From NCBI RefSeq assembly GCF_003185895.1, contig NZ_QHLY01000013.1, forward strand, positions 40,032 to 104,031: a DNA stretch of 64,000 bases, written 5' to 3'. Both the position numbers and the translations under genes were made by a program. Below, piece after piece: positions 1-64,000 of the stretch; the first letter of the stretch is position 1, and each line of letters begins with the position of its first letter. This DNA is from Cryobacterium arcticum (lineage in GTDB: Bacteria > Actinomycetota > Actinomycetes > Actinomycetales > Microbacteriaceae). The notes under the pieces were generated by a model. The model worked only from the letters and a program-made list of their open reading frames with translations. It had not been told where the DNA came from and made no database searches.

Positions 1-71
1 GCTGCGTCAGCGGTTGTGCACACGCTGGCACGTCGCCCGGTGGCGTCGGTGGGCGCGGGTAGAGTTGGCGG

Positions 72-2126
72 GTGAGTTGGAACGCCGAGATACCGTGGGA
101 TCCTGACGAGTTCGAGCCACCGGACGACTTCGATGCCCCACCGCCCCCAGACCCCTACGGTTCGGGTAGCTCCGCTGCGCCCGCCGCCCGGCAGGGCGCA
201 TCAGCCCCAGCGGGTTCCGGTCCGGTCGACTTCGGCGACTACGCCCCGCCCGCCGGTGGCGCCACGCTGCTCGCCCCGCCGCCTCCCAAACGCGCCACCG
301 CCAAGTTCGCCACCGCCGCCGAAGCCCTGCACACCGTCTTCGGCTACGACTCGTTCCGCGGCGAGCAGGCCCAGATCATCGACCAGCTCATCGGTGGCGG
401 CGACGCCGTCGTGCTCATGCCCACCGGTGGCGGCAAGAGCCTCTGCTACCAGATCCCGTCGCTCGTGCGCGAGGGCACCGGCATCGTGATCTCCCCGCTG
501 ATCGCGCTCATGCAAGACCAGGTGGATGCGCTCACCCTCGTCGGCGTGAGCGCCGCGTTCCTCAATTCCAGCCAGGACTCCGCCGCCCGCAGCCAGGTCG
601 AACGTGACTACCTGGCCGGCAACCTCGACCTGCTCTACGTCGCCCCGGAGCGGCTGAGCAACGAAGCCACCAAACGGTTCCTCGACCGCGGAACCATCGC
701 CCTGTTCGCGATCGACGAGGCGCACTGTGTCTCCCAGTGGGGGCACGACTTCCGGCCCGACTACCTCGCGTTGTCCGAGCTCGCCGACCGTTGGCCCGAT
801 GTGCCCCGCATCGCGCTCACCGCCACGGCCACCGACGCCACCCACAAAGAGCTCACCGAGCGCCTGCAGATGGGCCAGGCGCAGCACTTCGTCGCCAGCT
901 TCGACCGGCCCAACATCCAGTACCGCATCGTGGGCAAGGCCGAGCCGCGCAAACAACTCCTCAACTTCATCAAGACCGAACACCCCACCGACGCCGGCAT
1001 CGTCTACGCGCTCAGTCGCAAGACCGTTGAGCAGACCGCCGAGTTCCTGCGCGCCAACGGCCTGAACGCCTACCCGTACCACGCCGGTCTCGACCAGGGC
1101 CTGCGGGCCCGCACCCAGTCCAGGTTCCTGCGCGAAGAGGGCGTCATCATCGTCGCCACCATCGCGTTCGGCATGGGCATCGACAAGCCGGATGTGCGCT
1201 TCGTCGCGCACATCGACCTGCCCAAGTCCGTCGAGGGCTACTACCAGGAGACCGGCCGGGCCGGCCGCGACGGCCTGCCCTCCACCGGCTGGCTGGCTTA
1301 CGGCCTGCAAGACGTGGTGCAGCAGCGCCGCATGATCGACGAATCGCCTGGCGACCTCGCCCACCGGCGCAAGATGAGTGCGCACCTCGATGCGATGCTC
1401 GCGCTCTGCGAGACCGTGCACTGCCGGCGGGTCAACCTGCTGCGCTATTTCGGCCAGGCCAGCGAACCGTGCGGCAACTGCGACACCTGCCTGGTGCCGC
1501 CGGAGGCCTGGGACGGCACAGTGCCGGCACAGAAGCTGCTCTCCACGATCGTGCGCCTGCTGCGGGAACGCAACCAGCGCTTCGGCGCAGGTCAACTCAT
1601 CGACATCCTGCGCGGCAAGACCACCCCGCGCACCACCCAGCACCACCACGAGCAGCTGGCCACCTGGGGCATCGGCGCCGATCTCACCGACCAGCAGTGG
1701 CGCGGCGTGGTGCGGCAGATGCTCGCCCAGGGCTTCATCGCCACTTCGGGTGAGTACGGCACCCTGATCCTCACCGAGGCCGCCGGCGAGGTGCTCGCCG
1801 GCTCCCGCCCGGTGCAGCTGCGCAGCGAACCCGACCGGCCGGTCAAGCGAACCCCGGCGGCCCGCGCTGCTACCGCGAAGGCCGGGCTGGCCGAACTCAG
1901 CCCCGACCAGGAGGCTCTGTTCCAGGCACTGCGCGCCTGGCGCAGCGCCACCGCCAAGGAGCAGGGCGTGCCCGCGTATGTCGTCTTCGGTGATGCCACC
2001 CTGGTGGCCGTCGCGGCGGCGAAGCCTCGCACCCTGGCCGATCTCGACGGCATCACCGGCGTCGGCGCCAAGAAGCTCGACTCCTACGGCGAAGCCCTGC
2101 TCGAGGTCGTGGCGGCGAGCGACTGA
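72..2126 (+). CDS. recQ: ATP-dependent DNA helicase RecQ
   Basis: A 3'-5' DNA helicase used in recombination and fork repair, 684 residues. After a Pro/Asp-rich N-terminal extension of about 85 residues, the helicase core shows Walker A (TGGGKS, about 118-123), a DEAH box at 215-218 and motif VI (ETGRAGRDG). A Cys cluster (CGNCDTC) marks the zinc-binding RQC region, and the C-terminus has an HRDC-like domain. The start is a GTG at 72; upstream Shine-Dalgarno sequence is poor (GGCGG). It stands alone with a 199-bp gap after it. The Pro-rich N-terminal extension is longer than in E. coli RecQ. The family assignment is firm; the start is the only uncertain part. Confidence 0.95.
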
Positions 2127-2325
2127 CCCGGTCGGGCCGCCCCCGCATCGGCCCATCTTTGTCGCCCATCGCAGGTGCAGGCACCGCGTTCTTGTAGAAG
2201 AGCTACAGTCCCACCGCGTGCCGCCGCACCCGTCTTTGTAGCCCCGTCACGCACTATTTCCGCCTGAGAGCCGGTCGACCTAACGTGGTCGAACACTCAA
2301 CAGCCGCGCGTAGACGTAAGGACCA

Positions 2326-4425
2326 ATGATGGTTGACACTGCCCAGCGCTCCTCAGACTCCCGCCCCAACGCGGTCGAGACCGACACGGGGCCCGTCCGG
2401 GTCGCCGGCGATCCGGATGCCCCGCGCATCGACCTGCCACTGCTCACGCACAAGCTGCTCGGCACCTGGGCACAGGTGCGGCTGAACGCCCGCGAGCTGA
2501 CCGCCCGGCCAGAGCTGCAGCGCGTCGAGGGCCTCTCCATGGCCGCCCACCGCGAGCGCGTGCTCGGCCAGCTGAAGGTCCTCGCCGACAACGGCCACGT
2601 GCACCGTGCCTTCCCGGCCGCGCTCGGCGGCTTTGACGACCACGGCGGCAATATCGCCGGCTTCGAAGAACTGGTCACCGCCGACCCGAGCCTGCAGATC
2701 AAGGCCGGCGTGCAGTGGGGACTCTTCGGCGCCGCCGTGCTGCACCTGGGCACCAGGGAGCACCACGAGAAGTGGCTGCCCGGCATCATGAGCCTGGACG
2801 TGCCCGGCGCCTTCGCGATGACCGAGACCGGCCACGGCTCGGATGTCTCCGCGATCGGCACCACCGCGACCTACGACGTCGAGGCGGGCGACTTCGTGCT
2901 ACAAACCCCGTTCCGCGCCGCCTGGAAGGACTACCTCGGCAACGCCGCCAACGACGGCATCGCCGCCGTCGTCTTCGCCCAACTGGTCAGCCTGGGTGTC
3001 AACCACGGTGTGCACGCGTTCTACGTTCCGCTGCGCGACGAATCCGGCGCCTTCCTGCCCGGTATCGGCGGAGAGGACGATGGCCTCAAGGGCGGCCTGA
3101 ACGGCATCGACAACGGCCGGTTGCACTTCGACCAGGTGCGGGTGCCCCGCGAGAACCTCCTCAACCGGTACGGCGATGTCGCCGAGGACGGCAGTTACAC
3201 CAGCCCGATCGGCAGCCCCGGCCGGCGCTTCTTCACCATGCTCGGCACCCTGGTGCAGGGCCGGGTCTCGCTCGACGGTGCCGCCACCCAGGCCTCCGCG
3301 CTCGCCCTCACCATCGCCATCCGCTACGGCAGCGAACGCCGCCAGTTCACCGCCGGCAGCGACACCGACGAAGAGGTCATCCTCGACTACCAGCGCCACC
3401 AGCGCCGGCTCATCCCCCGGCTGGCCACGGCGTACGCGCAGACCTTCGCGCACGATGAATTCCTGGTCAAGTTCGACCAAGTGTTCAGCGGCACCGCCGA
3501 CACTGATGTCGACCGGCAAGACCTGGAGACCCTCGCCGCCGCCCTCAAACCGCTCTCCACCTGGAACGCGCTGGACACCCTGCAGGAAGCGCGCGAGGCC
3601 TGCGGCGGCGCCGGGTTCCTGGCTGAGAACCGGTTCGTGGGCCTCCGCGCCGACCTCGACGTCTACGCCACCTTCGAGGGCGACAACAACGTGCTCCTCC
3701 AGCTCGTGGCCAAACGGCTGCTCACCGACTACAACCGCAAATTCGCCGGTGCGGATGCCGGCGCGCTCGCCCGATACGTCGTGCAGCAGACCGCCGGCCG
3801 GGCCTACCACGGCACGGGCCTACGCCGGCTCGGCCAGTCAGTGGCCGACTTCGGCTCCACCGCCCGCAGCGTCGGCCAACTGCGGGAGACCGCCACTCAG
3901 CGGGCGCTGCTCACCGACCGGGTCGAGAGCATGATCGCCGGGATCGCCCAGGCACTCCGCAACACCACCAAGCTGCCCAAGAAAGAAGCGGCGGCCCTGT
4001 TCAACTCGCACCAGAACGAGCTCATCGAAGCCGCCCGCGCGCACGCCGAGTTGCTGCAGTGGGAGGCGTTCACCCGGGCCGTGGAGACCACGGAAGACGC
4101 CGGCACCCGGCAGGTTCTCACCTGGCTGCGCGACCTGTTCGGGTTGCGCCTGATCGAGGAGCACGCCGCCTGGTACCTGATCAACGGCCGGTTGTCGGGC
4201 AAGCGGGCACTGGCGGTGACGGCCTACATCGACCGCATCATCGCGCGGCTGCGCCCGCACGCCCTCGACCTGGTCGACGCGTTCGGCTACGCCCCTGAGC
4301 ACCTGCGGGCGCCGATCGCCTCCGGCGCAGAGCGGGTGCGCCAGGTCGAAGCCCGCCAGTATTACCGCGACCAGCGCGCCGCCGGCACCGCCCCCGTCCT
4401 CGAAAAGCCCGCCCCCCGCCGCTGA
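2326..4425 (+). CDS. Acyl-CoA oxidase/dehydrogenase family protein
   Basis: A flavoprotein that introduces the alpha-beta double bond in acyl-CoA during fatty-acid degradation. At 699 residues it is far longer than a typical 380-residue acyl-CoA dehydrogenase and matches the acyl-CoA oxidase (ACOX) layout. Visible marks are the FAD-binding segment TETGHGSD near 166, the motif EACGGAGF, and FEGDNN, whose Glu451 occupies the usual catalytic-base position of ACOX enzymes. The C-terminal 200 residues form the extra helical domain of the long family. Start: ATG at 2326 with TAAGGA eight bases upstream. Monocistronic. Whether it is an oxidase or a dehydrogenase cannot be decided from sequence alone. 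Confidence 0.85.
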   Translation: MMVDTAQRSSDSRPNAVETDTGPVRVAGDPDAPRIDLPLLTHKLLGTWAQVRLNARELTARPELQRVEGLSMAAHRERVLGQLKVLADNGHVHRAFPAALGGFDDHGGNIAGFEELVTADPSLQIKAGVQWGLFGAAVLHLGTREHHEKWLPGIMSLDVPGAFAMTETGHGSDVSAIGTTATYDVEAGDFVLQTPFRAAWKDYLGNAANDGIAAVVFAQLVSLGVNHGVHAFYVPLRDESGAFLPGIGGEDDGLKGGLNGIDNGRLHFDQVRVPRENLLNRYGDVAEDGSYTSPIGSPGRRFFTMLGTLVQGRVSLDGAATQASALALTIAIRYGSERRQFTAGSDTDEEVILDYQRHQRRLIPRLATAYAQTFAHDEFLVKFDQVFSGTADTDVDRQDLETLAAALKPLSTWNALDTLQEAREACGGAGFLAENRFVGLRADLDVYATFEGDNNVLLQLVAKRLLTDYNRKFAGADAGALARYVVQQTAGRAYHGTGLRRLGQSVADFGSTARSVGQLRETATQRALLTDRVESMIAGIAQALRNTTKLPKKEAAALFNSHQNELIEAARAHAELLQWEAFTRAVETTEDAGTRQVLTWLRDLFGLRLIEEHAAWYLINGRLSGKRALAVTAYIDRIIARLRPHALDLVDAFGYAPEHLRAPIASGAERVRQVEARQYYRDQRAAGTAPVLEKPAPRR

Positions 4426-4435
4426 ACCCGCAGGC

Positions 4436-4456
4436 CCCACCCGGACTGGGGGTGGG
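4436..4456 (+). terminator. Hairpin after acyl-CoA oxidase gene
   Basis: CCCACCC (4436-4442) pairs with GGGTGGG (4450-4456) around a 7-nt loop, ten bases after the stop codon of the acyl-CoA oxidase gene. There is no T-tract, so it is a candidate terminator of the tail-less type common in actinobacteria. Confidence 0.45.
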
Positions 4457-4591
4457 TCAGGCGAGCGGATGAGGGGTGGTGCGCCAGAACCATCCGCTGG
4501 GCTGATGCCGACGCCGACGCGGTGCCCATATCGTCGTCTGTGGGGGTGACGCGGCATGCGTTCCTTCTGAGATGAGAGGGACAGGTACCGG

Positions 4592-5566
4592 ATGATCCAC
4601 GCAGAATCCCTGACCAAGCGCTACGGAAGTAAGACCGCCGTCGATGCCGTCGACTTCACGGTGCAGCCCGGCCGGGTGACCGGTTTCCTCGGCCCGAACG
4701 GCGCCGGCAAGTCCACCACCATGCGCATGATCGTGGGCCTCGACCGGCCCAGCCACGGTTCGGTCACCGTCAACGGCAAGCAGTACCGCGAGCACAAGGC
4801 GCCGCTGCGAGAAGTCGGTGTGCTCCTGGACGCCAAGGCCATCCACACCGGTCGCAGCGCCTACAACCATCTGCTCGCCATGGCCGCCACCCATTCCATT
4901 CCGGCCAGCCGGGTGAAGGAGGTCATCGAACTCACCGGGCTCGAATCCGTCGCCCGCAAACGCGTCGGCGGATTCTCGCTCGGCATGGGCCAGCGGCTCG
5001 GCATCGCCGCGGCCCTGCTGGGCGACCCGGCCACCCTGATCCTCGACGAACCCGTCAACGGGCTCGACCCGGAGGGTGTGCAGTGGGTGCGTCATCTGGT
5101 GCGCAACCTCGCCGCCGAGGGCCGAACTATCCTGCTCTCCTCGCACCTGATGAGCGAGATGGCCGTCACCGCAGACCACCTGATCGTGCTCGGCCGTGGC
5201 AAGGTCATCGCTGATGCGCCCGTCGCCGAGCTGATCGGTGCGGCCAACCAGAACACCGTCCGGGTGCGTACCCCATACGCCGCCGAGCTCAGCGCGCTGT
5301 TCCAGCGGGCCGATGTCACCGTGACCGGTACCGGCATCGACCAGCTGGTGATCTCCGGCATCACCGCCGCCGAGATCGGCAATCAGGCCGCCAGGGCCGG
5401 AATCGCCCTGCACGAACTCACTCCGATCAGCGCGTCGCTCGAGGAGGCCTACATGGCACTCACCCAGAACGACGTCGAATACCGCACCGGTGGAACGCCG
5501 GGCGACCCCGCCGCCGAACACGCCGCCGCCATGACCGCCTCCGACCTCCAGGGAAGTGTCCGATGA
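4592..5566 (+). CDS. ABC transporter ATP-binding protein
   Basis: Nucleotide-binding subunit of an ABC-2 type exporter, 324 residues. Walker A GPNGAGKST lies at 34-42, the signature LGMGQRLGI near 130 and Walker B LILDEP near 149. The C-terminal 100 residues are the DUF4162-like extension seen in drug/antibiotic exporters of this class. Start ATG 4592 with AGG six bases upstream. Its stop overlaps the start of the permease gene by 4 nt (ATGA), so the two are translationally coupled. The substrate is unknown; related pairs often handle lipids, lantibiotics or drugs. Confidence 0.92.
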   Translation: MIHAESLTKRYGSKTAVDAVDFTVQPGRVTGFLGPNGAGKSTTMRMIVGLDRPSHGSVTVNGKQYREHKAPLREVGVLLDAKAIHTGRSAYNHLLAMAATHSIPASRVKEVIELTGLESVARKRVGGFSLGMGQRLGIAAALLGDPATLILDEPVNGLDPEGVQWVRHLVRNLAAEGRTILLSSHLMSEMAVTADHLIVLGRGKVIADAPVAELIGAANQNTVRVRTPYAAELSALFQRADVTVTGTGIDQLVISGITAAEIGNQAARAGIALHELTPISASLEEAYMALTQNDVEYRTGGTPGDPAAEHAAAMTASDLQGSVR

Positions 5567-6390
5567 CCACCACCGCCCCGGCATCCGTCCACGTCTTCGT
5601 TCCCACCGGCTCCGGCCTGAGCTTTCCCGGTCTGCTCCGGTCGGAGTGGATCAAGCTGCGCTCCGTCCGCTCCACGATCTGGTCGTACGCCACGGTCGTC
5701 CTGATCTCGTTCGGCATGGCGTTGCTCATGTCCGTCTCGATCGACTTCGGTGGCAGCCCGGTGCCGGCGGATGCGCAGGCGACGCTGCTGGCCCAGGCCG
5801 CGACCTTCGGGGTCTTCTTCGGTCAGCTCGTCGTGGCCGTGCTCGGTGTGCTCGCCATTAGTGGGGAGTACAGCACCGGCATGATCCGTTCGAGCCTCAC
5901 CGCCGCACCGCGGCGCCTGCCCATGCTGGCCGCGAAGGCCGTTGTGCTTTTCGTCTGCACCTTCGTCGTCGGCCTGGTCACCACCGTGGGTTCCTACCTC
6001 GTGGCGGCGTCGGTCCTCGGCGGCAAGGGCGTCAGTGCCAGTCTGACCGACCCTGACCTGCTGCTCCCGCTCCTGGGCGGAGCGCTCTACCTCGCCTTGG
6101 TGGCGGTATTCGCGCTCGGTGTCGGGGCCATGCTGCGCTCGAGCGCCGGCGGCATCGCCGCTGCCCTCGGCATCCTCTTGCTGCTGCCGATCATGCTGGC
6201 GATGATCCCGGCCGAGTGGGCCGCAGAATCGCTGCCCTACCTGATCTCCACCGCCGGCCTGGCCATGTTCGGCCTCGAACAGTTCGGCCCGTCCGAATTC
6301 GAGGCCTGGCAGAACCTGCTCATCGTGCTCGGCTGGGTCGCGGTCTCCCTGGCCGGCGCCGCCGTGCTGCTGCGTCGCCGCGACGCCTGA
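5563..6390 (+). CDS. ABC-2 type transporter permease
   Basis: Membrane subunit partnering the preceding ATPase, 275 residues. The N-terminal cytoplasmic helix carries the typical phrase LLRSEWIKLRSVRST, followed by about six hydrophobic segments (for example around residues 43-60, 84-102, 128-155, 172-190, 200-218 and 242-262). The internal motif SGEYSTGMIRSSL is typical of ABC-2 permeases of this group. It overlaps the ATPase gene by 4 nt. The protein ends with a short RRRDA tail. Substrate not predictable. Confidence 0.9.
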   Translation: MTTTAPASVHVFVPTGSGLSFPGLLRSEWIKLRSVRSTIWSYATVVLISFGMALLMSVSIDFGGSPVPADAQATLLAQAATFGVFFGQLVVAVLGVLAISGEYSTGMIRSSLTAAPRRLPMLAAKAVVLFVCTFVVGLVTTVGSYLVAASVLGGKGVSASLTDPDLLLPLLGGALYLALVAVFALGVGAMLRSSAGGIAAALGILLLLPIMLAMIPAEWAAESLPYLISTAGLAMFGLEQFGPSEFEAWQNLLIVLGWVAVSLAGAAVLLRRRDA

Positions 6391-6463
6391 CCGGCGCCGG
6401 CCGGGGCGCGCCGGGAGGACTCGCCACCGGCCGGGACGGAGTCTCTGGCCGTAGGCTCGCAGC

Positions 6464-7420
6464 ATGAGAGAGTTCTACCCTGAGATCGAACCGTACGACA
6501 CCGGCATGCTCGACGTCGGTGATGGTCAGAGCATCTACTACGAGGTCTCCGGCAACCCGGACGGCAAGCCGGCGGTCTACCTGCACGGCGGTCCGGGCGG
6601 CGCATCCAGCCCCACTCAGCGACGGGTGTTCGACCCGGAGAAGTACCGCATCGTGCTCTTCGACCAGCGCGGGTGCGGCCAGAGCACCCCGCACGCCAGC
6701 GCCCCCGACGCCGACCTCTCCACCAACACCACCTGGCACCTGGTCGCCGACATCGAGCGACTTCGCGAGCACCTCGGCATCGACCGCTGGCTGGTCTGCG
6801 GCGGCTCGTGGGGCAGTTCCCTCGCCCTGGCCTACGCCGAAACCCACACCGACAAGGTCACCGAACTCGTGTTGCGCGGCATCTTCACGCTGCGCCCGAT
6901 CGAGCTCGACTGGTTCTACGAGGGTGGCGCCGCGGCGATCTACCCTGACCTCTGGGAGGGCTTCGTTGCCCCGGTACCCGTTGCCGAGCGCGGTCGCCTG
7001 ATCGAGGCGTACAGCCGACTGCTGCACGACCCGGACCAGGCCGTGCGTGAGCGCGCCGGCGTGGCCTGGTCCACCTGGGAATCGTCCACCATCACCCTGC
7101 TGCAGAGCCCGGCGACCATCGAACGGTTCACCGAACCGTCCTTCGCCGTGGCCTTTGCCCGCATCGAGAACCACTACTTCATGAACAAGGGCTGGTTCGA
7201 GCCCGAACAGCTGCTCCGGGATGCGACCAAGCTCACCGACATCCCCGGCGTGATCGTGCAGGGCCGCTACGACATGTGCACCCCGGCGTTCACCGCCTGG
7301 GCACTGCACCAGGCTTGGCCGGAGGCCGACTTCCAGCTGATCCCCGACGCCGGGCACTCGTTCGAGGAGCCGGGCATCCGGGCCGCGCTGCTCGACGCCA
7401 CCGACCGCTTCGCGCGCTGA
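6464..7420 (+). CDS. pip: Prolyl aminopeptidase
   Basis: Alpha/beta-hydrolase (peptidase family S33) that removes N-terminal proline from peptides in the cytoplasm, 318 residues, the normal family length. The oxyanion-hole motif HGGPGG is at 41-46, the nucleophile elbow GGSWGS places Ser115, and the triad is completed by Asp270 (GRYDMCTP) and His298 (DAGHSFEEPG). The start ATG at 6464 has only a weak ribosome site. It converges on the flippase gene with a 27-bp gap, and this is the only convergent pair in the window without overlap. No signal peptide. Confidence 0.93.
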   Translation: MREFYPEIEPYDTGMLDVGDGQSIYYEVSGNPDGKPAVYLHGGPGGASSPTQRRVFDPEKYRIVLFDQRGCGQSTPHASAPDADLSTNTTWHLVADIERLREHLGIDRWLVCGGSWGSSLALAYAETHTDKVTELVLRGIFTLRPIELDWFYEGGAAAIYPDLWEGFVAPVPVAERGRLIEAYSRLLHDPDQAVRERAGVAWSTWESSTITLLQSPATIERFTEPSFAVAFARIENHYFMNKGWFEPEQLLRDATKLTDIPGVIVQGRYDMCTPAFTAWALHQAWPEADFQLIPDAGHSFEEPGIRAALLDATDRFAR

Positions 7421-7447
7421 CGCACTGACCGGGCCCGCTGCCTGCGC

Positions 7448-8824
7448 TCAGCGGATGCGGCGGGCCAGCTTGTCGGTGTACCGGCGGGCGAACCTGCCCA
7501 GCGTGGCCAGATCGCTCCGGCGCAGTCCGTAGAAGGTGAGCGGGTTGATGCCGAAGCTGCGCGCCAGGAAATACAGGTTGAGGTTGCTCGAGAGCAGGTT
7601 GCCCACCAGCGTGGCCAGCGCGGCCCCCATCGCGCCCAGCACCGGCGCCAACAGCACGAGCAGGCCGATGTTGACCAGGCAGGCGATCGTCAGAGACAGG
7701 CTGCGAAGACCCGGCCGGCCCCTGGCGCTCAGCCCTGAACCGCCGATCGACCCCGGGGTGCCGAGCACCACGGCGGCCAGCAGCACCGCCGCGACCGGCA
7801 ACGAGTCGACAAAACCCTCACCGAACAGGAACGGCAGCCACCACAACATGCTCACGCCCAGTGCCAGGCCGGCCAGGCCGCAGAGGAAAGTGGAGATGCG
7901 GGCCGAGGCACTGAGCCGCTCGTCCACCGACTCCGCCGCGTCGGTCACGAAGGTCACGTCCCGCACGGCCTGGTTGATGATCAGCGGCAGTTCGCTCACA
8001 CTGACCGCGACCACGTACAACCCCAGCTGGTAGGTGTCGGCCAGCGGGGTCATCAGCACCTGGTCGATGCGGGAGAGCAGCATGCCGGAGAGTGACCCCA
8101 CCCACACCCGCACGCCGTAGCCCAGCAACCCGCTGGTGCGGGCCATCCGCGGCACCTCGGTCGCCCGCGGCGCCAGGCTCCGCATACGGCCGATGTAGAC
8201 GAACGCCCCGCACACCGGCATCACGGCGACGGTGAGCGTGGCCACCAGCGGGGTGAGGGTGCCGGTCAGCCAGAACGGAATAAGCACGAGCAGTCGCAAC
8301 GACGACGTCACGATGCGCTCGGTCGCCACCAACCGCCAGCTCTGCGTGGCGGAGGCGACACCGCGCAGCACCCCCACGAGCAGATTGGGCACTATCGCCA
8401 ACGACGCCACCAGGATCAGCTGGGCGACAACGGGCGAACCGCCGCTCAGCCACGACGAGCTTGCGAACACCGCGGCCATCGCGATCAGCCCGGCCAGGGT
8501 CAGCAGCAGCAGACCGCGCCGGGCAGCGTTCCTGGCCAGATGCGGCGCGCGGGCGACAGCCCAGGTCACCGCCTCCGGAATGCCGAAGGTCGCCAGGGTC
8601 ACCACCAACGCCAGCGGCGCCGTCGCGGCGGCGACTTCGCCGCGGCCCTGTACCCCGAGGGCCTGCGCGAGGATGGGGCCGGAGAACAGCGCGACCAGGG
8701 GCGGGAAGGCGTTGCCGATCAGGGCGATCGACATATTGCCCGACAACACCCCCGTCCGGCCCGGCGGCCCGGCCGGGCCAGCAGGCATTGCCCGTACCGC
8801 CCGCCGCTGCCGCTTAGCCGACAT
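7448..8824 (-). CDS. Wzx-type flippase, copy 1
   Basis: Polytopic membrane protein of the MATE/polysaccharide-flippase superfamily, 458 residues and about 12-14 hydrophobic segments, expected to flip undecaprenyl-linked oligosaccharide across the membrane. The first helix region (NMSIALIGNAFPPLVALFSG) and the basic C-terminal tail (RFARRYTDKLARRIR) are typical. It is the second gene of a minus-strand pair: its ATG at 8824 overlaps the upstream glycosyltransferase gene by 11 nt. A second, divergent flippase lies at 45666-47135. The sugar specificity cannot be read from sequence. Confidence 0.82.
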   Translation of the reverse strand: MSAKRQRRAVRAMPAGPAGPPGRTGVLSGNMSIALIGNAFPPLVALFSGPILAQALGVQGRGEVAAATAPLALVVTLATFGIPEAVTWAVARAPHLARNAARRGLLLLTLAGLIAMAAVFASSSWLSGGSPVVAQLILVASLAIVPNLLVGVLRGVASATQSWRLVATERIVTSSLRLLVLIPFWLTGTLTPLVATLTVAVMPVCGAFVYIGRMRSLAPRATEVPRMARTSGLLGYGVRVWVGSLSGMLLSRIDQVLMTPLADTYQLGLYVVAVSVSELPLIINQAVRDVTFVTDAAESVDERLSASARISTFLCGLAGLALGVSMLWWLPFLFGEGFVDSLPVAAVLLAAVVLGTPGSIGGSGLSARGRPGLRSLSLTIACLVNIGLLVLLAPVLGAMGAALATLVGNLLSSNLNLYFLARSFGINPLTFYGLRRSDLATLGRFARRYTDKLARRIR

Positions 8825-9746
8825 GGGCGCCCGGTTCGGCGGCGCGGCCGGCAGCCGTCGTCGCCGGCTCGTCGGCGCGCATCCGGCTCAGCTCCTCCGG
8901 CCCGAAGCACGCCGCGATCTGGGCGTCGTTGCCGCCGCCCAGCACGTTCCGGCCATACAACGTGCCCCGCTGAGTGCCGGGAATGGCGATGTATTCTGCC
9001 TGCCGAGGTGCGACCTGGCGCCCCCGGAAACCGTGCCGCACCATCACGGAGTGCACCCAGATGTCATCGGCCCAGGGCGCGAGCCGGGTGAACTCCTCAC
9101 CCTCCGCGGCCAGGGCGGTGAGCAGGGCAGGGGGGTAGAGGATGCCGGACACACCGGTGCACAGGGTGCGAAAGCTGGCCTCCGTTCCGGTGCATGCGCT
9201 CCAGCGTTTGTACGGCGCCAACCGGGCACCGTCGAACTCGACCCGGTGGGCGCGATGGCCGTGCACATCCTCCGGGTGCCTGGCATGCGCGGCGAGCAGA
9301 TCGGCCAGCCACAGCCGGGGATAGAGCACGTCATCGTCGGCGGCAACCAGGGGCAACTCGGCCGAGGCCATGGTGGTCGCGTAGGCGTACTGCTTCTTAT
9401 GCGGACCGTAATCCGCACACCAGAGCACTTCGAGGCCGCGTTCCATCAAGCGACGCAGGGCGGGTGGTGGATCCGCCACGACGTCGGCCTCGTCCAGCCA
9501 GAGGATCAGACGACGGGGACGCACCGCACCCCGGGCGATCGACTCGATCGAATAGAAGACGGTGTCGATGCGGTGTCCATAGCTGGTGAGATTGACCACT
9601 GCCGCCCCCGAGCCCGTCACCCGGCGGCGGCCGTACCGGCACCGTGCGGAGAGGAGTCGCAGCCGCAGCTCCAGCCGGAGGCGCTCCAGCGTGGCCGCAG
9701 GGTCGCGCCGCAACCCCGACAGGCCCCTGGCGAGTCGACCGGCCAC
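8814..9746 (-). CDS. Glycosyltransferase, GT2-like
   Basis: Putative glycosyltransferase of 310 residues with a GT-A style fold. After a basic N-terminus it carries NLTSYGHRIDTV, a phrase typical of a poorly studied group of EPS/capsule transferases, and a metal-binding DDD at 137-139 in VAADDDVLYP. The C-terminus has WADDIWVHSVM, a plausible catalytic-base region. Start chosen: GTG at 9746, with GGGAGG seven bases upstream; longer in-frame extensions to 10814 lack this and cross the divergent O-antigen-ligase gene. It leads the flippase gene in a two-gene operon. Confidence 0.78.
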   Translation of the reverse strand: MAGRLARGLSGLRRDPAATLERLRLELRLRLLSARCRYGRRRVTGSGAAVVNLTSYGHRIDTVFYSIESIARGAVRPRRLILWLDEADVVADPPPALRRLMERGLEVLWCADYGPHKKQYAYATTMASAELPLVAADDDVLYPRLWLADLLAAHARHPEDVHGHRAHRVEFDGARLAPYKRWSACTGTEASFRTLCTGVSGILYPPALLTALAAEGEEFTRLAPWADDIWVHSVMVRHGFRGRQVAPRQAEYIAIPGTQRGTLYGRNVLGGGNDAQIAACFGPEELSRMRADEPATTAAGRAAEPGAHVG

Positions 9747-9862
9747 GGCTGTACCTCCCACGTCTCGCCACCGACCCTGGCGCCGGCCGGGCGTCGCGGA
9801 TCGACGAGCCCTGAGGCCGCACACAGTACCCGGGCCAGACGGGCGCGGATACCGCCCACGTT

Positions 9863-9881
9863 CGGGGGCCATCGGCCCCCG
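9863..9881. promoter_or_regulatory. Perfect 8-bp inverted repeat in divergent region
   Basis: CGGGGGCC, a 3-nt loop ATC, then GGCCCCCG, in the 249-bp gap between the divergent GT2-like and polymerase genes. It ends 16 bp before the candidate -35 box at 9898, so it could be an operator; a very stable RNA hairpin is the alternative. Confidence 0.4.
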
Positions 9882-9897
9882 CAGCGCGGATCCGCCC

Positions 9898-9926
9898 TTG
9901 TTGTGCCTGGGATGGCGCTCTATGGT
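9898..9926 (+). promoter_or_regulatory. Candidate sigma-70-like promoter
   Basis: TTGTTG (9898-9903), a 17-bp spacer and TATGGT (9921-9926), about 70 bp upstream of the polymerase start at 9996. The match to consensus is partial (3/6 and 4/6), so this is only a candidate. Confidence 0.3.
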
Positions 9927-9995
9927 GTGCTCGAAACGGCCCATCACGGCGAGCATCCGGCTCGCCGGATTGTGCGCCAGGGGCGGGCGGCGAGA

Positions 9996-11321
9996 ATGAC
10001 GGCAGAGGCTCGATCGCACCGTGCGCGCCGGGCCGCCGTTCCCACCCGGCGGCTGCCCGTCGCTCCGCCGCTGGAACCCGGCCGGTCCAGGGATACGGCT
10101 CGCGCGCTCATCGTGGTGCGCGTCCTCGCCGTCGGCGTCTTGATCGTGCTGGCCATGCGGGTCGAGTTGTCGCAGGGCCTCACCGTGGGCTATCTCGCGG
10201 CCGCCGCCCTCGTCCCGCTCTGGCTGCCAGTGGTCCGGCACTTCCAGGGCGCGACGGCCCTCCTCGGCATCGGTGCGCTCGCCATCCTCGGAGGCGTCTG
10301 GCTCACGGTGTTCTCTGCCTCGTCGCATGAGACTGCGCCGGGCCAAGCCGTCACCATCTGTGTCGGCCTGGCCGGCATCCTCTGTTCGATCGGGTTCGTG
10401 CTCTGGTGCCGCACGGTGCTCCCGGATGCCCAGGTGGCCCTGTGGTTCGGCGTCGGACTGCTGTTCGGCGTCTCGCCCGGCAGCGATCTCTACGCGGCAA
10501 ATCCGTGGCGGTTCGGCTACTCGGTGGCCCTCACCATCATCGTGCTGGCCGTGGCGAGGTTGACCGGCCGCCGGTGGCTCGAACTCGTCGCGGTGGTCGG
10601 GTTCACTGCCATTGCCGCCGTGACGGATGCCAGGTCCTCTTTTGCCATCCTGCTCTTCACCGCCCTGCTGGTGCTCTGGCAGCTCCGGCCGGGCACCCGC
10701 ACTCGCGCCGTGTCGGCCGCCAGGGTCGTGCTGGCGCTGGGCGTGCTCGCGCTTGTGGTCTACAACCTCGGCCAGGCCCTGATCCTGGACGGCGCACTCG
10801 GCCAGGACACCCAACTGCGCAGCAGTGCTCAGATGCAGACCTCAGGGTCCCTCATCCTCGGCGGCCGGCCAGAGCTGGCGGCCACGGCAGCGCTCATGGC
10901 GCACCAGCCGATCGGGTTCGGGGCCGGCACCGCTCCGAACGCCCACGACATCCTCGCCGCCAAGACGGGCTTGAGCGCGATCGGCTACGACCCGAACAAC
11001 AACTATGTCGACGTCTACATGTTCGGCGGACACGTCGAGTTGCACTCCATCATCGGTGACCTGTGGGCGTGGTTCGGCCTGGCCGGACTTGCCCTCGCCG
11101 CAGCGTTCGTCGTGCTCATCCTGCGCGGGCTCGGTCACGCCGTGGGCTCCGGCACCGCGGCGGCCGTGGTGATCTACCTAGGCATCAAACTGCTGTGGGC
11201 GCTGTTGTTCGGCCCGTTGTACAGTTCGGCGACCCTGATCATCATCACCATCGGCCTGGTCATGCTCCGCCGCGACCCGCAACCGCAACCGGTAGCGGCC
11301 GACTCGGGGAGACTCCGGTGA
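9996..11321 (+). CDS. O-antigen ligase/polymerase-like (Wzy) membrane protein, copy 1
   Basis: Membrane protein of 441 residues with about 10-11 hydrophobic segments and a large extracytoplasmic loop (about residues 275-345), the layout of the Wzy_C/RfaL family that polymerises or ligates lipid-linked repeat units. The sequence HVELHSIIGDLWAWFG after the loop resembles the conserved His/Trp region of these proteins. Start chosen at ATG 9996 because residues before it are arginine/alanine-rich and lack coding bias; ATG 9912 is the alternative. The stop overlaps the next gene (GTGA), beginning a three-gene operon with two acyltransferases. Confidence 0.78.
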   Translation: MTAEARSHRARRAAVPTRRLPVAPPLEPGRSRDTARALIVVRVLAVGVLIVLAMRVELSQGLTVGYLAAAALVPLWLPVVRHFQGATALLGIGALAILGGVWLTVFSASSHETAPGQAVTICVGLAGILCSIGFVLWCRTVLPDAQVALWFGVGLLFGVSPGSDLYAANPWRFGYSVALTIIVLAVARLTGRRWLELVAVVGFTAIAAVTDARSSFAILLFTALLVLWQLRPGTRTRAVSAARVVLALGVLALVVYNLGQALILDGALGQDTQLRSSAQMQTSGSLILGGRPELAATAALMAHQPIGFGAGTAPNAHDILAAKTGLSAIGYDPNNNYVDVYMFGGHVELHSIIGDLWAWFGLAGLALAAAFVVLILRGLGHAVGSGTAAAVVIYLGIKLLWALLFGPLYSSATLIIITIGLVMLRRDPQPQPVAADSGRLR

Positions 11322-12412
11322 CCGGAGTGCCATCGAACCCGCCGCCGACGCAGCCGGCCGCCCGCATCGGCTGGATCGACACCGGCCGGGGCATCGCGAT
11401 CCTGCTCGTGGCGTTGTACCACTCGGCGAGCTGGCTGCTGGGGGCCGGCTTCGACATCCCCTACTGGCGAGAGATCAACGACGCACTCTCCTCGATGCGG
11501 ATGCCGCTGTTCTTCGCCCTGGCCGGCCTCTTCGCCCCCAAATGGCTCGCGGTGCCCTGGAACCACTTATGGAACTCGAAGCTGCGCCTGTATGTCTGGG
11601 TATTCCTGATCTGGGAGGTGATCGGGTCGGTCGTCTTCATGCTGGGACTGAGCCTCAGGGGCCAGGGCGTCGGTGTCAGGCAAAGCCTGCTCGCCCTGCT
11701 CGTCTCGCCGGTCGCCCCACGCTTCGAACTCTGGTTCATCTGGGCGCTGGCACTGTTCTTCGTGGCGGCGAAACTGGCCAGACGGGTGGACTACCGGGTG
11801 CAACTCGCGCTCACCGGCGTGGTCTCGATGGTCGCCCTCAGCGGCTGGGAGACCGCCAACGTCGGCTGGAGCGGGTCCGCCCGCCATCTGTTCTTCTTCC
11901 TCGCCGGACTCTATCTGCGCCCGGTCATCCTCAGGCTGGGCAGTATCCCGCCGACTCTGGCGGCCGGCGTCGTCGCCCTGTGGGCGGTTCTGTCGACCAC
12001 CGTCGCCGTTTTCGACCTCAGAACCGTTCCCGGCCTGTACTTCGCGAACTGCCTGATCGGGGTGGTGGCCGGTGTGAGCATCAGCCGCGTCCTGGCCGGC
12101 GTTCCCCGGCTGGCCTCCATTGGTCGCACCACCCTACCGATCTACCTCGCCCACACCCCCCTGATCATCCTGCTCTCCTTCGTGCTGTCCACGCCGCTGC
12201 TGTTCCCGGTACTCGCGCCGGTCGCCGGGGGAGTGCCGCCGGTCCTCGCCGCCATCGCGGTCGCCCTCGCCCTCTGGCTCAATCGGGCTGCGGCACCCAC
12301 TCCACTCCGGTACCTTTATCAGCCTCCGCCGACCGTGCTGCGAATCGGCGACCGGTCCACGGCCCGGGCCGGGCGCCGCCGGGCGCCGCGGCACGCGCAG
12401 GAGCCGCAGTGA
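11318..12412 (+). CDS. Acyltransferase 3 family membrane protein, first of tandem pair
   Basis: Integral membrane O-acyltransferase of the acyltransferase-3/OafA family, 364 residues, with about ten hydrophobic segments. The N-terminus carries GWIDTGRGIAILLVALYHS, where the histidine near residue 38 is the family's conserved catalytic or acyl-binding residue, and RMPLFFALAG in the second loop. Such enzymes transfer acetyl or related groups to surface sugars. Start GTG 11318 overlaps the polymerase stop by 4 nt, and its own stop overlaps the next gene by 4 nt. It is a diverged paralogue of the following gene. Confidence 0.85.
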   Translation: MTGVPSNPPPTQPAARIGWIDTGRGIAILLVALYHSASWLLGAGFDIPYWREINDALSSMRMPLFFALAGLFAPKWLAVPWNHLWNSKLRLYVWVFLIWEVIGSVVFMLGLSLRGQGVGVRQSLLALLVSPVAPRFELWFIWALALFFVAAKLARRVDYRVQLALTGVVSMVALSGWETANVGWSGSARHLFFFLAGLYLRPVILRLGSIPPTLAAGVVALWAVLSTTVAVFDLRTVPGLYFANCLIGVVAGVSISRVLAGVPRLASIGRTTLPIYLAHTPLIILLSFVLSTPLLFPVLAPVAGGVPPVLAAIAVALALWLNRAAAPTPLRYLYQPPPTVLRIGDRSTARAGRRRAPRHAQEPQ

Positions 12413-13512
12413 GTGCCGTGCATGCACCGCAGACCGTGCGGGAGACCTGGATCGACGTCGCCAAGGGCATCGCCATCATCCTGGTGGTGCTGTTCCACTC
12501 GGTGATGTACCTCGAGGGGGCCGGGGTGACCGGGCCGCTCGCCAGGATGAACCCGTTACTGGACACATTCCGCATGCCCCTGTTCTTCTTCATGTCCGGA
12601 ATCCTGGCCGCCAAGGCGATCACCCTGCCGTTCGGGGCGCTCTTTCGCACCCGCATGCTGCGACTGCTCTACCTGTATGTGGTCTGGGTGGCCCTGCAGA
12701 CCATCGTGCTCCTGGTCGTGCCGCCGATCAGCGCGGCCCCGGCCAATGCCCGCCCGCTCGATCTTCTCACCCTGTTCGTGCGGCCCAACTCGAACCTGTG
12801 GTTCATCTACGCCCTGCCGCTGTTCTTCGCCCTGGCCTGGTTGATACGCCGCTGGCCGCCGGCCGTCCAGGTGGCACTGACGGCCCTCCTCGCCGCCGGA
12901 TTCGGGTCGACGATGCTGCACACCGGCACGCCCTGGGACAAGATGGGGCGCTACCTGGTGTTCTTCATCGCCGCTATCTGGCTGGGGCCCAGAGTGCGGC
13001 GCTTGGTCCCAGCGGTCCGCTGGTGGCATGCCTTGCTCGCGACGCTGTTGTACGCTGCCGTCACCATCGTCGTGGTGCGCCTCGACCTGTCGACGGTGCC
13101 GTTCGTGTTGCTGGCCACGAGCGTGCTCGCGGTGACAGTCGGCATCACGGTCGCGGCTGTGCTCGGCCGGCTGGCGGCCTTCGACTGGCTGCGAAACCTG
13201 GGCACCCGCACGCTGGCCATCTACCTCGTGCACACCTTCCCGATGATCCTGACCGCTGCCGTTATCGTGGCGGTTGCGCCACCGCTGAGCGAGGGTGTTG
13301 CTGTTGTCCTGCCGCTTCTGCTCACCATTGCGGCCATCAGCCTGGCGCTCGCCGTCTTCCGTTATGCCGGGGCGGTCCCCGGCCTGTTCGACGTTCCGGT
13401 GGCCTCCTGGGTACGACAACGTCAGCCGCGCCACCTGCGCCCGGCCGGTGGCCTGATCACGCCGCCACTACCGAGCCCGGATGGGTCAGGCCCGGGTCTC
13501 TCCAAACCGTGA
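12409..13512 (+). CDS. Acyltransferase 3 family membrane protein, second of tandem pair
   Basis: Second acyltransferase-3 protein, 367 residues and about ten membrane segments. It repeats the family marks in the same order: WIDVAKGIAIILVVLFHS with its conserved histidine, then FRMPLFFFMSGILAAKA. The GTG start at 12409 forms a GTGA overlap with the first paralogue, so the two proteins are probably made together and may modify different hydroxyls or act as a heteromer (inference). The last 27 bp overlap the 3' end of the convergent cytidylyltransferase gene. Confidence 0.85.
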   Translation: MSAVHAPQTVRETWIDVAKGIAIILVVLFHSVMYLEGAGVTGPLARMNPLLDTFRMPLFFFMSGILAAKAITLPFGALFRTRMLRLLYLYVVWVALQTIVLLVVPPISAAPANARPLDLLTLFVRPNSNLWFIYALPLFFALAWLIRRWPPAVQVALTALLAAGFGSTMLHTGTPWDKMGRYLVFFIAAIWLGPRVRRLVPAVRWWHALLATLLYAAVTIVVVRLDLSTVPFVLLATSVLAVTVGITVAAVLGRLAAFDWLRNLGTRTLAIYLVHTFPMILTAAVIVAVAPPLSEGVAVVLPLLLTIAAISLALAVFRYAGAVPGLFDVPVASWVRQRQPRHLRPAGGLITPPLPSPDGSGPGLSKP

Positions 13513-13968
13513 TGGAGCCGAAAGCGCTTCCAGCGCGCGCCGTAAGGCGGTGCTCGAGGTGTGCATTGTGTAGGGGAAATAGACCACGTCCACCCCCACG
13601 GCGGCGAATTCCCGCTCGAGCAAAAGGCCCCGCGGCGTGCCCCGCCAGTCGTCGCCCTTGAAGAAGAGATCGAAGCGCAGCTCTCGCCAGGTGTCGAGTT
13701 TGTCTGGCACCGTCTCGGCGACGGCCTCATCGACGAAGCTGATGTGGCTCACGATTTCGAGCCGCTCCGCCAGCGGCACGATGGGCGGCGCGCCCTTGGT
13801 CAGCACGAGCATGTCATCGGAAACTACGCCCGCGATCAGGTAATCGCATGCCGACCGGGCTTGCCGGAGGATGTTCAGGTGGCCCACGTGAAACAGGTCG
13901 AATGCGCCGGCGGCGTAGCCGACCCGGCCGGTGCGTTCTCGGTGCCCTACCCGGCTGTCAGCACTCAT
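13486..13968 (-). CDS. TagD/RfaE2-like nucleotidyltransferase
   Basis: Small cytidylyltransferase-like enzyme, 160 residues. The nucleotide-binding HxGH motif is HVGH at 27-30 inside GAFDLFHVGHL, and the C-terminal HTSSTALRRAL matches the second conserved ST-containing motif. Family members activate glycerol-3-phosphate, ethanolamine-phosphate or heptose-phosphate with CTP or ATP. Start ATG 13968 was chosen because the fold begins about 15 residues later. It may supply a CDP-activated alcohol to the CDP-alcohol phosphotransferase at 31132-31938 (inference). The 3' end overlaps the acyltransferase gene by 27 bp. Confidence 0.8.
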   Translation of the reverse strand: MSADSRVGHRERTGRVGYAAGAFDLFHVGHLNILRQARSACDYLIAGVVSDDMLVLTKGAPPIVPLAERLEIVSHISFVDEAVAETVPDKLDTWRELRFDLFFKGDDWRGTPRGLLLEREFAAVGVDVVYFPYTMHTSSTALRRALEALSAPSRFGETRA

Positions 13969-13990
13969 CTGGTGGCTCTCGTTTCGCTCA

Positions 13991-14008
13991 CACCGGCTGC
14001 AGCCGGTG
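13991..14008. promoter_or_regulatory. Perfect 18-bp palindrome
   Basis: CACCGGCTGCAGCCGGTG reads identically on both strands. It starts 22 bp upstream of the nucleotidyltransferase start codon (13968) in the 251-bp divergent gap with the beta-helix gene, a fitting place for an operator or a leader hairpin. Confidence 0.5.
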
Positions 14009-14134
14009 GTGGTCCTGGAGGGAGCGTGGTGTATGGGACAGTAGCCAGACACGTCCTTCTTGCCAAGGCTGTGTGCGCCTAAAACCTTGGAAACTCATGT
14101 AAGCGTTTGACGTCTGGAGTTCGGTGAGTCAAGC

Positions 14135-14170
14135 TGGAGCAACGATCGGTGGCCCCCTACGGTTGCTCCA
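14135..14170 (+). promoter_or_regulatory. 9-bp inverted repeat upstream of beta-helix gene
   Basis: TGGAGCAAC (14135-14143) and GTTGCTCCA (14162-14170) are exact inverted repeats separated by 18 nt. They end 49 bp before the chosen ATG of the secreted beta-helix gene. It may be an operator or a leader stem-loop. Confidence 0.4.
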
Positions 14171-14219
14171 TCCCGCATGTCCCGAACGTGTGCACCATCA
14201 GAAATCACTCACAACCTTC

Positions 14220-15950
14220 ATGATCTCCACACTTTTGCGTTCTTCGTCGTCGAAAAAGACGACCTCCTCCGCCCCCGACCGGTCTTCGACCGGCACCACA
14301 GGGGCATCATTCACCAAGCGGCCGCTTCTCGCCGCCTCCGCAGCCCTTGCTGTGGTCATCGGACTCACCGGCTTCGCCGCCGTCCCCGCCCAGGCAGCGA
14401 CGGCAACCACAGCGTCGGCGTCGGCCGCGTCAGCCGTCAAGGCTGCCGTGTCCACAGCGCTCGAATCAGTGGTCGTGCCCTCTGGCGGTCAGAAGACCAT
14501 CTCGCTCGGCAGCCTTCCTGCCGGCGCGAACTCGGTCACCCTCAAACTCGACGGTGCGGGCGCCTGGCAGAACACCGACGTCAAGGCCTCCATCGGCCCC
14601 AACGGTGCCCAGAAGCTCGCCTTCACCGCCACCAAGGATGGCAAGCCGAGTGCGACCCTCACCCTGCCCCTGCAGGCCGGGCACAACGGCAAGCTCACCC
14701 TCACCAGCAGTCAGGCCAGCGTGCGCGTGAACACCACTGTCACCAACATCGGTGTTCCGGCCGCGCCCGCAGCAGCACCCGCGGCGGCAGGTTCGCTTGA
14801 AGCCGTCGTCGTTCCGTCCGGCGGTCAGAAGACCATCAGCCTCGGCAGCGTGCCGGCCGGCTCGACGTCGGTGACGTTCAACCTGGCCGCCGCCGGTGCT
14901 TGGCAGAGCACCGAGGTGAAGGCCTCCATCGGCCCTGACGGTCGCCAGCAGTCCGTCTACACCGTCGCCAAGGACGCCAAGCCCTCCGCCAGTGTCACGC
15001 TGCCCCTGCACGCCGGCAACAACGGCAAGCTCACCCTGACCAGCAGTCAGGCCAGTGTCAAGCTGACCGCGACCGGTGTGACCTTCAAGACGGCCTCGTC
15101 CACCCCGGCACCCGCGCCGACCCCGGCGCCTGCGCCTGCGCCAGCTCCCGCACCCGCTCCGGCGGCACCCGCGACCGGCACCCCGAGCGGCTCCAACACC
15201 GGCGTTCCCGCCGGCACCAAGCTCACCGTGCACAACGGTGACCTCAACATCACCAAGGCCGGCACCGTCATCGACGGACAGGACATCCGTGGCCTGGTCA
15301 AGATCAGCGCTCCCAACGTGACGATCAAGAACTCGGTCATCCGCGGTCGCGCCCTCACCGGTGTCGCCCCGCTGATCAACAACCTCGGCGGCCAGTCCGG
15401 CTTGAAGATCGTCGACACCGAGCTGTTCCCGTCCACCGCGTCTCCGTATGCGATGGGTATCTACGGCTACAACTTCACCGCCACCCGGGTCAACATCCAT
15501 GGCGTGATCGACAGCGTCCACCTCACCGGAGGCAACGTCGTGATCGAGAAGTCCTGGTTGCACAACAACCTGCACTACTCCAGCGACCCGAACCACGGCG
15601 GCAGCCCGAGCCACGACGACTCGATCCAGATCCAGAAGGGCGACAACATCAAGGTTGTGAACAACAACATCAGTGGTGCGTTCAACTCCGGTATCCAGAT
15701 CACCCAGGACACCGGCAAGGTCTCGAACTTCACCTTCACCGGCAACTACGCCAACGGCGGAGGCTGCACGGTGAACATCGCCGAGAAGTCCTACGGCCCG
15801 GTGCAGGGCGTCAAGATCGCCGACAACACCTTCGGCCGCGACACCAAGGTGAGCAACTGCGCCATCATCGCGAAGTCCACCACCAAGATCGACCTGGCCC
15901 GTAACTACTACGTGCCGGACAAGACCCTGGTCTCCGTCCACAAGGGCTGA
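14220..15950 (+). CDS. Secreted right-handed parallel beta-helix protein
   Basis: Exported protein of 576 residues. A long charged/Ser-Thr N-region leads to a hydrophobic segment and AQA cleavage site near 59. Two tandem repeats of about 95 residues follow (about 81-176 and 194-290), each starting with VVPSGGQKTISLGS. A Pro/Ala linker (about 295-328) precedes a C-terminal right-handed beta-helix with repeating NVTIKNSVIRG-type coils. Such helices occur in polysaccharide lyases, C5-epimerases and tail-spike-like adhesins. Start ATG 14220 puts the signal peptide nearest the N-terminus, though no clear ribosome site precedes it; GTG 14124 is possible. No sorting signal. EPS modification or binding is inferred from context. 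Confidence 0.8.
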   Translation: MISTLLRSSSSKKTTSSAPDRSSTGTTGASFTKRPLLAASAALAVVIGLTGFAAVPAQAATATTASASAASAVKAAVSTALESVVVPSGGQKTISLGSLPAGANSVTLKLDGAGAWQNTDVKASIGPNGAQKLAFTATKDGKPSATLTLPLQAGHNGKLTLTSSQASVRVNTTVTNIGVPAAPAAAPAAAGSLEAVVVPSGGQKTISLGSVPAGSTSVTFNLAAAGAWQSTEVKASIGPDGRQQSVYTVAKDAKPSASVTLPLHAGNNGKLTLTSSQASVKLTATGVTFKTASSTPAPAPTPAPAPAPAPAPAPAAPATGTPSGSNTGVPAGTKLTVHNGDLNITKAGTVIDGQDIRGLVKISAPNVTIKNSVIRGRALTGVAPLINNLGGQSGLKIVDTELFPSTASPYAMGIYGYNFTATRVNIHGVIDSVHLTGGNVVIEKSWLHNNLHYSSDPNHGGSPSHDDSIQIQKGDNIKVVNNNISGAFNSGIQITQDTGKVSNFTFTGNYANGGGCTVNIAEKSYGPVQGVKIADNTFGRDTKVSNCAIIAKSTTKIDLARNYYVPDKTLVSVHKG

Positions 15951-15979
15951 TCCCCGGCCGTCTGGCCTGCTGAACCGTC

Positions 15980-16008
15980 GATCCCCGCGCGCCTGGCATG
16001 CGGGGATC
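15980..16008 (+). terminator. Hairpin after beta-helix gene
   Basis: GATCCCCGC (15980-15988) pairs perfectly with GCGGGGATC (16000-16008) around an 11-nt loop, 30 bases after the stop codon. Only TT follows, so it is a GC-rich terminator with a minimal T-tract. Confidence 0.65.
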
Positions 16009-16123
16009 TTCGGTTGCATGGTGACCCGCACCCGAAGAGGGGTCAGTAAAGTTGAGCAATCATCATATACTTGCCACATCGCGCCGGCCATCGATGGTCG
16101 GCCCCCACGGATGAGGCTGACCG

Positions 16124-18325
16124 ATGGTTTCACGCGCCCGGCACTCGCTCCTCGCACTTGGCACCGTCGTCGTCCTCGCTATCGCAGCCACGTTCACCGG
16201 AGCGCCTGCTCTGGCCGACACCGCTCCACCGGATGCGGGTACGCCCGCCACCGTCGCGGCCGATGCCCTGCCCACCCCGCAGATCAACGGAGTGGTGTGG
16301 GCCCAGCTGATCGTCGGCGACACGGTCTACGTCGGTGGTGAGTTCACCCGCGCCCGCCCGGCGGGGTCCGCCGCCGGGGTGAATGAGGTCGTCCGTAACA
16401 ACCTGCTGGCGTACACCCTCAGCACCGGGGTGCTCACCTCGTTCAATCCCAACGTCAACGGGGCTGTCCGTGCCCTGGTCGCCGCCACGGACAGCTCGCG
16501 GGTCTACGCCGGCGGCACCTTCACCTCGGTCGGGGGCGTCTCCCGCTACCGGCTCGCCGCATTCACCGCCTCGTCTGGCGCCCTCGTCACGTCCTGGGCT
16601 CCGCAGGTGAACGGTCGGGTCAGCGCCCTGGGCATCAGCAACACAGCGGTTTACGCCGGCGGCGCGTTCACTTCTGCCGGCGGGCAGGCCCGCCCGTACA
16701 TGGCCAGTTTCGCCACCTCCAACGGCGCGGTGCAGCCCTGGAAGGGCACTCCTGCAGGGGGCGGAGTAAACGCCATCACGGTCTCACCCGACGGCACCAA
16801 GGTCATCGTCGGTGGCGCCTTCACCTCCTACAACGGCGGCACCAACCCGGGTTACGGCATGGTGGCCACGAACGCGACCACCGGTGCGCCTTCGGCCTGG
16901 AAGGTGAACAGCGTCGTGCGCAACGGCGGCGCCAAAGCCGCCATTCTCAGCCTCACGTCCACGAGCGCCGGGGTCTTCGGCACCGGCTACGACTTCGGCA
17001 GCACCGGCAATTTCGAGGGCACTTTCCGCGCGACGTGGGCCGACGGCACCATCACCTGGCTCGAGGACTGTCACGGCGATACCTATTCGGCCGCGCCGAC
17101 CAACGACGTCGTCTACACCACCGGCCACACCCACTACTGCGGCAACATCGGCGGCTTCGGTGAGACCACCCCCCGGTCGTACCATCGCACGGTGTCCTTC
17201 TCGATGAACGCCACCGGCACGGTCGCGACCAACACGGTGCCGGGGTACTCCAATTTCGGTGGCAAGCCACGCCCGTCGCTGCTGACCTTCTACCCTGACA
17301 TCAACACCGGCACCTATACCGGCCAGGGTCAGGGACCGTGGACCGTGACCGCGAATTCTCAATACGTGCTTTACGGCGGAGAATTCACCATCGTCAACAA
17401 CAAGAAGCAGCAGGGTCTGGTGAGGTTTGCTGTATCCGCGATCGCGCCGGACAAGGAAGGACCTCGGCTCGCCGGCGCTGACTTCGTACCCACTCTCACC
17501 ACACCGAGTTCCGGATCGGTCACGGTGGCCTGGACCTCCAACTACGACCGGGACAACGAGCTGCTCACCTACGCCGTGCAGCGCGGCGGCGTGACGGTCA
17601 AGACCCTCACCGGCCGGTCGATGGACTGGAAGCGACCCGCGCTCAGCTGGACCGAAACCGGCCTGGCCGGCGGCACCTATTCGTACCGGATCAAGGTGAC
17701 CGATCCGTTCGGCAACACAAAGACCGGCAACGCCGCGAGCGTGACGGTAGCCAACGGCGCCGCCGCGAAGCGCCAAGCCGCCCCGGCCCCGGCCTTCCAG
17801 GCAACGATCACCGGCCTCGACGTGGCCGTCGACGCCACCTCGGTGACCTCAGCATCCGGAGCTCCTATCGTGAGCTACGCCTGGGACTTCGGTGACACAG
17901 CCACCGCAGCCGGTGTCACGGCCGGCCACCGGTACGCACAGGCGGGCAGCTACCCGGTGACGCTCACGGCCACCGACGCCGATGGGGTGAAGCTCAGCAT
18001 CACCCAGTCGGTCGATGTGACTGCGCCGCCGGCAGAGAACCCGGCGCCGAAGATCGACCCGGCTCCGGAGCAGGCCGTGCCCACGGTTCCGTCCCCGCAG
18101 GAACCGACGGGCGACACCCCGGCGACGGGCACCGTACCGAAGCCGTCCACCGCCACGCCCAGCCCGACACCGTCCTTGCCGGCACCTGTCGATCCGGCCG
18201 AGCCCCCGGCCGACTCTCCGGCAGAACCGGCAGACCCGCCGGCACCTGACGTCGTGCCGCTCGAGACCACTGTTGAGCTGCCCGCCGAGGACGCAGTCAC
18301 GCCGACGGCGACGACCGCCCGGTGA
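16124..18325 (+). CDS. Secreted propeller-like/PKD domain protein
   Basis: Exported protein of 733 residues. A signal peptide ends near residue 27 (ALADTAPP). Residues about 35-440 contain repeating VYVGGEFT/VYAGGTFT units about 45-50 residues apart, a delta-60-like beta-propeller pattern. An Fn3-like domain (about 455-545) is followed by a PKD domain (about 557-640, YAWDFGDTATA), then a Pro-rich tail of about 90 residues without LPXTG or a C-terminal membrane segment. GAGG lies seven bases before the ATG. The N-terminal 540 residues are closely related to the 1717-residue protein at 19270. A surface-matrix or glycan-binding role is inferred from location. Confidence 0.8.
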   Translation: MVSRARHSLLALGTVVVLAIAATFTGAPALADTAPPDAGTPATVAADALPTPQINGVVWAQLIVGDTVYVGGEFTRARPAGSAAGVNEVVRNNLLAYTLSTGVLTSFNPNVNGAVRALVAATDSSRVYAGGTFTSVGGVSRYRLAAFTASSGALVTSWAPQVNGRVSALGISNTAVYAGGAFTSAGGQARPYMASFATSNGAVQPWKGTPAGGGVNAITVSPDGTKVIVGGAFTSYNGGTNPGYGMVATNATTGAPSAWKVNSVVRNGGAKAAILSLTSTSAGVFGTGYDFGSTGNFEGTFRATWADGTITWLEDCHGDTYSAAPTNDVVYTTGHTHYCGNIGGFGETTPRSYHRTVSFSMNATGTVATNTVPGYSNFGGKPRPSLLTFYPDINTGTYTGQGQGPWTVTANSQYVLYGGEFTIVNNKKQQGLVRFAVSAIAPDKEGPRLAGADFVPTLTTPSSGSVTVAWTSNYDRDNELLTYAVQRGGVTVKTLTGRSMDWKRPALSWTETGLAGGTYSYRIKVTDPFGNTKTGNAASVTVANGAAAKRQAAPAPAFQATITGLDVAVDATSVTSASGAPIVSYAWDFGDTATAAGVTAGHRYAQAGSYPVTLTATDADGVKLSITQSVDVTAPPAENPAPKIDPAPEQAVPTVPSPQEPTGDTPATGTVPKPSTATPSPTPSLPAPVDPAEPPADSPAEPADPPAPDVVPLETTVELPAEDAVTPTATTAR

Positions 18326-18423
18326 CGCCCCTTGGCAGGTCGGCAAGACCGTGCCTAAATGACAGCACGAGCTAACCGATCGGCTCACCGACGCGAAGTG
18401 GCCTCAGCGGCAGGAGCCCGACC

Positions 18424-19134
18424 ATGGCATTAGATTCCCCGACGCCCCCCGACAACCAGCCCAACCGGCGGTGGCAGCGGCTCGGGCTCTCGGGAGTGAT
18501 CACGGCGGCGGTCCTGCTTCTCGGCGCGACCTTCTGGGTCTCCCAGGGAGGCGGTTCCCCGGTTTCCGGAGCCACGGGGGCGGCGAGCCCCGAAGCGTCC
18601 GCGTCCGATCCCGCCGCGGCACCGGACTCCACCGAACCGCCCGCGACGATTGTTCCGGCACCGAGCGCGGCGCCTGGCACGGATGCCCCAGCCCCCGAGG
18701 AATCCGAAGCCCCGGTCGAGGTGGCGCCGCTGGCCGAGCTGCGCCCTGTTCCGCTGACCGAGCAGGTCGCTCCGGTTCCCGGCGTTGTCTTCGGGATCGA
18801 TTCCCTCGAAGCCGTCGACGGCGTCGCCCAAGGCCCGGGGGAGGTGGGCGGACCCGCTTTACGGTTCACCCTGACCATGCGCAACGACACCGATGCCGAG
18901 GTGTCGCTCGCGGCTACCGTGGTCAACCTGTACGCCGGAGCCGACCAGCTGCCCATGGTCGATCTGCGGGAACCCGGCGGGATACCCCTGCCTGAGACCG
19001 TCGCCGCCGGCGCCACCGTCACGGGCGTCTTCGTCTTCGCGGTACCGACCGAGCAACGTGACCAGGTCAAGATCGGCGTCGACTACGTCGTCGGCGTTCC
19101 CATCGTGGTCTTCGAGGGCTCAGCCCCGCGATAG
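18424..19134 (+). CDS. Membrane-anchored protein with DUF4352-like domain
   Basis: Protein of 236 residues between the two related propeller proteins. A short cytoplasmic N-terminus is followed by one membrane segment (about 20-40), an acidic Ala/Pro/Glu linker (about 45-105), and an extracytoplasmic beta-rich domain with RFTLTMRNDTDAEVSL, resembling DUF4352 immunoglobulin-like domains. AGGAG lies seven bases before the ATG, a strong ribosome site. The topology resembles the protein at 62823-63539, though the outer domains differ. Function unknown; the position suggests a partner of the neighbouring secreted proteins. Confidence 0.7.
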   Translation: MALDSPTPPDNQPNRRWQRLGLSGVITAAVLLLGATFWVSQGGGSPVSGATGAASPEASASDPAAAPDSTEPPATIVPAPSAAPGTDAPAPEESEAPVEVAPLAELRPVPLTEQVAPVPGVVFGIDSLEAVDGVAQGPGEVGGPALRFTLTMRNDTDAEVSLAATVVNLYAGADQLPMVDLREPGGIPLPETVAAGATVTGVFVFAVPTEQRDQVKIGVDYVVGVPIVVFEGSAPR

Positions 19135-19269
19135 GCCTCTTCCGGCGCCCCGCCGCACGCGCGGCATTCGCCCCGAACTGGGGACATCGAACGCTGAATC
19201 TTCCTGACTACAGTCACACCGTGCGGTGGCCACCCGAAGGCCACGGTCCCGACCCGAACTGAGGCCTCC

Positions 19270-22200
19270 ATGGGCGCTCCGGCCCTTTCCCCGTCCCTGC
19301 TCGCCCGTCCGAACGCCGGCGGCAGGCTGCGCACGCTGCTCACAGCGGTGGTGGCCGTGGCCGCCCTCGTCGGGGGATTGGTGCTGTCGGCGCCGCCCGC
19401 CCGGGCCGACACCGCGCCGGATTCGGTCGGAACACCCAAGACCGTTGCGGCCGACGCCCTCCCGACGACGCAGATCAACGGCGTGGTCTGGTCCCAGGTG
19501 ATCGTGGGCAACACCGTGTACGTCGGCGGGGAATTCACCAGGGCCCGGCCGGCCGGAGCCGCTGCCGGCACCAGCGAGGTGGTGCGCAACAACCTCCTCG
19601 CCTATGACCTCAGCACGGGTGTCCTGACCGCCTCGTTCAACCCCAACGTCAACGGCACGGTGCGCTCCCTCGTCGCCTCGCCCGATGGAAGCCGGCTCTA
19701 CCTCGGCGGCACATTCACGCAGGTCGGCGGTGTTACCAGGTACCGGGTGGCGGCGATCAGCACCGCGACCGGAGCCCTCGTCACGTCCTGGGCCCCCCAG
19801 GTCAACGCGCGTGTCACCACGCTGGGCATGACGGCGTCGACGGTGTACGTGGGCGGCATCTTCTCCTCGGCCAACGGGGTCGCCCGTGAAGGCCTCGCCG
19901 CGTTCGCGACCAGCAACGGCGCCCTCAAGGCGTGGACCGGCACCCCGACCGGTGGCGGCATCAACGCACTCACCGTCTCGCCCGACGGCACGAAAGTCAT
20001 CGTCGGCGGCAGCTTCACGGCCTACAACGGCAGCTCCGACCCCGGCTACGGCATGGCCGCAACCGACGCCGTCACCGGCGCATCGCTGACCTGGAAGGTG
20101 AACTCCCTGGTTCGGAACGGCGGCCCGCAGGCATCCATCCTGAGCCTCACGTCGTCGGCCGAGGGCGTTTTCGGTACCGGCTACGTCTTCGGCACCGGCG
20201 GCAACCTCGAGGGCACGTTCCGGGCGAGCTGGGAGGACGGCACCCTGATCTGGCTGGAAGACTGCCACGGCGACACCTACTCCGCGGTACCGGTCCACGA
20301 CGTGGTCTACACGACCGGACATCCGCACTACTGCGGCAACATCGGCGGGTTCCCGCAGGCCAACCCGTGGACCTATCACCGCACCCTTGCCTTCGGGATG
20401 CAGGCTACGGGCACCATCACCGCTGACCCGCTCGGCTACTACAACTTCGCCGGCACCCCGAGGCCGAGCCTGCTCACCTTCTACCCCGACATCAACACGG
20501 GTACTTACACCGGGCAGGGCCAGGGACCGTGGAACGTCGCCGCCAATGACGACTACGTGCTCTACGGCGGTGAGTTCACCATCGTGAACAACAAGAAGCA
20601 GCAAGGCCTGGTGCGGTTCGCTTCAACCGCCATCGCCCCCAACAAGGAGGGCCCACGGCTCACCGGAGCAGATTTTGTGCCCTCGGTCGCCTCGTTCGTG
20701 GCGGGCAGCGCCCGGCTGAGTTGGCCGGCCAACTACGACCGGGACAACGAGAAGCTCAGCTATGAGGTGCTCCGCGACGGCGTGGTCGTCAAGACGCTCG
20801 TGGCCGCGTCCAGCGATTGGAACCGGCCGACCCTCAGCTGGACGGACTCCGGTCTCACCAACGGTGCGTCTTACTCCTATCGGTTGCGCGTCACCGACCC
20901 GCTCGGAAACTCCAAGACCGGTAATTCCGTGGCGGTCACCGTCGCCGCCGACGGCAGCCTGAGCTCGTACGCGGAAGCAGTCCTCGCCGACTCGGCGACG
21001 TCGTACTGGCCGCTGGGCGAGGCCAGCGGAACCGCAGCATTCGACTGGGCCACCGGAATCGACGCCACCGTCCAGGCCGGCGTGACCCGTGGAGTCCCTG
21101 GTGCCGTGATCGGCCACTCCGGCACTGCATCCCGGTTCGACGGCAGCGCAACCGGCTACGCGGTGACCGACACGGCCCAACCGTCCACTGACACGTTCAG
21201 CGTCGAAGCCTGGGTGAAGACCACCAGCACGACCGGCGGCAAGATCGTCGGTTTCGGTGACAGCCGCACCGGCACCTCGTCGTCGTACGACCGGCACGTC
21301 TACATGGACGGCTCAGGCAAGATCTGGTTCGGCGTCTACCCGGGCGGCGTGCGCACCGTGAACAGCTCCGCGTCGTACAACGATGGCCAGTGGCACCAGG
21401 TGGTCGCGACCCTCGGGTCCGCCGGAATGGCGCTCTACGTCGACGGCAAACGGATTGCCCAACGCGCCGACGTGACCAGCGCCCAGGGCTACTCGGGCTA
21501 CTGGCGCATCGGCGGTGACAACATCGGCGGCTGGCCGAACCAGCCCTCGACCGCCTTCATCGCCGCCGACATCGACGAGGTCTCCGTGTACCCGGCCCCG
21601 TTGAGCCTGGCCCAGGTGATCGCACACTACGAAGCCTCCGGCCGCACCTCGTCCGCCCCCGCGGCACCGACGGATGCCTACGGCAAGTCGGTCTACAACG
21701 CCGACCCCGACCTGTACTGGCGGCTGGGCGAGAGCTCCGGCACCGTCGCGGCCGACTCATCACGCTCACTGACCCCCGGCACGTATTCCGGCCAGGTCAG
21801 CCAGGGAGCGGCCGGCCTGGTCACCGGAACGCCGGACACCGCGGCCACTTTCAGTACCGGCATCGTCAGCAGCACTGTGCAGGTGAGCGACCCGCGCACC
21901 TACTCCCTCGAGGCCTGGTTCTCCACCACCAGCACCCAGGGTGGCAAGATCATCGGATTCGGTGACCAGCAAACCGGCCTCTCCGGCAACTACGACAGGC
22001 ACGTCTACCTGCAGGACGACGGCACCCTGGTCTTCGGTACCTGGACCGGAGCTACGAACACGATCACCACGCCGACCGCCTACAACGACGGCCGCCGGCA
22101 CCACGTGGTGGCGGTGCAATCCGGCGACGGCATGAAGCTCTACGTGGACGGCGCCATCGTCGGCACCAACCCGCAGACCTCCGCGCAGTCGTACTCCGGC

Positions 22201-24423
22201 TACTGGCGGGTCGGTGGAGATCCCACCTGGAGCTCGAGCAGCCCGTATTTCGCCGGCGTCATCGACGAGGTCGCCGTGTATTCCCGCGACATCGGCGCGA
22301 CGGTGATCCGCAACCACTTCACCACCGGCACGGCGGGCGAACCGGAGAACACTCTCCCGACGGCTGCCTTCGAGAGCACTGTCGACCACCTGGCCGTCAC
22401 CGTCGACGGCACCGCATCCGCTGACCCGGACGGTTCCATCGCCGGTTACTCCTGGGCGTTCGGGGACGGTGCCACCGCCACCGGTGCCACGGCCGATCAC
22501 ACCTACGCGGCCGCAGGAACGTACTCGGTCACCCTGACCGTGACCGACAACGACGGGGCCACCCAATCGATCAGCCATCCGGTCACCACGACGGCGTTGC
22601 CCGTGAACGAGGCGCCAACGGCCGCCTTCACGCTCACGGCCGCCAACCTCGCCGTGACCGTCGACGGGGCCACTTCCGTGGATGCCGACGGCACGATCGC
22701 CGGCTACGCGTGGACCTTCGGCGACGGCGCGACGGCAACGGGCGCCACCGCCCAGCACACCTACGCGACCGCGGGGGAGTACGAGGTCGGACTGACCGTG
22801 ACCGACAACACCGGTGCGAGCGGCAGCACAGCGCAGACCGTCACCGTTGCGGCGGCTCCGGTGGTGACAGCCCTGGCGACCGATGCCTTCGAGCGGGCGG
22901 TCACCGGCGGCCTCGGCCTCGCCGATCGGGGCGGCGCCTGGACCGTGAGCGGTTCGACCGCAAACTATTCGGTGTCCGGCGGCTCGGCCAAACTCCGGGC
23001 GCCGGCGGCCGGCGCAACCGTGACCGCCACGTTGCCGGGGGTGAGCGCCACCGACACCGAAGTGCGGGTTGCCGCCGCCCTGCAACAAGCCGCCACGGGC
23101 TCTGGCGCCTACCTGTCGGTGCTCGGCCGCAAGGTCGGCACAGACGACTACCGCGCCAGGGTCAAGGTCGCCGCAGGGGGCGCGGTGCAACTGCAGCTCC
23201 TGCACGGCGGTACGACCCTCCGAACGGCCAACATCGCCGGGCTGGTCTACGCCACCGGCGACCAGCTCAACATCGCCGTTCAGGTCACGGGCACCTCGCC
23301 GACGACCATCAGGGCCAAGGTCTGGCGGGCCGGGAGCGCCGAGCCGGCCGACTGGCAGGCAACGACCACCGACACCACCGCCGCCCTCCAGCAGGCCGGA
23401 ACGATCGGGCTCTCGCTGTACCTGGGTGGGACCGCTACCACCGCCCCGGTGACGGCAGCGTTCGACACCCTCTGGGCGGGACCGTCCGGCGCCACGCCGA
23501 CCCCGCCGACCCCGCCGACGCCGACGAACGTGGCCCCGGTCGCGGCCTTCAGCACATTGACGGCCGACCTCACCGTGACAGCGGATGCGTCCGGGTCCAC
23601 CGATTCCGACGGCACCATTGCCGGATACGCCTGGAATTTCGGTGACGGCACGACGGCCACCGGGGCCACCGTCAACCACGCCTACGTCGCGGCCGGCACC
23701 TATCCGGTGAGCCTCACCGTCACCGACGATGATGGCGCCGCCACCACCCTCGCGAAACAGGTCACCGTGACAGCACCGCCGCCGCCGCCCGCCGGCACCG
23801 ACCTCGCCAGGGATGCCTTCGGCCGCACCGTCGCCACCGGCCTCGGCACCGCGGAGGTGGGCGGCGCCTGGTCGATCACCGGGTCCAGCGCGAATTACAG
23901 CGTCGGGAGCGGCACCGCAACCCTCCGCTCGCCCGCCGTCGGGGCGATGGAGACCGCCCGACTGGCCACAGTCTCCTCGACGGCCACCGATGTCGGGGTC
24001 GTCGCCGCGGTGCAGCAGGCCGCTACCGGATCCGGCACCTACGTGTCGGTGCTGGGTCGCACCGTCGGGGCTGACGACTACCGGGCCAGGGTGCGGTTGA
24101 ACGCCGACGGCACCGTGACACTGCAGATCATGCGCGGTGCCACCGCACTGCGGTCCCTCCTGGTGCCGGGGCTCACCCCGGCCGTCGGCCAGCCGCTGGC
24201 GATCCGGCTGCAGGTCACCGGCACGGCACCGACCACTCTCCGCGCCAAGGTCTGGGTCGCCGGCCAGGCCGAGCCGGCCGCCTGGCAGCTGACCGGTACC
24301 GACGCGACCGCGGCGATGCAGGTTCCCGGCGGTGTCGGAATCGCCCTCTACCTCGGCGGATCATCCACCATCACGCCGGTCACCGCCCGGTTCGACGACC
24401 TTCTGGCCAAGCCGCTGCCATGA
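19270..24423 (+). CDS. Giant secreted multidomain protein (propeller, LamG, PKD)
   Basis: Exported protein of 1717 residues. A signal peptide ends near 45 (PARADTAP). Then come a delta-60-like propeller (about 55-480) and Fn3-like domain paralogous to the protein at 16124; two LamG/concanavalin-like domains (about 566-785 and 810-1015); two PKD domains (about 1030-1110 and 1113-1195); a 200-residue jelly-roll-like module (about 1199-1405); a third PKD (about 1420-1503); and a second copy of the 200-residue module (about 1510-1717). LamG and PKD modules usually bind sugars or proteins. No sorting motif. Its stop overlaps the next glycosyltransferase start (ATGA), tying production to EPS synthesis. 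Confidence 0.85.
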   Translation: MGAPALSPSLLARPNAGGRLRTLLTAVVAVAALVGGLVLSAPPARADTAPDSVGTPKTVAADALPTTQINGVVWSQVIVGNTVYVGGEFTRARPAGAAAGTSEVVRNNLLAYDLSTGVLTASFNPNVNGTVRSLVASPDGSRLYLGGTFTQVGGVTRYRVAAISTATGALVTSWAPQVNARVTTLGMTASTVYVGGIFSSANGVAREGLAAFATSNGALKAWTGTPTGGGINALTVSPDGTKVIVGGSFTAYNGSSDPGYGMAATDAVTGASLTWKVNSLVRNGGPQASILSLTSSAEGVFGTGYVFGTGGNLEGTFRASWEDGTLIWLEDCHGDTYSAVPVHDVVYTTGHPHYCGNIGGFPQANPWTYHRTLAFGMQATGTITADPLGYYNFAGTPRPSLLTFYPDINTGTYTGQGQGPWNVAANDDYVLYGGEFTIVNNKKQQGLVRFASTAIAPNKEGPRLTGADFVPSVASFVAGSARLSWPANYDRDNEKLSYEVLRDGVVVKTLVAASSDWNRPTLSWTDSGLTNGASYSYRLRVTDPLGNSKTGNSVAVTVAADGSLSSYAEAVLADSATSYWPLGEASGTAAFDWATGIDATVQAGVTRGVPGAVIGHSGTASRFDGSATGYAVTDTAQPSTDTFSVEAWVKTTSTTGGKIVGFGDSRTGTSSSYDRHVYMDGSGKIWFGVYPGGVRTVNSSASYNDGQWHQVVATLGSAGMALYVDGKRIAQRADVTSAQGYSGYWRIGGDNIGGWPNQPSTAFIAADIDEVSVYPAPLSLAQVIAHYEASGRTSSAPAAPTDAYGKSVYNADPDLYWRLGESSGTVAADSSRSLTPGTYSGQVSQGAAGLVTGTPDTAATFSTGIVSSTVQVSDPRTYSLEAWFSTTSTQGGKIIGFGDQQTGLSGNYDRHVYLQDDGTLVFGTWTGATNTITTPTAYNDGRRHHVVAVQSGDGMKLYVDGAIVGTNPQTSAQSYSGYWRVGGDPTWSSSSPYFAGVIDEVAVYSRDIGATVIRNHFTTGTAGEPENTLPTAAFESTVDHLAVTVDGTASADPDGSIAGYSWAFGDGATATGATADHTYAAAGTYSVTLTVTDNDGATQSISHPVTTTALPVNEAPTAAFTLTAANLAVTVDGATSVDADGTIAGYAWTFGDGATATGATAQHTYATAGEYEVGLTVTDNTGASGSTAQTVTVAAAPVVTALATDAFERAVTGGLGLADRGGAWTVSGSTANYSVSGGSAKLRAPAAGATVTATLPGVSATDTEVRVAAALQQAATGSGAYLSVLGRKVGTDDYRARVKVAAGGAVQLQLLHGGTTLRTANIAGLVYATGDQLNIAVQVTGTSPTTIRAKVWRAGSAEPADWQATTTDTTAALQQAGTIGLSLYLGGTATTAPVTAAFDTLWAGPSGATPTPPTPPTPTNVAPVAAFSTLTADLTVTADASGSTDSDGTIAGYAWNFGDGTTATGATVNHAYVAAGTYPVSLTVTDDDGAATTLAKQVTVTAPPPPPAGTDLARDAFGRTVATGLGTAEVGGAWSITGSSANYSVGSGTATLRSPAVGAMETARLATVSSTATDVGVVAAVQQAATGSGTYVSVLGRTVGADDYRARVRLNADGTVTLQIMRGATALRSLLVPGLTPAVGQPLAIRLQVTGTAPTTLRAKVWVAGQAEPAAWQLTGTDATAAMQVPGGVGIALYLGGSSTITPVTARFDDLLAKPLP

Positions 24424-25352
24424 CCGACAGCGCGACCGCCCGCAGGCTGACCATCGCCGTCCTCACCTATCGGCGCCCGAACGACCTGGCCGACATCCTG
24501 CCGATTCTGCGGACCCAGATCGACGGAGTTGCGGGGGTGGTCGACATCCTGGTGGTCGACAACGATCCGGACGCCGGGGCACGCACGCAGGTGATGACCG
24601 AGGCGCGACATGCGCCCATCCGTTACGTGCACGAGCCCAGTCCAGGCATCGCCGCTGCCCGTAACCGTGCTCTGGACGAGACCAGGGCCGACCTCCTCGT
24701 CTTCATCGACGACGACGAGCGCCCCACCGCGGCCTGGCTGGCCACGCTGCTGGCCACGTACGAACGCTATCGGCCGGTCGCCGTGGTGGGCGCCGTCCTC
24801 TCGCGGTACGACACCCCGCCCAGCCGGTGGGTGCAGGCCGGCCGATTCTTCGATCGCCGCCGTCTGCCGACGGGCACTCCCGTCACCGAAGCAGCCACCA
24901 ATAATCTGCTGATCGACCTCGCCTGGGTGCAGGCCAGAGGTCTCCGCTTCGACGGCCGATTCGGGCTCAGCGGAGGATCGGATTCCCTCTTCACCCGGCA
25001 GGTGCACGCCCTGGGCGGACTCATGACCTGGTGCGACGAAGCCGTCGTGATCGACGTCGTCCCGCCCAACCGGGTCACCCGGAGCTGGGTCCTGCGTCGC
25101 GCGTATCGGATCGGCAATGCGTCCAGCCGAGTACGCCTGGACGCCGCCACGCCCGGTCACCGGCTTGCCCTGCGAGTGGGGCTCCTCGCCAGGGGATCGG
25201 CCCGGCTGCTGGCCGGATCGGCGCGCTGCGCTGCCGGATTCCTCACCGGGCAGCTGGTCCATCGTTCCCGCGGCATGCGCACCGTCGCTCGGGGCGCAGG
25301 CATGGTGTCTGGCTCGCTCGGTGCGACCTTCAGCGAATACTCCCGGACCTGA
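24420..25352 (+). CDS. Glycosyltransferase family 2
   Basis: GT-A fold transferase of 310 residues expected at the cytoplasmic membrane face. The N-terminus LTIAVLTYRRPNDL and VDILVVDNDPD mark the nucleotide-binding half; FIDDDERP is the metal-binding motif; LSGGSDSLFTRQV fits the acceptor/catalytic region. The C-terminus contains weakly hydrophobic, Arg-rich helices. The ATG overlaps the stop of the giant secreted protein gene by 4 nt, an unusual coupling of a transferase to a matrix-type protein. The next gene starts 1 nt after its stop. Sugar and linkage unknown. Confidence 0.85.
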   Translation: MTDSATARRLTIAVLTYRRPNDLADILPILRTQIDGVAGVVDILVVDNDPDAGARTQVMTEARHAPIRYVHEPSPGIAAARNRALDETRADLLVFIDDDERPTAAWLATLLATYERYRPVAVVGAVLSRYDTPPSRWVQAGRFFDRRRLPTGTPVTEAATNNLLIDLAWVQARGLRFDGRFGLSGGSDSLFTRQVHALGGLMTWCDEAVVIDVVPPNRVTRSWVLRRAYRIGNASSRVRLDAATPGHRLALRVGLLARGSARLLAGSARCAAGFLTGQLVHRSRGMRTVARGAGMVSGSLGATFSEYSRT

Positions 25353-25353
25353 C

Positions 25354-26433
25354 GTGGCAGCCATCGTCGCTGGCCGGGCGCGGCTCTACCAGACCGTGCG
25401 CACCGCGCACCTCGAGCGGGCGCATGCCCTGGCGCCGGCCACGATCTTGTACCGCGCCACGCGCAAGGACTTCGACCGCACCCTCGCCGGCGACCTCGAC
25501 CTCGTCCCGGCCGGCCCGGTACGGGCAGCATGGCTCTTGGCGCGTTCGGGGGTGCGTCAGCTGGAGGTCAACGAGCCCCTCATGCTCCGCAGCCTCCCGC
25601 GCACGGCACTCGCGATCGCGGTGCTGCGCCTGCGGCCCCTGATCGGCGGCCCCCGTACTCGCATCGTGAGCTACGCCATCGAGAACGCCGACCCATTCGA
25701 TCAATCGGTATCCGGGCGCGCCAGGCTGACCCGACGGGCGCACCGGTTGCTGTCCGGCTTCGTCTGGTCCTCTCTCGACCGGGTGGCCTTCGGCACCGAA
25801 TCGGCCCAGCGCACCTACGGCGCCGCCTTCTCGAGCCGGCCCGGCCCGGCACAGAGCGCCGAGGTTCTCGCGCTACCCGCGCCGTGCACCTGCCCGGGCC
25901 AGGGAGTCGACGACACCCCGCGGGTGCTCTTCCTCGGTGCCCTCAGCGCGCGCAAGGGCTTCCCGCAGCTACTCGACGCGTGGCCCTATTTAAAGGTACG
26001 CCTGCCGAATGCGCGATTGACGATCCTCGGCACCGGCCCGATGGCGGATCAGGCACGAGCCCTCTCTGACGCCGATTCCTCCGTCGACCTACACATCAAC
26101 CCGGGCAGGGCAGAGATCCACGCGCATCTTCGTCGTTCCACCGTGCTGATCCTGCCATCGCAACCAACGCCCGGGTGGCGCGAACAGGTGGGCCTGCCGA
26201 TCTGCGAGGGCCTTGCCCACGGCTGCACCGTCGTCACCACCACCGAAACCGGGCTCGCGGCCTGGCTGGCCGCGCACGGCCACACCACTCTGGAGCCGTC
26301 AGTCGCCCCCGATGACTGGGCGCGCGCCCTCGACGTCGCGCTGCGGCACCGTCGAAGCCGGGATTCCGTTCTCGGTGACCTTCCTGAGGTCGATGGGCGA
26401 CTCGCCGCCGACGCCTGGTTGTTCGGCGGCTGA
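25354..26433 (+). CDS. Glycosyltransferase family 4 (GT-B)
   Basis: GT-B transferase of 359 residues. The C-terminal half shows VLFLGALSARKGFPQLLDAW, LTILGTGPMADQ and the loop GWREQVGLPICEGLAHGCTVV, with the E-x7-E-like acceptor segment typical of GT4. The start GTG 25354 follows the upstream stop by one base, so translation is probably coupled. The last 135 bp overlap the 3' end of the convergent GT4 gene, the longest such overlap in the window. The C-terminal tail beyond residue 320 is short and may be incomplete compared with other GT4 enzymes. Confidence 0.8.
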   Translation: MAAIVAGRARLYQTVRTAHLERAHALAPATILYRATRKDFDRTLAGDLDLVPAGPVRAAWLLARSGVRQLEVNEPLMLRSLPRTALAIAVLRLRPLIGGPRTRIVSYAIENADPFDQSVSGRARLTRRAHRLLSGFVWSSLDRVAFGTESAQRTYGAAFSSRPGPAQSAEVLALPAPCTCPGQGVDDTPRVLFLGALSARKGFPQLLDAWPYLKVRLPNARLTILGTGPMADQARALSDADSSVDLHINPGRAEIHAHLRRSTVLILPSQPTPGWREQVGLPICEGLAHGCTVVTTTETGLAAWLAAHGHTTLEPSVAPDDWARALDVALRHRRSRDSVLGDLPEVDGRLAADAWLFGG

Positions 26434-27468
26434 GCCGCGAGAGCGAGCGCGCGCCCCGATGCGCGCCAAGGCGGCAGCGTACGCCTCCCGGTGTTTGGCG
26501 GCCACGACGGGCCAGGCCCGATTGGTCAGATCCGGCCGCGCGGACCTGTCGGGCTGTTCCGCCCGGCACCGGTCCAGGGCTCGCCCCAGCTGGTCGGCGG
26601 TGAGGGCGCCGCTGTAGGTGTACACCCACCCTCGGCCGGCTTCCGTGCGCAGCGCCTCTGTGACCGGATTCGACGGCACCAGAATGGGCCGTGCCAACGA
26701 CAACGCCAGGATCGCAGCGCCGGAATTGTGCAACTCCCGGTAGGGCAGGGTCACGAGTTCGGCCTGCGCGACCTCGGCGGCCAGTTCAGCGTCGGTCGCG
26801 TGGCCGAGCGAGACCGTGACCCTGTCGTCGGCCAGGGCGGCGAGGGTCACTTCTGCGCCGAGGTCGGTCGTGGTCGGGTTGCCGACCACCCGCAAGGACA
26901 CCGGACCGCCGTCCGGACCGGTGCGAAGCGCGCTGAAAGTGGTGATCAGGTCGGGCACGGCCTTGTACGGGCGGATGAGCCCGAAATAGACCAACCGGCC
27001 GGGCAACGATGGCCCCAACTCTGCCGCGTCGAACCAGGTGATGTAGTCCCCGTGCTCGATGGTGCGCACACTGGCCTCGTCCGAGACCGGTGTGGTGGGG
27101 TTGAGCCGGATCCACAGGGTCGTCAGTCGGTCGAACCGCTCGAGCAACGCCCGCTCTGTACGGCTGCCGGCCTCGTGGCTGCGCAGGTTGTGCACGGTCC
27201 GCACGACTGCCGTCCGGCTCCGGCGCAGCCATAGGCGCAGGAGAAGCGCCCGGAACAGCATCCGCCTGGCGAGGGTCCGCGCCGGCGTACTGCCGTGCAG
27301 CAGCGCCTCTGGCCAGTGCACGTGGAAAACGTCGTACTGCCCGGTCAGGGCGGTACGCCACGTGAAACCGAGCACCTCCGGCTCCGGACCGAGCTCGGCT
27401 TCCAGTTGCACCAGATAGGGATTGGTCGTGCTGCGTCCGGTCGGGAATGACTGCAGGACGCGCATCAT
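26299..27468 (-). CDS. Glycosyltransferase family 4 (GT-B)
   Basis: GT-B transferase of 389 residues, last gene of the seven-gene minus operon starting at 34782. It opens with MMRVLQSFPTGRSTTNPYL and contains LVYFGLIRPYKAVPDLI and AELVTLPYRELHNSGAAILA, the donor-binding half. Start ATG 27468 overlaps the stop of the tyrosine kinase gene (ATGA); ATG 27465 is equally possible. About 45 C-terminal residues lie in the region shared antisense with the convergent GT4 gene and look unlike the core domain (Arg/Ser/Gly rich), so this tail may be a non-essential read-through extension. Confidence 0.8.
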   Translation of the reverse strand: MMRVLQSFPTGRSTTNPYLVQLEAELGPEPEVLGFTWRTALTGQYDVFHVHWPEALLHGSTPARTLARRMLFRALLLRLWLRRSRTAVVRTVHNLRSHEAGSRTERALLERFDRLTTLWIRLNPTTPVSDEASVRTIEHGDYITWFDAAELGPSLPGRLVYFGLIRPYKAVPDLITTFSALRTGPDGGPVSLRVVGNPTTTDLGAEVTLAALADDRVTVSLGHATDAELAAEVAQAELVTLPYRELHNSGAAILALSLARPILVPSNPVTEALRTEAGRGWVYTYSGALTADQLGRALDRCRAEQPDRSARPDLTNRAWPVVAAKHREAYAAALARIGARARSRGSAAEQPGVGGESPIDLRKVTENGIPASTVPQRDVEGARPVIGGD

Positions 27469-28907
27469 CCGGCCGTGGTCCTCTCGGCGGCCCGCCTGCT
27501 GACGGCCGGGGCCGGCGGCACCGCCGCTTCCGGCGCAGCATCGGCCTTCGCCACCCCGGGCCCCTCCGGCACGCTCACCATGCCGTAGTAGTCGGTGGGC
27601 CGGGACTCCTTCACTCCGTTGAGCACGATCCCGAGCACCCGCGCGTTCACGTTCTCCAGCGCACCGATGGTGTCTTTCAGCTGCGCGCGGCGGGTGACCC
27701 CGTAGCGTGCGACGACGATGGCGCCGTCGGCGATGTGCGCCAGGCCCAGGGCGTCGGTCGCCGCCAGCAACGGCGGGGAGTCGATCACGATGTAATCGAA
27801 GCGGGCCGCGAGGGTCTGCAGGAGGGTGCGCATGGCGGCCGACCCGAGCAGCTGCCCGGGGTTGGGTGGCAGCGCCCCGGCGGTCAGCACCGACAGGCTG
27901 TCCCCGCACGGCACTATCGCCTCCTCAGGTGAGATCGCGCCTCGCAGCACCGTGGTGAGGCCGACGTCGCCGTCGAGGCCGCAGAGGTCCGCGATGCTCG
28001 GCCGGCGCAGGTCGGCGTCGACCAGCAAAACCCGGGGGGATCGTTCGGCCAGGGCGAGCGCGAGATTGACCGACGTGGTGGACTTGCCGTCCTTGGTGAG
28101 TGGGGAGGTGACCACCATGAGGCGGGGCCGGTGGTCGACATCGATGAACTCGAGGTTCGCCTGCACCCGACGGTAGGACTCGGCCAGGGTGCTGCGCGGC
28201 ATCGTGCGCATCGTGATCCCTGCCGGAACCTTGCGTCCCCGCTGGCCGACCTTGCCCAGCACGGGCACATCGGTGACCCTGTCGATGTCGGCGTCGGTGC
28301 GTACCCTGGTGTCCAGGATGTCGCGCAGCACCGCGTAGGCCACCCCCAGGGCCAGGCCGATCAGCAGCCCGGTGAGAACGAGCAGTGTGGTGTTGGGCGA
28401 GAACGGGCGCGCCGGCGGCTGGGCGGTCGACACGGTCTGGAGTGCGATCGATGCGGATCCCGCCGGACCTTCCGGTGCGAGCTCCTGGCCGGTGGTGGCC
28501 AGCGACCGGGTGATCGCGTTGGCGATGCGGGCGGCCTGGTCGGCGGACCGGTTGACCACGGTGACCTCGATGATCACGGTATTCAGTGGCGTCGAAGCCG
28601 TCACACTGGCGGCGAGTCTGGCCGGGGTTGTGTCCAGCTCCAGTTTGTCGATCACCGGCTGGAGCACGGCGGGCATGGTGGCTAGCTGGGTGTAGGACTG
28701 CACGAGCTTCTCGGTGAAGGTGAAGCCCTGAACGAGCTCATTGGTGGTCTCACCCCGTGGGCTGGAGACGAATACGCTGCTCGTGGCCCGATACAGGGCG
28801 GGCTGGGCGGACGCATAGGCGAAGCCGACGCCGGCGCCCAGAACGCCGAGGACCAGAATCGTGAGCCACCTCCGTGCGATGGATCGCAGGTATTCGACCG
28901 ATTCCAT
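27465..28907 (-). CDS. Polysaccharide co-polymerase with tyrosine autokinase domain
   Basis: Chain-length regulator fused to a bacterial tyrosine kinase, 480 residues. An N-terminal Wzz domain is bounded by two membrane segments (about 15-35 and 175-195). The cytoplasmic BY-kinase domain has Walker A (TKDGKSTT, about 266-273), Walker A' (VLLVDADLRRP, about 300) and Walker B (YIVIDSPP). The C-terminal tail has only the pair TDYYGM instead of the long Tyr cluster of Wzc, so autophosphorylation sites would be few. AGGGG eight bases before the ATG is a good ribosome site, 40 bp after the upstream gene. No cognate tyrosine phosphatase is visible in the window. Confidence 0.9.
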   Translation of the reverse strand: MESVEYLRSIARRWLTILVLGVLGAGVGFAYASAQPALYRATSSVFVSSPRGETTNELVQGFTFTEKLVQSYTQLATMPAVLQPVIDKLELDTTPARLAASVTASTPLNTVIIEVTVVNRSADQAARIANAITRSLATTGQELAPEGPAGSASIALQTVSTAQPPARPFSPNTTLLVLTGLLIGLALGVAYAVLRDILDTRVRTDADIDRVTDVPVLGKVGQRGRKVPAGITMRTMPRSTLAESYRRVQANLEFIDVDHRPRLMVVTSPLTKDGKSTTSVNLALALAERSPRVLLVDADLRRPSIADLCGLDGDVGLTTVLRGAISPEEAIVPCGDSLSVLTAGALPPNPGQLLGSAAMRTLLQTLAARFDYIVIDSPPLLAATDALGLAHIADGAIVVARYGVTRRAQLKDTIGALENVNARVLGIVLNGVKESRPTDYYGMVSVPEGPGVAKADAAPEAAVPPAPAVSRRAAERTTAG

Positions 28908-28947
28908 GTTGTTGTCCCCTCTGCACTCGTGCTGCTCGATGCGATGG

Positions 28948-30192
28948 CTAGTTCTTCTGATCGGCGAGATGCCGGGCGGCCGCGGTGCGAGGCTCGGTGC
29001 GGCGCTGCTCCGCCGGATGCTGGCGCAGCAGGTGCTGCGGGTGACCCGCGGTGAGCACCGTCTGGCGGATACTCGTGCGGTAGCCGGCGACCCCGTGCCG
29101 GTCCCGGGCGAGGAACTGGTCGGTACCGGCGGCCAGCCGGAACCTGGGCCACTCCCGCACCATCAGTGCCAGGGCGCCGGCCAGGTCGGATGACGCGCCG
29201 GGTGCCACTCTCACCGCGGAGGCGTATCCTGCGGAGGCCTCGCGCAGGCCGGACGTGTCGCTCACCACCACGGGCCGGGCGGCGAGGATGCCTTCGACGG
29301 CGGTGTTGCCGAATCCCTCTTCGAGGATCGAGGGCACGAGCACGATGTCGCTCATAGCCAGGAACGGCCAGACATCACGCTGGTAACCGTGGAAATGCAC
29401 GACCTCGGTCAGTCCCTCCGTGCGCACCAAGGCGCGAAGTCGGTCCAGGTACCACTCGTAGCCGGGGTAGATGTCGCCCACGAGGTGCAGTTCAGCGTCG
29501 TGCCCGTCGGAACGGTATTCGGCCAGGGCCCGCACCGCCGTGTCGACCCCTTTCCGTTCCGACAACCGTCCGACATAGACCACCTGCAGCGCACCCTCGA
29601 GCCGGGAGCGCGCAGCGTCGGGTTTGGCCGGCCAGCTGATCGGATTGCGTACCAGCCTGGAACGCCCGCGCAGCGACGGATACGACTCGCAATAGACGTC
29701 AATGCAATGCTGACTGTTCGAGATCACCGAGTTGCAGAGCAACAGCGGGGCCGCCAGGGCGCGGCGCACAGGCCAGGAGCCGCCGCGCTCCGCCTCATGC
29801 ACATGGGCGACCACCGGCACCCTGGCCAGCCGCCCGAGCAGCACCCAGAGCGGCAGGGTCACGGTGTTGACATACACGACGTCAGGGCGCACCCGGCGCA
29901 GCAGCCGGAGCCCGCTGACGACACCGCGCACGGTGTCCGCCAGAAACCGGAGGGCACCGGCCGGGCGGAGGATGCTCTTGCGCAGCACCGGCGTGGGGCA
30001 CACCGTGGTGCCGGCGCCACGCCGGGCGAGTTCCGCGGCCAACGGGCCGGTCGAGGGGAGTGCGACGGTGACCCGCATGCCGGCGGAGACCAGGGCGGAC
30101 ACGGTCTCGAGCATGACCAGGTCCGAGCCGTAGAGTTCAGCGCCGGGGTGCGCGATCAGCACTTCGTTCGCGGGAACCGATGATGTGCTCAC
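28948..30192 (-). CDS. Glycosyltransferase family 4 (GT-B)
   Basis: GT-B transferase of 414 residues in the seven-gene minus operon. The N-terminal domain starts EVLIAHPGAELYGSDLVML; the C-terminal domain has VVYVGRLSERKGVDTAVRAL and the signature PSILEEGFGNTAVEGILAARP, with the E-x7-E arrangement of retaining GT4 enzymes. The GTG start at 30192 overlaps the upstream stop by 4 nt. The last about 30 residues are basic and low in complexity. Donor and linkage unknown. Confidence 0.87.
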   Translation of the reverse strand: MSTSSVPANEVLIAHPGAELYGSDLVMLETVSALVSAGMRVTVALPSTGPLAAELARRGAGTTVCPTPVLRKSILRPAGALRFLADTVRGVVSGLRLLRRVRPDVVYVNTVTLPLWVLLGRLARVPVVAHVHEAERGGSWPVRRALAAPLLLCNSVISNSQHCIDVYCESYPSLRGRSRLVRNPISWPAKPDAARSRLEGALQVVYVGRLSERKGVDTAVRALAEYRSDGHDAELHLVGDIYPGYEWYLDRLRALVRTEGLTEVVHFHGYQRDVWPFLAMSDIVLVPSILEEGFGNTAVEGILAARPVVVSDTSGLREASAGYASAVRVAPGASSDLAGALALMVREWPRFRLAAGTDQFLARDRHGVAGYRTSIRQTVLTAGHPQHLLRQHPAEQRRTEPRTAAARHLADQKN

Positions 30193-31145
30193 GAATCCTC
30201 CCGCACGGGGTTGAGACGGCGGATGACCGCCGGCCGGTTGGCCGGCGCCGGCGCGATCAGCGTTCGCATCGCCAGTCCGGCGCCGGCGACGGTGCCGCGC
30301 GCCGCGGCCATCAGAAGCGGGACGGCGTGACGGGCCAGGTCGCGACGGCCGCCGCGCTGGAGTACGGCAGCGGCGTAGACCGGACTGAGCAGGAGCCATC
30401 GCATCACGTGCCGGCGATCGAGGTGCCTGGCGGCGAAGGCCAGCCGGTTGCGGCAATTGGAGTAGACATACAACGGCGACTTCCCAGAGGTGTCCTGGGT
30501 GCCGCCGACGCTGTGCACCACGGTGATGTCGTCGCGCACCAGCAGGGTGCCGCCGGCGGCGAGACACCGCCAGGACAGGTCGACATCCTCCCAGTAGAGG
30601 AAGTAGGTTTCGTCGAATCCGCCCAACCAGTCCCACAGGTGTGCGTGCACCATCAGGCAGGACCCGCTGAGCCACCCTCCCGGCGCAGAGCTGTCGACAG
30701 GGTCGCCCGTGCGGGTGCGGCCCCGTCCGACATCCACCGTGCCGCCGGCGAACCAGAGCGACCCGTCCGGGCGCACGATCCGGGGGCTCTGCAGTTGCTG
30801 GGGGTTGGCGGCGCAGGCAGTGGCCAGGGCCAGCACGCCCGCCTCGTCGATGCGGGCGTCAGGGTTGATCAGCAGCAGTCGGCTGCACCCGCGGGAGATC
30901 AACAATCGGGCACCCGCGTTCACGCCGGCGCCGAAACCCAGGTTCAATCCGGGGGCGATCAGTGACCAGCCCTCGCGGGCAGCGAGCGCGGTCGTCGCCT
31001 CGCGATGGGCGAGCGTGGAGAAGTTGTCGACCACCACGACGCGCCCGGTGGTCAGCCGCCTGCCGAGTTGGACAAGATTCGCTTCCAACAGGTCGGGCGG
31101 GCCGTAGTTGACCACCACGATTCCCAGGTCCTCAGGCAATGACAT
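30189..31145 (-). CDS. Glycosyltransferase family 2, rhamnosyltransferase-like
   Basis: GT2 enzyme of 318 residues. GIVVVNYGPPDLLEANL opens the GT-A fold, LLINPDARIDEAG carries the DxD-like motif, and DETYFLYWEDVDLSWR is the acceptor/catalytic signature common in WbbL-type rhamnosyltransferases. A C-terminal stretch (about 245-300) is hydrophobic and basic and may lie on the membrane. Start ATG 31145 overlaps the CDP-alcohol phosphotransferase gene by 14 nt; its stop overlaps the next start by 4 nt. It resembles the GT2 at 52085 in the same two motifs. Confidence 0.85.
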   Translation of the reverse strand: MSLPEDLGIVVVNYGPPDLLEANLVQLGRRLTTGRVVVVDNFSTLAHREATTALAAREGWSLIAPGLNLGFGAGVNAGARLLISRGCSRLLLINPDARIDEAGVLALATACAANPQQLQSPRIVRPDGSLWFAGGTVDVGRGRTRTGDPVDSSAPGGWLSGSCLMVHAHLWDWLGGFDETYFLYWEDVDLSWRCLAAGGTLLVRDDITVVHSVGGTQDTSGKSPLYVYSNCRNRLAFAARHLDRRHVMRWLLLSPVYAAAVLQRGGRRDLARHAVPLLMAAARGTVAGAGLAMRTLIAPAPANRPAVIRRLNPVREDS

Positions 31146-31938
31146 CGGGGTTCCCCTCTGTGGAACGGTGCCGGGGCGTGCCTTCGGCGGGAGCAGGCGC
31201 CAGGGCGCGCATGTCGCCGAACCACTTCACCAGGGCAAGCCCGAGGTAGAGGGCGTTGGCCGCGAGCAAGGCGGTGTACACGGCGAAGAACACCGGGGGC
31301 GCACCGAGCAACGCGAACGAGGCGCACAGAACGCCGAAGTCGGTGGGAAGACCCAGCAGGGACCGGAGCGGGGTGCTGGAGTGCACGGTTGTGGCGACCG
31401 GGCCGGTGTGCTTGGCCTTCAGCAGGTCGTTGAGGATCATCGCAAAGAACGCCACGGCGGCGACGATCGTGAACACGAGCGGTACCAGCAACCAGGCCGG
31501 GCTCGGCAGGTCGAAGAACCGATAGACCAGGACGAGCACTGCCAGGTGCACGCTGGAGATCTTCCAGGCGTCGACCACGTGGTCCAGCCATTCTCCGGCC
31601 GCGCTGCCGGCGTGCTGCAGCCGGGCCAGCTGACCGTCGGCCGAATCCAGCACGTAGCCGACCGCCAGCAGCAACCAGACGCCGATGCCCATCATCAGGC
31701 TGGGCGGGAAGGTCGCCAGCAGCAGCACCCCGCCGAGGGTGAAACCGGCGCTCAGCGCGGTGACCATGTTCGGCGTCCAGCCCAGCCGGAAGGCGATGGC
31801 AGCGGGGATCCGGCCCAGAGGTCGGTTCACGAACAGTGAATACGCCGGGGCGCCCCTGGCCGCGCCCTTCTGGGCGAAGGCGAGCTGCCGGACGGCATCG
31901 GCCACCGTCAGCGGGGGCGCCGCGACGCTGCCGGTCAC
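31132..31938 (-). CDS. CDP-alcohol phosphatidyltransferase family protein
   Basis: Membrane phosphotransferase of 268 residues that moves a phospho-alcohol from CDP-alcohol to an acceptor hydroxyl. The complete family motif D-x2-D-G-x2-A-R-x8-G-x3-D-x3-D is present at 98-123, starting DSADGQLAR. About six membrane helices surround it. GTG 31938 overlaps the upstream GT4 stop by 4 nt; longer in-frame forms would overlap that gene more. Location inside a glycosyltransferase operon, not beside phospholipid genes, suggests a role in phosphate-linked decoration or a lipid anchor of the polymer (inference). The TagD-like enzyme at 13486 could feed it. Confidence 0.85.
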   Translation of the reverse strand: MTGSVAAPPLTVADAVRQLAFAQKGAARGAPAYSLFVNRPLGRIPAAIAFRLGWTPNMVTALSAGFTLGGVLLLATFPPSLMMGIGVWLLLAVGYVLDSADGQLARLQHAGSAAGEWLDHVVDAWKISSVHLAVLVLVYRFFDLPSPAWLLVPLVFTIVAAVAFFAMILNDLLKAKHTGPVATTVHSSTPLRSLLGLPTDFGVLCASFALLGAPPVFFAVYTALLAANALYLGLALVKWFGDMRALAPAPAEGTPRHRSTEGNPDVIA

Positions 31939-33191
31939 AGGACACCCCGCACCGGCGTCGAGGTGCGTCGGGCCGGTTCTGGGGCGTTCCACGGCGACCG
32001 TCCAGTGCGTGCCACGCTGATGCCCTGCGTGCTGTAGCCGGCGGCGAGTCGCTGAGCGAGATCCTCATATCCATCGGTCACGTGGCCCCAGTTGTAGAGG
32101 GCGGCCGCACGGCGTTGTAACGCCTCGCTCACTTCTTCGGTGTGGTGGGGGTTGAGTTCGGCGTCTTCGATCAGGGTCGAGAGCGTGCGGGCATCGCTGA
32201 AGTAGGCACCGTAGGCGCCGAGGACCTCGCGGTTGAAGACGACATCCCAGGCGATGGCTGCCGTGCGTGCGCCCATCGCGCGAAGCAGGGATGGGTTGGT
32301 GCCCCCGACAGAGTGGCCGTGCAGGTAACTCACCGAGTGCGCGTACAGCTGATCGAGCTGGTCCTGGTCCCAGAGCCCGCCGAGCAGCCGCACGCGGGGG
32401 TCATCGGCGAGGGCGGTGATCTTGCGGCAGTAGGCACCGGCGTAGGGCGCGGAGCCGACGACAACCAGCGGCATCCGGGCGCTGCTCTGCCGGTAGCCGT
32501 CGATGATGACGTCGACGTGATTCTCCGGTTCGAACCTGGCGACAACGAGGTGGTAACCATTCGGAGTGAGACCGAGCTCGGCCAGCCGGTCGGACGGCGG
32601 TTTGTGCAACAGCCGGGTGCCATAGCTGATCAGTTCGGTCGGGATCGCGAACTCCTGCCGGTAGTAATCGGCTATTCCCTGGGCATCGGCGATGAGGGCA
32701 TCCGCTGACTTCACCGACAGTAGTTCGGCCCAGCGGTAATACTGGCGTGCGGCGCCTCCCCACTTGTCTCGTTTCCACTCCAAGCCATCCACGTGCACGG
32801 TGGTGGGGATGCCGCGCTGGCGCAGGAACGGCACGAACGGGGCGTTCGCGGCGTTGAACACGAATGCGACATCCGGACGCTGCCCAGAGGTGGCGTGCGC
32901 TACGGAGAATGCGGTGTGGCTGAGGGTCTCGAGAGCCTTCAGGTGCAGCGCGGGCAGGTGCACGAGGCGCATCCCCAGGTGCTCCCGGGTCGGAGGCGGC
33001 TGCGAGTTGCCGGCGGAGCGGCAGTAGACCGTTACCGCGTGCCCGCGATCCACCAGACGCCGGCCGATCTCCTCGACGGCGGTCTCGAAACCGCCATAGG
33101 CAGCCGGCACCCCACGGGTACCGATCATCGCGATCCGCAGCGCCGAGGCGCCGGAACGCGCCTCCGGCTCAGTCCGAGTCCAGAACGACAT
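31935..33191 (-). CDS. Glycosyltransferase, DUF1972 plus GT4 domains
   Basis: GT-B transferase of 418 residues with an N-terminal DUF1972 domain, recognised by IAMIGTRGVPAAYGGFETAVEEIG, and a C-terminal GT1/GT4 donor-binding domain (for example YHLVVARFEPENHVDVII and HGHSVGGTNPSLLRAMG). DUF1972 transferases are typical second-step rhamnosyl- or related transferases in EPS operons. The ATG at 33191 lies one base after the stop of the initiating sugar transferase gene, consistent with acting next in assembly (inference). Confidence 0.87.
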   Translation of the reverse strand: MSFWTRTEPEARSGASALRIAMIGTRGVPAAYGGFETAVEEIGRRLVDRGHAVTVYCRSAGNSQPPPTREHLGMRLVHLPALHLKALETLSHTAFSVAHATSGQRPDVAFVFNAANAPFVPFLRQRGIPTTVHVDGLEWKRDKWGGAARQYYRWAELLSVKSADALIADAQGIADYYRQEFAIPTELISYGTRLLHKPPSDRLAELGLTPNGYHLVVARFEPENHVDVIIDGYRQSSARMPLVVVGSAPYAGAYCRKITALADDPRVRLLGGLWDQDQLDQLYAHSVSYLHGHSVGGTNPSLLRAMGARTAAIAWDVVFNREVLGAYGAYFSDARTLSTLIEDAELNPHHTEEVSEALQRRAAALYNWGHVTDGYEDLAQRLAAGYSTQGISVARTGRSPWNAPEPARRTSTPVRGVL

Positions 33192-33192
33192 G

Positions 33193-34782
33193 TCAGTAAG
33201 CCCCCAGTGGTCGGATGATGATTTTGAAGGTGCGCCAGATGATCATCAGATCGCCGGCCAGCGACCAGTTCTCGACGTAGTAGAGGTCGAGTCGCACGCT
33301 TTCCTCCCAGCTGAGGTCAGATCGGCCGTTGACCTGCCACATGCCGGTGAGACCAGGCTTGATGTACAGGCGGCGATGCATGTGCGACTCGTAGTTCTTC
33401 ACCTCGTCCGGCAGCGGCGGGCGCGGGCCGACGAGGCTCATCTGGCCGACCACGATGTTCCACAGCTGGGGGAGTTCGTCGAGGGAGTATTTGCGCAGCA
33501 CCCGGCCGACCCTGGTGATGCGGGGGTCGCTGCGGATCTTGAAGAGCACGCCGACGCCCTCGTTCTGGTCGAGCAGGCCGGCCAGGTCGTCTTCGGCGGT
33601 GCGCACCATCGACCGAAGCTTCAGCATGCGGAAGGGCCGCCCGTTCCGGCCGATGCGTTCCTGCCGAAAGAGCACAGGGCCAGGGCTGTCCAGTTTCACC
33701 AGCAGCCCGATCACGAGGAGCACCGGGCTCACCAGGATCAGCGCCGCTCCGCCCAGGATCATATCGAGGGCCCGTTTGAGCACGTGCTTGGCCCCGTCGT
33801 ATTGCGGGATCTCGACGTGGATCAGGGGCAACCCTTCCACCGGGCGGAAATGGATGCGCGGGCCGGCGACATCTGTCAGCCGGCTGGACAGCACGAGTTC
33901 GGCCGAGGTCTTCTCGAGGTCCCAGCCCAGGTTGCGGATGAAGGTGTTACCGAGGCTCGGGTGCCCGGCGACGATGACGGCGTCGACTCCGAGTGACTGC
34001 GCAGCGGCTGCGACGTGCGCGAAATCGGACACGACCGGAACATCCTGACCGGCCGAGAGCACGCTGGTCGTACTGTCGCCTTCCAGGGCGGCCCCGACCA
34101 CTTGGTAGGCGGCCCCAGATTTCTCATTGATCTGCCGCACGACGTATTCAACGTCGTCCCGCCCGCCGACGACGATGGCCCTGGCCAGGTAGTGGCCGAA
34201 ACGGCGTTGCCGGATCAACCACTTGCGCCACAGCCAGCGCTCCAGGATGAGCGCGGCGACACCCAGCGGCAGCGCGAATACGAAATAGGCCCTCGCGGTG
34301 TCGACCTGCAAGAGGAGGAAGAGGATGGCAAGCATGCCGAAGGCCAGAGCGCTCGCGTTGATGACGAGCTTGTACTCGGTCGCGCCGACCCCGACGATCC
34401 GCGCGTCCCGGGTGCGGAAGGTGCCGAGGGTGATGATCCAGGCGATGGCCACGACCGCGGTCACAGCCCAGGTGGACGGGGGGATCAGCGAGGGGTCGGA
34501 GACCGGGTTGATCAGCGTGAACCTGGCGATGAATGCCACCGTGACGGCGGACGCAATCACCGCGGAGTCCGTGAGCGTGAGTCGAGTGCGGTATTGCCGG
34601 GCCCAGGCGGCTCCGGACAGTCCGACCGCTGGTGGCGCGGCCGGGAGAGACCCCGGCTGTGCTGCACCGGCCGGACCGGTTTGCACGGGTCCGGTTGCCG
34701 CGGGGCGCACCAGGCGCAGCGGCGCCCGATACCCGGCCGGAACGCTGTCGGACAGCGGGGACTCCGGCTTCGGCGTGCTCAT
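33193..34782 (-). CDS. Exopolysaccharide polyprenyl glycosylphosphotransferase
   Basis: Initiating enzyme that puts the first sugar-1-phosphate onto undecaprenyl phosphate, 529 residues. Four hydrophobic helices (about 50-165) form the N-terminal membrane domain, then a CoA-binding-like domain, a further membrane segment (about 345-370) and the catalytic bacterial sugar transferase domain with KRALDMILGG, SPGPVLFRQERIG, FRMLKLRSM and the late PGLTGMWQVNGRSD. First gene of the seven-gene minus operon. The ATG at 34782 has GGAG unusually far upstream (12 nt). A 21-bp dyad at 34911 lies upstream. The only such enzyme in the window, so both polymerase sets may depend on it. Confidence 0.93.
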   Translation of the reverse strand: MSTPKPESPLSDSVPAGYRAPLRLVRPAATGPVQTGPAGAAQPGSLPAAPPAVGLSGAAWARQYRTRLTLTDSAVIASAVTVAFIARFTLINPVSDPSLIPPSTWAVTAVVAIAWIITLGTFRTRDARIVGVGATEYKLVINASALAFGMLAILFLLLQVDTARAYFVFALPLGVAALILERWLWRKWLIRQRRFGHYLARAIVVGGRDDVEYVVRQINEKSGAAYQVVGAALEGDSTTSVLSAGQDVPVVSDFAHVAAAAQSLGVDAVIVAGHPSLGNTFIRNLGWDLEKTSAELVLSSRLTDVAGPRIHFRPVEGLPLIHVEIPQYDGAKHVLKRALDMILGGAALILVSPVLLVIGLLVKLDSPGPVLFRQERIGRNGRPFRMLKLRSMVRTAEDDLAGLLDQNEGVGVLFKIRSDPRITRVGRVLRKYSLDELPQLWNIVVGQMSLVGPRPPLPDEVKNYESHMHRRLYIKPGLTGMWQVNGRSDLSWEESVRLDLYYVENWSLAGDLMIIWRTFKIIIRPLGAY

Positions 34783-34910
34783 CGTCGACCGGCACTCCGG
34801 GCCGGATCAGGGCAGGCAGAGCGCGAGGCCCGGCTGCGGAACGGGGGCAGCTGGAGCTTTTGGGGTCGACCAATAGGCCGACACGTCACTGACGTATTCA
34901 CGGTGGGTCC

Positions 34911-34931
34911 CCTGCAGTTCGGGTTTACAGG
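34911..34931 (-). promoter_or_regulatory. EPS operon element, copy 1 (imperfect 21-bp dyad)
   Basis: On the minus strand it reads CCTGTA-N9-TGCAGG with N9 = AACCCGAAC. It lies about 130 bp upstream of the sugar transferase start. The same element, with one mismatch over 24 bp, occurs at 62542-62562 upstream of the other minus EPS operon, in the same orientation and with matching flanks. Probably an operator or promoter-proximal site for a shared regulator. Confidence 0.6.
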
Positions 34932-35004
34932 TTCAGGCGGGTGATGGAACTGATGGTGCAGTCGAACGCCGGGTGGGTGGCCCTGCGTCCGGAATGGCAG
35001 TGTC

Positions 35005-35040
35005 GGGTAAGACGGGTAAGACAGGTAAGACGGGTAAGCG
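35005..35040. repeat. Four-unit 9-bp tandem repeat
   Basis: Units GGGTAAGAC, GGGTAAGAC, AGGTAAGAC and GGGTAAGCG follow each other without gaps in the divergent EPS control region. The first two are identical; the third and fourth differ by one and two bases. It could be a cluster of binding sites or a length-variable repeat. Confidence 0.75.
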
Positions 35041-35203
35041 GAACGACGGAATGAGCCGGAGCCGAGCGAGGTGGCACAGGTACGGATGTGACGGGTGGGG
35101 CGGATCTGACTGATGCTCAGCGACTCACGAGGTGAACATACCCTGCAAGTCGTTTTTGTCGCTGTGACCTGAACAGGGGCCAGTTCCGGGCCCCGCGATC
35201 ACC

Positions 35204-35230
35204 CCCCCTGTTGGGGGACTGCGGTTTTTT
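35204..35230 (+). terminator. Hairpin plus T-tract ahead of the plus EPS operon
   Basis: CCCCC (35204-35208) pairs with GGGGG (35213-35217) over a TGTT loop, followed after seven bases by TTTTTT (35225-35230). It sits about 110 bp before the first gene of the plus operon, so it could act as an attenuator if transcription starts upstream. The stem is short. Confidence 0.35.
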
Positions 35231-35337
35231 CCGGGCGGTGCCACTCTGGGCGGGTGAGCGACCCTCACTTTCTGTCCTGGTCGCTGTGCTCCTCCAGCCC
35301 TCCCGCCACCTTCAGCCTTCTAGCCATTGGGGTAACA

Positions 35338-36414
35338 GTGACCGACACGCTGCGGATCGCCGTCATCGGCGCGGGCTACTGGGGTCCGAACCTGGCCCGC
35401 AACTTCCGGGCGAGTCCGGACTGGCACCTCGCGGCGATCTGCGACCTCGACACCGAGCGTGCCCGGCGCGTGGCCGGTTCGGGGACCGACGTGAGCGTGA
35501 CGGCATCCCTCGACACCCTGCTCGCCGATGATGAACTCGACGCCGTCGCCATCGCTACCCCGGCGGCGACGCACCACGACATCGCACTCGCGGCGCTCGC
35601 CGCCGGCAAGCACGTCCTGGTGGAGAAGCCTCTGGCCGACACGGGCGCGCACGGCATGTCGATGGTGCAGACCGCAGCCCAGGCGTCCCTGGTGCTGATG
35701 ACCGACCACACCTATTGCTATACGCCTGCGGTGCTCAAGATGCGCGAGTTGATCCACGGCGGCGAGCTGGGAGACATCCTGTTCATCGACTCTGTGCGGA
35801 TCAATCTCGGGCTCGTGCAGCCCGACGTGGACGTGTTCTGGGACCTGGCGCCGCATGACCTGTCGATCATCGACTTCATCCTGCCCGGTGGGCTCACCCC
35901 CGTCACGGTCAGCGCACTCGGGGCAGATCCGCTGAACGCGGGGAAGTCCTGCATCGGCTACCTCACCCTCCCGCTCGCGAACGGCGCCATCGCGCACGTG
36001 CACGTCAACTGGCTCAGCCCCACCAAGATCCGCCAGATGATCGTCGGTGGATCCCGGCGCACCCTGGTCTGGGACGACCTCAACCCGCAACAGCGCCTCA
36101 GCGTCTATGACCGCGGCGTCGATCTCGGCCTGCAGGTGCTGGACGGCGCGGACCGGCGCACCGCAACCGTGTCGTACCGGCTCGGCGACACGTGGTCGCC
36201 GGCACTGCCGGAGACCGAGGCGCTCGCCGCGATGGTGACGGAGTTCGCCGCGGCGATCCGGGAGGGGCGCACAGCGCGCACCGACGGCGGTGCCGGCCTC
36301 CGGGTGCTGGGCATCCTCGAGGCGGCCAGTCGCAGCCTCGACTCGGGTGGTGGGGCCACTGCGCCGCGCCACGACCGAGAACCAGTGCTGGTCGGAGAGG
36401 CATCCAATGCCTAG
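35338..36414 (+). CDS. Gfo/Idh/MocA oxidoreductase (WbpB-like)
   Basis: NAD(P)-dependent sugar dehydrogenase of 358 residues. Rossmann motif GAGYWG is at 11-16, the family's EKP motif at 96-98 (LVEKPLAD), and WDLAPHDLSIIDF carries the catalytic-histidine region. WbpB/WlbA-type members oxidise C3 of UDP-GlcNAcA before transamination. Start GTG 35338 was chosen because the fold begins four residues later; an in-frame GTG at 35254 would add a Ser/Leu-rich non-coding-looking leader. First gene of the eight-gene plus operon, overlapping the next gene by 8 nt. The amino-sugar role is inferred from the aminotransferases downstream. Confidence 0.82.
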   Translation: MTDTLRIAVIGAGYWGPNLARNFRASPDWHLAAICDLDTERARRVAGSGTDVSVTASLDTLLADDELDAVAIATPAATHHDIALAALAAGKHVLVEKPLADTGAHGMSMVQTAAQASLVLMTDHTYCYTPAVLKMRELIHGGELGDILFIDSVRINLGLVQPDVDVFWDLAPHDLSIIDFILPGGLTPVTVSALGADPLNAGKSCIGYLTLPLANGAIAHVHVNWLSPTKIRQMIVGGSRRTLVWDDLNPQQRLSVYDRGVDLGLQVLDGADRRTATVSYRLGDTWSPALPETEALAAMVTEFAAAIREGRTARTDGGAGLRVLGILEAASRSLDSGGGATAPRHDREPVLVGEASNA

Positions 36415-39400
36415 GGCAGCGCGAAGCCGGCCCAGGGCGCTTGCACTGCTGGGCGCCGTCGCTGTGACGGTGCTGGCCCTGGTCGGCGGGACGCTGGGAG
36501 GGGCGCCTGTCCCGGCCAGCGCCGCAACCGGATGCAACGCCGCACCGAATCCGGTCGTCTGCGAAAACGCCCTCCCCGGCGTGGCCCAGAGCGTGTGGGA
36601 CGTCGACGGATCCGGCGACCCGAGCATCCAGGGGTTCTCCACCGACATCAGCGCCAACGTGGGCGGCACGGTTGGCTTCAAGATCGACACGGACGCCAGC
36701 GCCTACACGATCGCGATTTACCGCACCGGCTGGTACCAGGGTCTCGGGGCGCGGAAAATCGCGGACGTGACGCCGTCGGCAGCGCTGCCGCAGAACCAGC
36801 CCGAGTGCCTGACCGACCAGGCAACCGAACTCTACGACTGCGGTACGTGGGCGCTTTCGGCATCGTGGCCAGTTCCCGCCGACGCGGTCTCCGGCGTCTA
36901 CGTCGCGCTGCTGACCCGCACCGACACGGGTGGTCAGAGCCACATCACCTTCGTCGTGCGCAACGAGGCCAGTTCGTCCAAAGTGCTCTTCCAGACCTCT
37001 GACCCCACCTGGCAGGCCTACAACACCTACGGCGGATCGGACTTCTACCAGGGTGCGGCCAACGGTCGCGCCTACAAGATCAGCTACAACCGGCCCGTCG
37101 CCACGCGAGACGGTCCCGGCGGGCGGGACTTCTACTTCAGCAACGAATACCCACTGGTGCGATTCCTGGAGAGGAACGGATACGACGTCTCCTACTTCAG
37201 CGGCGTCGATACCGACCGCCTCGGTGCGAAGCTGCTGAACCACAAGGTCTTCCTGTCGGTCGGCCACGACGAGTACTGGTCGGCGGGCCAGCGCGCCAAC
37301 GTCGAAACAGCACGCGATGCCGGGGTGAACCTGCAATTCCTCTCCGGCAACGAGGTGTACTGGAAGACCCGGTACGAGACCTCGCCGACGGGCACAGCGG
37401 GGGCGTACCGAACGCTGGTGTCGTACAAGGAAACCTGGAGCAACGCGAAGATCGACCCGTCCAGCCAGTGGACCGGTACCTGGCGCGATCCTCGGTTCGC
37501 CGCCCCGTCCGTTGGCGGCGGCCGGCCCGAGAACGCCCTCACCGGCACCATGTACCAGTCGAACTACTCAGACCTGGCCGTCACGGTCTCCGCGGCGGAG
37601 GGCAAATACCGGCTGTGGCGCAACACGAGTCTCAGTCAACTGTCGGCGGGCACTTCGGCAGTCCTCGCTGCCCACACGATCGGCTACGAATCCGACGAAG
37701 ACGTCGACAACGGCTTCCGGCCAGCCGGCCTGATCCCCCTGTCGACAACGACGGGTGCTGTGCCCGAGTACCTCCAGGACTTCGGCAATGAGGTCACCCC
37801 CGGCACCACCACCCACCACCTGACTCTGTACAAGGCCAGCAGCGGGGCATTGGTCTTCTCCGCCGGAAGCGTGCAGTGGACCTGGGGCCTCGACCAGGAA
37901 CACGACGGCGACGGGGCACCGGCCGACGCACGGATGCAGCAGGCGCAGGTGAACCTGTTGGCCGATATGGGCGCCCAACCGGCCACCCTCATGTCGGGAC
38001 TCACTGCCGCGACAGCGAGCACCGATACGACAGGGCCGACGGTGAGCATCAGCACCCCGACGGCCGGTGCCGCCATTGCCAACGGCAGCACTGCGACGGC
38101 CACCGGCACCGCCACCGATTCGGCAGGCCGCGTCGCGGCCGTCGAGGTATCGACCGACGGCGGCACCAGCTGGCACCGTGCCAACGGCACCACAAGCTGG
38201 ACCTACTCCTACCTGGTGACGGGAGTCGGCACCCAGAGCATCCGGGTGCGGGCCGTCGACGACAGCGCCAACATCACCGGTACCCCGGCGAGCCGGCAAA
38301 TCCAGAGCACCGGGCCGTTCACGGTGTTCGGTGGTCAGGCGCCGGCCGCGGCCGACGCCGGCGACCCCACCTCGGTCGAGCTGGGACTTCGGATCACCCC
38401 CAGCCAGAGCGGTTTCGTCTCCGGCGTGCGGTTCTACAAGGCCGCTGCCAACACCGGCGTGCACACCGGATCGCTCTGGACCAGCTCGGGCACCCGATTG
38501 GCGACGGTGACCTTCGGCTCTGAGACTGCCTCCGGCTGGCAGAGTGCCGCCTTCTCCGCCGCCGTCCCCGTCACCACCGGATCGACCTACGTGATCTCCT
38601 ATTCCACGCAAGTCGGCCACTATTCGGCCACCCAGTACTACTGGTCGTACCGGGGCATCACGGCGGCGCCGCTCACAGTGGCCGGTGGTTTCGGGGCGAC
38701 GCCGGCTGGGGTGTACAACACGAACCCCGGGGCCTTCCCCCAGGACGATTACCGGCAGGGCAATTATTTCGTCGACGCTATCTTCACTGACGTCGACACC
38801 TCGCCCCTGACCGCGAGCAGCCAGTGGCCACTGCCGGGGTCGTCGAGTGTTCCACAGAACACCACTGTCAGCGCCGTCCTCTCCCGGGACGCGACGCCCT
38901 CGTCCGTAGCCTTCGCGGTCACGGACCAGCTCGGGGCGACCGTGCCCGGAACCGTGACCTATGCCGCGGCCACCAGGACGGCCACCTTCACTCCGACGGC
39001 GTCGCTGAACGGCTTCGTGGCCTACACGGTGACGCTCACCGCCACCGACACCGGCGGGGCCGCACTGTCCGGTGGCGGCAGCTGGACCTTCACGACGGTG
39101 CGGCCGCCGGCCGCAGACGGGCTCTGCCCGTGCAGCCTGTTCACCGACGCCACCACCCCCGGCATCCTGCAGATCTCCGATCAGAGGATGGCCACCCTCG
39201 GCGTGCGCTTCACCAGTTCCGTCGCCGGGACGGTGTCCGGGGTGAAGTTCTACAAGAGCGCGGGGAACACCGGTACCCACACCGGCTCCTTGTGGAGCTC
39301 CACCGGAACCCGGTTGGCCACGGCGACCTTCGCCGATGAGAGCACCTCAGGCTGGCAGACCGTGACGTTCGGCACACCGGTGCCGATCACAGCGGGTACC

Positions 39401-40375
39401 GAATACCTGGCCTCGTACTCGAGCCCCACCGGAACCTACTCCGCCACGCTGGGCGACTACACCGGAGCAGGGATCAGCAGGGGACCGCTCACCGCAGGCA
39501 ATGGGGCCGGCGCCTACACCTACGCGGATGCCTTCCCCGGTTCGGACTCAGCCGCCAACTACCTCGTCGACGTTGTGTTCAACCGGGGAGCGGAACCCAT
39601 CAGCGTGCTCAGCCAGAGTCCGGCGAACGGGGCGGTCGAGGTAGACACCACGGCGCCCGTCGCGGTCACTCTGTCCACAGCCATCGCCAGCGGGTTCAGC
39701 CTGGCCGTGCAGAGCGGCGGCACGAGTGTGCCGGGCGCGACGGCTCTGTCCGGGGATGGCCGCACCGTCACCTTCACGCCGACCCAGACGTTGCCCGCCG
39801 CCGCCGCGATCGTGGCGACGCTCTCCGGGGTCACCTCGACCGGGGGAGCCGTGCTGCCCACGCAGACCTGGGGATTCCGTACTGCCGGGCCGACCGGCAC
39901 CACGGCATTCACCCTGCTCGGCAGCGAGACTCCGGCCGTCGCGGCCGCCAGCGAATCCTCTGCCGTCGAACTCGGAATGGGATTCACGCCGGCACAGAAC
40001 GGCTCGGCGACGGCCATCCGGTTCTTCAAGGGCCAGGGCAACACCGGCACCCACACCGGATCGCTGTGGTCGGCGACGGGAACACGCCTGGCGGAGGTGA
40101 CCTTCACCAACGAGACCGCCAGCGGCTGGCAGAGCGCAGACCTGGACAGCCCGGTGAGCCTCACGGCGGGGACCACATACGTGGTGTCCTACCTGGCGCC
40201 GGTCGGGCACTACTCGTACACCTCCGCCTACTTCGCCCAGCCCAAGACCAACGGACCGCTGACCGCAGCGGCAAACACCAACGGCCGCTACCGCTACGGC
40301 AGCGGCGGCGGATTCCCCGAGTACTCCTGGAATGCCACGAATTACTTCGTCGACCTCGTGTTCGCCCCTGGCTAG
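36407..40375 (+). CDS. Secreted DMFase-beta-like/DUF4082 multidomain protein
   Basis: Exported protein of 1322 residues. A signal peptide ends near 42 (PASAATG). Residues about 60-530 resemble the N,N-dimethylformamidase beta-subunit-like domain, with the glutamine-amidotransferase-like core and HDEYWS at 287-292. Then follow a bacterial Ig-like domain (about 545-630), DUF4082-type domain 1 (about 636-795), an SbsA-type Ig domain (about 799-895), DUF4082 2 (about 904-1055), a second Ig (about 1063-1160) and DUF4082 3 (about 1166-1322), each DUF4082 with NTG-HTGSLW. GGAGAGG precedes the ATG. Placed second in a nucleotide-sugar operon, so it is probably made with the polymer. No sorting signal. 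Confidence 0.85.
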   Translation: MPRAARSRPRALALLGAVAVTVLALVGGTLGGAPVPASAATGCNAAPNPVVCENALPGVAQSVWDVDGSGDPSIQGFSTDISANVGGTVGFKIDTDASAYTIAIYRTGWYQGLGARKIADVTPSAALPQNQPECLTDQATELYDCGTWALSASWPVPADAVSGVYVALLTRTDTGGQSHITFVVRNEASSSKVLFQTSDPTWQAYNTYGGSDFYQGAANGRAYKISYNRPVATRDGPGGRDFYFSNEYPLVRFLERNGYDVSYFSGVDTDRLGAKLLNHKVFLSVGHDEYWSAGQRANVETARDAGVNLQFLSGNEVYWKTRYETSPTGTAGAYRTLVSYKETWSNAKIDPSSQWTGTWRDPRFAAPSVGGGRPENALTGTMYQSNYSDLAVTVSAAEGKYRLWRNTSLSQLSAGTSAVLAAHTIGYESDEDVDNGFRPAGLIPLSTTTGAVPEYLQDFGNEVTPGTTTHHLTLYKASSGALVFSAGSVQWTWGLDQEHDGDGAPADARMQQAQVNLLADMGAQPATLMSGLTAATASTDTTGPTVSISTPTAGAAIANGSTATATGTATDSAGRVAAVEVSTDGGTSWHRANGTTSWTYSYLVTGVGTQSIRVRAVDDSANITGTPASRQIQSTGPFTVFGGQAPAAADAGDPTSVELGLRITPSQSGFVSGVRFYKAAANTGVHTGSLWTSSGTRLATVTFGSETASGWQSAAFSAAVPVTTGSTYVISYSTQVGHYSATQYYWSYRGITAAPLTVAGGFGATPAGVYNTNPGAFPQDDYRQGNYFVDAIFTDVDTSPLTASSQWPLPGSSSVPQNTTVSAVLSRDATPSSVAFAVTDQLGATVPGTVTYAAATRTATFTPTASLNGFVAYTVTLTATDTGGAALSGGGSWTFTTVRPPAADGLCPCSLFTDATTPGILQISDQRMATLGVRFTSSVAGTVSGVKFYKSAGNTGTHTGSLWSSTGTRLATATFADESTSGWQTVTFGTPVPITAGTEYLASYSSPTGTYSATLGDYTGAGISRGPLTAGNGAGAYTYADAFPGSDSAANYLVDVVFNRGAEPISVLSQSPANGAVEVDTTAPVAVTLSTAIASGFSLAVQSGGTSVPGATALSGDGRTVTFTPTQTLPAAAAIVATLSGVTSTGGAVLPTQTWGFRTAGPTGTTAFTLLGSETPAVAAASESSAVELGMGFTPAQNGSATAIRFFKGQGNTGTHTGSLWSATGTRLAEVTFTNETASGWQSADLDSPVSLTAGTTYVVSYLAPVGHYSYTSAYFAQPKTNGPLTAAANTNGRYRYGSGGGFPEYSWNATNYFVDLVFAPG

Positions 40376-40437
40376 CTGAGTCGGCTGACCGCTGCACACC
40401 CGCCGACCCCGACCAGACCCCACCGAGGAGCAACACC

Positions 40438-41433
40438 ATGACAGCACTGCAGGGAGCGAGCGTCCTGGTCACCGGGGGAGCCGGCACGATCGGGTCCGCC
40501 ATCGTCGACCAACTCCTCACCGCCGGCGCCTCCCACATCGACGTGCTCGACAACCTGGTGCGTGGACGGCCCGGCAACCTCTCCGGCGCCCTGTCCACCG
40601 GGCGCGTCACCCTCGTCGACGGCGACATCCGTGACCGCGACCTGGTGCACGACATCAGCCATGGTCAGGACCTCGTCTTCCACCAGGCGGCGATTCGGAT
40701 CACCCAGTGTGCCGAGGAACCGCGCCTGGCGCTCGAGGTGCTCGTCGACGGCACCTTCAACGTGGTCGAAGCCGCCGCCGAACACTCCGTGGCCAAGCTC
40801 ATCGCGGCGTCCAGTGCATCCGTCTATGGCATGGCGGAGCACTTCCCGACCGGGGAACGTCATCACCACCACAACAACGACACCCTGTACGGCGCGGCGA
40901 AATCGTTCAACGAGGGCCTGCTGCGCAGCTTTAGGGCGATGAGCGGGCTGGACTACGTCGCGCTGCGCTATTTCAACGTGTACGGCCCGCGAATGGACGT
41001 GCACGGCCTGTACACCGAGGTCCTGGTGCGGTGGATGGAGCGGATCATGGACGGCCGGCCCCCGCTGATCTTCGGTGACGGCCGGCAGAGCATGGATTTC
41101 GTTTTCACCAGCGATATCGCCCGCGCCAACCTGCTGGCCGCGGCCGGGAATGTGACCGAGGGTGTCTACAACGTCGCGAGCGGCACTGAAACCACCCTGC
41201 TCGAACTGGCACAGGCCCTGCTGTCCGCGATGGGCTCCGACCTCGAGGTCGAGCACGGGCCAGAGCGGGCTGTGAACGGTGTGCAGCGCCGACTCGCCGA
41301 TGTGTCGGCCGCCCGCACCGACCTCGGCTTCGACGCTGAGGTTTCCCTCGCCGACGGGCTCCGGCAGCTCGTCGACTGGTGGAAGCCGCTCAGGGACGAA
41401 ATCGCGGCCGGCCGGCCCCTGGTGACGTCATGA
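40438..41433 (+). CDS. NAD-dependent epimerase/dehydratase
   Basis: Extended SDR enzyme of 331 residues acting on nucleotide sugars. Cofactor motif GGAGTIG at 13-19, SSASVYG with the active-site serine region, and the catalytic YxxxK at Tyr151/Lys155 (LYGAAK). A His-rich loop HHHHNN immediately precedes the active tyrosine. RYFNVYGPRMD and FGDGRQSMDFV are typical of UDP-glucose 4-epimerase relatives; a 4,6-dehydratase role is not excluded. GAGGAG seven bases before the ATG is a strong ribosome site after a 62-bp gap. The stop overlaps the next aminotransferase start (ATGA). Confidence 0.85.
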   Translation: MTALQGASVLVTGGAGTIGSAIVDQLLTAGASHIDVLDNLVRGRPGNLSGALSTGRVTLVDGDIRDRDLVHDISHGQDLVFHQAAIRITQCAEEPRLALEVLVDGTFNVVEAAAEHSVAKLIAASSASVYGMAEHFPTGERHHHHNNDTLYGAAKSFNEGLLRSFRAMSGLDYVALRYFNVYGPRMDVHGLYTEVLVRWMERIMDGRPPLIFGDGRQSMDFVFTSDIARANLLAAAGNVTEGVYNVASGTETTLLELAQALLSAMGSDLEVEHGPERAVNGVQRRLADVSAARTDLGFDAEVSLADGLRQLVDWWKPLRDEIAAGRPLVTS

Positions 41434-42587
41434 GCCGGATCAACGTGATGGCGCCCTGGCTGGGGCAGGAGGAGATTGCCGCGGTCACCGAGGTGATCGA
41501 GTCGGGCTGGGTGGCCCAGGGTCCCCGGGTGGCCAGGTTCGAAGCTGCCTTCGCCAAGGCCATGGCGGTGTCCCACGCAGTGGCCACCTCCAGCTGCACC
41601 AGCGCCCTGCACCTGGCATTGATCGTCGCGGGGGTGCAGGCCGGCGACGACGTGGTGGTGCCCTCCTTCTCGTTCATCGCCACCACGAATGCGCCCACCT
41701 ATCTCGGTGCCAGACCCGTCTTCGCCGACGTCGACCCCGTGACCGGCAACCTCACCGCGGCCACCGTCGGCGCCGCCCTGACCAACCGCACCCGCGCCGT
41801 GATCGTAGTGGACCAGGGCGGTGTTCCCGTCGATCTCGAACCGATCCGGGCGCTCTGTGACCCCCTCGGCATTGTGGTCATCGAGGATGCCGCCTGTGGG
41901 GCGGGGTCCAGTTATCACGGCAGCCCGGTCGGAGCCGGTGCCGTGCTCACGGCATGGTCCTTCCACCCGCGCAAACTCCTGACCACGGGAGAAGGCGGCA
42001 TGCTCACCACCGCGAACGCGGAGTGGGCAGCCAGGGCGCGCCGGTTGCGCGAACACGCCATGAGCGTCTCGGCGGCCGATCGACAGGCCAGCGTGCTCGC
42101 GCCGGCCGAGGAGTATGCCGAGATCGGCTACAACTACCGGATGACCGATCTGCAGGCCGCGATCGGCATCGTCCAACTCGGCCGTCTGCCCGACATCGTC
42201 ACCCGCCGCCGGAAGATCGCCCAGTCGTACACGACCGCCCTCGCCGGCATCCCGGGCCTGCGCAGCGTCACCGATCCCGCGTGGGGACTCTGCAACTTCC
42301 AGTCCTACTGGATCGAGGTCGGGCCTGAGAGCCCCGTCGACCGGGACGGCTTACTTGAAGCGCTCGCTCGTGCGGACATCTCTGCCCGCCGCGGCATCAT
42401 GGCGGCGCACCGCCAGCCCGCATACCGCGACCGCGGCGCGGCCGGTGTTCCGCTGCCGGTGACCGACCGGCTCACCGACAACACCCTGATCCTGCCGGTC
42501 TTTCACCACCTCAGCACAGCCGAGCAGGACCGTGTCGTCGACACGATCAGGGTCACCGCGCTCTCCCCGGCACCGACAGCAGCGTGA
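41430..42587 (+). CDS. DegT/DnrJ/EryC1/StrS aminotransferase, copy 1
   Basis: PLP enzyme of 385 residues that aminates a keto nucleotide sugar. The PLP lysine is Lys182 in HPRKLLTTGEGG; SSCTSALHLAL binds the phosphate, and VVIEDAACGAGS contains the Asp that pairs with the pyridine nitrogen. NYRMTDLQAAIG is the usual C-terminal signature. The opening INVMAPWLGQEEIAAV resembles the ArnB/PglE/LegC subgroup. It lies between the epimerase and a NeuD-type acyltransferase, the common order for making an N-acylated amino sugar. Less than half similar in its key motifs to the second copy at 44511. Confidence 0.9.
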   Translation: MSRINVMAPWLGQEEIAAVTEVIESGWVAQGPRVARFEAAFAKAMAVSHAVATSSCTSALHLALIVAGVQAGDDVVVPSFSFIATTNAPTYLGARPVFADVDPVTGNLTAATVGAALTNRTRAVIVVDQGGVPVDLEPIRALCDPLGIVVIEDAACGAGSSYHGSPVGAGAVLTAWSFHPRKLLTTGEGGMLTTANAEWAARARRLREHAMSVSAADRQASVLAPAEEYAEIGYNYRMTDLQAAIGIVQLGRLPDIVTRRRKIAQSYTTALAGIPGLRSVTDPAWGLCNFQSYWIEVGPESPVDRDGLLEALARADISARRGIMAAHRQPAYRDRGAAGVPLPVTDRLTDNTLILPVFHHLSTAEQDRVVDTIRVTALSPAPTAA

Positions 42588-43273
42588 TGACCGACCTCGT
42601 CCTGGTCGGGGCCAGCGGATTGGCCCGAGAGGTCCTGGCCGACTCGGCCGGCCGGGGCCGCATCATCGGCCTGCTCGACGACGACGGCAGCCGGCACGGC
42701 TCCGTGCTTGCGGGCGTGCGCGTACTGGGCGGCATCGACCTTGCCCTCGACCTCGACGCGGAGCTGCTGGTCTGCGTCGGGTCCGGCCTCGCCCGGAAAC
42801 GTATCGTCCACCGCCTGACCGAACGGGGCATCGGCCAGGATCGGTACGCCACCTTCGTTTCCCCGGCGGCGCACGTGCCGCCGGGCACCTCCATCGGGCC
42901 AGGCAGCATCCTCCTCGCCGGCGTCGTCGCCACGGCGAACGTGACAGTGGGATCGCACGTGGTCGTCATGCCGAACTCGACCCTCACCCACGATGACGTG
43001 ATCGCCGACTACGTGACGCTCGCCGCCGGCGTGGCCCTCGGCGGGTCCGTCGTGCTCGAGCACGCCAGCTATCTCGGCATGAACTCATCGGTGCGCCAAG
43101 GAGTGTGGGTGGGCGAGAGCGCCATTGTCGGTATGGGCGCCGTGGTGCTGACCGATGTGCCCGCCGGGGAAACCTGGGCCGGCGTGCCGGCCCGGCGGCT
43201 GGAGTCCGGCCGGTCCGGCACGAGTGCCGGGGACGGAGTCCATCCGGTCCCGACTGTGAGGGCCCGGCCATGA
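42587..43273 (+). CDS. NeuD/PglD-family sugar O/N-acyltransferase
   Basis: Acyl-CoA-dependent sugar acyltransferase of 228 residues. The N-terminal Rossmann-like domain begins DLVLVGASGLAREVLADSAG, where nucleotide sugar binds; the C-terminal half is a left-handed beta-helix of hexapeptide repeats ending GVPARRLES, where acetyl-CoA binds between trimer subunits. Start ATG 42587 shares one base with the upstream stop (TGATG); GTG 42584 is the alternative. Its stop overlaps the next gene by 4 nt (ATGA). The expected reaction is acylation of the amino group made by the preceding aminotransferase. Confidence 0.87.
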   Translation: MTDLVLVGASGLAREVLADSAGRGRIIGLLDDDGSRHGSVLAGVRVLGGIDLALDLDAELLVCVGSGLARKRIVHRLTERGIGQDRYATFVSPAAHVPPGTSIGPGSILLAGVVATANVTVGSHVVVMPNSTLTHDDVIADYVTLAAGVALGGSVVLEHASYLGMNSSVRQGVWVGESAIVGMGAVVLTDVPAGETWAGVPARRLESGRSGTSAGDGVHPVPTVRARP

Positions 43274-44514
43274 GGATCGTCGTCTACCCGCACTCGATGG
43301 AGTTCGGCGGCAGCCAGTCGAACGCCGTCGACCTCGCTACAGCGTTGCGAGATCGGGGCCACGAGGTTCTGGTCTTCTCCCCACCGGGCGCCCTCGTCGG
43401 CCTCGTTACCGAACGCGGACTCCGGCACGAACCGGCACCTCGGCCACGCCTGCGGCCCTCACCGACCGTGATGCACCGTCTCTGCGACGTGGCCGACGAG
43501 TTCAACGCCGATATTGTGCACGGCTTCGAATGGCCGCCGGCGCTCGAGGCGGTCTTCGGGCCAGAGCGACGATTGCGCATTCCCGCTGTCTGCACGATCA
43601 TGTCGATGTCGGTGGCACCGTTCCTGCCACGCTGGCTTCCGCTCACCGTCGGAACGCGGAAGATCCTGCATTCGGTGATCGCCGAGCGCCCCGGTACGAT
43701 CCTGCTCGAACCACCCGTCGACACCGAGCACGATCGACCGGGCGACAGGGACTCGGCGAAACAGGCTCTGGGAATCGATCCGGGAACACCGGTTGTGACA
43801 CTGGTCACCCGGCTGGCCCCGGAACTCAAGCTGGAGGGAATCCTGGCCGCGATCACCGTGGTGGGGACGCTGAATGCTGACCGCCCGGTGCGCCTCGTGA
43901 TCGCCGGCGACGGGCCGGCCCGCGCCGAGGTCGCCGCCGCGGCCGCCCGGGTGAACACCGCAGCGGGGGCTCAGGTCGTCGTGCTCACCGGCGCGCTCGC
44001 CGACCCCCGTCCGGTGTACGACGCCGCCGACGTGTCACTCGGCATGGGCGGATCGGCGCTGCGGTCGATGGCCTTCGGTAAACCAGTCATCGTGCAGGGG
44101 GAGCGGGGATTCTGGCGCCTGCTCGAGCCGGACAGCCTCCCGGGATTCCTCGACCAGGGCTGGTTCGGCATCGGCGACAGCGCCGATCCCAGGGCCGGTG
44201 AGGCGACGCTCGAGGGCATCCTGCGGCCGCTGCTGGCCGATCCGTCGCGTCGCGTGGAGCTGGGTGGCTTCGCCCGGCATACCGTGGAATCCGGCAACGG
44301 CTTGCCGGCGGCCGCCGAACGCCTGGAGCGGTTCTACGTGGCCACCATCCACGGGGCGGGCAGGACATCGCCGACCAGGTTTGCGCGCCCCTACCTGGCC
44401 GCGGCCAGGTACGACCTGGCTCGGAAGATTCGGCGGCATCTCGGCGGCGTGCCCAGTGACGACTTCAACTCCCTGCCCGCCCTGCGGGGACCAGCAGAAA
44501 GGGCAACCCCATGA
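43270..44514 (+). CDS. Glycosyltransferase family 4 (GT-B)
   Basis: GT-B transferase of 414 residues. RIVVYPHSMEFGGSQSNAV is a typical N-terminal GT4 glycine-rich loop; the donor half has VVTLVTRLAPELKLEGIL, LVIAGDGPARAEV and ALRSMAFGKPVIVQGERGFW. The usual E-x7-E motif is replaced by a Gly/Ser-rich GMGGSALRSMAFGKP segment, so the catalytic arrangement may differ. Both ends overlap neighbours by 4 nt (ATGA). Donor unknown; it sits between acyltransferase and aminotransferase genes in the plus operon. Confidence 0.82.
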   Translation: MRIVVYPHSMEFGGSQSNAVDLATALRDRGHEVLVFSPPGALVGLVTERGLRHEPAPRPRLRPSPTVMHRLCDVADEFNADIVHGFEWPPALEAVFGPERRLRIPAVCTIMSMSVAPFLPRWLPLTVGTRKILHSVIAERPGTILLEPPVDTEHDRPGDRDSAKQALGIDPGTPVVTLVTRLAPELKLEGILAAITVVGTLNADRPVRLVIAGDGPARAEVAAAAARVNTAAGAQVVVLTGALADPRPVYDAADVSLGMGGSALRSMAFGKPVIVQGERGFWRLLEPDSLPGFLDQGWFGIGDSADPRAGEATLEGILRPLLADPSRRVELGGFARHTVESGNGLPAAAERLERFYVATIHGAGRTSPTRFARPYLAAARYDLARKIRRHLGGVPSDDFNSLPALRGPAERATP

Positions 44515-45662
44515 CCGACACCGTCCCGATCGCGGTTCCGCAACCCGGCCAGGCCGGAGTCGGGGCAGTCCCGTTCCTCGACCTCGTCGCCCAGCAGGCG
44601 GAGATCCTGGATGACATCGGTCCTGACATCCTGCACCTGCTTCGGCTGGCTCATTTTGTCGGGGGTGAGGAGGTGGGCCGGTTCGAAGACCGGTTCGCGG
44701 CGTACGCCGGGGTGCGGCATTGCGTCGGTGTCGGCAACGGCACGGACGCCCTCGAGCTGGCACTGCGCGCCCTCGGAATCGGCCGGGGGCGGGAGGTGCT
44801 GGTGCCGGCGAACTCGTTCATCGCGTCGGCAGAGGCCGTTGTGCGGGCCGGTGCGACGCTACGGCTCGCGGATGTCGACGATGAGTCGCTGCTGCTCAGC
44901 CAGTCGACAGTGCAGGCGGCCGTCAGCCCCGACACCGCAGCTGTGCTCGCTGTGCATCTGTACGGACAGACCGCTCCGGTGGAGGAGATCGAACCGGTCG
45001 CGGCGAATCTGGGCGCAGTCATTGTCGAGGATGCCGCCCAATCGCAGGGCGCAGCCAGATTCGGCCGGATGGCCGGTTCCCTCGGCCTCATCGCCGGAAC
45101 CAGCTTCTACCCGGGCAAGAACCTAGGCGCGGCGGGCGACGGTGGGGCGGTCCTCACCGATGACGAAGTCCTCGCGGACCGGGTCAGGCGCACGGCCAAC
45201 CACGGAAGCGCCGAGAAGTACGTACACGACGATTTCGGATTCAATTCGAGGCTGGACACGATTCAAGCTGTGGTGCTCCTGGCCAAGCTGGCCCGCCTCG
45301 ACGGCTGGAATGAGGCCAGGCGCGCGGCAGCACGTCGTTATGACGCGCTGTTCAGCGGCATCGACGGCATCCGCCTGCCACACACCCTGCCGGGCAACAG
45401 CCACAACTGGCATATCTATGCGGTGCGTGTCGCCGACCGGGACCGGATCCTGGCCGGGCTGCACCGGGAAGGGATCGGTGCAGCCCTGCACTATCCGACT
45501 CCCATCCACCTCACTGGAGCCTTCCGCAGCCAGGGATGGGCGCGGGGGGACTTTCCGGTCGCGGAGCAGGCGGCTGGCGAGCTGCTCTCGTTGCCGATGT
45601 TCCCGCACCTCACCGAGCAGCAGCAGCTCAGGGTGGCCGATGTGCTGACCCGGCTGGTGTGA
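44511..45662 (+). CDS. DegT/DnrJ/EryC1/StrS aminotransferase, copy 2 (WbpE-like)
   Basis: PLP aminotransferase of 383 residues. PLP lysine is Lys203 in FYPGKNLGAAGDGG; GNGTDALELALRALG and VPANSFIASAEAVV are strong marks of the WbpE/DesV subgroup that aminates C3 keto sugars. VIVEDAAQSQGA holds the pyridine-binding Asp. It therefore fits the WbpB-like oxidoreductase at the start of this operon. The ATGA overlap couples it to the GT4 gene upstream; the flippase gene follows three bases after its stop. Confidence 0.9.
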   Translation: MTDTVPIAVPQPGQAGVGAVPFLDLVAQQAEILDDIGPDILHLLRLAHFVGGEEVGRFEDRFAAYAGVRHCVGVGNGTDALELALRALGIGRGREVLVPANSFIASAEAVVRAGATLRLADVDDESLLLSQSTVQAAVSPDTAAVLAVHLYGQTAPVEEIEPVAANLGAVIVEDAAQSQGAARFGRMAGSLGLIAGTSFYPGKNLGAAGDGGAVLTDDEVLADRVRRTANHGSAEKYVHDDFGFNSRLDTIQAVVLLAKLARLDGWNEARRAAARRYDALFSGIDGIRLPHTLPGNSHNWHIYAVRVADRDRILAGLHREGIGAALHYPTPIHLTGAFRSQGWARGDFPVAEQAAGELLSLPMFPHLTEQQQLRVADVLTRLV

Positions 45663-45665
45663 GCC

Positions 45666-47135
45666 ATGGACGTGCCACCGGGCGGCACCGTCGGGGACAC
45701 CCTCGGCGGGCTGGAACAGCGGGTGTCGCGCGGGCTGGCCTGGAGTTTCATCAACACCCTCGCCGGCCGGCTGGGTTCGCTTCTGGCGGGCATCGTCATC
45801 GCCCGAATAGTCGCCCCGGAGCAATTCGGGGTCTACGCCGTGGCACTGGTGGCCCTCAATCTGTTGCTCAGCATGAACGAGCTGGGCGTGAGCGTGGCGC
45901 TGGTGCGCCACCCGGGGCCGGTAACGGCCATCGCACCCACCGTGGTGACGCTGTCGATCGGCACGAGTGCGGTGTTCTTTCTGGCCATGCTTGCCGCGGC
46001 CGCACCGTTCGCGGCGGCGATGGGCGCGCCGGAAGCGACGGGCATCATCCAGTTGATGTCGGTCGCTGTGCTCATCGACGGCGTCACCTCTGTGCCGGTT
46101 GCGATGCTCACCAGGGCGTTCATGCAGGCCAAACGGATGCAGATCGACCTGATCGGTTTCGCGGTCAGCACCCCGGTGACCATTCTCCTCGCGCTCGCCG
46201 GGCAGGGGGCCTGGAGCCTGGCCTGGGGAGCCGTGGCCGGCAACCTGGCCACCGGGCTGTTCTCGGTGTTGTGGTCGCCGGAGAAGTACCGGCCGGGCTT
46301 CGACCGGGCTGTGGCCGGCGGGCTGCTCAGATTCGGCCTGCCCCTGGCTGGGGCCAGCCTGCTGCTGCTGGCCCTCGTCAACGTTGATTTTGTCGTCGCC
46401 GGACGGGTCCTCGGGACCGTGCAGCTCGGGTTGTATTTTCTCGGATTCAACCTGAGCACGTGGCCGATGACCCTGGTGTCCACCGTCGTGCGCCGGGTGA
46501 CGACCGCCGCATATGCGCAACTGCACAACCGCGGTGACGGCCACGCGGGCTTCCGGCACTCCCTGTTCCTCGTCCTGTCCCTGGGGATGCTGCTGAGCGC
46601 GCTGCTGGCCGCCTACGCGGAGGAGATCGTGCGTTTCCTGTACGGCGAGACCTGGGTGCCCGCGGCAGTCGTCGTTCCGGCCCTGGTGATCCTGAGTATG
46701 GGACGGATGGCCGTTGAACTGTCCTACGACTACCTGGTCGCGCTCGGCCGTACTGTCGGCAACGCCTGGCTGCACGGAGTCTGGCTGGTGGTGCTGGTAC
46801 CGGCCTTGGTCGCCGGGGCGATGGGGTTTGGAATCGGCGGGATCGCCTGGGCGCATGCACTGGTCGTGGGCGTTGTGGTGCTTCCAGGGGTCGGCATCCT
46901 GCTCGCCAGGGCGGGGGTCCCGGTGTGGCCGCTGGTGACCGATCTCGCCCTGCCGCTTCTGGGTGCCGCCGCCGTTCTGGGTTCTGCCGCGCTGTTGAAG
47001 GTCGCGCTGCCGGACGGGTTCCTGCTCCTCGCCGTCGGCGGGGTCACCGGTGCGGCCATCTACGCCCTTCTGGTCGGGCGGAGATTCCTGCGCACGATCA
47101 AGGGGTTCATGGGCTCGGGTGCGCGGGCGCGGTGA
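45666..47135 (+). CDS. Wzx-type flippase, copy 2
   Basis: Polysaccharide flippase of 489 residues with about 14 hydrophobic segments. GLAWSFINTLAGRLGSLLAGIVIARIVAPEQFG split across the first helices is the family opening; ARAFMQAKRMQIDLIGF-type basic loops follow the inside-positive pattern. Last gene of the eight-gene plus operon, three bases after the aminotransferase stop. The 3' end overlaps the convergent polymerase gene by 76 bp. It belongs to the WzxC/TuaB-like branch, unlike copy 1 at 7448. Confidence 0.88.
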   Translation: MDVPPGGTVGDTLGGLEQRVSRGLAWSFINTLAGRLGSLLAGIVIARIVAPEQFGVYAVALVALNLLLSMNELGVSVALVRHPGPVTAIAPTVVTLSIGTSAVFFLAMLAAAAPFAAAMGAPEATGIIQLMSVAVLIDGVTSVPVAMLTRAFMQAKRMQIDLIGFAVSTPVTILLALAGQGAWSLAWGAVAGNLATGLFSVLWSPEKYRPGFDRAVAGGLLRFGLPLAGASLLLLALVNVDFVVAGRVLGTVQLGLYFLGFNLSTWPMTLVSTVVRRVTTAAYAQLHNRGDGHAGFRHSLFLVLSLGMLLSALLAAYAEEIVRFLYGETWVPAAVVVPALVILSMGRMAVELSYDYLVALGRTVGNAWLHGVWLVVLVPALVAGAMGFGIGGIAWAHALVVGVVVLPGVGILLARAGVPVWPLVTDLALPLLGAAAVLGSAALLKVALPDGFLLLAVGGVTGAAIYALLVGRRFLRTIKGFMGSGARAR

Positions 47136-48490
47136 CCTGCGGCGGCCGGGCCGGCCGCGGTGAACCGGACCGGCGGCACGAGACCGTCGTCATTGCGGTC
47201 GAGCAGAATCGTGTTGGCGAGGGCGCCGATGCAGCCGACACCGAGGAACACCAGCGTCGACGCCTGGGGAAAGCCGAACGAGTCGAAGGTGGCGAAGCTG
47301 ACGGCCCCAGCGGCCACCATGGCGATCAGCGCCTGCGCCAGGCTGCGTGTGGTGTCGTCCCGGCTGGACCTGCGGCTGACCCAGGCAGACATGATCGCCA
47401 CGGCGAAGAGCGTGAGCAGGGCGATGGTGCCGACGAAGCCCACCTCGATGAGCAGCCCGAGGTACTGGTTGTCGAGGATGCGATACTGCGGGAGGAACGT
47501 CGACAGTCCTCGACCGAAGAGCGGATTGCGTTCGATGAACTCCAACGCCAGCGAATAGCTGTCGGTGCGGGACCTGGCGCTGCCGTCGGTGGAGACGTCA
47601 GTGAACAGCCGGGTCAGGGTGCCCAGCATGCCGGGAATGGTCACGTAGATGCCCAGGACCACCCCGGCGATCACGAGATAGGAAATGCGTCGCCTGAGTG
47701 CCGACCAGGTGGGGATCAGCACCACCAGGGCGACGGCCACCCCGACCAGGGCAGAGCGGGAGATGGTGATCGGAACGGCGACCGCGATGAGCGCAACCGG
47801 CAACCAGCGGGCCACAGCGTTGCGGGTTCGGTCGGTGAGGGCGAAGTGCAGGGCCAGTGGCAAGACCATGGCCAGCACCACGCCGAACTCGATCGGATGG
47901 CTGGACGTTCCTGCCGCCCTGGTGAAGCCATTGCGGTCGTAGATGCTGGTGAGCGAGGTGTTGGGGGTCAGGCCCGGGATCTGGATCACGTCCACGATCG
48001 CGGCCCCGGTGACGAACTGCAGGATGCCGATGAGCGCCGCGATGCCGGCCGCCAGCACCAGACGCCGAAGAACGGTGTCGAGGCTCCGGCGGCCCACCAG
48101 ACCGTCGGAGGCCAGGAGCACGAGCCCCAGCCAGGAGGCGATCAGGAGGAGGCCGCGGTCGGCGGCGTTCAATTCGAAGTCATCGATCGGGCGCACCGTG
48201 GCGGCGATGTAACTGGTCAGCACGGCGATGGTGAACGACAACATCGCCCGGCGAATGGGCTGAGGGGGTGTGAGGGTGGAGGTGGACCGATTCATCTGCG
48301 CACCTGTCCACCACACCAGCGCGCAGAGCCCGAGCAGGAGAGCCGGGGTGCCCACCGCTCCGATGGCCGAGATGGTCAGGTTCGAGGGAATGAGCATCAG
48401 CGTGAACACGCAGATCGACAGGAAACCTGCCGCATCGATCCGGAAGACCGGGGGAGGGCCCGGGGCGGCCTGGGGCCGGCCAGGAGTCAT
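47060..48490 (-). CDS. O-antigen ligase family (Wzy) membrane protein, copy 2
   Basis: Polytopic membrane protein of 476 residues with about 11-12 segments, matching the O-antigen polymerase/ligase family. The large periplasmic-side loop carries RAAGTSSHPIEFGVVLA and ERNPLFGRGLSTF, both recurrent in Wzy_C proteins, and ILDNQYLGLLIEVGFVG follows. The ATG at 48490 overlaps the stop of the Wzz-like gene by 4 nt, so the two form a polymerase/chain-length pair. The Arg-rich C-terminal tail lies in the 76-bp antisense overlap with the flippase gene. Confidence 0.85.
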   Translation of the reverse strand: MTPGRPQAAPGPPPVFRIDAAGFLSICVFTLMLIPSNLTISAIGAVGTPALLLGLCALVWWTGAQMNRSTSTLTPPQPIRRAMLSFTIAVLTSYIAATVRPIDDFELNAADRGLLLIASWLGLVLLASDGLVGRRSLDTVLRRLVLAAGIAALIGILQFVTGAAIVDVIQIPGLTPNTSLTSIYDRNGFTRAAGTSSHPIEFGVVLAMVLPLALHFALTDRTRNAVARWLPVALIAVAVPITISRSALVGVAVALVVLIPTWSALRRRISYLVIAGVVLGIYVTIPGMLGTLTRLFTDVSTDGSARSRTDSYSLALEFIERNPLFGRGLSTFLPQYRILDNQYLGLLIEVGFVGTIALLTLFAVAIMSAWVSRRSSRDDTTRSLAQALIAMVAAGAVSFATFDSFGFPQASTLVFLGVGCIGALANTILLDRNDDGLVPPVRFTAAGPAAAGHRARAPEPMNPLIVRRNLRPTRRA

Positions 48491-49218
48491 GGACTCTCTC
48501 TCGCGAGGACCGCTTCCTCGTCGCGATCCGCCCTGGTGGGTGCCATCGCTGGGATCGGAGCCGGGCGGCCGGGTTCGTCGTCGACGGTGTCGGTCGGCGT
48601 CCTGGCCGCTGACACCGCCCGTCGCCGCCGGATGGCCGCATCCACGAAGACGGCCAGCAGGAGGGTGAGAACCAGGCATGCCGCCGTCAGCACGATCAGC
48701 GTGCGTCCGAGCGCTGCCGCGTTGGGCACGGCAACGGTGTTGTTCGTGATCACCATCAGCCGCACGTGCGACTCGTCGGACGCCGCCACGGCGTCCTGGA
48801 GCTCGTCGAGGCGTTCGGTGGCGAGCGCGAGCACCGCGTCGAGGGTGTCGAAGGCCCCGTCGGCGGTGCGATCGGAGACCGTCACCTCCAGCACGGAACC
48901 GTCGATGCTTGCGTCCTGTTCGATGGTGTATTCGGCCGGGCCGTCATCGGGCACGATGCTCTCGACCGAATCGGTGTCGGTGAGGGACTTGGCGAGCACT
49001 CCGGCCACCACCTCCAGGCCGCCGAGGCTGAGGAACGGGTTTCCGCCCGTCTCCTCGACCGAGATCTGCGGGGGCAGCAGCAGAATGGACGACTTGACGT
49101 CATAGGTAACCGGAATCAGCCGCAGCGCCAGGATGATGACTCCAGCTGTTAGGAGCAGGCCGCCGACAAGCACGTACCACCGTCGCCCCGCTGCGTGGAG
49201 GAGTTCCGCTAAGTACAC
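48487..49218 (-). CDS. Short Wzz-like chain-length determinant, no kinase domain
   Basis: Membrane protein of 243 residues: membrane segment 1 (about 15-35), an extracytoplasmic alpha/beta domain with coiled-coil tendency, membrane segment 2 (about 180-200) and a basic/acidic cytoplasmic tail. This is the Wzz co-polymerase layout without the BY-kinase. VYDVKSSILLLPP-type strands match the domain in the kinase-fused protein at 27465. Start GTG 49218 has GGGAGGGA six bases upstream, better than the longer in-frame extension. Paired by a 4-nt overlap with the Wzy copy 2 gene. Confidence 0.75.
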   Translation of the reverse strand: MYLAELLHAAGRRWYVLVGGLLLTAGVIILALRLIPVTYDVKSSILLLPPQISVEETGGNPFLSLGGLEVVAGVLAKSLTDTDSVESIVPDDGPAEYTIEQDASIDGSVLEVTVSDRTADGAFDTLDAVLALATERLDELQDAVAASDESHVRLMVITNNTVAVPNAAALGRTLIVLTAACLVLTLLLAVFVDAAIRRRRAVSAARTPTDTVDDEPGRPAPIPAMAPTRADRDEEAVLARESP

Positions 49219-49233
49219 CGGCGGTCCCTCCCC

Positions 49234-49262
49234 TTGTCGGCTCTGGCGCTGTCGGTTATATA
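49234..49262 (+). promoter_or_regulatory. Candidate sigma-70-like promoter with AT palindrome
   Basis: TTGTCG (49234-49239), 17-bp spacer, TATATA (49257-49262), about 70 bp before the second short Wzz-like gene. The -10 box sits inside the palindrome TTATATATAA (49256-49265), an AT-rich island striking in this high-GC window, between two divergent genes. Confidence 0.5.
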
Positions 49263-49329
49263 TAAACACGATCGGCCATTCTTCGCGCGGTGGCGGAATC
49301 GGTCGGTCAGGACCAGAGAAGAGGCCGGA

Positions 49330-49983
49330 ATGACGGCGTGGGATGTGCTTACGATTGCTGCTCAACGCTGGCTGGTCACGGTTCTCGGACTGGTGCTGAC
49401 GGTGGGCGCGGTATTCCTCGTCACCTCGGCCCAGCCGTCGTATCTTGCGCAGGTCAGGGTGGTTCTGCTGCCCCCGGCAACAGCCCAGCCCAATGGACTC
49501 ACCGACACCGCAGGGTCGCTGATCAGCCTCGCCGGCGTCGTTGCGAAGTCGGTGGCGGACTCGGATGTCGGTGCGGAGGCGGTGTCGGAGAGTGTCACCC
49601 TCACCGGCGAAGGCCGTCGGGAGGGCTATACCGTGCGGCAACCCAACGCCGGCGGGCAATGGCAGTACCGCTTCGACGAGCCGGTGCTCGACGTGCAGGC
49701 TGTGGGTTCCACCGACCGGGCCGCACGGCAGCAGTTGGACGCCGCCCTGCGGCGGGTCGACTCCGCCCTGGCGGACATCCAGGACCTGCAGGGTGTGCCT
49801 CTGGCCAGCCGGGTACGCACCATCCTCAACCCCGAGGCACCACAGGTGGACGCGGTGGGTGGCAGCGATACCAGGGCCATGGCGGCAACCGTGGTCGCCG
49901 GCCTGCTGGTCACCGTGTCGGTGCTGGGCTACCTGGGTCCCCGGCGGCCCGGGCGGCGTGGCGTCCTGGCCTCGCAGCGCTGA
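49330..49983 (+). CDS. Second short Wzz-like membrane protein
   Basis: Membrane protein of 217 residues with two membrane segments (about 16-36 and 182-202), an intervening extracytoplasmic domain and a short Arg-rich tail (RRPGRRGVLASQR). SAQPSYLAQVRVVLLPP parallels the start of the domain in the neighbouring divergent Wzz-like protein, so the two are distant paralogues. GAGG lies five bases before ATG 49330; ATG 49234-frame extensions would run through the promoter. The 3' end overlaps the convergent GT4 gene by 74 bp. Chain-length or secretion control is inferred. Confidence 0.68.
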   Translation: MTAWDVLTIAAQRWLVTVLGLVLTVGAVFLVTSAQPSYLAQVRVVLLPPATAQPNGLTDTAGSLISLAGVVAKSVADSDVGAEAVSESVTLTGEGRREGYTVRQPNAGGQWQYRFDEPVLDVQAVGSTDRAARQQLDAALRRVDSALADIQDLQGVPLASRVRTILNPEAPQVDAVGGSDTRAMAATVVAGLLVTVSVLGYLGPRRPGRRGVLASQR

Positions 49984-51151
49984 AGATCGCCACGAAGTCC
50001 AAAGTGCGCGCCTCCCAATTCTGGCTCCGCGCGTAGGCCCGGCGTTCCTCGGCGAGGGCGGCGTCCGGAGCCTGCGACAGCAGGCGCAGGGTCGTCTCGG
50101 TGAATTCCTCCGGCGTCGTGCAGACGTTCACGAGGCCAGCCGGAATGCGGCGGGAGCTCGGCAGGTCGGTGACGACGACCGGCCGACCGGCGGCCAGGTA
50201 CTCGAGGGTTTTCAGCGGGTCGCTGCCGCGGTTGAAGTCGCTGTCGGTGTACGGGGTCAGTCCCACGTGGATCCGCCGCATCAGGGCCGGCAGATCGCTG
50301 AACGGCTGGGCACCGACCCACTGCACGTTTTCGTGCGCCAACAGTGCCGTCATACGGTCGAGGTCGAAGGTGAGCTGGCGCGGCCCCACCAGCAGGAGGG
50401 AACAGCCGGCGGCCGCCACGCCCTCCAACAGCCCGATGTCGATGCGTTCCGACAGATGGCCGATGAAGCCCGCGATCGGGTCCGGCAGGGTGACGGCGGA
50501 GCTCGCGTCGACCTCATCGACCCGGGCGAAGTGTCCGGTGTCGCAGCCGTTGGGGATGACCACGACCGTTGCCGCGGTCTGGGACCAGCGCTGGGCTAAT
50601 TCCTGGGACACTGCGACGACCACATCGGCGTTCTCCAGCCGGAGCCGTTCCCTGCGGCGCAGCCAGCCGGAGGAGATTCCCATCAGTTCCGCGCCGGCGA
50701 CCCAGTCATCGGTGCCGTAAAGCACGGTGACTCTGGCGTCGCAGGCGCCGAAGACGTCGTCGAGGGATGCCACCACCAGTCCGTCGACGCTGGCACCCAT
50801 CCGGGAGACCGCCCGGGCGATCGCCCGCCGGGTGAGCCATTCCCCGACGCTGCGCAGTCCCGGCCGGCTGATGCCGGGCACCGTCATCGGCGTGAGCCGG
50901 GCCAGGTTGGACCCGAGCATCCGCAGACGAGGTCCCCTCATAGACTCCCGCAGGAGGGGCTTACGCAGCGGGGTGAGAACAGACATCGGCGGGTCGACGA
51001 ACAGCACCGGCACGTGCCTGGACAGGTGCAGGGCCAGATGTTTCTCCGACAGCCAGGTGTCGTCCCAGGAGGTTCCGGACGCTATCACCACAAGGCCGTC
51101 CCAGTTCTGACCTTTCACCGACAGCCCGGGTGCGGGTTGTGCGCCCCTCAT
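49910..51151 (-). CDS. Glycosyltransferase family 4 (GT-B)
   Basis: GT-B transferase of 413 residues. LVVIASGTSWDDTWLSEKHL opens the protein; the donor domain has AGFIGHLSERIDIGLL, LLLVGPRQLTFDL and DPLKTLEYLAAGRPVVVTDLP, which includes the usual K-T-x-E-Y acceptor/donor contact. This architecture resembles WcaI/teichuronic-type transferases. Start ATG 51151 overlaps the upstream GT2 stop by 4 nt. The Ala/Pro/Arg-rich last 20 residues lie in the antisense overlap with the short Wzz-like gene. Confidence 0.86.
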   Translation of the reverse strand: MRGAQPAPGLSVKGQNWDGLVVIASGTSWDDTWLSEKHLALHLSRHVPVLFVDPPMSVLTPLRKPLLRESMRGPRLRMLGSNLARLTPMTVPGISRPGLRSVGEWLTRRAIARAVSRMGASVDGLVVASLDDVFGACDARVTVLYGTDDWVAGAELMGISSGWLRRRERLRLENADVVVAVSQELAQRWSQTAATVVVIPNGCDTGHFARVDEVDASSAVTLPDPIAGFIGHLSERIDIGLLEGVAAAGCSLLLVGPRQLTFDLDRMTALLAHENVQWVGAQPFSDLPALMRRIHVGLTPYTDSDFNRGSDPLKTLEYLAAGRPVVVTDLPSSRRIPAGLVNVCTTPEEFTETTLRLLSQAPDAALAEERRAYARSQNWEARTLDFVAIFSAARPGRHAARAAGDPGSPAPTR

Positions 51152-51996
51152 GCCCGGCTGGTCTCGTCGCGAAGCCAGACGCCACGCGCCGGGCTCCTGA
51201 ACCTCTCCACCAGCCGAGCGAGCGCCGCGGTGCCGAGGAACACGGGCATCCGTAAGGCCATCGACGGAGTCAGGCGCACAATCCGCCAGAGGTCCCTCGG
51301 TCTGGTCGACGCCGAGGGAGAAACGAGACCGGTACCGGCGAGCTCGCGGTTTCCCTGGGTCACGCGGATTCGGCGGGCGAGCAGGGCTCGCCAGCGACGG
51401 GCCGGCCAGATCGTCACGCTCGCACCGGGCACGATATCCCGCTCCTCCGGTAGGAACGACTCCGACACCGCCAGGTCATCCGAGATCACGTGCGGGAGGC
51501 CGGCAACCCGGCGGTAGCCGAGCTCGGACAGGGCGATTACCCCGCGGCCGAACAGGCCGGTACTCACCTGCGGCAGGCGCTCCCAGATGTCGTAATACCA
51601 GCCGGCGACCGCGGAAACCCCGTGCCGGTCCAGGTGGCGGGCAGGACCCGCTGCCAGCACGGCATCGTCGCGCAGCCGGGCCGCAAGCCGGCGCACGCTG
51701 GCCGCGTCTATGACGACGTCGGCATCCACGAAGACGATCGGGAAGGCCTGGGCGAGCGAACCGCCGGTGTATAGAGCGGCCGGTTTTGAGGCGACGGCGA
51801 GTTCGACGACGGCAACTCTGGGTTCGAACGACCTGGCGATCTTCACGGTGTTGTCGGTGCAGCCGTTGCAGACGACGATGATCGCGAATTCCTCGTTGCC
51901 CGCGCCATCGAGCAGCGCGGTCAGCAGTCTGGCCAGGGCGAACTCTTCGTCGTGCGCCGGAACGATTATCGTGACCGACGGCGAGACCTGTGCCAT
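51148..51996 (-). CDS. Glycosyltransferase family 2
   Basis: GT2 enzyme of 282 residues. VTIIVPAHDEEFALARLL opens the GT-A fold, VCNGCTDNTVKIA and IVFVDADVVIDAAS carry the nucleotide and metal-binding residues. The C-terminal half (about 230-265) is basic and moderately hydrophobic, suggesting membrane association. It heads a two-gene minus unit, divergent from the GT2 at 52085 across an 88-bp gap. Donor unknown. Confidence 0.85.
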   Translation of the reverse strand: MAQVSPSVTIIVPAHDEEFALARLLTALLDGAGNEEFAIIVVCNGCTDNTVKIARSFEPRVAVVELAVASKPAALYTGGSLAQAFPIVFVDADVVIDAASVRRLAARLRDDAVLAAGPARHLDRHGVSAVAGWYYDIWERLPQVSTGLFGRGVIALSELGYRRVAGLPHVISDDLAVSESFLPEERDIVPGASVTIWPARRWRALLARRIRVTQGNRELAGTGLVSPSASTRPRDLWRIVRLTPSMALRMPVFLGTAALARLVERFRSPARGVWLRDETSRA

Positions 51997-52084
51997 GATG
52001 ACTTCCTTCCGCGAGCCGTGTTAGTACCGTGTATAGCCGCAACGGCCCGGAGCCGATACAGCAGAGATTGGCAGGTGGCGGGGA

Positions 52085-53008
52085 ATGGCGCAGAAAACGC
52101 CGGTGGCCGTCGCTGTGATCGTCGTCACATTCAACAGTCACGGTCACGTGGACGGCTTTGCCGACTCGCTCCGGCAGTCCCAGGTGGACGGCCCGCTGCG
52201 GCTCGTGGTGGTGGACAACGCCTCCACCGACGGCACCCTCGGCAGGTTCCGGGAGGCAATCCCCGATCTGAACGGGATCCCCACCACCTTGGTCGACACC
52301 GGCAGAAACGCCGGCTATGCGGCCGGAATGAATGCCGGCATCGCGGTTGCCGCCGAGAGCGACTACGTGCTGCTCCTGAATCCGGACATCCGGTTGGAAC
52401 CGAGCACGATCCGGAACCTGCTGCACGAAGCGCGGGCCTCAGGGGCGGGCATCGTGGTGCCACGCCTCCGGGACGCCGACGGTTCGCTCCGTCTGTCGAT
52501 GCGCCGGGAGCCGAGCGTGTTGCGGGCCTGGGGGGAAGCGCTTCTCGGCGGCCGCCTGGCCGGGAGATACCCCAGGCTCGGCGAGATGGAGACGCGCCGG
52601 GTCTTGTATGACGGCATTGCCGAACCCGACTGGGCCACCGGGGCGGCGATGCTGATTTCACGCGCCTGTTGCAGTGCGGTGGGCCGGTGGGACGAGTCCT
52701 TCTTCCTCTACTCGGAAGAGACCGACTTCGCCCTACGCGCCAGGGACGCAGGCTTCCCGCTTCGCTTCACGCCAGCGGCGGAGGCCGTGCACTTCGAGGG
52801 CGATTCGCACCAGTCTCGTGCGCTCTATTCGCTGCTCGTACGCAACCGCGTGAAGCTGTATCGGTCACGGCACAGCGGGGCCAGCACGCTACTCTTCCGC
52901 GCCGGTGTTTTTGTCGGAGTGGCTCTGCGCGCGGCCGACCCGACCAGGCGGGCAGCCGCATTGGCCCTGCTCGGGCGCACCAGCCTGGTAGCCGGTCCAA
53001 CATCATGA
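52085..53008 (+). CDS. Glycosyltransferase family 2, rhamnosyltransferase-like
   Basis: GT2 enzyme of 307 residues. VAVIVVTFNSHGHVDGFADS, LLNPDIRLEPSTI and DESFFLYSEETDFALRA match the WbbL-like group, as in the paralogue at 30189. A GGCGGGGA ribosome-like stretch immediately precedes ATG 52085. The stop overlaps the next GT4 start by 4 nt (ATGA), making a two-gene unit. Possible rhamnosyltransferase, but no dTDP-rhamnose genes are visible in this window. Confidence 0.86.
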   Translation: MAQKTPVAVAVIVVTFNSHGHVDGFADSLRQSQVDGPLRLVVVDNASTDGTLGRFREAIPDLNGIPTTLVDTGRNAGYAAGMNAGIAVAAESDYVLLLNPDIRLEPSTIRNLLHEARASGAGIVVPRLRDADGSLRLSMRREPSVLRAWGEALLGGRLAGRYPRLGEMETRRVLYDGIAEPDWATGAAMLISRACCSAVGRWDESFFLYSEETDFALRARDAGFPLRFTPAAEAVHFEGDSHQSRALYSLLVRNRVKLYRSRHSGASTLLFRAGVFVGVALRAADPTRRAAALALLGRTSLVAGPTS

Positions 53009-54201
53009 TCCCCGGCCGGCCGGCGGTGCCGTTGCGTATCCTCTACAGTTTTCCGCACACCCTGGGCGCCCCCGGAATCGGCATGACAGCGCTCAACCAG
53101 GTGAGTGGCCTGCGGGCGGCAGGCGCCGATGTCACGGTCGTCTGTACCGCAGTCGACGCGTCGGTGGGTGCATTCACCGCCGCGCGCACGCTGACCGTTC
53201 GGGGGCATCGACTGCCCCACCGAGTGTTCGGCAGCGCCGACGCGGCCTTCCGCTATCACGACCGGCGGGCGCGGGCGATGCTGGCCTCCGGCGCCTACGA
53301 CGTCGTGCATACTTGGCCGCTCGGGGCTCTCGCCACCCTACGGGCAGCGCGTGCGCGCGGTGTGCTCGGCACCAGGGAGGCACCGAACTCGCACACGGCG
53401 GCTGCGTACGCGATCGCCGGTGCGGAGTCTCGCCGGTTGGGGCTGACAATGGATGGCTCGGCGTCGCACCGACCGAATCCGCGACGACTGGGCAGGGAGC
53501 TCGAAGAGTATGCGGCGGCTGACCTGATCTTGGTGCCTTCCGAACATGTCCGGCAGTCGTTCCTCACCGCCGGGGTGCCGGACACGAACCTCGCCCGCCA
53601 CCAGTACGGGTTCGACCCGCTGAGGTTCACCCCCGCTGGCCGACTCGACAGAGCCGAGCGCGCATTCACCGCGGTCTTCCTGGGCTCAGCCGAACCGCGG
53701 AAAGGCCTGCACTACGCCCTCGAGGCTTGGCACAGCTCTGGCGCTGCCACGTCCGGCACGCTGCTGGTCGCCGGGAGTTTCGCGCCGGGGTACCGGGAAA
53801 CGCTGCGCCCCTTGCTCGTGCACCCCAGTGTGCGGGTGCTGGGCTTTGTGAATGACACCGCGGCCCTGTTGCGAAGTGCCGACGTGCTGTTGTTGCCGTC
53901 GTTGGAGGAAGGCAGCGCCCTGGTCACCTACGAGGCACAGGCCTGCGGCTGCGTTCCCCTGGTGTCGACGGCATCCGGTGCGCTGGTCACGGACGGTGTG
54001 GAGGGACTGCTGCACGGCCCAGGAGATGTGGCGGCACTCGCCGATCAGATCCGACGGGTGTCCACCGACGCGGCCCTCCTGGCGGCCCTGCGCACGAACG
54101 CCATCGCGGGGTCCGCCGGAAAGACTTGGGCGGCGGCGGGTGAGCGCATGCTGGCGGTCCTCGTGGCGGCTCGGATCAGTCTGCGCCCCGGCGCTCCGTG
54201 A
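53005..54201 (+). CDS. Glycosyltransferase family 4 (GT-B)
   Basis: GT-B transferase of 398 residues. RILYSFPHTLGAPGIGMTAL opens the acceptor half; the donor half has AVFLGSAEPRKGLHYALEAW and LLPSLEEGSALVTYEAQACG, with the E-x7-E motif complete. Start ATG 53005 overlaps the GT2 stop; longer in-frame versions would lie within that gene. The 3' end overlaps the convergent GNAT gene by 26 bp. Donor unknown. Confidence 0.86.
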   Translation: MIPGRPAVPLRILYSFPHTLGAPGIGMTALNQVSGLRAAGADVTVVCTAVDASVGAFTAARTLTVRGHRLPHRVFGSADAAFRYHDRRARAMLASGAYDVVHTWPLGALATLRAARARGVLGTREAPNSHTAAAYAIAGAESRRLGLTMDGSASHRPNPRRLGRELEEYAAADLILVPSEHVRQSFLTAGVPDTNLARHQYGFDPLRFTPAGRLDRAERAFTAVFLGSAEPRKGLHYALEAWHSSGAATSGTLLVAGSFAPGYRETLRPLLVHPSVRVLGFVNDTAALLRSADVLLLPSLEEGSALVTYEAQACGCVPLVSTASGALVTDGVEGLLHGPGDVAALADQIRRVSTDAALLAALRTNAIAGSAGKTWAAAGERMLAVLVAARISLRPGAP

Positions 54202-55369
54202 GCCGGGCTCGCCAGGTTCGCCTGAGCCGGGTCGCGAATGAGCGGTTCCGCAGGAGACGATAGGCCATCCGGTTGACCGTGGCCAACAGGGCGACGAACT
54301 GCCCGGTGAGCAAGGGACGGACGCGGGCAGCCAGCACGATCACGTCGCGCTGTTCGACGCTCTGGCTCGCGTAGCGTTCCTTGTACTCTGCGTAACCGTG
54401 CCCGAAGTCGACGACGGCGACGGTTGGGTCCTGGCAGAGCTCGTCGAGCATGGCGTGCAACACAAAGGTGCCGACCCCGTCCTTTGTATAGCGTGGGTCG
54501 AAGCCGGGGGTGTCGACGGAGAAAGTGTCCCCGTGCTGGTTTCCCCACCAGAACGCCGCAGGAGAACCATCGATATGCAGCATCCAGACCCGCAACCAGC
54601 CCCGTTCGAAGGACAGCGTGGTTAGCGCGCGGCCGAGCGCGGACTCGCTGGCGCCGACGCCGAGGGCGCGCTGATAAGTGGTCCGGGCGACGGCCTCGAT
54701 CTCGCCGAGCACCCGCTCCAGCTCCACCCGGTCCAGCCGGATGACCTCGACGCTGTCGTACGTCCGGCGTAGCCGCCGGCTCTCGTAGTGCGCTTTCTTG
54801 CGTGCCTTGACGGAGCGCCCTTCCAGCAAAAGGTCGAGGGTATCCGGCAGTGTGACGAGCCAGCGGCGAGTCGCGGCGATCCCGCCGATTCGAGTGACGC
54901 GAGCGGACCCTGCTACGGCGGCGCGGTGCAGCGCAGACTGAAGGCCGACCTTTTGCAGGATCACGGCATCGGCACGGCCGCTCCGCAGCGTCGAACGTAG
55001 GGCGAGTACGGCGGCGGCAAGGTCGTCCTCCGACTGCGCCCCCAGGATGCCATCGAAGGAGACGACGACGGTCTTCAGGTGCGGGCGCAGGAGTTCGGTG
55101 TATCCGACGGTGACCGGGAAGACATGTCGTTCGAGCCGGGCGACGATGATCATCGCCGGCCGTCCGGGACGTTCCACCGAGAGAACGTGGGGAGCGATGA
55201 CGCCCGGAAGATGGGCGACAACAGCGAGGAAATAGTCGATGTCCGCGTCGAGATTCGACACGGACATCGACTGCCACAGTGGGCGCAGCGCTTCGACCTG
55301 TTCGGTGGTCGTCGCGACGGTCACGCCGGACTGCGCGCCCCCGATGGGCGTTGTGCCCCGCGCCCGCAT
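54176..55369 (-). CDS. CelD/BcsL-like GNAT acetyltransferase
   Basis: Protein of 397 residues with two GNAT-like halves, resembling the CelD/BcsL (FemAB-related) acyltransferases found in EPS and cellulose clusters. The C-terminal half shows the family's WGNQHGDTFSVDTPGFDPR and VVDFGHGYAEYKERYA, the latter including the Asp-Phe-Gly-x-Gly-x-x-x-Tyr-Lys signature. Likely an N- or O-acylation of a lipid-linked or cytoplasmic glycan intermediate. The ATG at 55369 sits beside the loop of a 12-bp hairpin; GTG 55324 would start right at the domain and avoid the hairpin. It follows the beta-helix gene on the same strand after 49 bp. Confidence 0.75.
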   Translation of the reverse strand: MRARGTTPIGGAQSGVTVATTTEQVEALRPLWQSMSVSNLDADIDYFLAVVAHLPGVIAPHVLSVERPGRPAMIIVARLERHVFPVTVGYTELLRPHLKTVVVSFDGILGAQSEDDLAAAVLALRSTLRSGRADAVILQKVGLQSALHRAAVAGSARVTRIGGIAATRRWLVTLPDTLDLLLEGRSVKARKKAHYESRRLRRTYDSVEVIRLDRVELERVLGEIEAVARTTYQRALGVGASESALGRALTTLSFERGWLRVWMLHIDGSPAAFWWGNQHGDTFSVDTPGFDPRYTKDGVGTFVLHAMLDELCQDPTVAVVDFGHGYAEYKERYASQSVEQRDVIVLAARVRPLLTGQFVALLATVNRMAYRLLRNRSFATRLRRTWRARLTERRGAD

Positions 55370-55390
55370 CACAAGCGAGCGGGCGCGGGG
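55356..55390 (-). terminator. 12-bp perfect GC hairpin between beta-helix and GNAT genes
   Basis: CCCCGCGCCCGC (55356-55367) is the exact inverse of GCGGGCGCGGGG (55379-55390), with an 11-nt loop, downstream of the beta-helix stop at 55419. No T-tract. It also includes the chosen start of the next gene, so it may be a terminator or a translation-blocking structure. Confidence 0.6.
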
Positions 55391-55418
55391 GTCGGGACCT
55401 GGCGGCGAGCCCGATCAG

Positions 55419-56954
55419 CTAGTAGGCGAGGTTCGCCCCCTTGGTCTTGCCGTCCGCGGTGTACGCGTTGTTGCTCCAATTGACGACTCCAATCGTGCCG
55501 AGGTGCGCGTACGGACCGTACACTCCCACGCGATCGGAGAACTTGGTCCAGAACAGGTTGTTCGTGAAGGTGATGCCGCCGCCGCCGCCCATGAGGGCGT
55601 AGTTGCCACCGGCGATCACATTGTGGTCTACCACGATTCGACCGGCTTCGTCAGGGAAGGACAGCGATGCCGTCATGCCGCCGTTGACCCAGAGTTCCAC
55701 GGTGTTGTCCCGGATCAGGCCGGCGGAACTGATGCTGTTCACCGGGTAGTGCAGGGCGTCGTAGTGCACGTCGGCGCGGTCGACGAAGTCGTGGATCCAG
55801 TTGCCGACGATCTTGGCGTCCGCGCCGTAGAGGCTCAGTCCGTCTCCGGCGATCCAGGACACGTTGTTCCGTTCGAAGCTGACCGAATCACCGACCAGCT
55901 TGGCCGCGGAAACCGGGGCCTTCGTCCAGTCCGTCGCCGAGAGGCCACGGATGTTGTTGTCCAGGATCTTGACCCGGTCACCCTCGACATGGATGGCGGC
56001 CTGGTCGTAGGAAATCGCGGTGGGGCCGGCGATGTCGTTGCCCTGGATGGTGACGTCGTTGGCCTCGATGCGGAGGCCGGCCGGGATGACCTGGTTCTTG
56101 ATCACGGTGCCATCGGTGGTGATGGTCATGGGCCCGGTGTACTTCTGGGTCGGAGTGAATCCGGCCGCGGCGGGCCCGGTGTTGTTCGCGCCGGCGAACG
56201 ATCCGGCCGGGCTCGGCGCCGGGGTCGGCGCCGTGGTCGGAGTCGGCTTCGGGGTGCTGGTCGGCTGAGGAGCCGGGGCCGGCGTCGCGGTCGGTGCCGG
56301 TGACGGCGCCGGCGCCGGCGCGGCCGGGGGAGCGGTGGTGGCAGTGGGGGCGAAGACCACGTCGACCCAGTAGCCGGAGGACTTCCAGCTGTCGGCGGGG
56401 AAGGCGGTGGAGGCGCCGTACTTGTACGTTCCGCTGCCGTTGGCCACGGACAGGTGCGATGAGCTCGACGCCGGCACGGTGAGGTTGGTCGTGGCCGCGT
56501 ATCGACCGTTCGGAGCGTGGTACGAGGCGACGTAACGCTTGCCGGCGGTCACGGAGACGGGCTTGGCGAACTTCACGGTCTGCCAGCCGCTGGCCGACTC
56601 AGAGGTGAAGGTGGCAGTGGCGAGTTTGGTACCGCCGGAGGTCCACAGGGTACCGGTGTGGGTGCCGGTGTTCTCTGCGGTCTTCCAGTAGCGAACGCCC
56701 TGGACCTGGCCCGAGGACTTGGCGGTGAAGGTGGTGCCCAGTTCAACGCTGTCGCGGTCGCTGTCGACGACGGCGCCCTTCGGAGCACTGGTGCCCCACA
56801 GCGTGCTCGTGGTGCTCGCGGTCGCTGCGGCGACCGGTAGTGCCAGTGCGGGAGCGGTTGCGGAGCCGACGACGAGAGCGAGGGCGGTTGCAGCGACGAA
56901 CGCCGCTCTGGTGATGGCCGAACGCGGCCGGGTATGGGACAAGTGGTATTTCAT
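55419..56954 (-). CDS. Secreted DUF4082/right-handed beta-helix protein
   Basis: Exported protein of 511 residues. A twin-basic N-terminus and hydrophobic segment end in an Ala-rich signal-peptide site (about residue 45). One DUF4082-type domain (about 50-200) carries NTGTHTGTLWTSGGTKLA, nearly the same as the modules of the protein at 36407. A Pro/Ala/Thr linker of about 50 residues precedes a C-terminal right-handed beta-helix (about 255-511) with NDVTIQGNDI and VKILDNNIRG coils, related to the protein at 14220. GGAG lies seven bases before the ATG. No sorting signal. A lyase, epimerase or matrix-binding role is possible but not shown. Confidence 0.82.
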   Translation of the reverse strand: MKYHLSHTRPRSAITRAAFVAATALALVVGSATAPALALPVAAATASTTSTLWGTSAPKGAVVDSDRDSVELGTTFTAKSSGQVQGVRYWKTAENTGTHTGTLWTSGGTKLATATFTSESASGWQTVKFAKPVSVTAGKRYVASYHAPNGRYAATTNLTVPASSSSHLSVANGSGTYKYGASTAFPADSWKSSGYWVDVVFAPTATTAPPAAPAPAPSPAPTATPAPAPQPTSTPKPTPTTAPTPAPSPAGSFAGANNTGPAAAGFTPTQKYTGPMTITTDGTVIKNQVIPAGLRIEANDVTIQGNDIAGPTAISYDQAAIHVEGDRVKILDNNIRGLSATDWTKAPVSAAKLVGDSVSFERNNVSWIAGDGLSLYGADAKIVGNWIHDFVDRADVHYDALHYPVNSISSAGLIRDNTVELWVNGGMTASLSFPDEAGRIVVDHNVIAGGNYALMGGGGGITFTNNLFWTKFSDRVGVYGPYAHLGTIGVVNWSNNAYTADGKTKGANLAY

Positions 56955-57361
56955 GGTGCGTCTCCAAGTACTGTCGAAAAAAGGACCCAGAGAATGTAGG
57001 GATTCAAAGTTCCAAGAGAGTGGCGGTAGAGCCCCCCAAGTGCGCCGCCGGAAACCCCATCCTTACATTGTGAATCGGCCGAATCCAAACCTGCGCAGAA
57101 GCCTGAACCATTCTCGACAGGTGCCTGTGAGGAAAAATCAACACCCAGAATGGGGGATATCTTCGACCGGTACTGAGGAATTATCGTGTTCTTGTTGGAA
57201 CGCGTGTCGCGTCGTCGACGCACCGATTCGGGCGGTGCAGGTGATGTGGTTTTCCGCGCCGGCAGGGCTAGCCGCCCATCTGAGAACGAACCGTGCCACA
57301 CAGCAGCCAGCATCGTCTCATCTGGGATTGTGCTCCCGAAGGATGAAGCATTGGGGTCTCG
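56955..57361. other. 407-bp divergent region with nested inverted repeats
   Basis: Lies between the beta-helix gene (minus) and wecB (plus). An 11-bp stem AATGTAGGGAT (56993-57003) / ATCCTTACATT (57059-57069, one G.U pair on the plus strand) encloses a GGCGG/CCGCC stem (57022-57026/57045-57049). Near wecB there is a dyad ACAGG-TG-CCTGT (57117-57128). No convincing gene; AT content is higher than in the flanks. Confidence 0.6.
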
Positions 57362-58525
57362 ATGCGCAGGATTCTCGTGGTCTATGGAACGAGGCCGGAA
57401 GCCATCAAACTGGCCCCGGTGCTGCACGCCCTGGACCGCTCGAGCACCCTCGAACCCGTCGTGGTCGTGACCGGGCAACATCGATCGATGCTCGATCAGG
57501 TGAACACTCTTTTCGGGATCCGACCGCAATATGATCTCGACCTGCTCCAGGGCCGACCGAATCTGGCCGGGATCACTGCTCAAGTGGTTGAAGGGCTCGG
57601 CCCGATCCTCGACGACCTCAGCCCGGACCTCGTGGTCGTGCAGGGTGACACCAGCACCGTGTTCTCCGCTGCGCTCGCCGCCTTCTATGCGCGCATCCCG
57701 GTCGCCCACGTCGAGGCGGGCCTGAGAACCGGGAACCGCTACGATCCGTTCCCCGAGGAGATCAACCGGCGCCTCACGACAGCCCTCGCTTCGCTCCACT
57801 TGGCGCCCACCCCGACGTCCCGCGCGAACCTGCTGGCAGAAGGAGTACGGCCGCAGAGTATCCACGTGACCGGGAACACTGTGATCGATGCTCTCCTGGA
57901 CGTCACCTCGCGCCACATCACTCCGCTCAACCCCGCCCTCCTGCCGGTGCGTTCCTTCGAACGGGTTGTGCTCGTGACGAGCCATCGCCGGGAGAACTGG
58001 GGCGCGCCGATGGTGCGCATCTCCACCGCCGTCGCGCGGCTGGCCCACGCCTTCCCCGGTGTGTTGTTCGTGCTGCCGGCCCACCTGAACCCGACCGTGC
58101 GCAGTGCCCTGTTGCCCGCCCTGGTCGGGGTTCCCAATGTCCTGGTCACCGACCCGTTGGACTACACCGACCTCGCCTACGTGCTCGGCGTGTCCTGCCT
58201 CGTGCTCACCGACAGCGGAGGGATCCAGGAGGAGGCTCCCAGCCTGGGAAAACCAGTCCTGGTGCTGCGGGACACCACGGAGCGGCCGGAGGCCGTCACC
58301 GCCAACACGGTGCGCCTGGTCGGAACAGACGAGAACCGGATCGTGGCCGCCGCCACCGAGCTGATGACCGACCCGGTCGCGTACGAGATCATGGCGCGAG
58401 CCGTCAACCCGTACGGTGACGGTCACGCGGCCGGCAGGGTCGTCGGTGCCATCGAACACTTCTTCGGCACCGCCGAGCGCCCGGAGGAATTCGCGGCGGT
58501 AACGGTGGACGATGTGAGGGCCTAG
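57362..58525 (+). CDS. wecB: UDP-N-acetylglucosamine 2-epimerase (non-hydrolysing)
   Basis: Interconverts UDP-GlcNAc and UDP-ManNAc, 387 residues, the normal length. VVYGTRPEAIKLAPVL opens the GT-B-like fold; Asp96 (VVQGDTST), Glu118 (HVEAGLRTG), Glu132 (PFPEEINRR) and His208 (TSHRREN) align with the known catalytic residues; LTDSGGIQEEAP binds UDP. The single plus-strand gene here converges on wecC; the two stop codons share the palindrome CTAG at 58522-58525. With wecC and the WecG-type transferase it forms a ManNAcA module as in enterobacterial common antigen. Confidence 0.93.
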   Translation: MRRILVVYGTRPEAIKLAPVLHALDRSSTLEPVVVVTGQHRSMLDQVNTLFGIRPQYDLDLLQGRPNLAGITAQVVEGLGPILDDLSPDLVVVQGDTSTVFSAALAAFYARIPVAHVEAGLRTGNRYDPFPEEINRRLTTALASLHLAPTPTSRANLLAEGVRPQSIHVTGNTVIDALLDVTSRHITPLNPALLPVRSFERVVLVTSHRRENWGAPMVRISTAVARLAHAFPGVLFVLPAHLNPTVRSALLPALVGVPNVLVTDPLDYTDLAYVLGVSCLVLTDSGGIQEEAPSLGKPVLVLRDTTERPEAVTANTVRLVGTDENRIVAAATELMTDPVAYEIMARAVNPYGDGHAAGRVVGAIEHFFGTAERPEEFAAVTVDDVRA

Positions 58526-59778
58526 CGCCAGGCGCCCCGGGTGTCGAAAACCACCCGGCCCTCGAGCCGTGTCTTCGGGATGCTCGTGAACTGGTCGTGG
58601 TCCACCAGGAGCACGACGATATCGGCGTCGTCGATGGCCGCAGAGAGGCCCTGCAGTCGAACGTTCGGTCTCCCGGCCAGATCGCCGGGGAGGTCCTGGG
58701 TGAACGGCTCCACCACCCGGATGTCGAGGTCGGGGTGGGCGTCGGCGATGGCTACGACGACATCCACCGCCGGGCTCTCCCGCATGTCGTCGACATTCGC
58801 TTTGAACGACAGGCCGAGGCAGGCGACCGTCGGTTCCCGGAACCTGGAGGCCTTGTCGCCGACCTGCTGTGCCACGTGCAGCGGCTTGGAATCGTTGACC
58901 TCGCGAGCGGTGCGAATGAGGTGGGCGAGGTCGGGAGCCGCTCCCACGATGAACCACGGATCGACCGCGATGCAATGCCCGCCGACGCCGGGACCAGGGC
59001 TCAGGATGTTCACCCGGGGATGGTGGTTGGCGAGCCGGATGATCTCCCAGACATCGAGCCGCAGCCGCTCGCTGATCAGCGAGAGTTCGTTGGCGAACGC
59101 GATGTTGACGTCGCGGTAGGCGTTCTCGACCAGCTTTGCCATCTCGGCGCTGTCGGCATCCGTTGTGAGGATCTGGCCCTGGGCGAAGACCCGGTAGAGG
59201 GCGGCGGCCTGGTCGGCGCACCGGCGGGTGATTCCACCGATCACGCGATCGTTGGTGATCATCTCGATCATGATTCGCCCGGGCAGCACCCGCTCAGGGC
59301 AGTGCGCAACGCAGATGTCGCTCAGACCGTCGGCTTCGTGCGGGAATCGCAGGTCGGGCCGGAGCGCGGCAAGCCAACGGCTGACCTGATCCGTGGTGCC
59401 GGGCGGCGAGGTGGATTCGAGCACCACCAGATTGCCCGGGGTGAGGTTCGGAGCGATCTGGTCGACCGCGGCCCGGATATAGGACAGATCGGCGGAGTGG
59501 TCATCGAGGAACGGTGTCGGCACGGCGATGATGAAGGCATCCGCCTGCGGCACCACAGTGCTGGCCGTGAGCCGGCCGATGCTGACGGCACCGCTCACGG
59601 CGATCGCGAGGTCGGGTTCGACGAATGGCACCCGACCTAGCGAGACCGCCTCAACGATGGCCTCGTTGATGTCAACGCCGGCGACCTCGATGCCGCGAGT
59701 GGCGAGAGCCACAGCGGTGGGCAGGCCGATGTAGCCGAGGCCGAGGATTGCGACCTTCCCGGTGAACGTGTTATCCAT
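58522..59778 (-). CDS. wecC: UDP-N-acetyl-D-mannosaminuronate dehydrogenase
   Basis: Oxidises UDP-ManNAc at C6 to UDP-ManNAcA with two NAD+, 418 residues. VAILGLGYIGLPTAVALA is the Rossmann motif; ESTSPPGTT, AHCPERVLPGR and GGHCIAVDPWF with catalytic Cys269 are the family's conserved blocks, and ENAYRDVNIAFANELS is strikingly close to E. coli WecC. Start ATG 59778 overlaps the upstream transferase gene by 8 nt; longer frames lie within that gene. Last gene of the four-gene minus operon from 62441. Confidence 0.94.
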   Translation of the reverse strand: MDNTFTGKVAILGLGYIGLPTAVALATRGIEVAGVDINEAIVEAVSLGRVPFVEPDLAIAVSGAVSIGRLTASTVVPQADAFIIAVPTPFLDDHSADLSYIRAAVDQIAPNLTPGNLVVLESTSPPGTTDQVSRWLAALRPDLRFPHEADGLSDICVAHCPERVLPGRIMIEMITNDRVIGGITRRCADQAAALYRVFAQGQILTTDADSAEMAKLVENAYRDVNIAFANELSLISERLRLDVWEIIRLANHHPRVNILSPGPGVGGHCIAVDPWFIVGAAPDLAHLIRTAREVNDSKPLHVAQQVGDKASRFREPTVACLGLSFKANVDDMRESPAVDVVVAIADAHPDLDIRVVEPFTQDLPGDLAGRPNVRLQGLSAAIDDADIVVLLVDHDQFTSIPKTRLEGRVVFDTRGAWR

Positions 59779-60616
59779 CTGCTGGGCCGTCCGTCTCTGT
59801 TCGTGTGCCGGATTTCGGCCCGTCGACGCTGTAGGTCGTCGTCGGGTGGATACGCTCCCGCACGGTGAGTGCGATGAATGCGGTGTTCGTGAACAAATAC
59901 CGGTTCCAGAGCCGGCCCGGCTCCTGCAGCAGGCGATACGCCCACTCGAAGCCCAGCCGCTGCCAGGCGTCCGGCGCGCGGCGGGTGACCCCGGCCAGGA
60001 CGTCGAAGGACCCGCCGACGCCGTGCAGGAGTGGCACGTCGAGCTCCGGCCCGAACCTGGCCAGGAAATTCTCCTTCTTGGGGGAGCTGATGCCGAGGAA
60101 AAGCATGTCGGCGTGGCTGTCGGCGATGTCGGCGGCGACGCTTGCGGCTTCATCGTCGCTGAAGTACCCGTCCCGGCTGCCGGCGATGACGAGCCGGGGG
60201 TAGTTCTCTCGCACCCGGTTCAGCAACTGTACGAGCACCTCAGGCCTGGCGCCGAGGAAATACACCGAGCGTTGTTCCTCGTTCGCCGATTCGAGGAGCC
60301 GTTCGAAGAGATCGATCCCCGCGATCCGCTCCGGCAGGGGGCGGCCGAGAATGCGGCTGGCCCAGATCACCGACTGGCCGTCGGCCAGCAATACGTCGGC
60401 CTCGAGCAGGGAACCGCGAAGCTCTGCATCCCGCCTCATCTGCACGATCTTGGCGGCGTTGACCACTCCGATCAGGAACCGCATGTGCTCCTCGGTGCCG
60501 TGGTGGGCACGTTCGAGCACCTCTGTCATCGTCAGTGCGTCGATTTCCAGCCCGAACAGGGGCTGCCGAGTGCCCCCTGAGCGTCCCTGATGGTCGGCGG
60601 TGTACTTGTGCGGCAT
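59771..60616 (-). CDS. WecG/TagA/CpsF family glycosyltransferase
   Basis: GT26 transferase of 281 residues that adds ManNAc or ManNAcA to a lipid-linked acceptor. Marks in order: VNAAKIV, LADGQSVIWASR, RIAGIDLFERL, YFLGARPEVL, FLGISSPKKENF, GVGGSFDVLAG and the C-terminal EWAYRLLQEPGRLWNRY. Its position directly before wecC makes ManNAcA the likely donor (inference). Start ATG 60616 lies two bases after the stop of the upstream gene; longer extensions fall inside that gene. No membrane segment; peripheral membrane binding through the C-terminal basic tail is usual. Confidence 0.9.
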   Translation of the reverse strand: MPHKYTADHQGRSGGTRQPLFGLEIDALTMTEVLERAHHGTEEHMRFLIGVVNAAKIVQMRRDAELRGSLLEADVLLADGQSVIWASRILGRPLPERIAGIDLFERLLESANEEQRSVYFLGARPEVLVQLLNRVRENYPRLVIAGSRDGYFSDDEAASVAADIADSHADMLFLGISSPKKENFLARFGPELDVPLLHGVGGSFDVLAGVTRRAPDAWQRLGFEWAYRLLQEPGRLWNRYLFTNTAFIALTVRERIHPTTTYSVDGPKSGTRTETDGPADG

Positions 60617-60618
60617 GG

Positions 60619-61860
60619 TCAGTCGCCGGTTTCTGGGGCCGGAGCGTTCGTCTGTCCTGGGCCCCAGGCGTAGACGAGCCAGCCGAGTTCGTAGGGGCGG
60701 CACTCGTGGTCGATCCGGTTGGCCGGCAGCATTGCGTCCATGCCGGGCAGGTGCCAGTCCGGGCGGATCGAGGTCGTCACCGCGGAGAGCTTTCGCGCGG
60801 CCTTCGCGGGCTCCCGGCGGCCGACCTTGCGCCAGACCTGCGCCCAATGGGGGGAAACGAGATCGTCGAGCACCTCCGGGTGGCGCTCCAGCCAGTGCAG
60901 CCCCAATCGGATGGCGTCACCATGGTCGTCGCCTCCGGCCGCAGCCAGGTCACCCAGCGCCATGGGGGCCATCGCGTGCTGGTGCACGCTGTACACCGGG
61001 TAGCCCTCGACGACGGTGCCCAGGCGTGCGTCATAGTGCCACCACCACTGGCCGGCGGGTCCTTGCAGGGTGCAGATGCGACGCGCGGCCACGTTCGCGG
61101 CCGTCAGAGCGACCGAGTCGTCGGTGAGTCCGGCCAGTCGGGCGAGAGCCTGGATCGGGTACACCTGGTCGGCGAAACAGCCGATGTGAGCTCGCCAGCG
61201 CCCCAGCGACCTGGCCGGCAGGGCGTGCGGAAAGATCCCGGTCGGCCCCTGTGCGGCCAGGAGGCGGTCGCGGGCCAACTGCGCGATGCGTCCGGCCAGC
61301 CGGCTGCCCGGCTGCCCACCCGACTGGCCCGCGACTGCCGCGGTGAGCATCCACGCGACATCGACCGTCGGCAGCGGATGCGCGCCGGTGAGCAGTCTCT
61401 CGAGGCGCTCAAGCAAGCCGTTGTCCGGTGCGCCGCCGGCTTCGGCGGCGGCCCACGCCGCGAGGGCAACAGCACCGGGGTCGGCATCGTGCCTGGCTTC
61501 CGCAGACACCGCGCCGACCAGCCCCGGTAGGCCGAGAGGACCGAGCACCCTGTTCTGGTCGGCGCTGCCCAGTCTGGCCAGGCCCAGGGCGACGATGGCG
61601 GCGTAGCGCAGGCTCTGGCCTTCTCTGACCAATTCGATCCGTTGCGGCCCGCGCACTGCGCGCATGGTCTGGGCGAATCTGCCGCCGGCAATGAACGATG
61701 CGGACAGTCCGCGCACGGCGAGCTCCACCAGGGCGTCCACCTGCGGAGGACGGCCGCCCGGGGCGTCGGCGTGCGCGGCGGGTTTCGTGGGGGGCGGGGT
61801 GGCGCCGCCCGGGTCGGGCAGGGCCTGGTGCGCTGCGGATGCGGGGGAGGGGATGGTCAT
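60619..61860 (-). CDS. Alpha/alpha-toroid-like protein of unknown function
   Basis: Protein of 413 residues, not assigned to a function. An Ala/Pro-rich N-terminus (about 45 residues) is followed by helical repeats suggestive of an alpha/alpha toroid as in prenyltransferases, terpene cyclases or GH-like barrels: ALVELAVRGLSASFI, QSLRYAAIVALGLARL, VDVAWMLTAAVAG, CFADQVYPIQALARLA and QWWWHYDARLGTVVEGYPVYS, the last with clustered aromatic residues and possible acid/His catalytic groups. No signal peptide. It lies between the WbpD-like acyltransferase (ATGA overlap) and the WecG-type transferase, so a cytoplasmic role in glycan processing or control is possible. Confidence 0.6.
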   Translation of the reverse strand: MTIPSPASAAHQALPDPGGATPPPTKPAAHADAPGGRPPQVDALVELAVRGLSASFIAGGRFAQTMRAVRGPQRIELVREGQSLRYAAIVALGLARLGSADQNRVLGPLGLPGLVGAVSAEARHDADPGAVALAAWAAAEAGGAPDNGLLERLERLLTGAHPLPTVDVAWMLTAAVAGQSGGQPGSRLAGRIAQLARDRLLAAQGPTGIFPHALPARSLGRWRAHIGCFADQVYPIQALARLAGLTDDSVALTAANVAARRICTLQGPAGQWWWHYDARLGTVVEGYPVYSVHQHAMAPMALGDLAAAGGDDHGDAIRLGLHWLERHPEVLDDLVSPHWAQVWRKVGRREPAKAARKLSAVTTSIRPDWHLPGMDAMLPANRIDHECRPYELGWLVYAWGPGQTNAPAPETGD

Positions 61861-62441
61861 TGGAGTGTCAGCTGCCCGTCGTGTTCGAGGTAACGCTCGC
61901 CGGTCACCGGGCAACTGAACTCTGCGGCACTCTCTCGCCGGAGCGGCATACCGCTGCGACCCACCCAGCCCACCTGTCGAGCGGGAACACCGCGCACCAG
62001 GGCGAAATCCGGCACGTCCCTGGTGACAACGGCCCCGGCCGCCACCATGGCCCACCGCCCGATTGTCACCGGGGCGACGCAGACCGCACGGGCTCCGACT
62101 GACGCACCCGTGCGCACGGTGACACCCACCAGCACCCAATCGTGGGCCGACTTCCTCGAGCCGTCCACGTTGATCGCTCGCGGGAACTGGTCGTTGGTGA
62201 AAACGGCGGCGGGGCCGACGAACACTCCGTCCTCCAGGAGGGCGGGTTCGTAGATGAGCGCGTAGTTCTGCACTTTGCAGTTCTTGCCCAGAATGACGCC
62301 AGGGCCGATATAGGCGCCGCGACCGACGATGCAACCGGGCCCGAGCAGGGCGTATTCACGTACCTGGCCGAGGTGCCAGATGGCACTGCCGGGGCCGATC
62401 ACGGCCGTGGGGTCGATGTCGGCTGAGGTTGCGATCTCCAT
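61857..62441 (-). CDS. WbpD/WlbB-like sugar N-acetyltransferase
   Basis: Left-handed beta-helix acyltransferase of 194 residues. Hexapeptide coils (IDPTAVIGPGSAIWHLGQV, GVILGKNCKVQNYALIYE), the catalytic-region GPAAVFTNDQFPRAI and the closing GVPARQVGWVG are close to WbpD/WlbB, which acetylates the 3-amino group of UDP-GlcNAc3NA. Substrate could come from the WbpB-like and WbpE-like enzymes of the plus operon. The last about 35 residues (CPVTGERYLEHDGQL) are an addition to the family core. First gene of the minus operon; ATG 62441 has only a weak ribosome site. The shared dyad element lies 100 bp upstream. Confidence 0.83.
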   Translation of the reverse strand: MEIATSADIDPTAVIGPGSAIWHLGQVREYALLGPGCIVGRGAYIGPGVILGKNCKVQNYALIYEPALLEDGVFVGPAAVFTNDQFPRAINVDGSRKSAHDWVLVGVTVRTGASVGARAVCVAPVTIGRWAMVAAGAVVTRDVPDFALVRGVPARQVGWVGRSGMPLRRESAAEFSCPVTGERYLEHDGQLTLQ

Positions 62442-62822
62442 CAGCGCGCCCGGGCCCGGTCTGGTCGGGTGGTGCGCACGGACGTGCCGATGCTCGCTTG
62501 GAGGAGGGTGTTGGGGGTTAGAGGTACAGTCACGGTGATTCCCTGCAGTTCGGGTGTACAGGTTGCGTCGGGTGGTCCGCCACCCGGAAACCGTGTTGCT
62601 TCCGGACGGGGAAGGTGCCACTAACTGACGATCTCTCAGCTTGGTACCACCAGAACATACTCGGTTGGGTAGGGGGCCGCTGTGACCCGTTCGGGGGCGA
62701 GTAATGCCGCCCCGGTCGGCAGTTTTGCGCCCCGATACCCCGCGAACGAGGGTCGCAGGGCCGGAGCGACCCGGCTACTGTCTGCAGCGACGCCGCCGAG
62801 TCGATCGAGAGGGGGTCTGCCG
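62442..62822. other. 381-bp divergent region at the right end of the EPS cluster
   Basis: Separates the minus EPS operon from the membrane-anchored protein gene. Contains the dyad element copy 2 (62542-62562) and an in-frame leader from GTG 62682 that has weaker third-position G/C than the downstream gene. No other gene seen. Confidence 0.55.
62542..62562 (-). promoter_or_regulatory. EPS operon element, copy 2 (imperfect 21-bp dyad)
   Basis: Minus-strand reading CCTGTA-N9-TGCAGG with N9 = CACCCGAAC, differing by one base from copy 1 at 34911-34931. Same orientation, about 100 bp upstream of the WbpD-like gene. Flanks ACGGTG and CGGGTG on the plus strand are also conserved at nearly the same distance. 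Confidence 0.6.
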
Positions 62823-63539
62823 TTGAGCGCATCCACTCGCCGCCGCGGGCTGCTTGTCGGCGTGGTGCTACTGGGCGCTGCGGCCGTCGGTATTGTCGGC
62901 GCCGCCTTCTGGCCCGTCGGCGGCCATGATGTGGCCGGCGGACCGGTGTCGACGGAAGCCGTCGCGACCGAGACACCGGTACCAGCCGATTCCGGCCCCA
63001 CGGAAACGCCCCGAGCCGGCGAGGATCCCGCCGCAACGCCAGACCCCAGAGACGGCGACGCCGTGACGGCGGAACCGCCAACCGGTGACGCCGCGGCAGG
63101 TCCGGATGCCGGGGCCGAAGTGCTCCCGCCGGTCGAGTCCGACCCCGGCGTGCCCGCGCTGCCGCCGTCCGATCCGATTCCCCCCTTGCTGCAAGCGCCG
63201 GCGCCGGACACTGCAACGGCAGAGGGCGCACTCGTCGACGGATTCCCCACGTTCCTCACCCCAGCGCCTTCGTCCACGGTGGCGGCGTCGATGGTGGCCT
63301 CGGAGGGTGCCAATGTGCAGGCCGCATTCTCGGCCACCAGCACCAACACCGTCGAGGCAGTGCAGGACTACTTCGACGGGATCTTCGCAGCACTGGCCCT
63401 GCATCCCACCCAGGCTCCGGCCGTCGGCGGGTCGACAGCCTGGGCGTACTCCCGGGGTGCCGAAAGCGTCACGGTGACGCTGACCCCGACAGCCGGGGGT
63501 TGCGACTACTCGATCCTGGCCACCCTTGTCGCCGTCTGA
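62823..63539 (+). CDS. Membrane-anchored protein of unknown function
   Basis: Protein of 238 residues. A short Arg-rich N-terminus (STRRRG) precedes one membrane segment (about 8-30), then an acidic Pro/Thr/Ala linker (about 35-150) and a small extracytoplasmic C-terminal domain (about 160-238) with TSTNTVEAVQDYFDGIF and one late cysteine. Not recognised. Start TTG 62823 has GAGGGGG seven bases upstream; GTG 62682 would add 47 residues with weaker codon bias. Similar in topology to the 236-residue protein at 18424. Divergent from the EPS operon, so a link to EPS is uncertain. Confidence 0.6.
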   Translation: MSASTRRRGLLVGVVLLGAAAVGIVGAAFWPVGGHDVAGGPVSTEAVATETPVPADSGPTETPRAGEDPAATPDPRDGDAVTAEPPTGDAAAGPDAGAEVLPPVESDPGVPALPPSDPIPPLLQAPAPDTATAEGALVDGFPTFLTPAPSSTVAASMVASEGANVQAAFSATSTNTVEAVQDYFDGIFAALALHPTQAPAVGGSTAWAYSRGAESVTVTLTPTAGGCDYSILATLVAV

Positions 63540-63542
63540 CCG

Positions 63543-63564
63543 CCCGCCCGGCCGTCGCGGCGGG
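63543..63564 (+). terminator. Possible hairpin after membrane-anchored protein gene
   Basis: CCCGCC (63543-63548) and GGCGGG (63559-63564) flank a 10-nt loop just after the stop codon. No T-tract; only a weak terminator candidate. Confidence 0.3.
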
Positions 63565-63582
63565 GCCTGAGGGCAGGCGAGC

Positions 63583-64000
63583 ATGTACATCTCCTTCGCG
63601 GACCGCGGTGGGTCCCCGCGCCGACGCGGTGCCGGCGCCACCCGGGTGTCTTCTGTGGTCGTGACACTGGGTGTGGTCAGCCTCCTCACCGACATCTCCT
63701 CGGAATCCGTCGCAGCGATCCTGCCGCTCTACCTCACCACGGTCATCGGGCTGTCGCCGATCGCGTACGGCGTGATCGACGGGCTCTACCAGGGGGTCAG
63801 CGCGATAGTGCGCATCTTCGGCGGCTGGGCCGCCGATCGCACCGAGCGACCCAAGTGGGTGGCGGTTTTCGGGTACGGCATTTCCGCCCTCGCCAGGATC
63901 GGGTTCCTGCTGGCCACGGGTTTCAGCGCCATCGTCGCCATCGTCACGGTCGACAGGCTGGGCAAGGGTCTCCGCACGGCGCCGCGGGATGCCATGATCA
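63583..64000 (+). CDS. MFS transporter, 5' part only (runs off the window)
   Basis: An open frame from ATG 63583 continues without stop to the window edge, giving 139 residues. It begins with a charged Arg-rich N-terminus and then reads VVTLGVVSLLTDISSESVAA, IAYGVIDGLYQGVSAIVRI, a loop GGWAADRTERPKW typical of the MFS loop 2-3 motif, and DRLGKGLRTAPRDAMI, a signature of a widespread MFS subgroup. Four membrane segments are visible. GGCAGG lies six bases upstream. Substrate unknown. Confidence 0.85.
   Translation, partial: MYISFADRGGSPRRRGAGATRVSSVVVTLGVVSLLTDISSESVAAILPLYLTTVIGLSPIAYGVIDGLYQGVSAIVRIFGGWAADRTERPKWVAVFGYGISALARIGFLLATGFSAIVAIVTVDRLGKGLRTAPRDAMI

Follow-up and report, generated by a model that had tools for sequence, protein, structure and literature searches.

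Targets of CsrA/RsmA present GGA in the loops of hairpins that cover the ribosome-binding site. Polysaccharide operons can also be preceded by a short conserved sequence, as with JUMPstart/ops and RfaH, and the EAR RNA is an RNA element of Bacillus eps operons. The hairpin in LoaP leaders is of the UNCG type according to PMC12691694, and PMC4833913 describes leader genes with coupling or attenuation in which the stop of a short ORF overlaps or adjoins the start of the structural gene.

The locus considered here is a block that occurs twice within the window, the whole 64,000-nucleotide stretch of DNA that was analysed. As at CsrA/RsmA targets, a predicted hairpin lies at the ribosome-binding site of surface-polysaccharide genes and a motif repeated along the leader is placed in loops, but the motif is ACCCGA instead of GGA, and 17 of the 57 genomes with the element lacked a CsrA match. 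Like those of JUMPstart/ops-RfaH and LoaP, the present element is short, conserved, and placed ahead of polysaccharide or other long operons, but it differs from them in lying at the start codon. The leader ORF stops at the structural-gene start, as in leader genes with translational coupling or attenuation, but here the conserved part is a hairpin before the ORF, and a separate leader ORF is absent from about eight of the 69 copies. The candidate resembles the EAR RNA as an RNA element tied to an EPS operon, yet unlike it corresponds to no Rfam family at the gathering score in the window (0 matches); a search of six loci gave two weak, unrelated matches below that score (E up to 5).

The block likely belongs to a leader RNA in which a hairpin, P1, gates a coupled leader ORF, and it is probably not a DNA operator. 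Transcription would start at a promoter upstream of the block, and in the RNA the block would fold into P1, the 3' arm of which holds a weak ribosome-binding sequence (GCAGG). The leader ORF would start 8 to 9 nt after P1, its end would overlap the start codon of the first EPS gene, and its ribosomes would go on to that gene. With P1 closed, the leader ORF and the EPS gene would be poorly translated; with P1 opened, or remodelled by a factor reading the CCCGA loop, the operon would be expressed. Poor translation may also be converted into low transcription by Rho, which would terminate within the C-rich leader left untranslated. In this way, P1 probably helps to set the amount of sugar coat that is made. 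The sequence evidence consists of family-wide conservation, position, coupling geometry, sense-strand ACCCGA, and CCCGA loops elsewhere; the rest we infer, namely transcription through the block, a limiting role of P1 in initiation, a trans-acting protein or small RNA on the loop, and the sign of the effect.

A leader RNA of surface-glycan operons in Microbacteriaceae is probably undescribed. A literature search with few subscription papers within reach yielded none describing the element and none on leader-RNA control of exopolysaccharide in Microbacteriaceae. With its conservation and defined loop motif, such a leader predicts a regulon, can serve as bait for a trans-acting factor, and allows control of EPS at the RNA level to be examined in simple reporter fusions. 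The preliminary description of this DNA had proposed an EPS regulon with a DNA operator; the regulon idea stands, and the operator idea probably does not.

Two copies of the block precede EPS operons

Near-identical 24-bp blocks in the same orientation, 100 to 130 bp from the starts of two EPS operons, had been reported in the preliminary description, and this was borne out. CCCTGCAGTTCGGGTTTACAGGTT (34910-34933) and CCCTGCAGTTCGGGTGTACAGGTT (62541-62564) lie on the same strand and differ by one base, and minus-strand ATGs at 34782 and 62441 agree with the distances from block to first gene (approximately 128 and 100 nt). A GTG, which the preliminary description does not mention, is found 9 nt (copy 1) and 8 nt (copy 2) after the element. 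When the window was scanned for same-strand pairs of 24-mers with at most one mismatch, seven groups were obtained, and the six besides the block were inside ORFs. Two large adjoining ORFs at 16124-24423 (plus strand) have four near-identical 24-mers in common at a constant offset of ∼3.19 kb and therefore look like paralogues. A genome-wide dyad scan, which had been suggested as a check, gave exact matches only at the two EPS sites: CCTGYA-N9-TRCAGG without mismatch had two matches in the 64-kb window and two in the complete genome (4,305,516 bases, 13 contigs), against none for the reversed control. With two mismatches allowed, 13 matches were found in the window against 6.8 expected; specificity is therefore confined to the exact dyad form. 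The features of both loci are collected in Table 1.

Table 1. Coordinates and properties of the features at the two EPS loci
Feature	Coordinates	Strand	Remarks
Element copy 1, hairpin P1, CCUGUA-AACCCGAAC-UGCAGG	34911..34931	-	Predicted fold, -7 kcal/mol
Element copy 2, hairpin P1, CCUGUA-CACCCGAAC-UGCAGG	62542..62562	-	Predicted fold, -6.4 kcal/mol
Leader ORF 1, GTG start, 40 codons, VNTSVTCRPIGRPQ...	34779..34901	-	ATGA, 4-nt overlap with next ATG
Leader ORF 2, GTG start, 30 codons, VTVPLTPNTLLQ...	62441..62533	-	TGATG, 1-nt overlap with next ATG
Possible hairpin in leader ORF 1, AUACGUC-AGU-GACGUGU	34881-34897	-	Predicted
Possible hairpin in leader ORF 1, GUCGGC-CUAUUG-GUCGAC	34865-34882	-	Predicted; 2-nt overlap with the hairpin at 34881-34897
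Promoter -10-like GTATGTTC, copy 1	35134..35141	-	∼205 nt upstream of P1
Promoter -10-like GTATGTTC, copy 2	62653..62660	-	∼95 nt upstream of P1
Upstream box CCCCTGTTCAGGTCACAGCG, copy 1	35160..35179	-	-35 region, candidate regulator site
Upstream box CCCCCGAACGGGTCACAGCG, copy 2	62678..62697	-	-35 region, candidate regulator site
First gene of EPS operon 1, sugar transferase (PF02397)	33193..34782	-	E 1.2e-68; followed by a glycosyltransferase
First gene of EPS operon 2, hexapeptide-repeat transferase (PF00132)	61857..62441	-	Cluster with UDP-sugar dehydrogenase

Distribution of the element and the genes behind it

In a draw of 60 genomes, with Cryobacterium as the sole Microbacteriaceae genus, the block with up to three mismatches was detected in 15 genomes, this one included (18 matches, compared with 2 for the reversed control). 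These amounted to 15 of 37 Cryobacterium genomes and 0 of 23 from other families. Among the 36 other Cryobacterium genomes, 22 had no match at this threshold, and at least 4 of these 22 carried a 20-nt variant. A search of 84,980 species, one genome each, with the exact degenerate pattern yielded 27 stretches, every one of them from Microbacteriaceae: 16 from Cryobacterium, 4 from Rathayibacter, 3 from Leifsonia, and 1 each from Galbitalea, Glaciibacter, Glaciihabitans, and Microterricola. Of 398 family genomes searched with a covariance model (E 0.1), 57 had matches, and these represented 22 of 85 genera. After their context was read, approximately 50 element-positive genomes from 17 genera were retained, a count that includes one doubtful genome (G099) and three (G314, G384, and G434) counted without context reading.

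From a set of 100 matches, eight were dropped as chance on context (L088, L094, L098, L099, L101, L102, L104, and L106). None of the 40 covariance-model matches with E ≤1e-3 was dropped, and L093 was retained as a doubtful copy. The 77 distinct copies were reduced to 69 non-redundant copies (<70% flank identity) and to 67 after a second, upstream-sequence filter. A third match in this genome (C13:60591) overlaps a 603-codon ORF. In an order-wide search of 396 genomes, other families yielded 16 matches in 15 genomes (E ≤0.03 per genome), approximately the chance level. Twelve of the 16 were read, of which 11 overlap an ORF of at least 150 codons on one strand and none has the whole architecture before a surface-glycan gene. 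Of the other-family matches, L119 lies just before a gene read as ribosomal protein L20, and L120 has a GTG nearby. Viral contigs gave no element match. Among the genomes searched, the element has been found so far only in Microbacteriaceae.

The genes following the 69 non-redundant copies were assigned by Pfam (E 0.001) to PF02397 (50), hexapeptide transferases (6), glycosyltransferases (2), a cytidylyltransferase (1), and a GMC oxidoreductase (1), and 9 had no Pfam family at that threshold. The main ORFs were picked by coupling or length, with those of L013 and L062 set by hand. Conservation in relatives, the other check suggested for the block, was confirmed: it is kept and is located before surface-glycan genes. 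The 50 PF02397 proteins and 6 hexapeptide transferases encoded next to it support the proposal of an EPS regulon, so far undescribed, to which this conserved element belongs. Because most copies precede one gene family, the conservation may partly reflect shared descent; the two copies of this genome precede different gene families.

The next gene in L078 was considered as a Wzz-type protein and dropped, as Pfam gives no family. Proteins of a family of ∼380 to 410 residues follow the element in L070 (1529-2659, plus strand), L074, L081, and L047; the two tested (L070 and L081) had no Pfam match. Divergent from EPS operon 2 lies a protein gene without a Pfam match (62823-63539, plus strand). 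Proteins similar in build to its product (hydrophobic N-terminus, Pro/Thr-rich) occur after the element in L035, and one in L172 adjoins an ACCCGA-rich stretch.

The element is linked to a start codon and a coupled leader ORF

Of the 69 non-redundant copies, 63 had an ATG or GTG 7 to 10 nt after CAGG, compared with 2 to 6 of 69 at seven shifted offsets. Within 6 to 13 nt after the element, a start codon was found in 69/69 copies (52 GTG, 16 ATG, and 1 TTG), a figure that is partly conditional because the eight dropped matches were judged partly on a missing leader start. Three of those eight have a start codon 3 to 13 nt after the arm. In several genera, the Shine-Dalgarno sequence after CAGG is poor.

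A short leader ORF was opened by 60 of the 69 copies and was 40 to 42 codons long in 25 of them. The leader ORF overlapped the next long ORF by 4 nt in 42/60 and ended within -10 to +7 of it in 53/60, compared with 14/120 and 18/120, respectively, in the other two frames; of these 120 control-frame reads, 13 lacked a stop and 18 were longer than 150 codons. The leader stop therefore overlaps or touches the next start beyond chance, as expected of a translationally coupled leader ORF. In the copies without a separate leader ORF, the main ORF follows the element directly. L062 and L066 were scored from an ATG, though a TTG gives the leader of their relatives L043 and L044, so the number of such copies is about eight rather than nine; the leader calls in L070 and L074 are ambiguous. 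Since these copies lie directly before the main ORF, a separate leader peptide is not essential, which points to the hairpin, not the leader peptide, as the regulated part.

Hairpin P1 and a DNA operator compared

Read as RNA, the element would pair CCUGUA with UGCAGG around a near-invariant CCCGA loop. Its total length in the 77 copies was 21 nt in 55, 20 nt in 18, and 22 nt in 4, and CCCGA was as conserved as the arms. These data bear on the operator of the preliminary description, in which a dimeric transcription factor would bind the 24-bp dyad. The conserved dyad arms and the two copies before two operons of one theme would fit such a site, as would the half-sites, which we take to be reminiscent of lux-type boxes. 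However, the arms are not more conserved than the spacer and the spacing is not fixed: the asymmetric centre is conserved to the same degree, and the total length varies from 20 to 22 nt. The position is moreover linked to the start codon, a promoter-like module lies upstream of the block, the ACCCGA repeats strongly favor one strand, and in other genera the loop motif is carried by unrelated stems (see below). A DNA operator is therefore quite unlikely.

In the P1 stem, 97% of cells pair, compared with 17 to 46% in slid controls; four of the six pairs are near-invariant, and 83 of 500 shuffles pair equally well. The sole two-sided change comes from the doubtful copy L093, and the covariation of P1 is weak. 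Its stability is similar to that of shuffled sequence (z 0.04 and -0.11), and whole leaders are no more stable than shuffles (z -0.79 and -0.11). A hairpin with a score of at least 6 was present in the first 60 nt of the leader ORF in 29 of 59 cases, compared with 4.2 in shuffles (maximum 11). Fourteen of these 29 hairpins begin 17 to 21 nt past the start codon, with differing sequences that each pair, such as GUCGAC/GUCGAC, CGUCGGC/GCCGACG, and CGCCGAGU/GCUCGGCG. Window copy 2 has no leader-ORF hairpin of the strength of those in copy 1. The hairpins of leader ORFs and of diverged leaders, having differing stems, were judged against shuffles rather than on a tree. The case for an RNA element, as read from these sequences, rests on position, strand bias, and the diverged leaders.

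ACCCGA repeats, CCCGA loops, and candidate trans-acting factors

Upstream of the element in the 67 copies, ACCCGA was observed 33 times in the sense and 4 times in the antisense orientation. Before 30 sugar-transferase matches from other genera, the counts were 29 sense and 2 antisense. These homologues came from genomes without a match to the first model, four of them carry diverged canonical copies, and "upstream" refers here to the 300 to 400 nt before the protein match, some coding sequence included. The background in 149 other upstream regions of this genome, based on rough gene calls, was 17 sense versus 16 antisense. Triple ACCCGA repeats were also sought in 30 genomes and were mostly simple repeats; a control pattern matched too, and none occurred in this genome. 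Approximately four tandem 9-mers like CTTACCCGT lie in leader 1 at 35001-35038 (minus strand), roughly 100 nt downstream of the -10.

In the 26 remaining homologues, CCCGAA was placed in a loop in 5 of 25 occurrences at a stem score of at least 5 (flank shuffles, 1.27; maximum 5 in 200 rounds) and in 4 of 25 at a score of at least 6 (0.52; maximum 4). All 60 permutations of the hexamer, CCCGAA included, gave a mean of 0.47 in loops of 5.4 occurrences. The excess is small and involves few loci, some of which were first picked by eye and then counted. In L142, a 13-bp stem surrounds ACCCGAA (z -5.6), and in L146 three open CCCGA loops are borne by strong stems. The sequence CUGC-AACCCGA-GCAG in L144 is accompanied by a GTG 6 nt after CAGG, and the 32-codon leader there shares 4 nt with a GTG that is in frame with the transferase.

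The C-rich sequence of the leader also raises a second reading, in which it acts mainly via Rho: the untranslated leader would be a Rho site, translation of the leader ORF would protect it, and the CCCGA repeats would serve in Rho loading. The C-over-G skew of leader 1, 0.278 over 336 nt, exceeds the 99% quantile of 150-nt windows of the 64-kb window (0.254), the region 12 to 110 nt after the element is 41% C and 25% G (67 copies), and leader 1, counting P1, contains ACCCG seven times. The skew of leader 2 is lower (0.206), however, a skew of >0.30 is reached by 5% of other upstream regions, and the preference for one hexamer, its placement in hairpin loops, and the conservation of P1 would be left unexplained. 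This reading is compatible with the leader-RNA explanation and is in itself possible, if somewhat unlikely.

The CCCGA loops are probably bound by a trans-acting factor. Such a factor is plausible, but as an RNA-binding one. More specifically, and tentatively, since we hold it to be slightly less than probable, an RNA-binding regulator of Microbacteriaceae (protein or small RNA) may read the ACCCGA loops, often several per leader, and control surface-glycan operons via the ribosome-binding-site hairpin and the coupled leader ORF; it would correspond in function to CsrA/Rsm but recognize another motif. Examination of NusG-family and CsrA matches revealed no trans-acting factor. A single PF02357 match per genome was found in 40 genomes (25 Cryobacterium, this one included, and 15 from other families), and an RfaH- or LoaP-like paralogue is therefore not supported in Cryobacterium.

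CsrA itself, bound to the leader at the ribosome-binding sequence, is highly improbable. It is encoded in this genome (C9:445349-445504) and in 40 of the 57 element-positive genomes covered by the search (5 further ones lie outside it), and A-N-G-G-A follows the stem in 24 of 40 CsrA-positive genomes against 3 of 14 genomes (P 0.028, uncorrected for descent). This association, however, tracks genus lines and was not counted as evidence, and the genomes without a CsrA match include all 5 g67 and all 8 g56 genomes searched. Window copy 1 is without A-N-G-G-A, which between CAGG and 12 nt beyond it was not found in 27 of 54 tabulated genomes, and the conserved loop is CCCGA, not GGA.

A promoter-like module upstream of the element

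Upstream of both window copies lies a further shared block (35116-35179 and 62635-62697, minus strand), which the preliminary description likewise does not mention. It contains a promoter-like module composed of a C-rich box ending in GGTCACAGC, a -10 that resembles TATGGT or TATGTT, and CTGAG. The -10 with CTGAG was found upstream of 31 of 67 copies in the sense and of none in the antisense orientation, compared with 2.0 in local shuffles (maximum 6), at 57 to 209 nt from the element; this form is missing in the other 36 copies. Box, -10, and CTGAG occurred together in 21/67, all Cryobacterium. These patterns were derived from the very sequences scored. The core GGTCACAGC-N15-23-GTATG was found in this genome only at the two copies, while the 10-mer GGTCACAGCG alone was unspecific (16 in the genome versus 11 for a control).

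The module also bears on the possibility that the arms of the dyad are themselves the -35 and -10 of an alternative sigma factor, with the mRNA starting at the GTG and the leader ORF leaderless. Leaderless short ORFs are known in mycobacteria. The distance from arm to start codon is approximately that needed for a leaderless start, there is no strong Shine-Dalgarno sequence, and standard -35/-10 pairs in the 160 nt upstream hardly exceed shuffles (9/69 versus 5.8). Against this, the promoter-like module lies further upstream in 31/67 copies, CCCGA would have no role between the arms, at a variable distance from both, and the loop motif is found on unrelated stems. We regard such a promoter as very unlikely and a leader RNA transcribed from further upstream as the better reading.

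Near copy 1, a palindrome, CCCCCCCTGTTGGGGGAC (35202-35219, plus strand), resembles the EPS promoter box and precedes a divergent gene at 35254, which encodes a Gfo/Idh/MocA-type oxidoreductase. One regulator may act in both directions.
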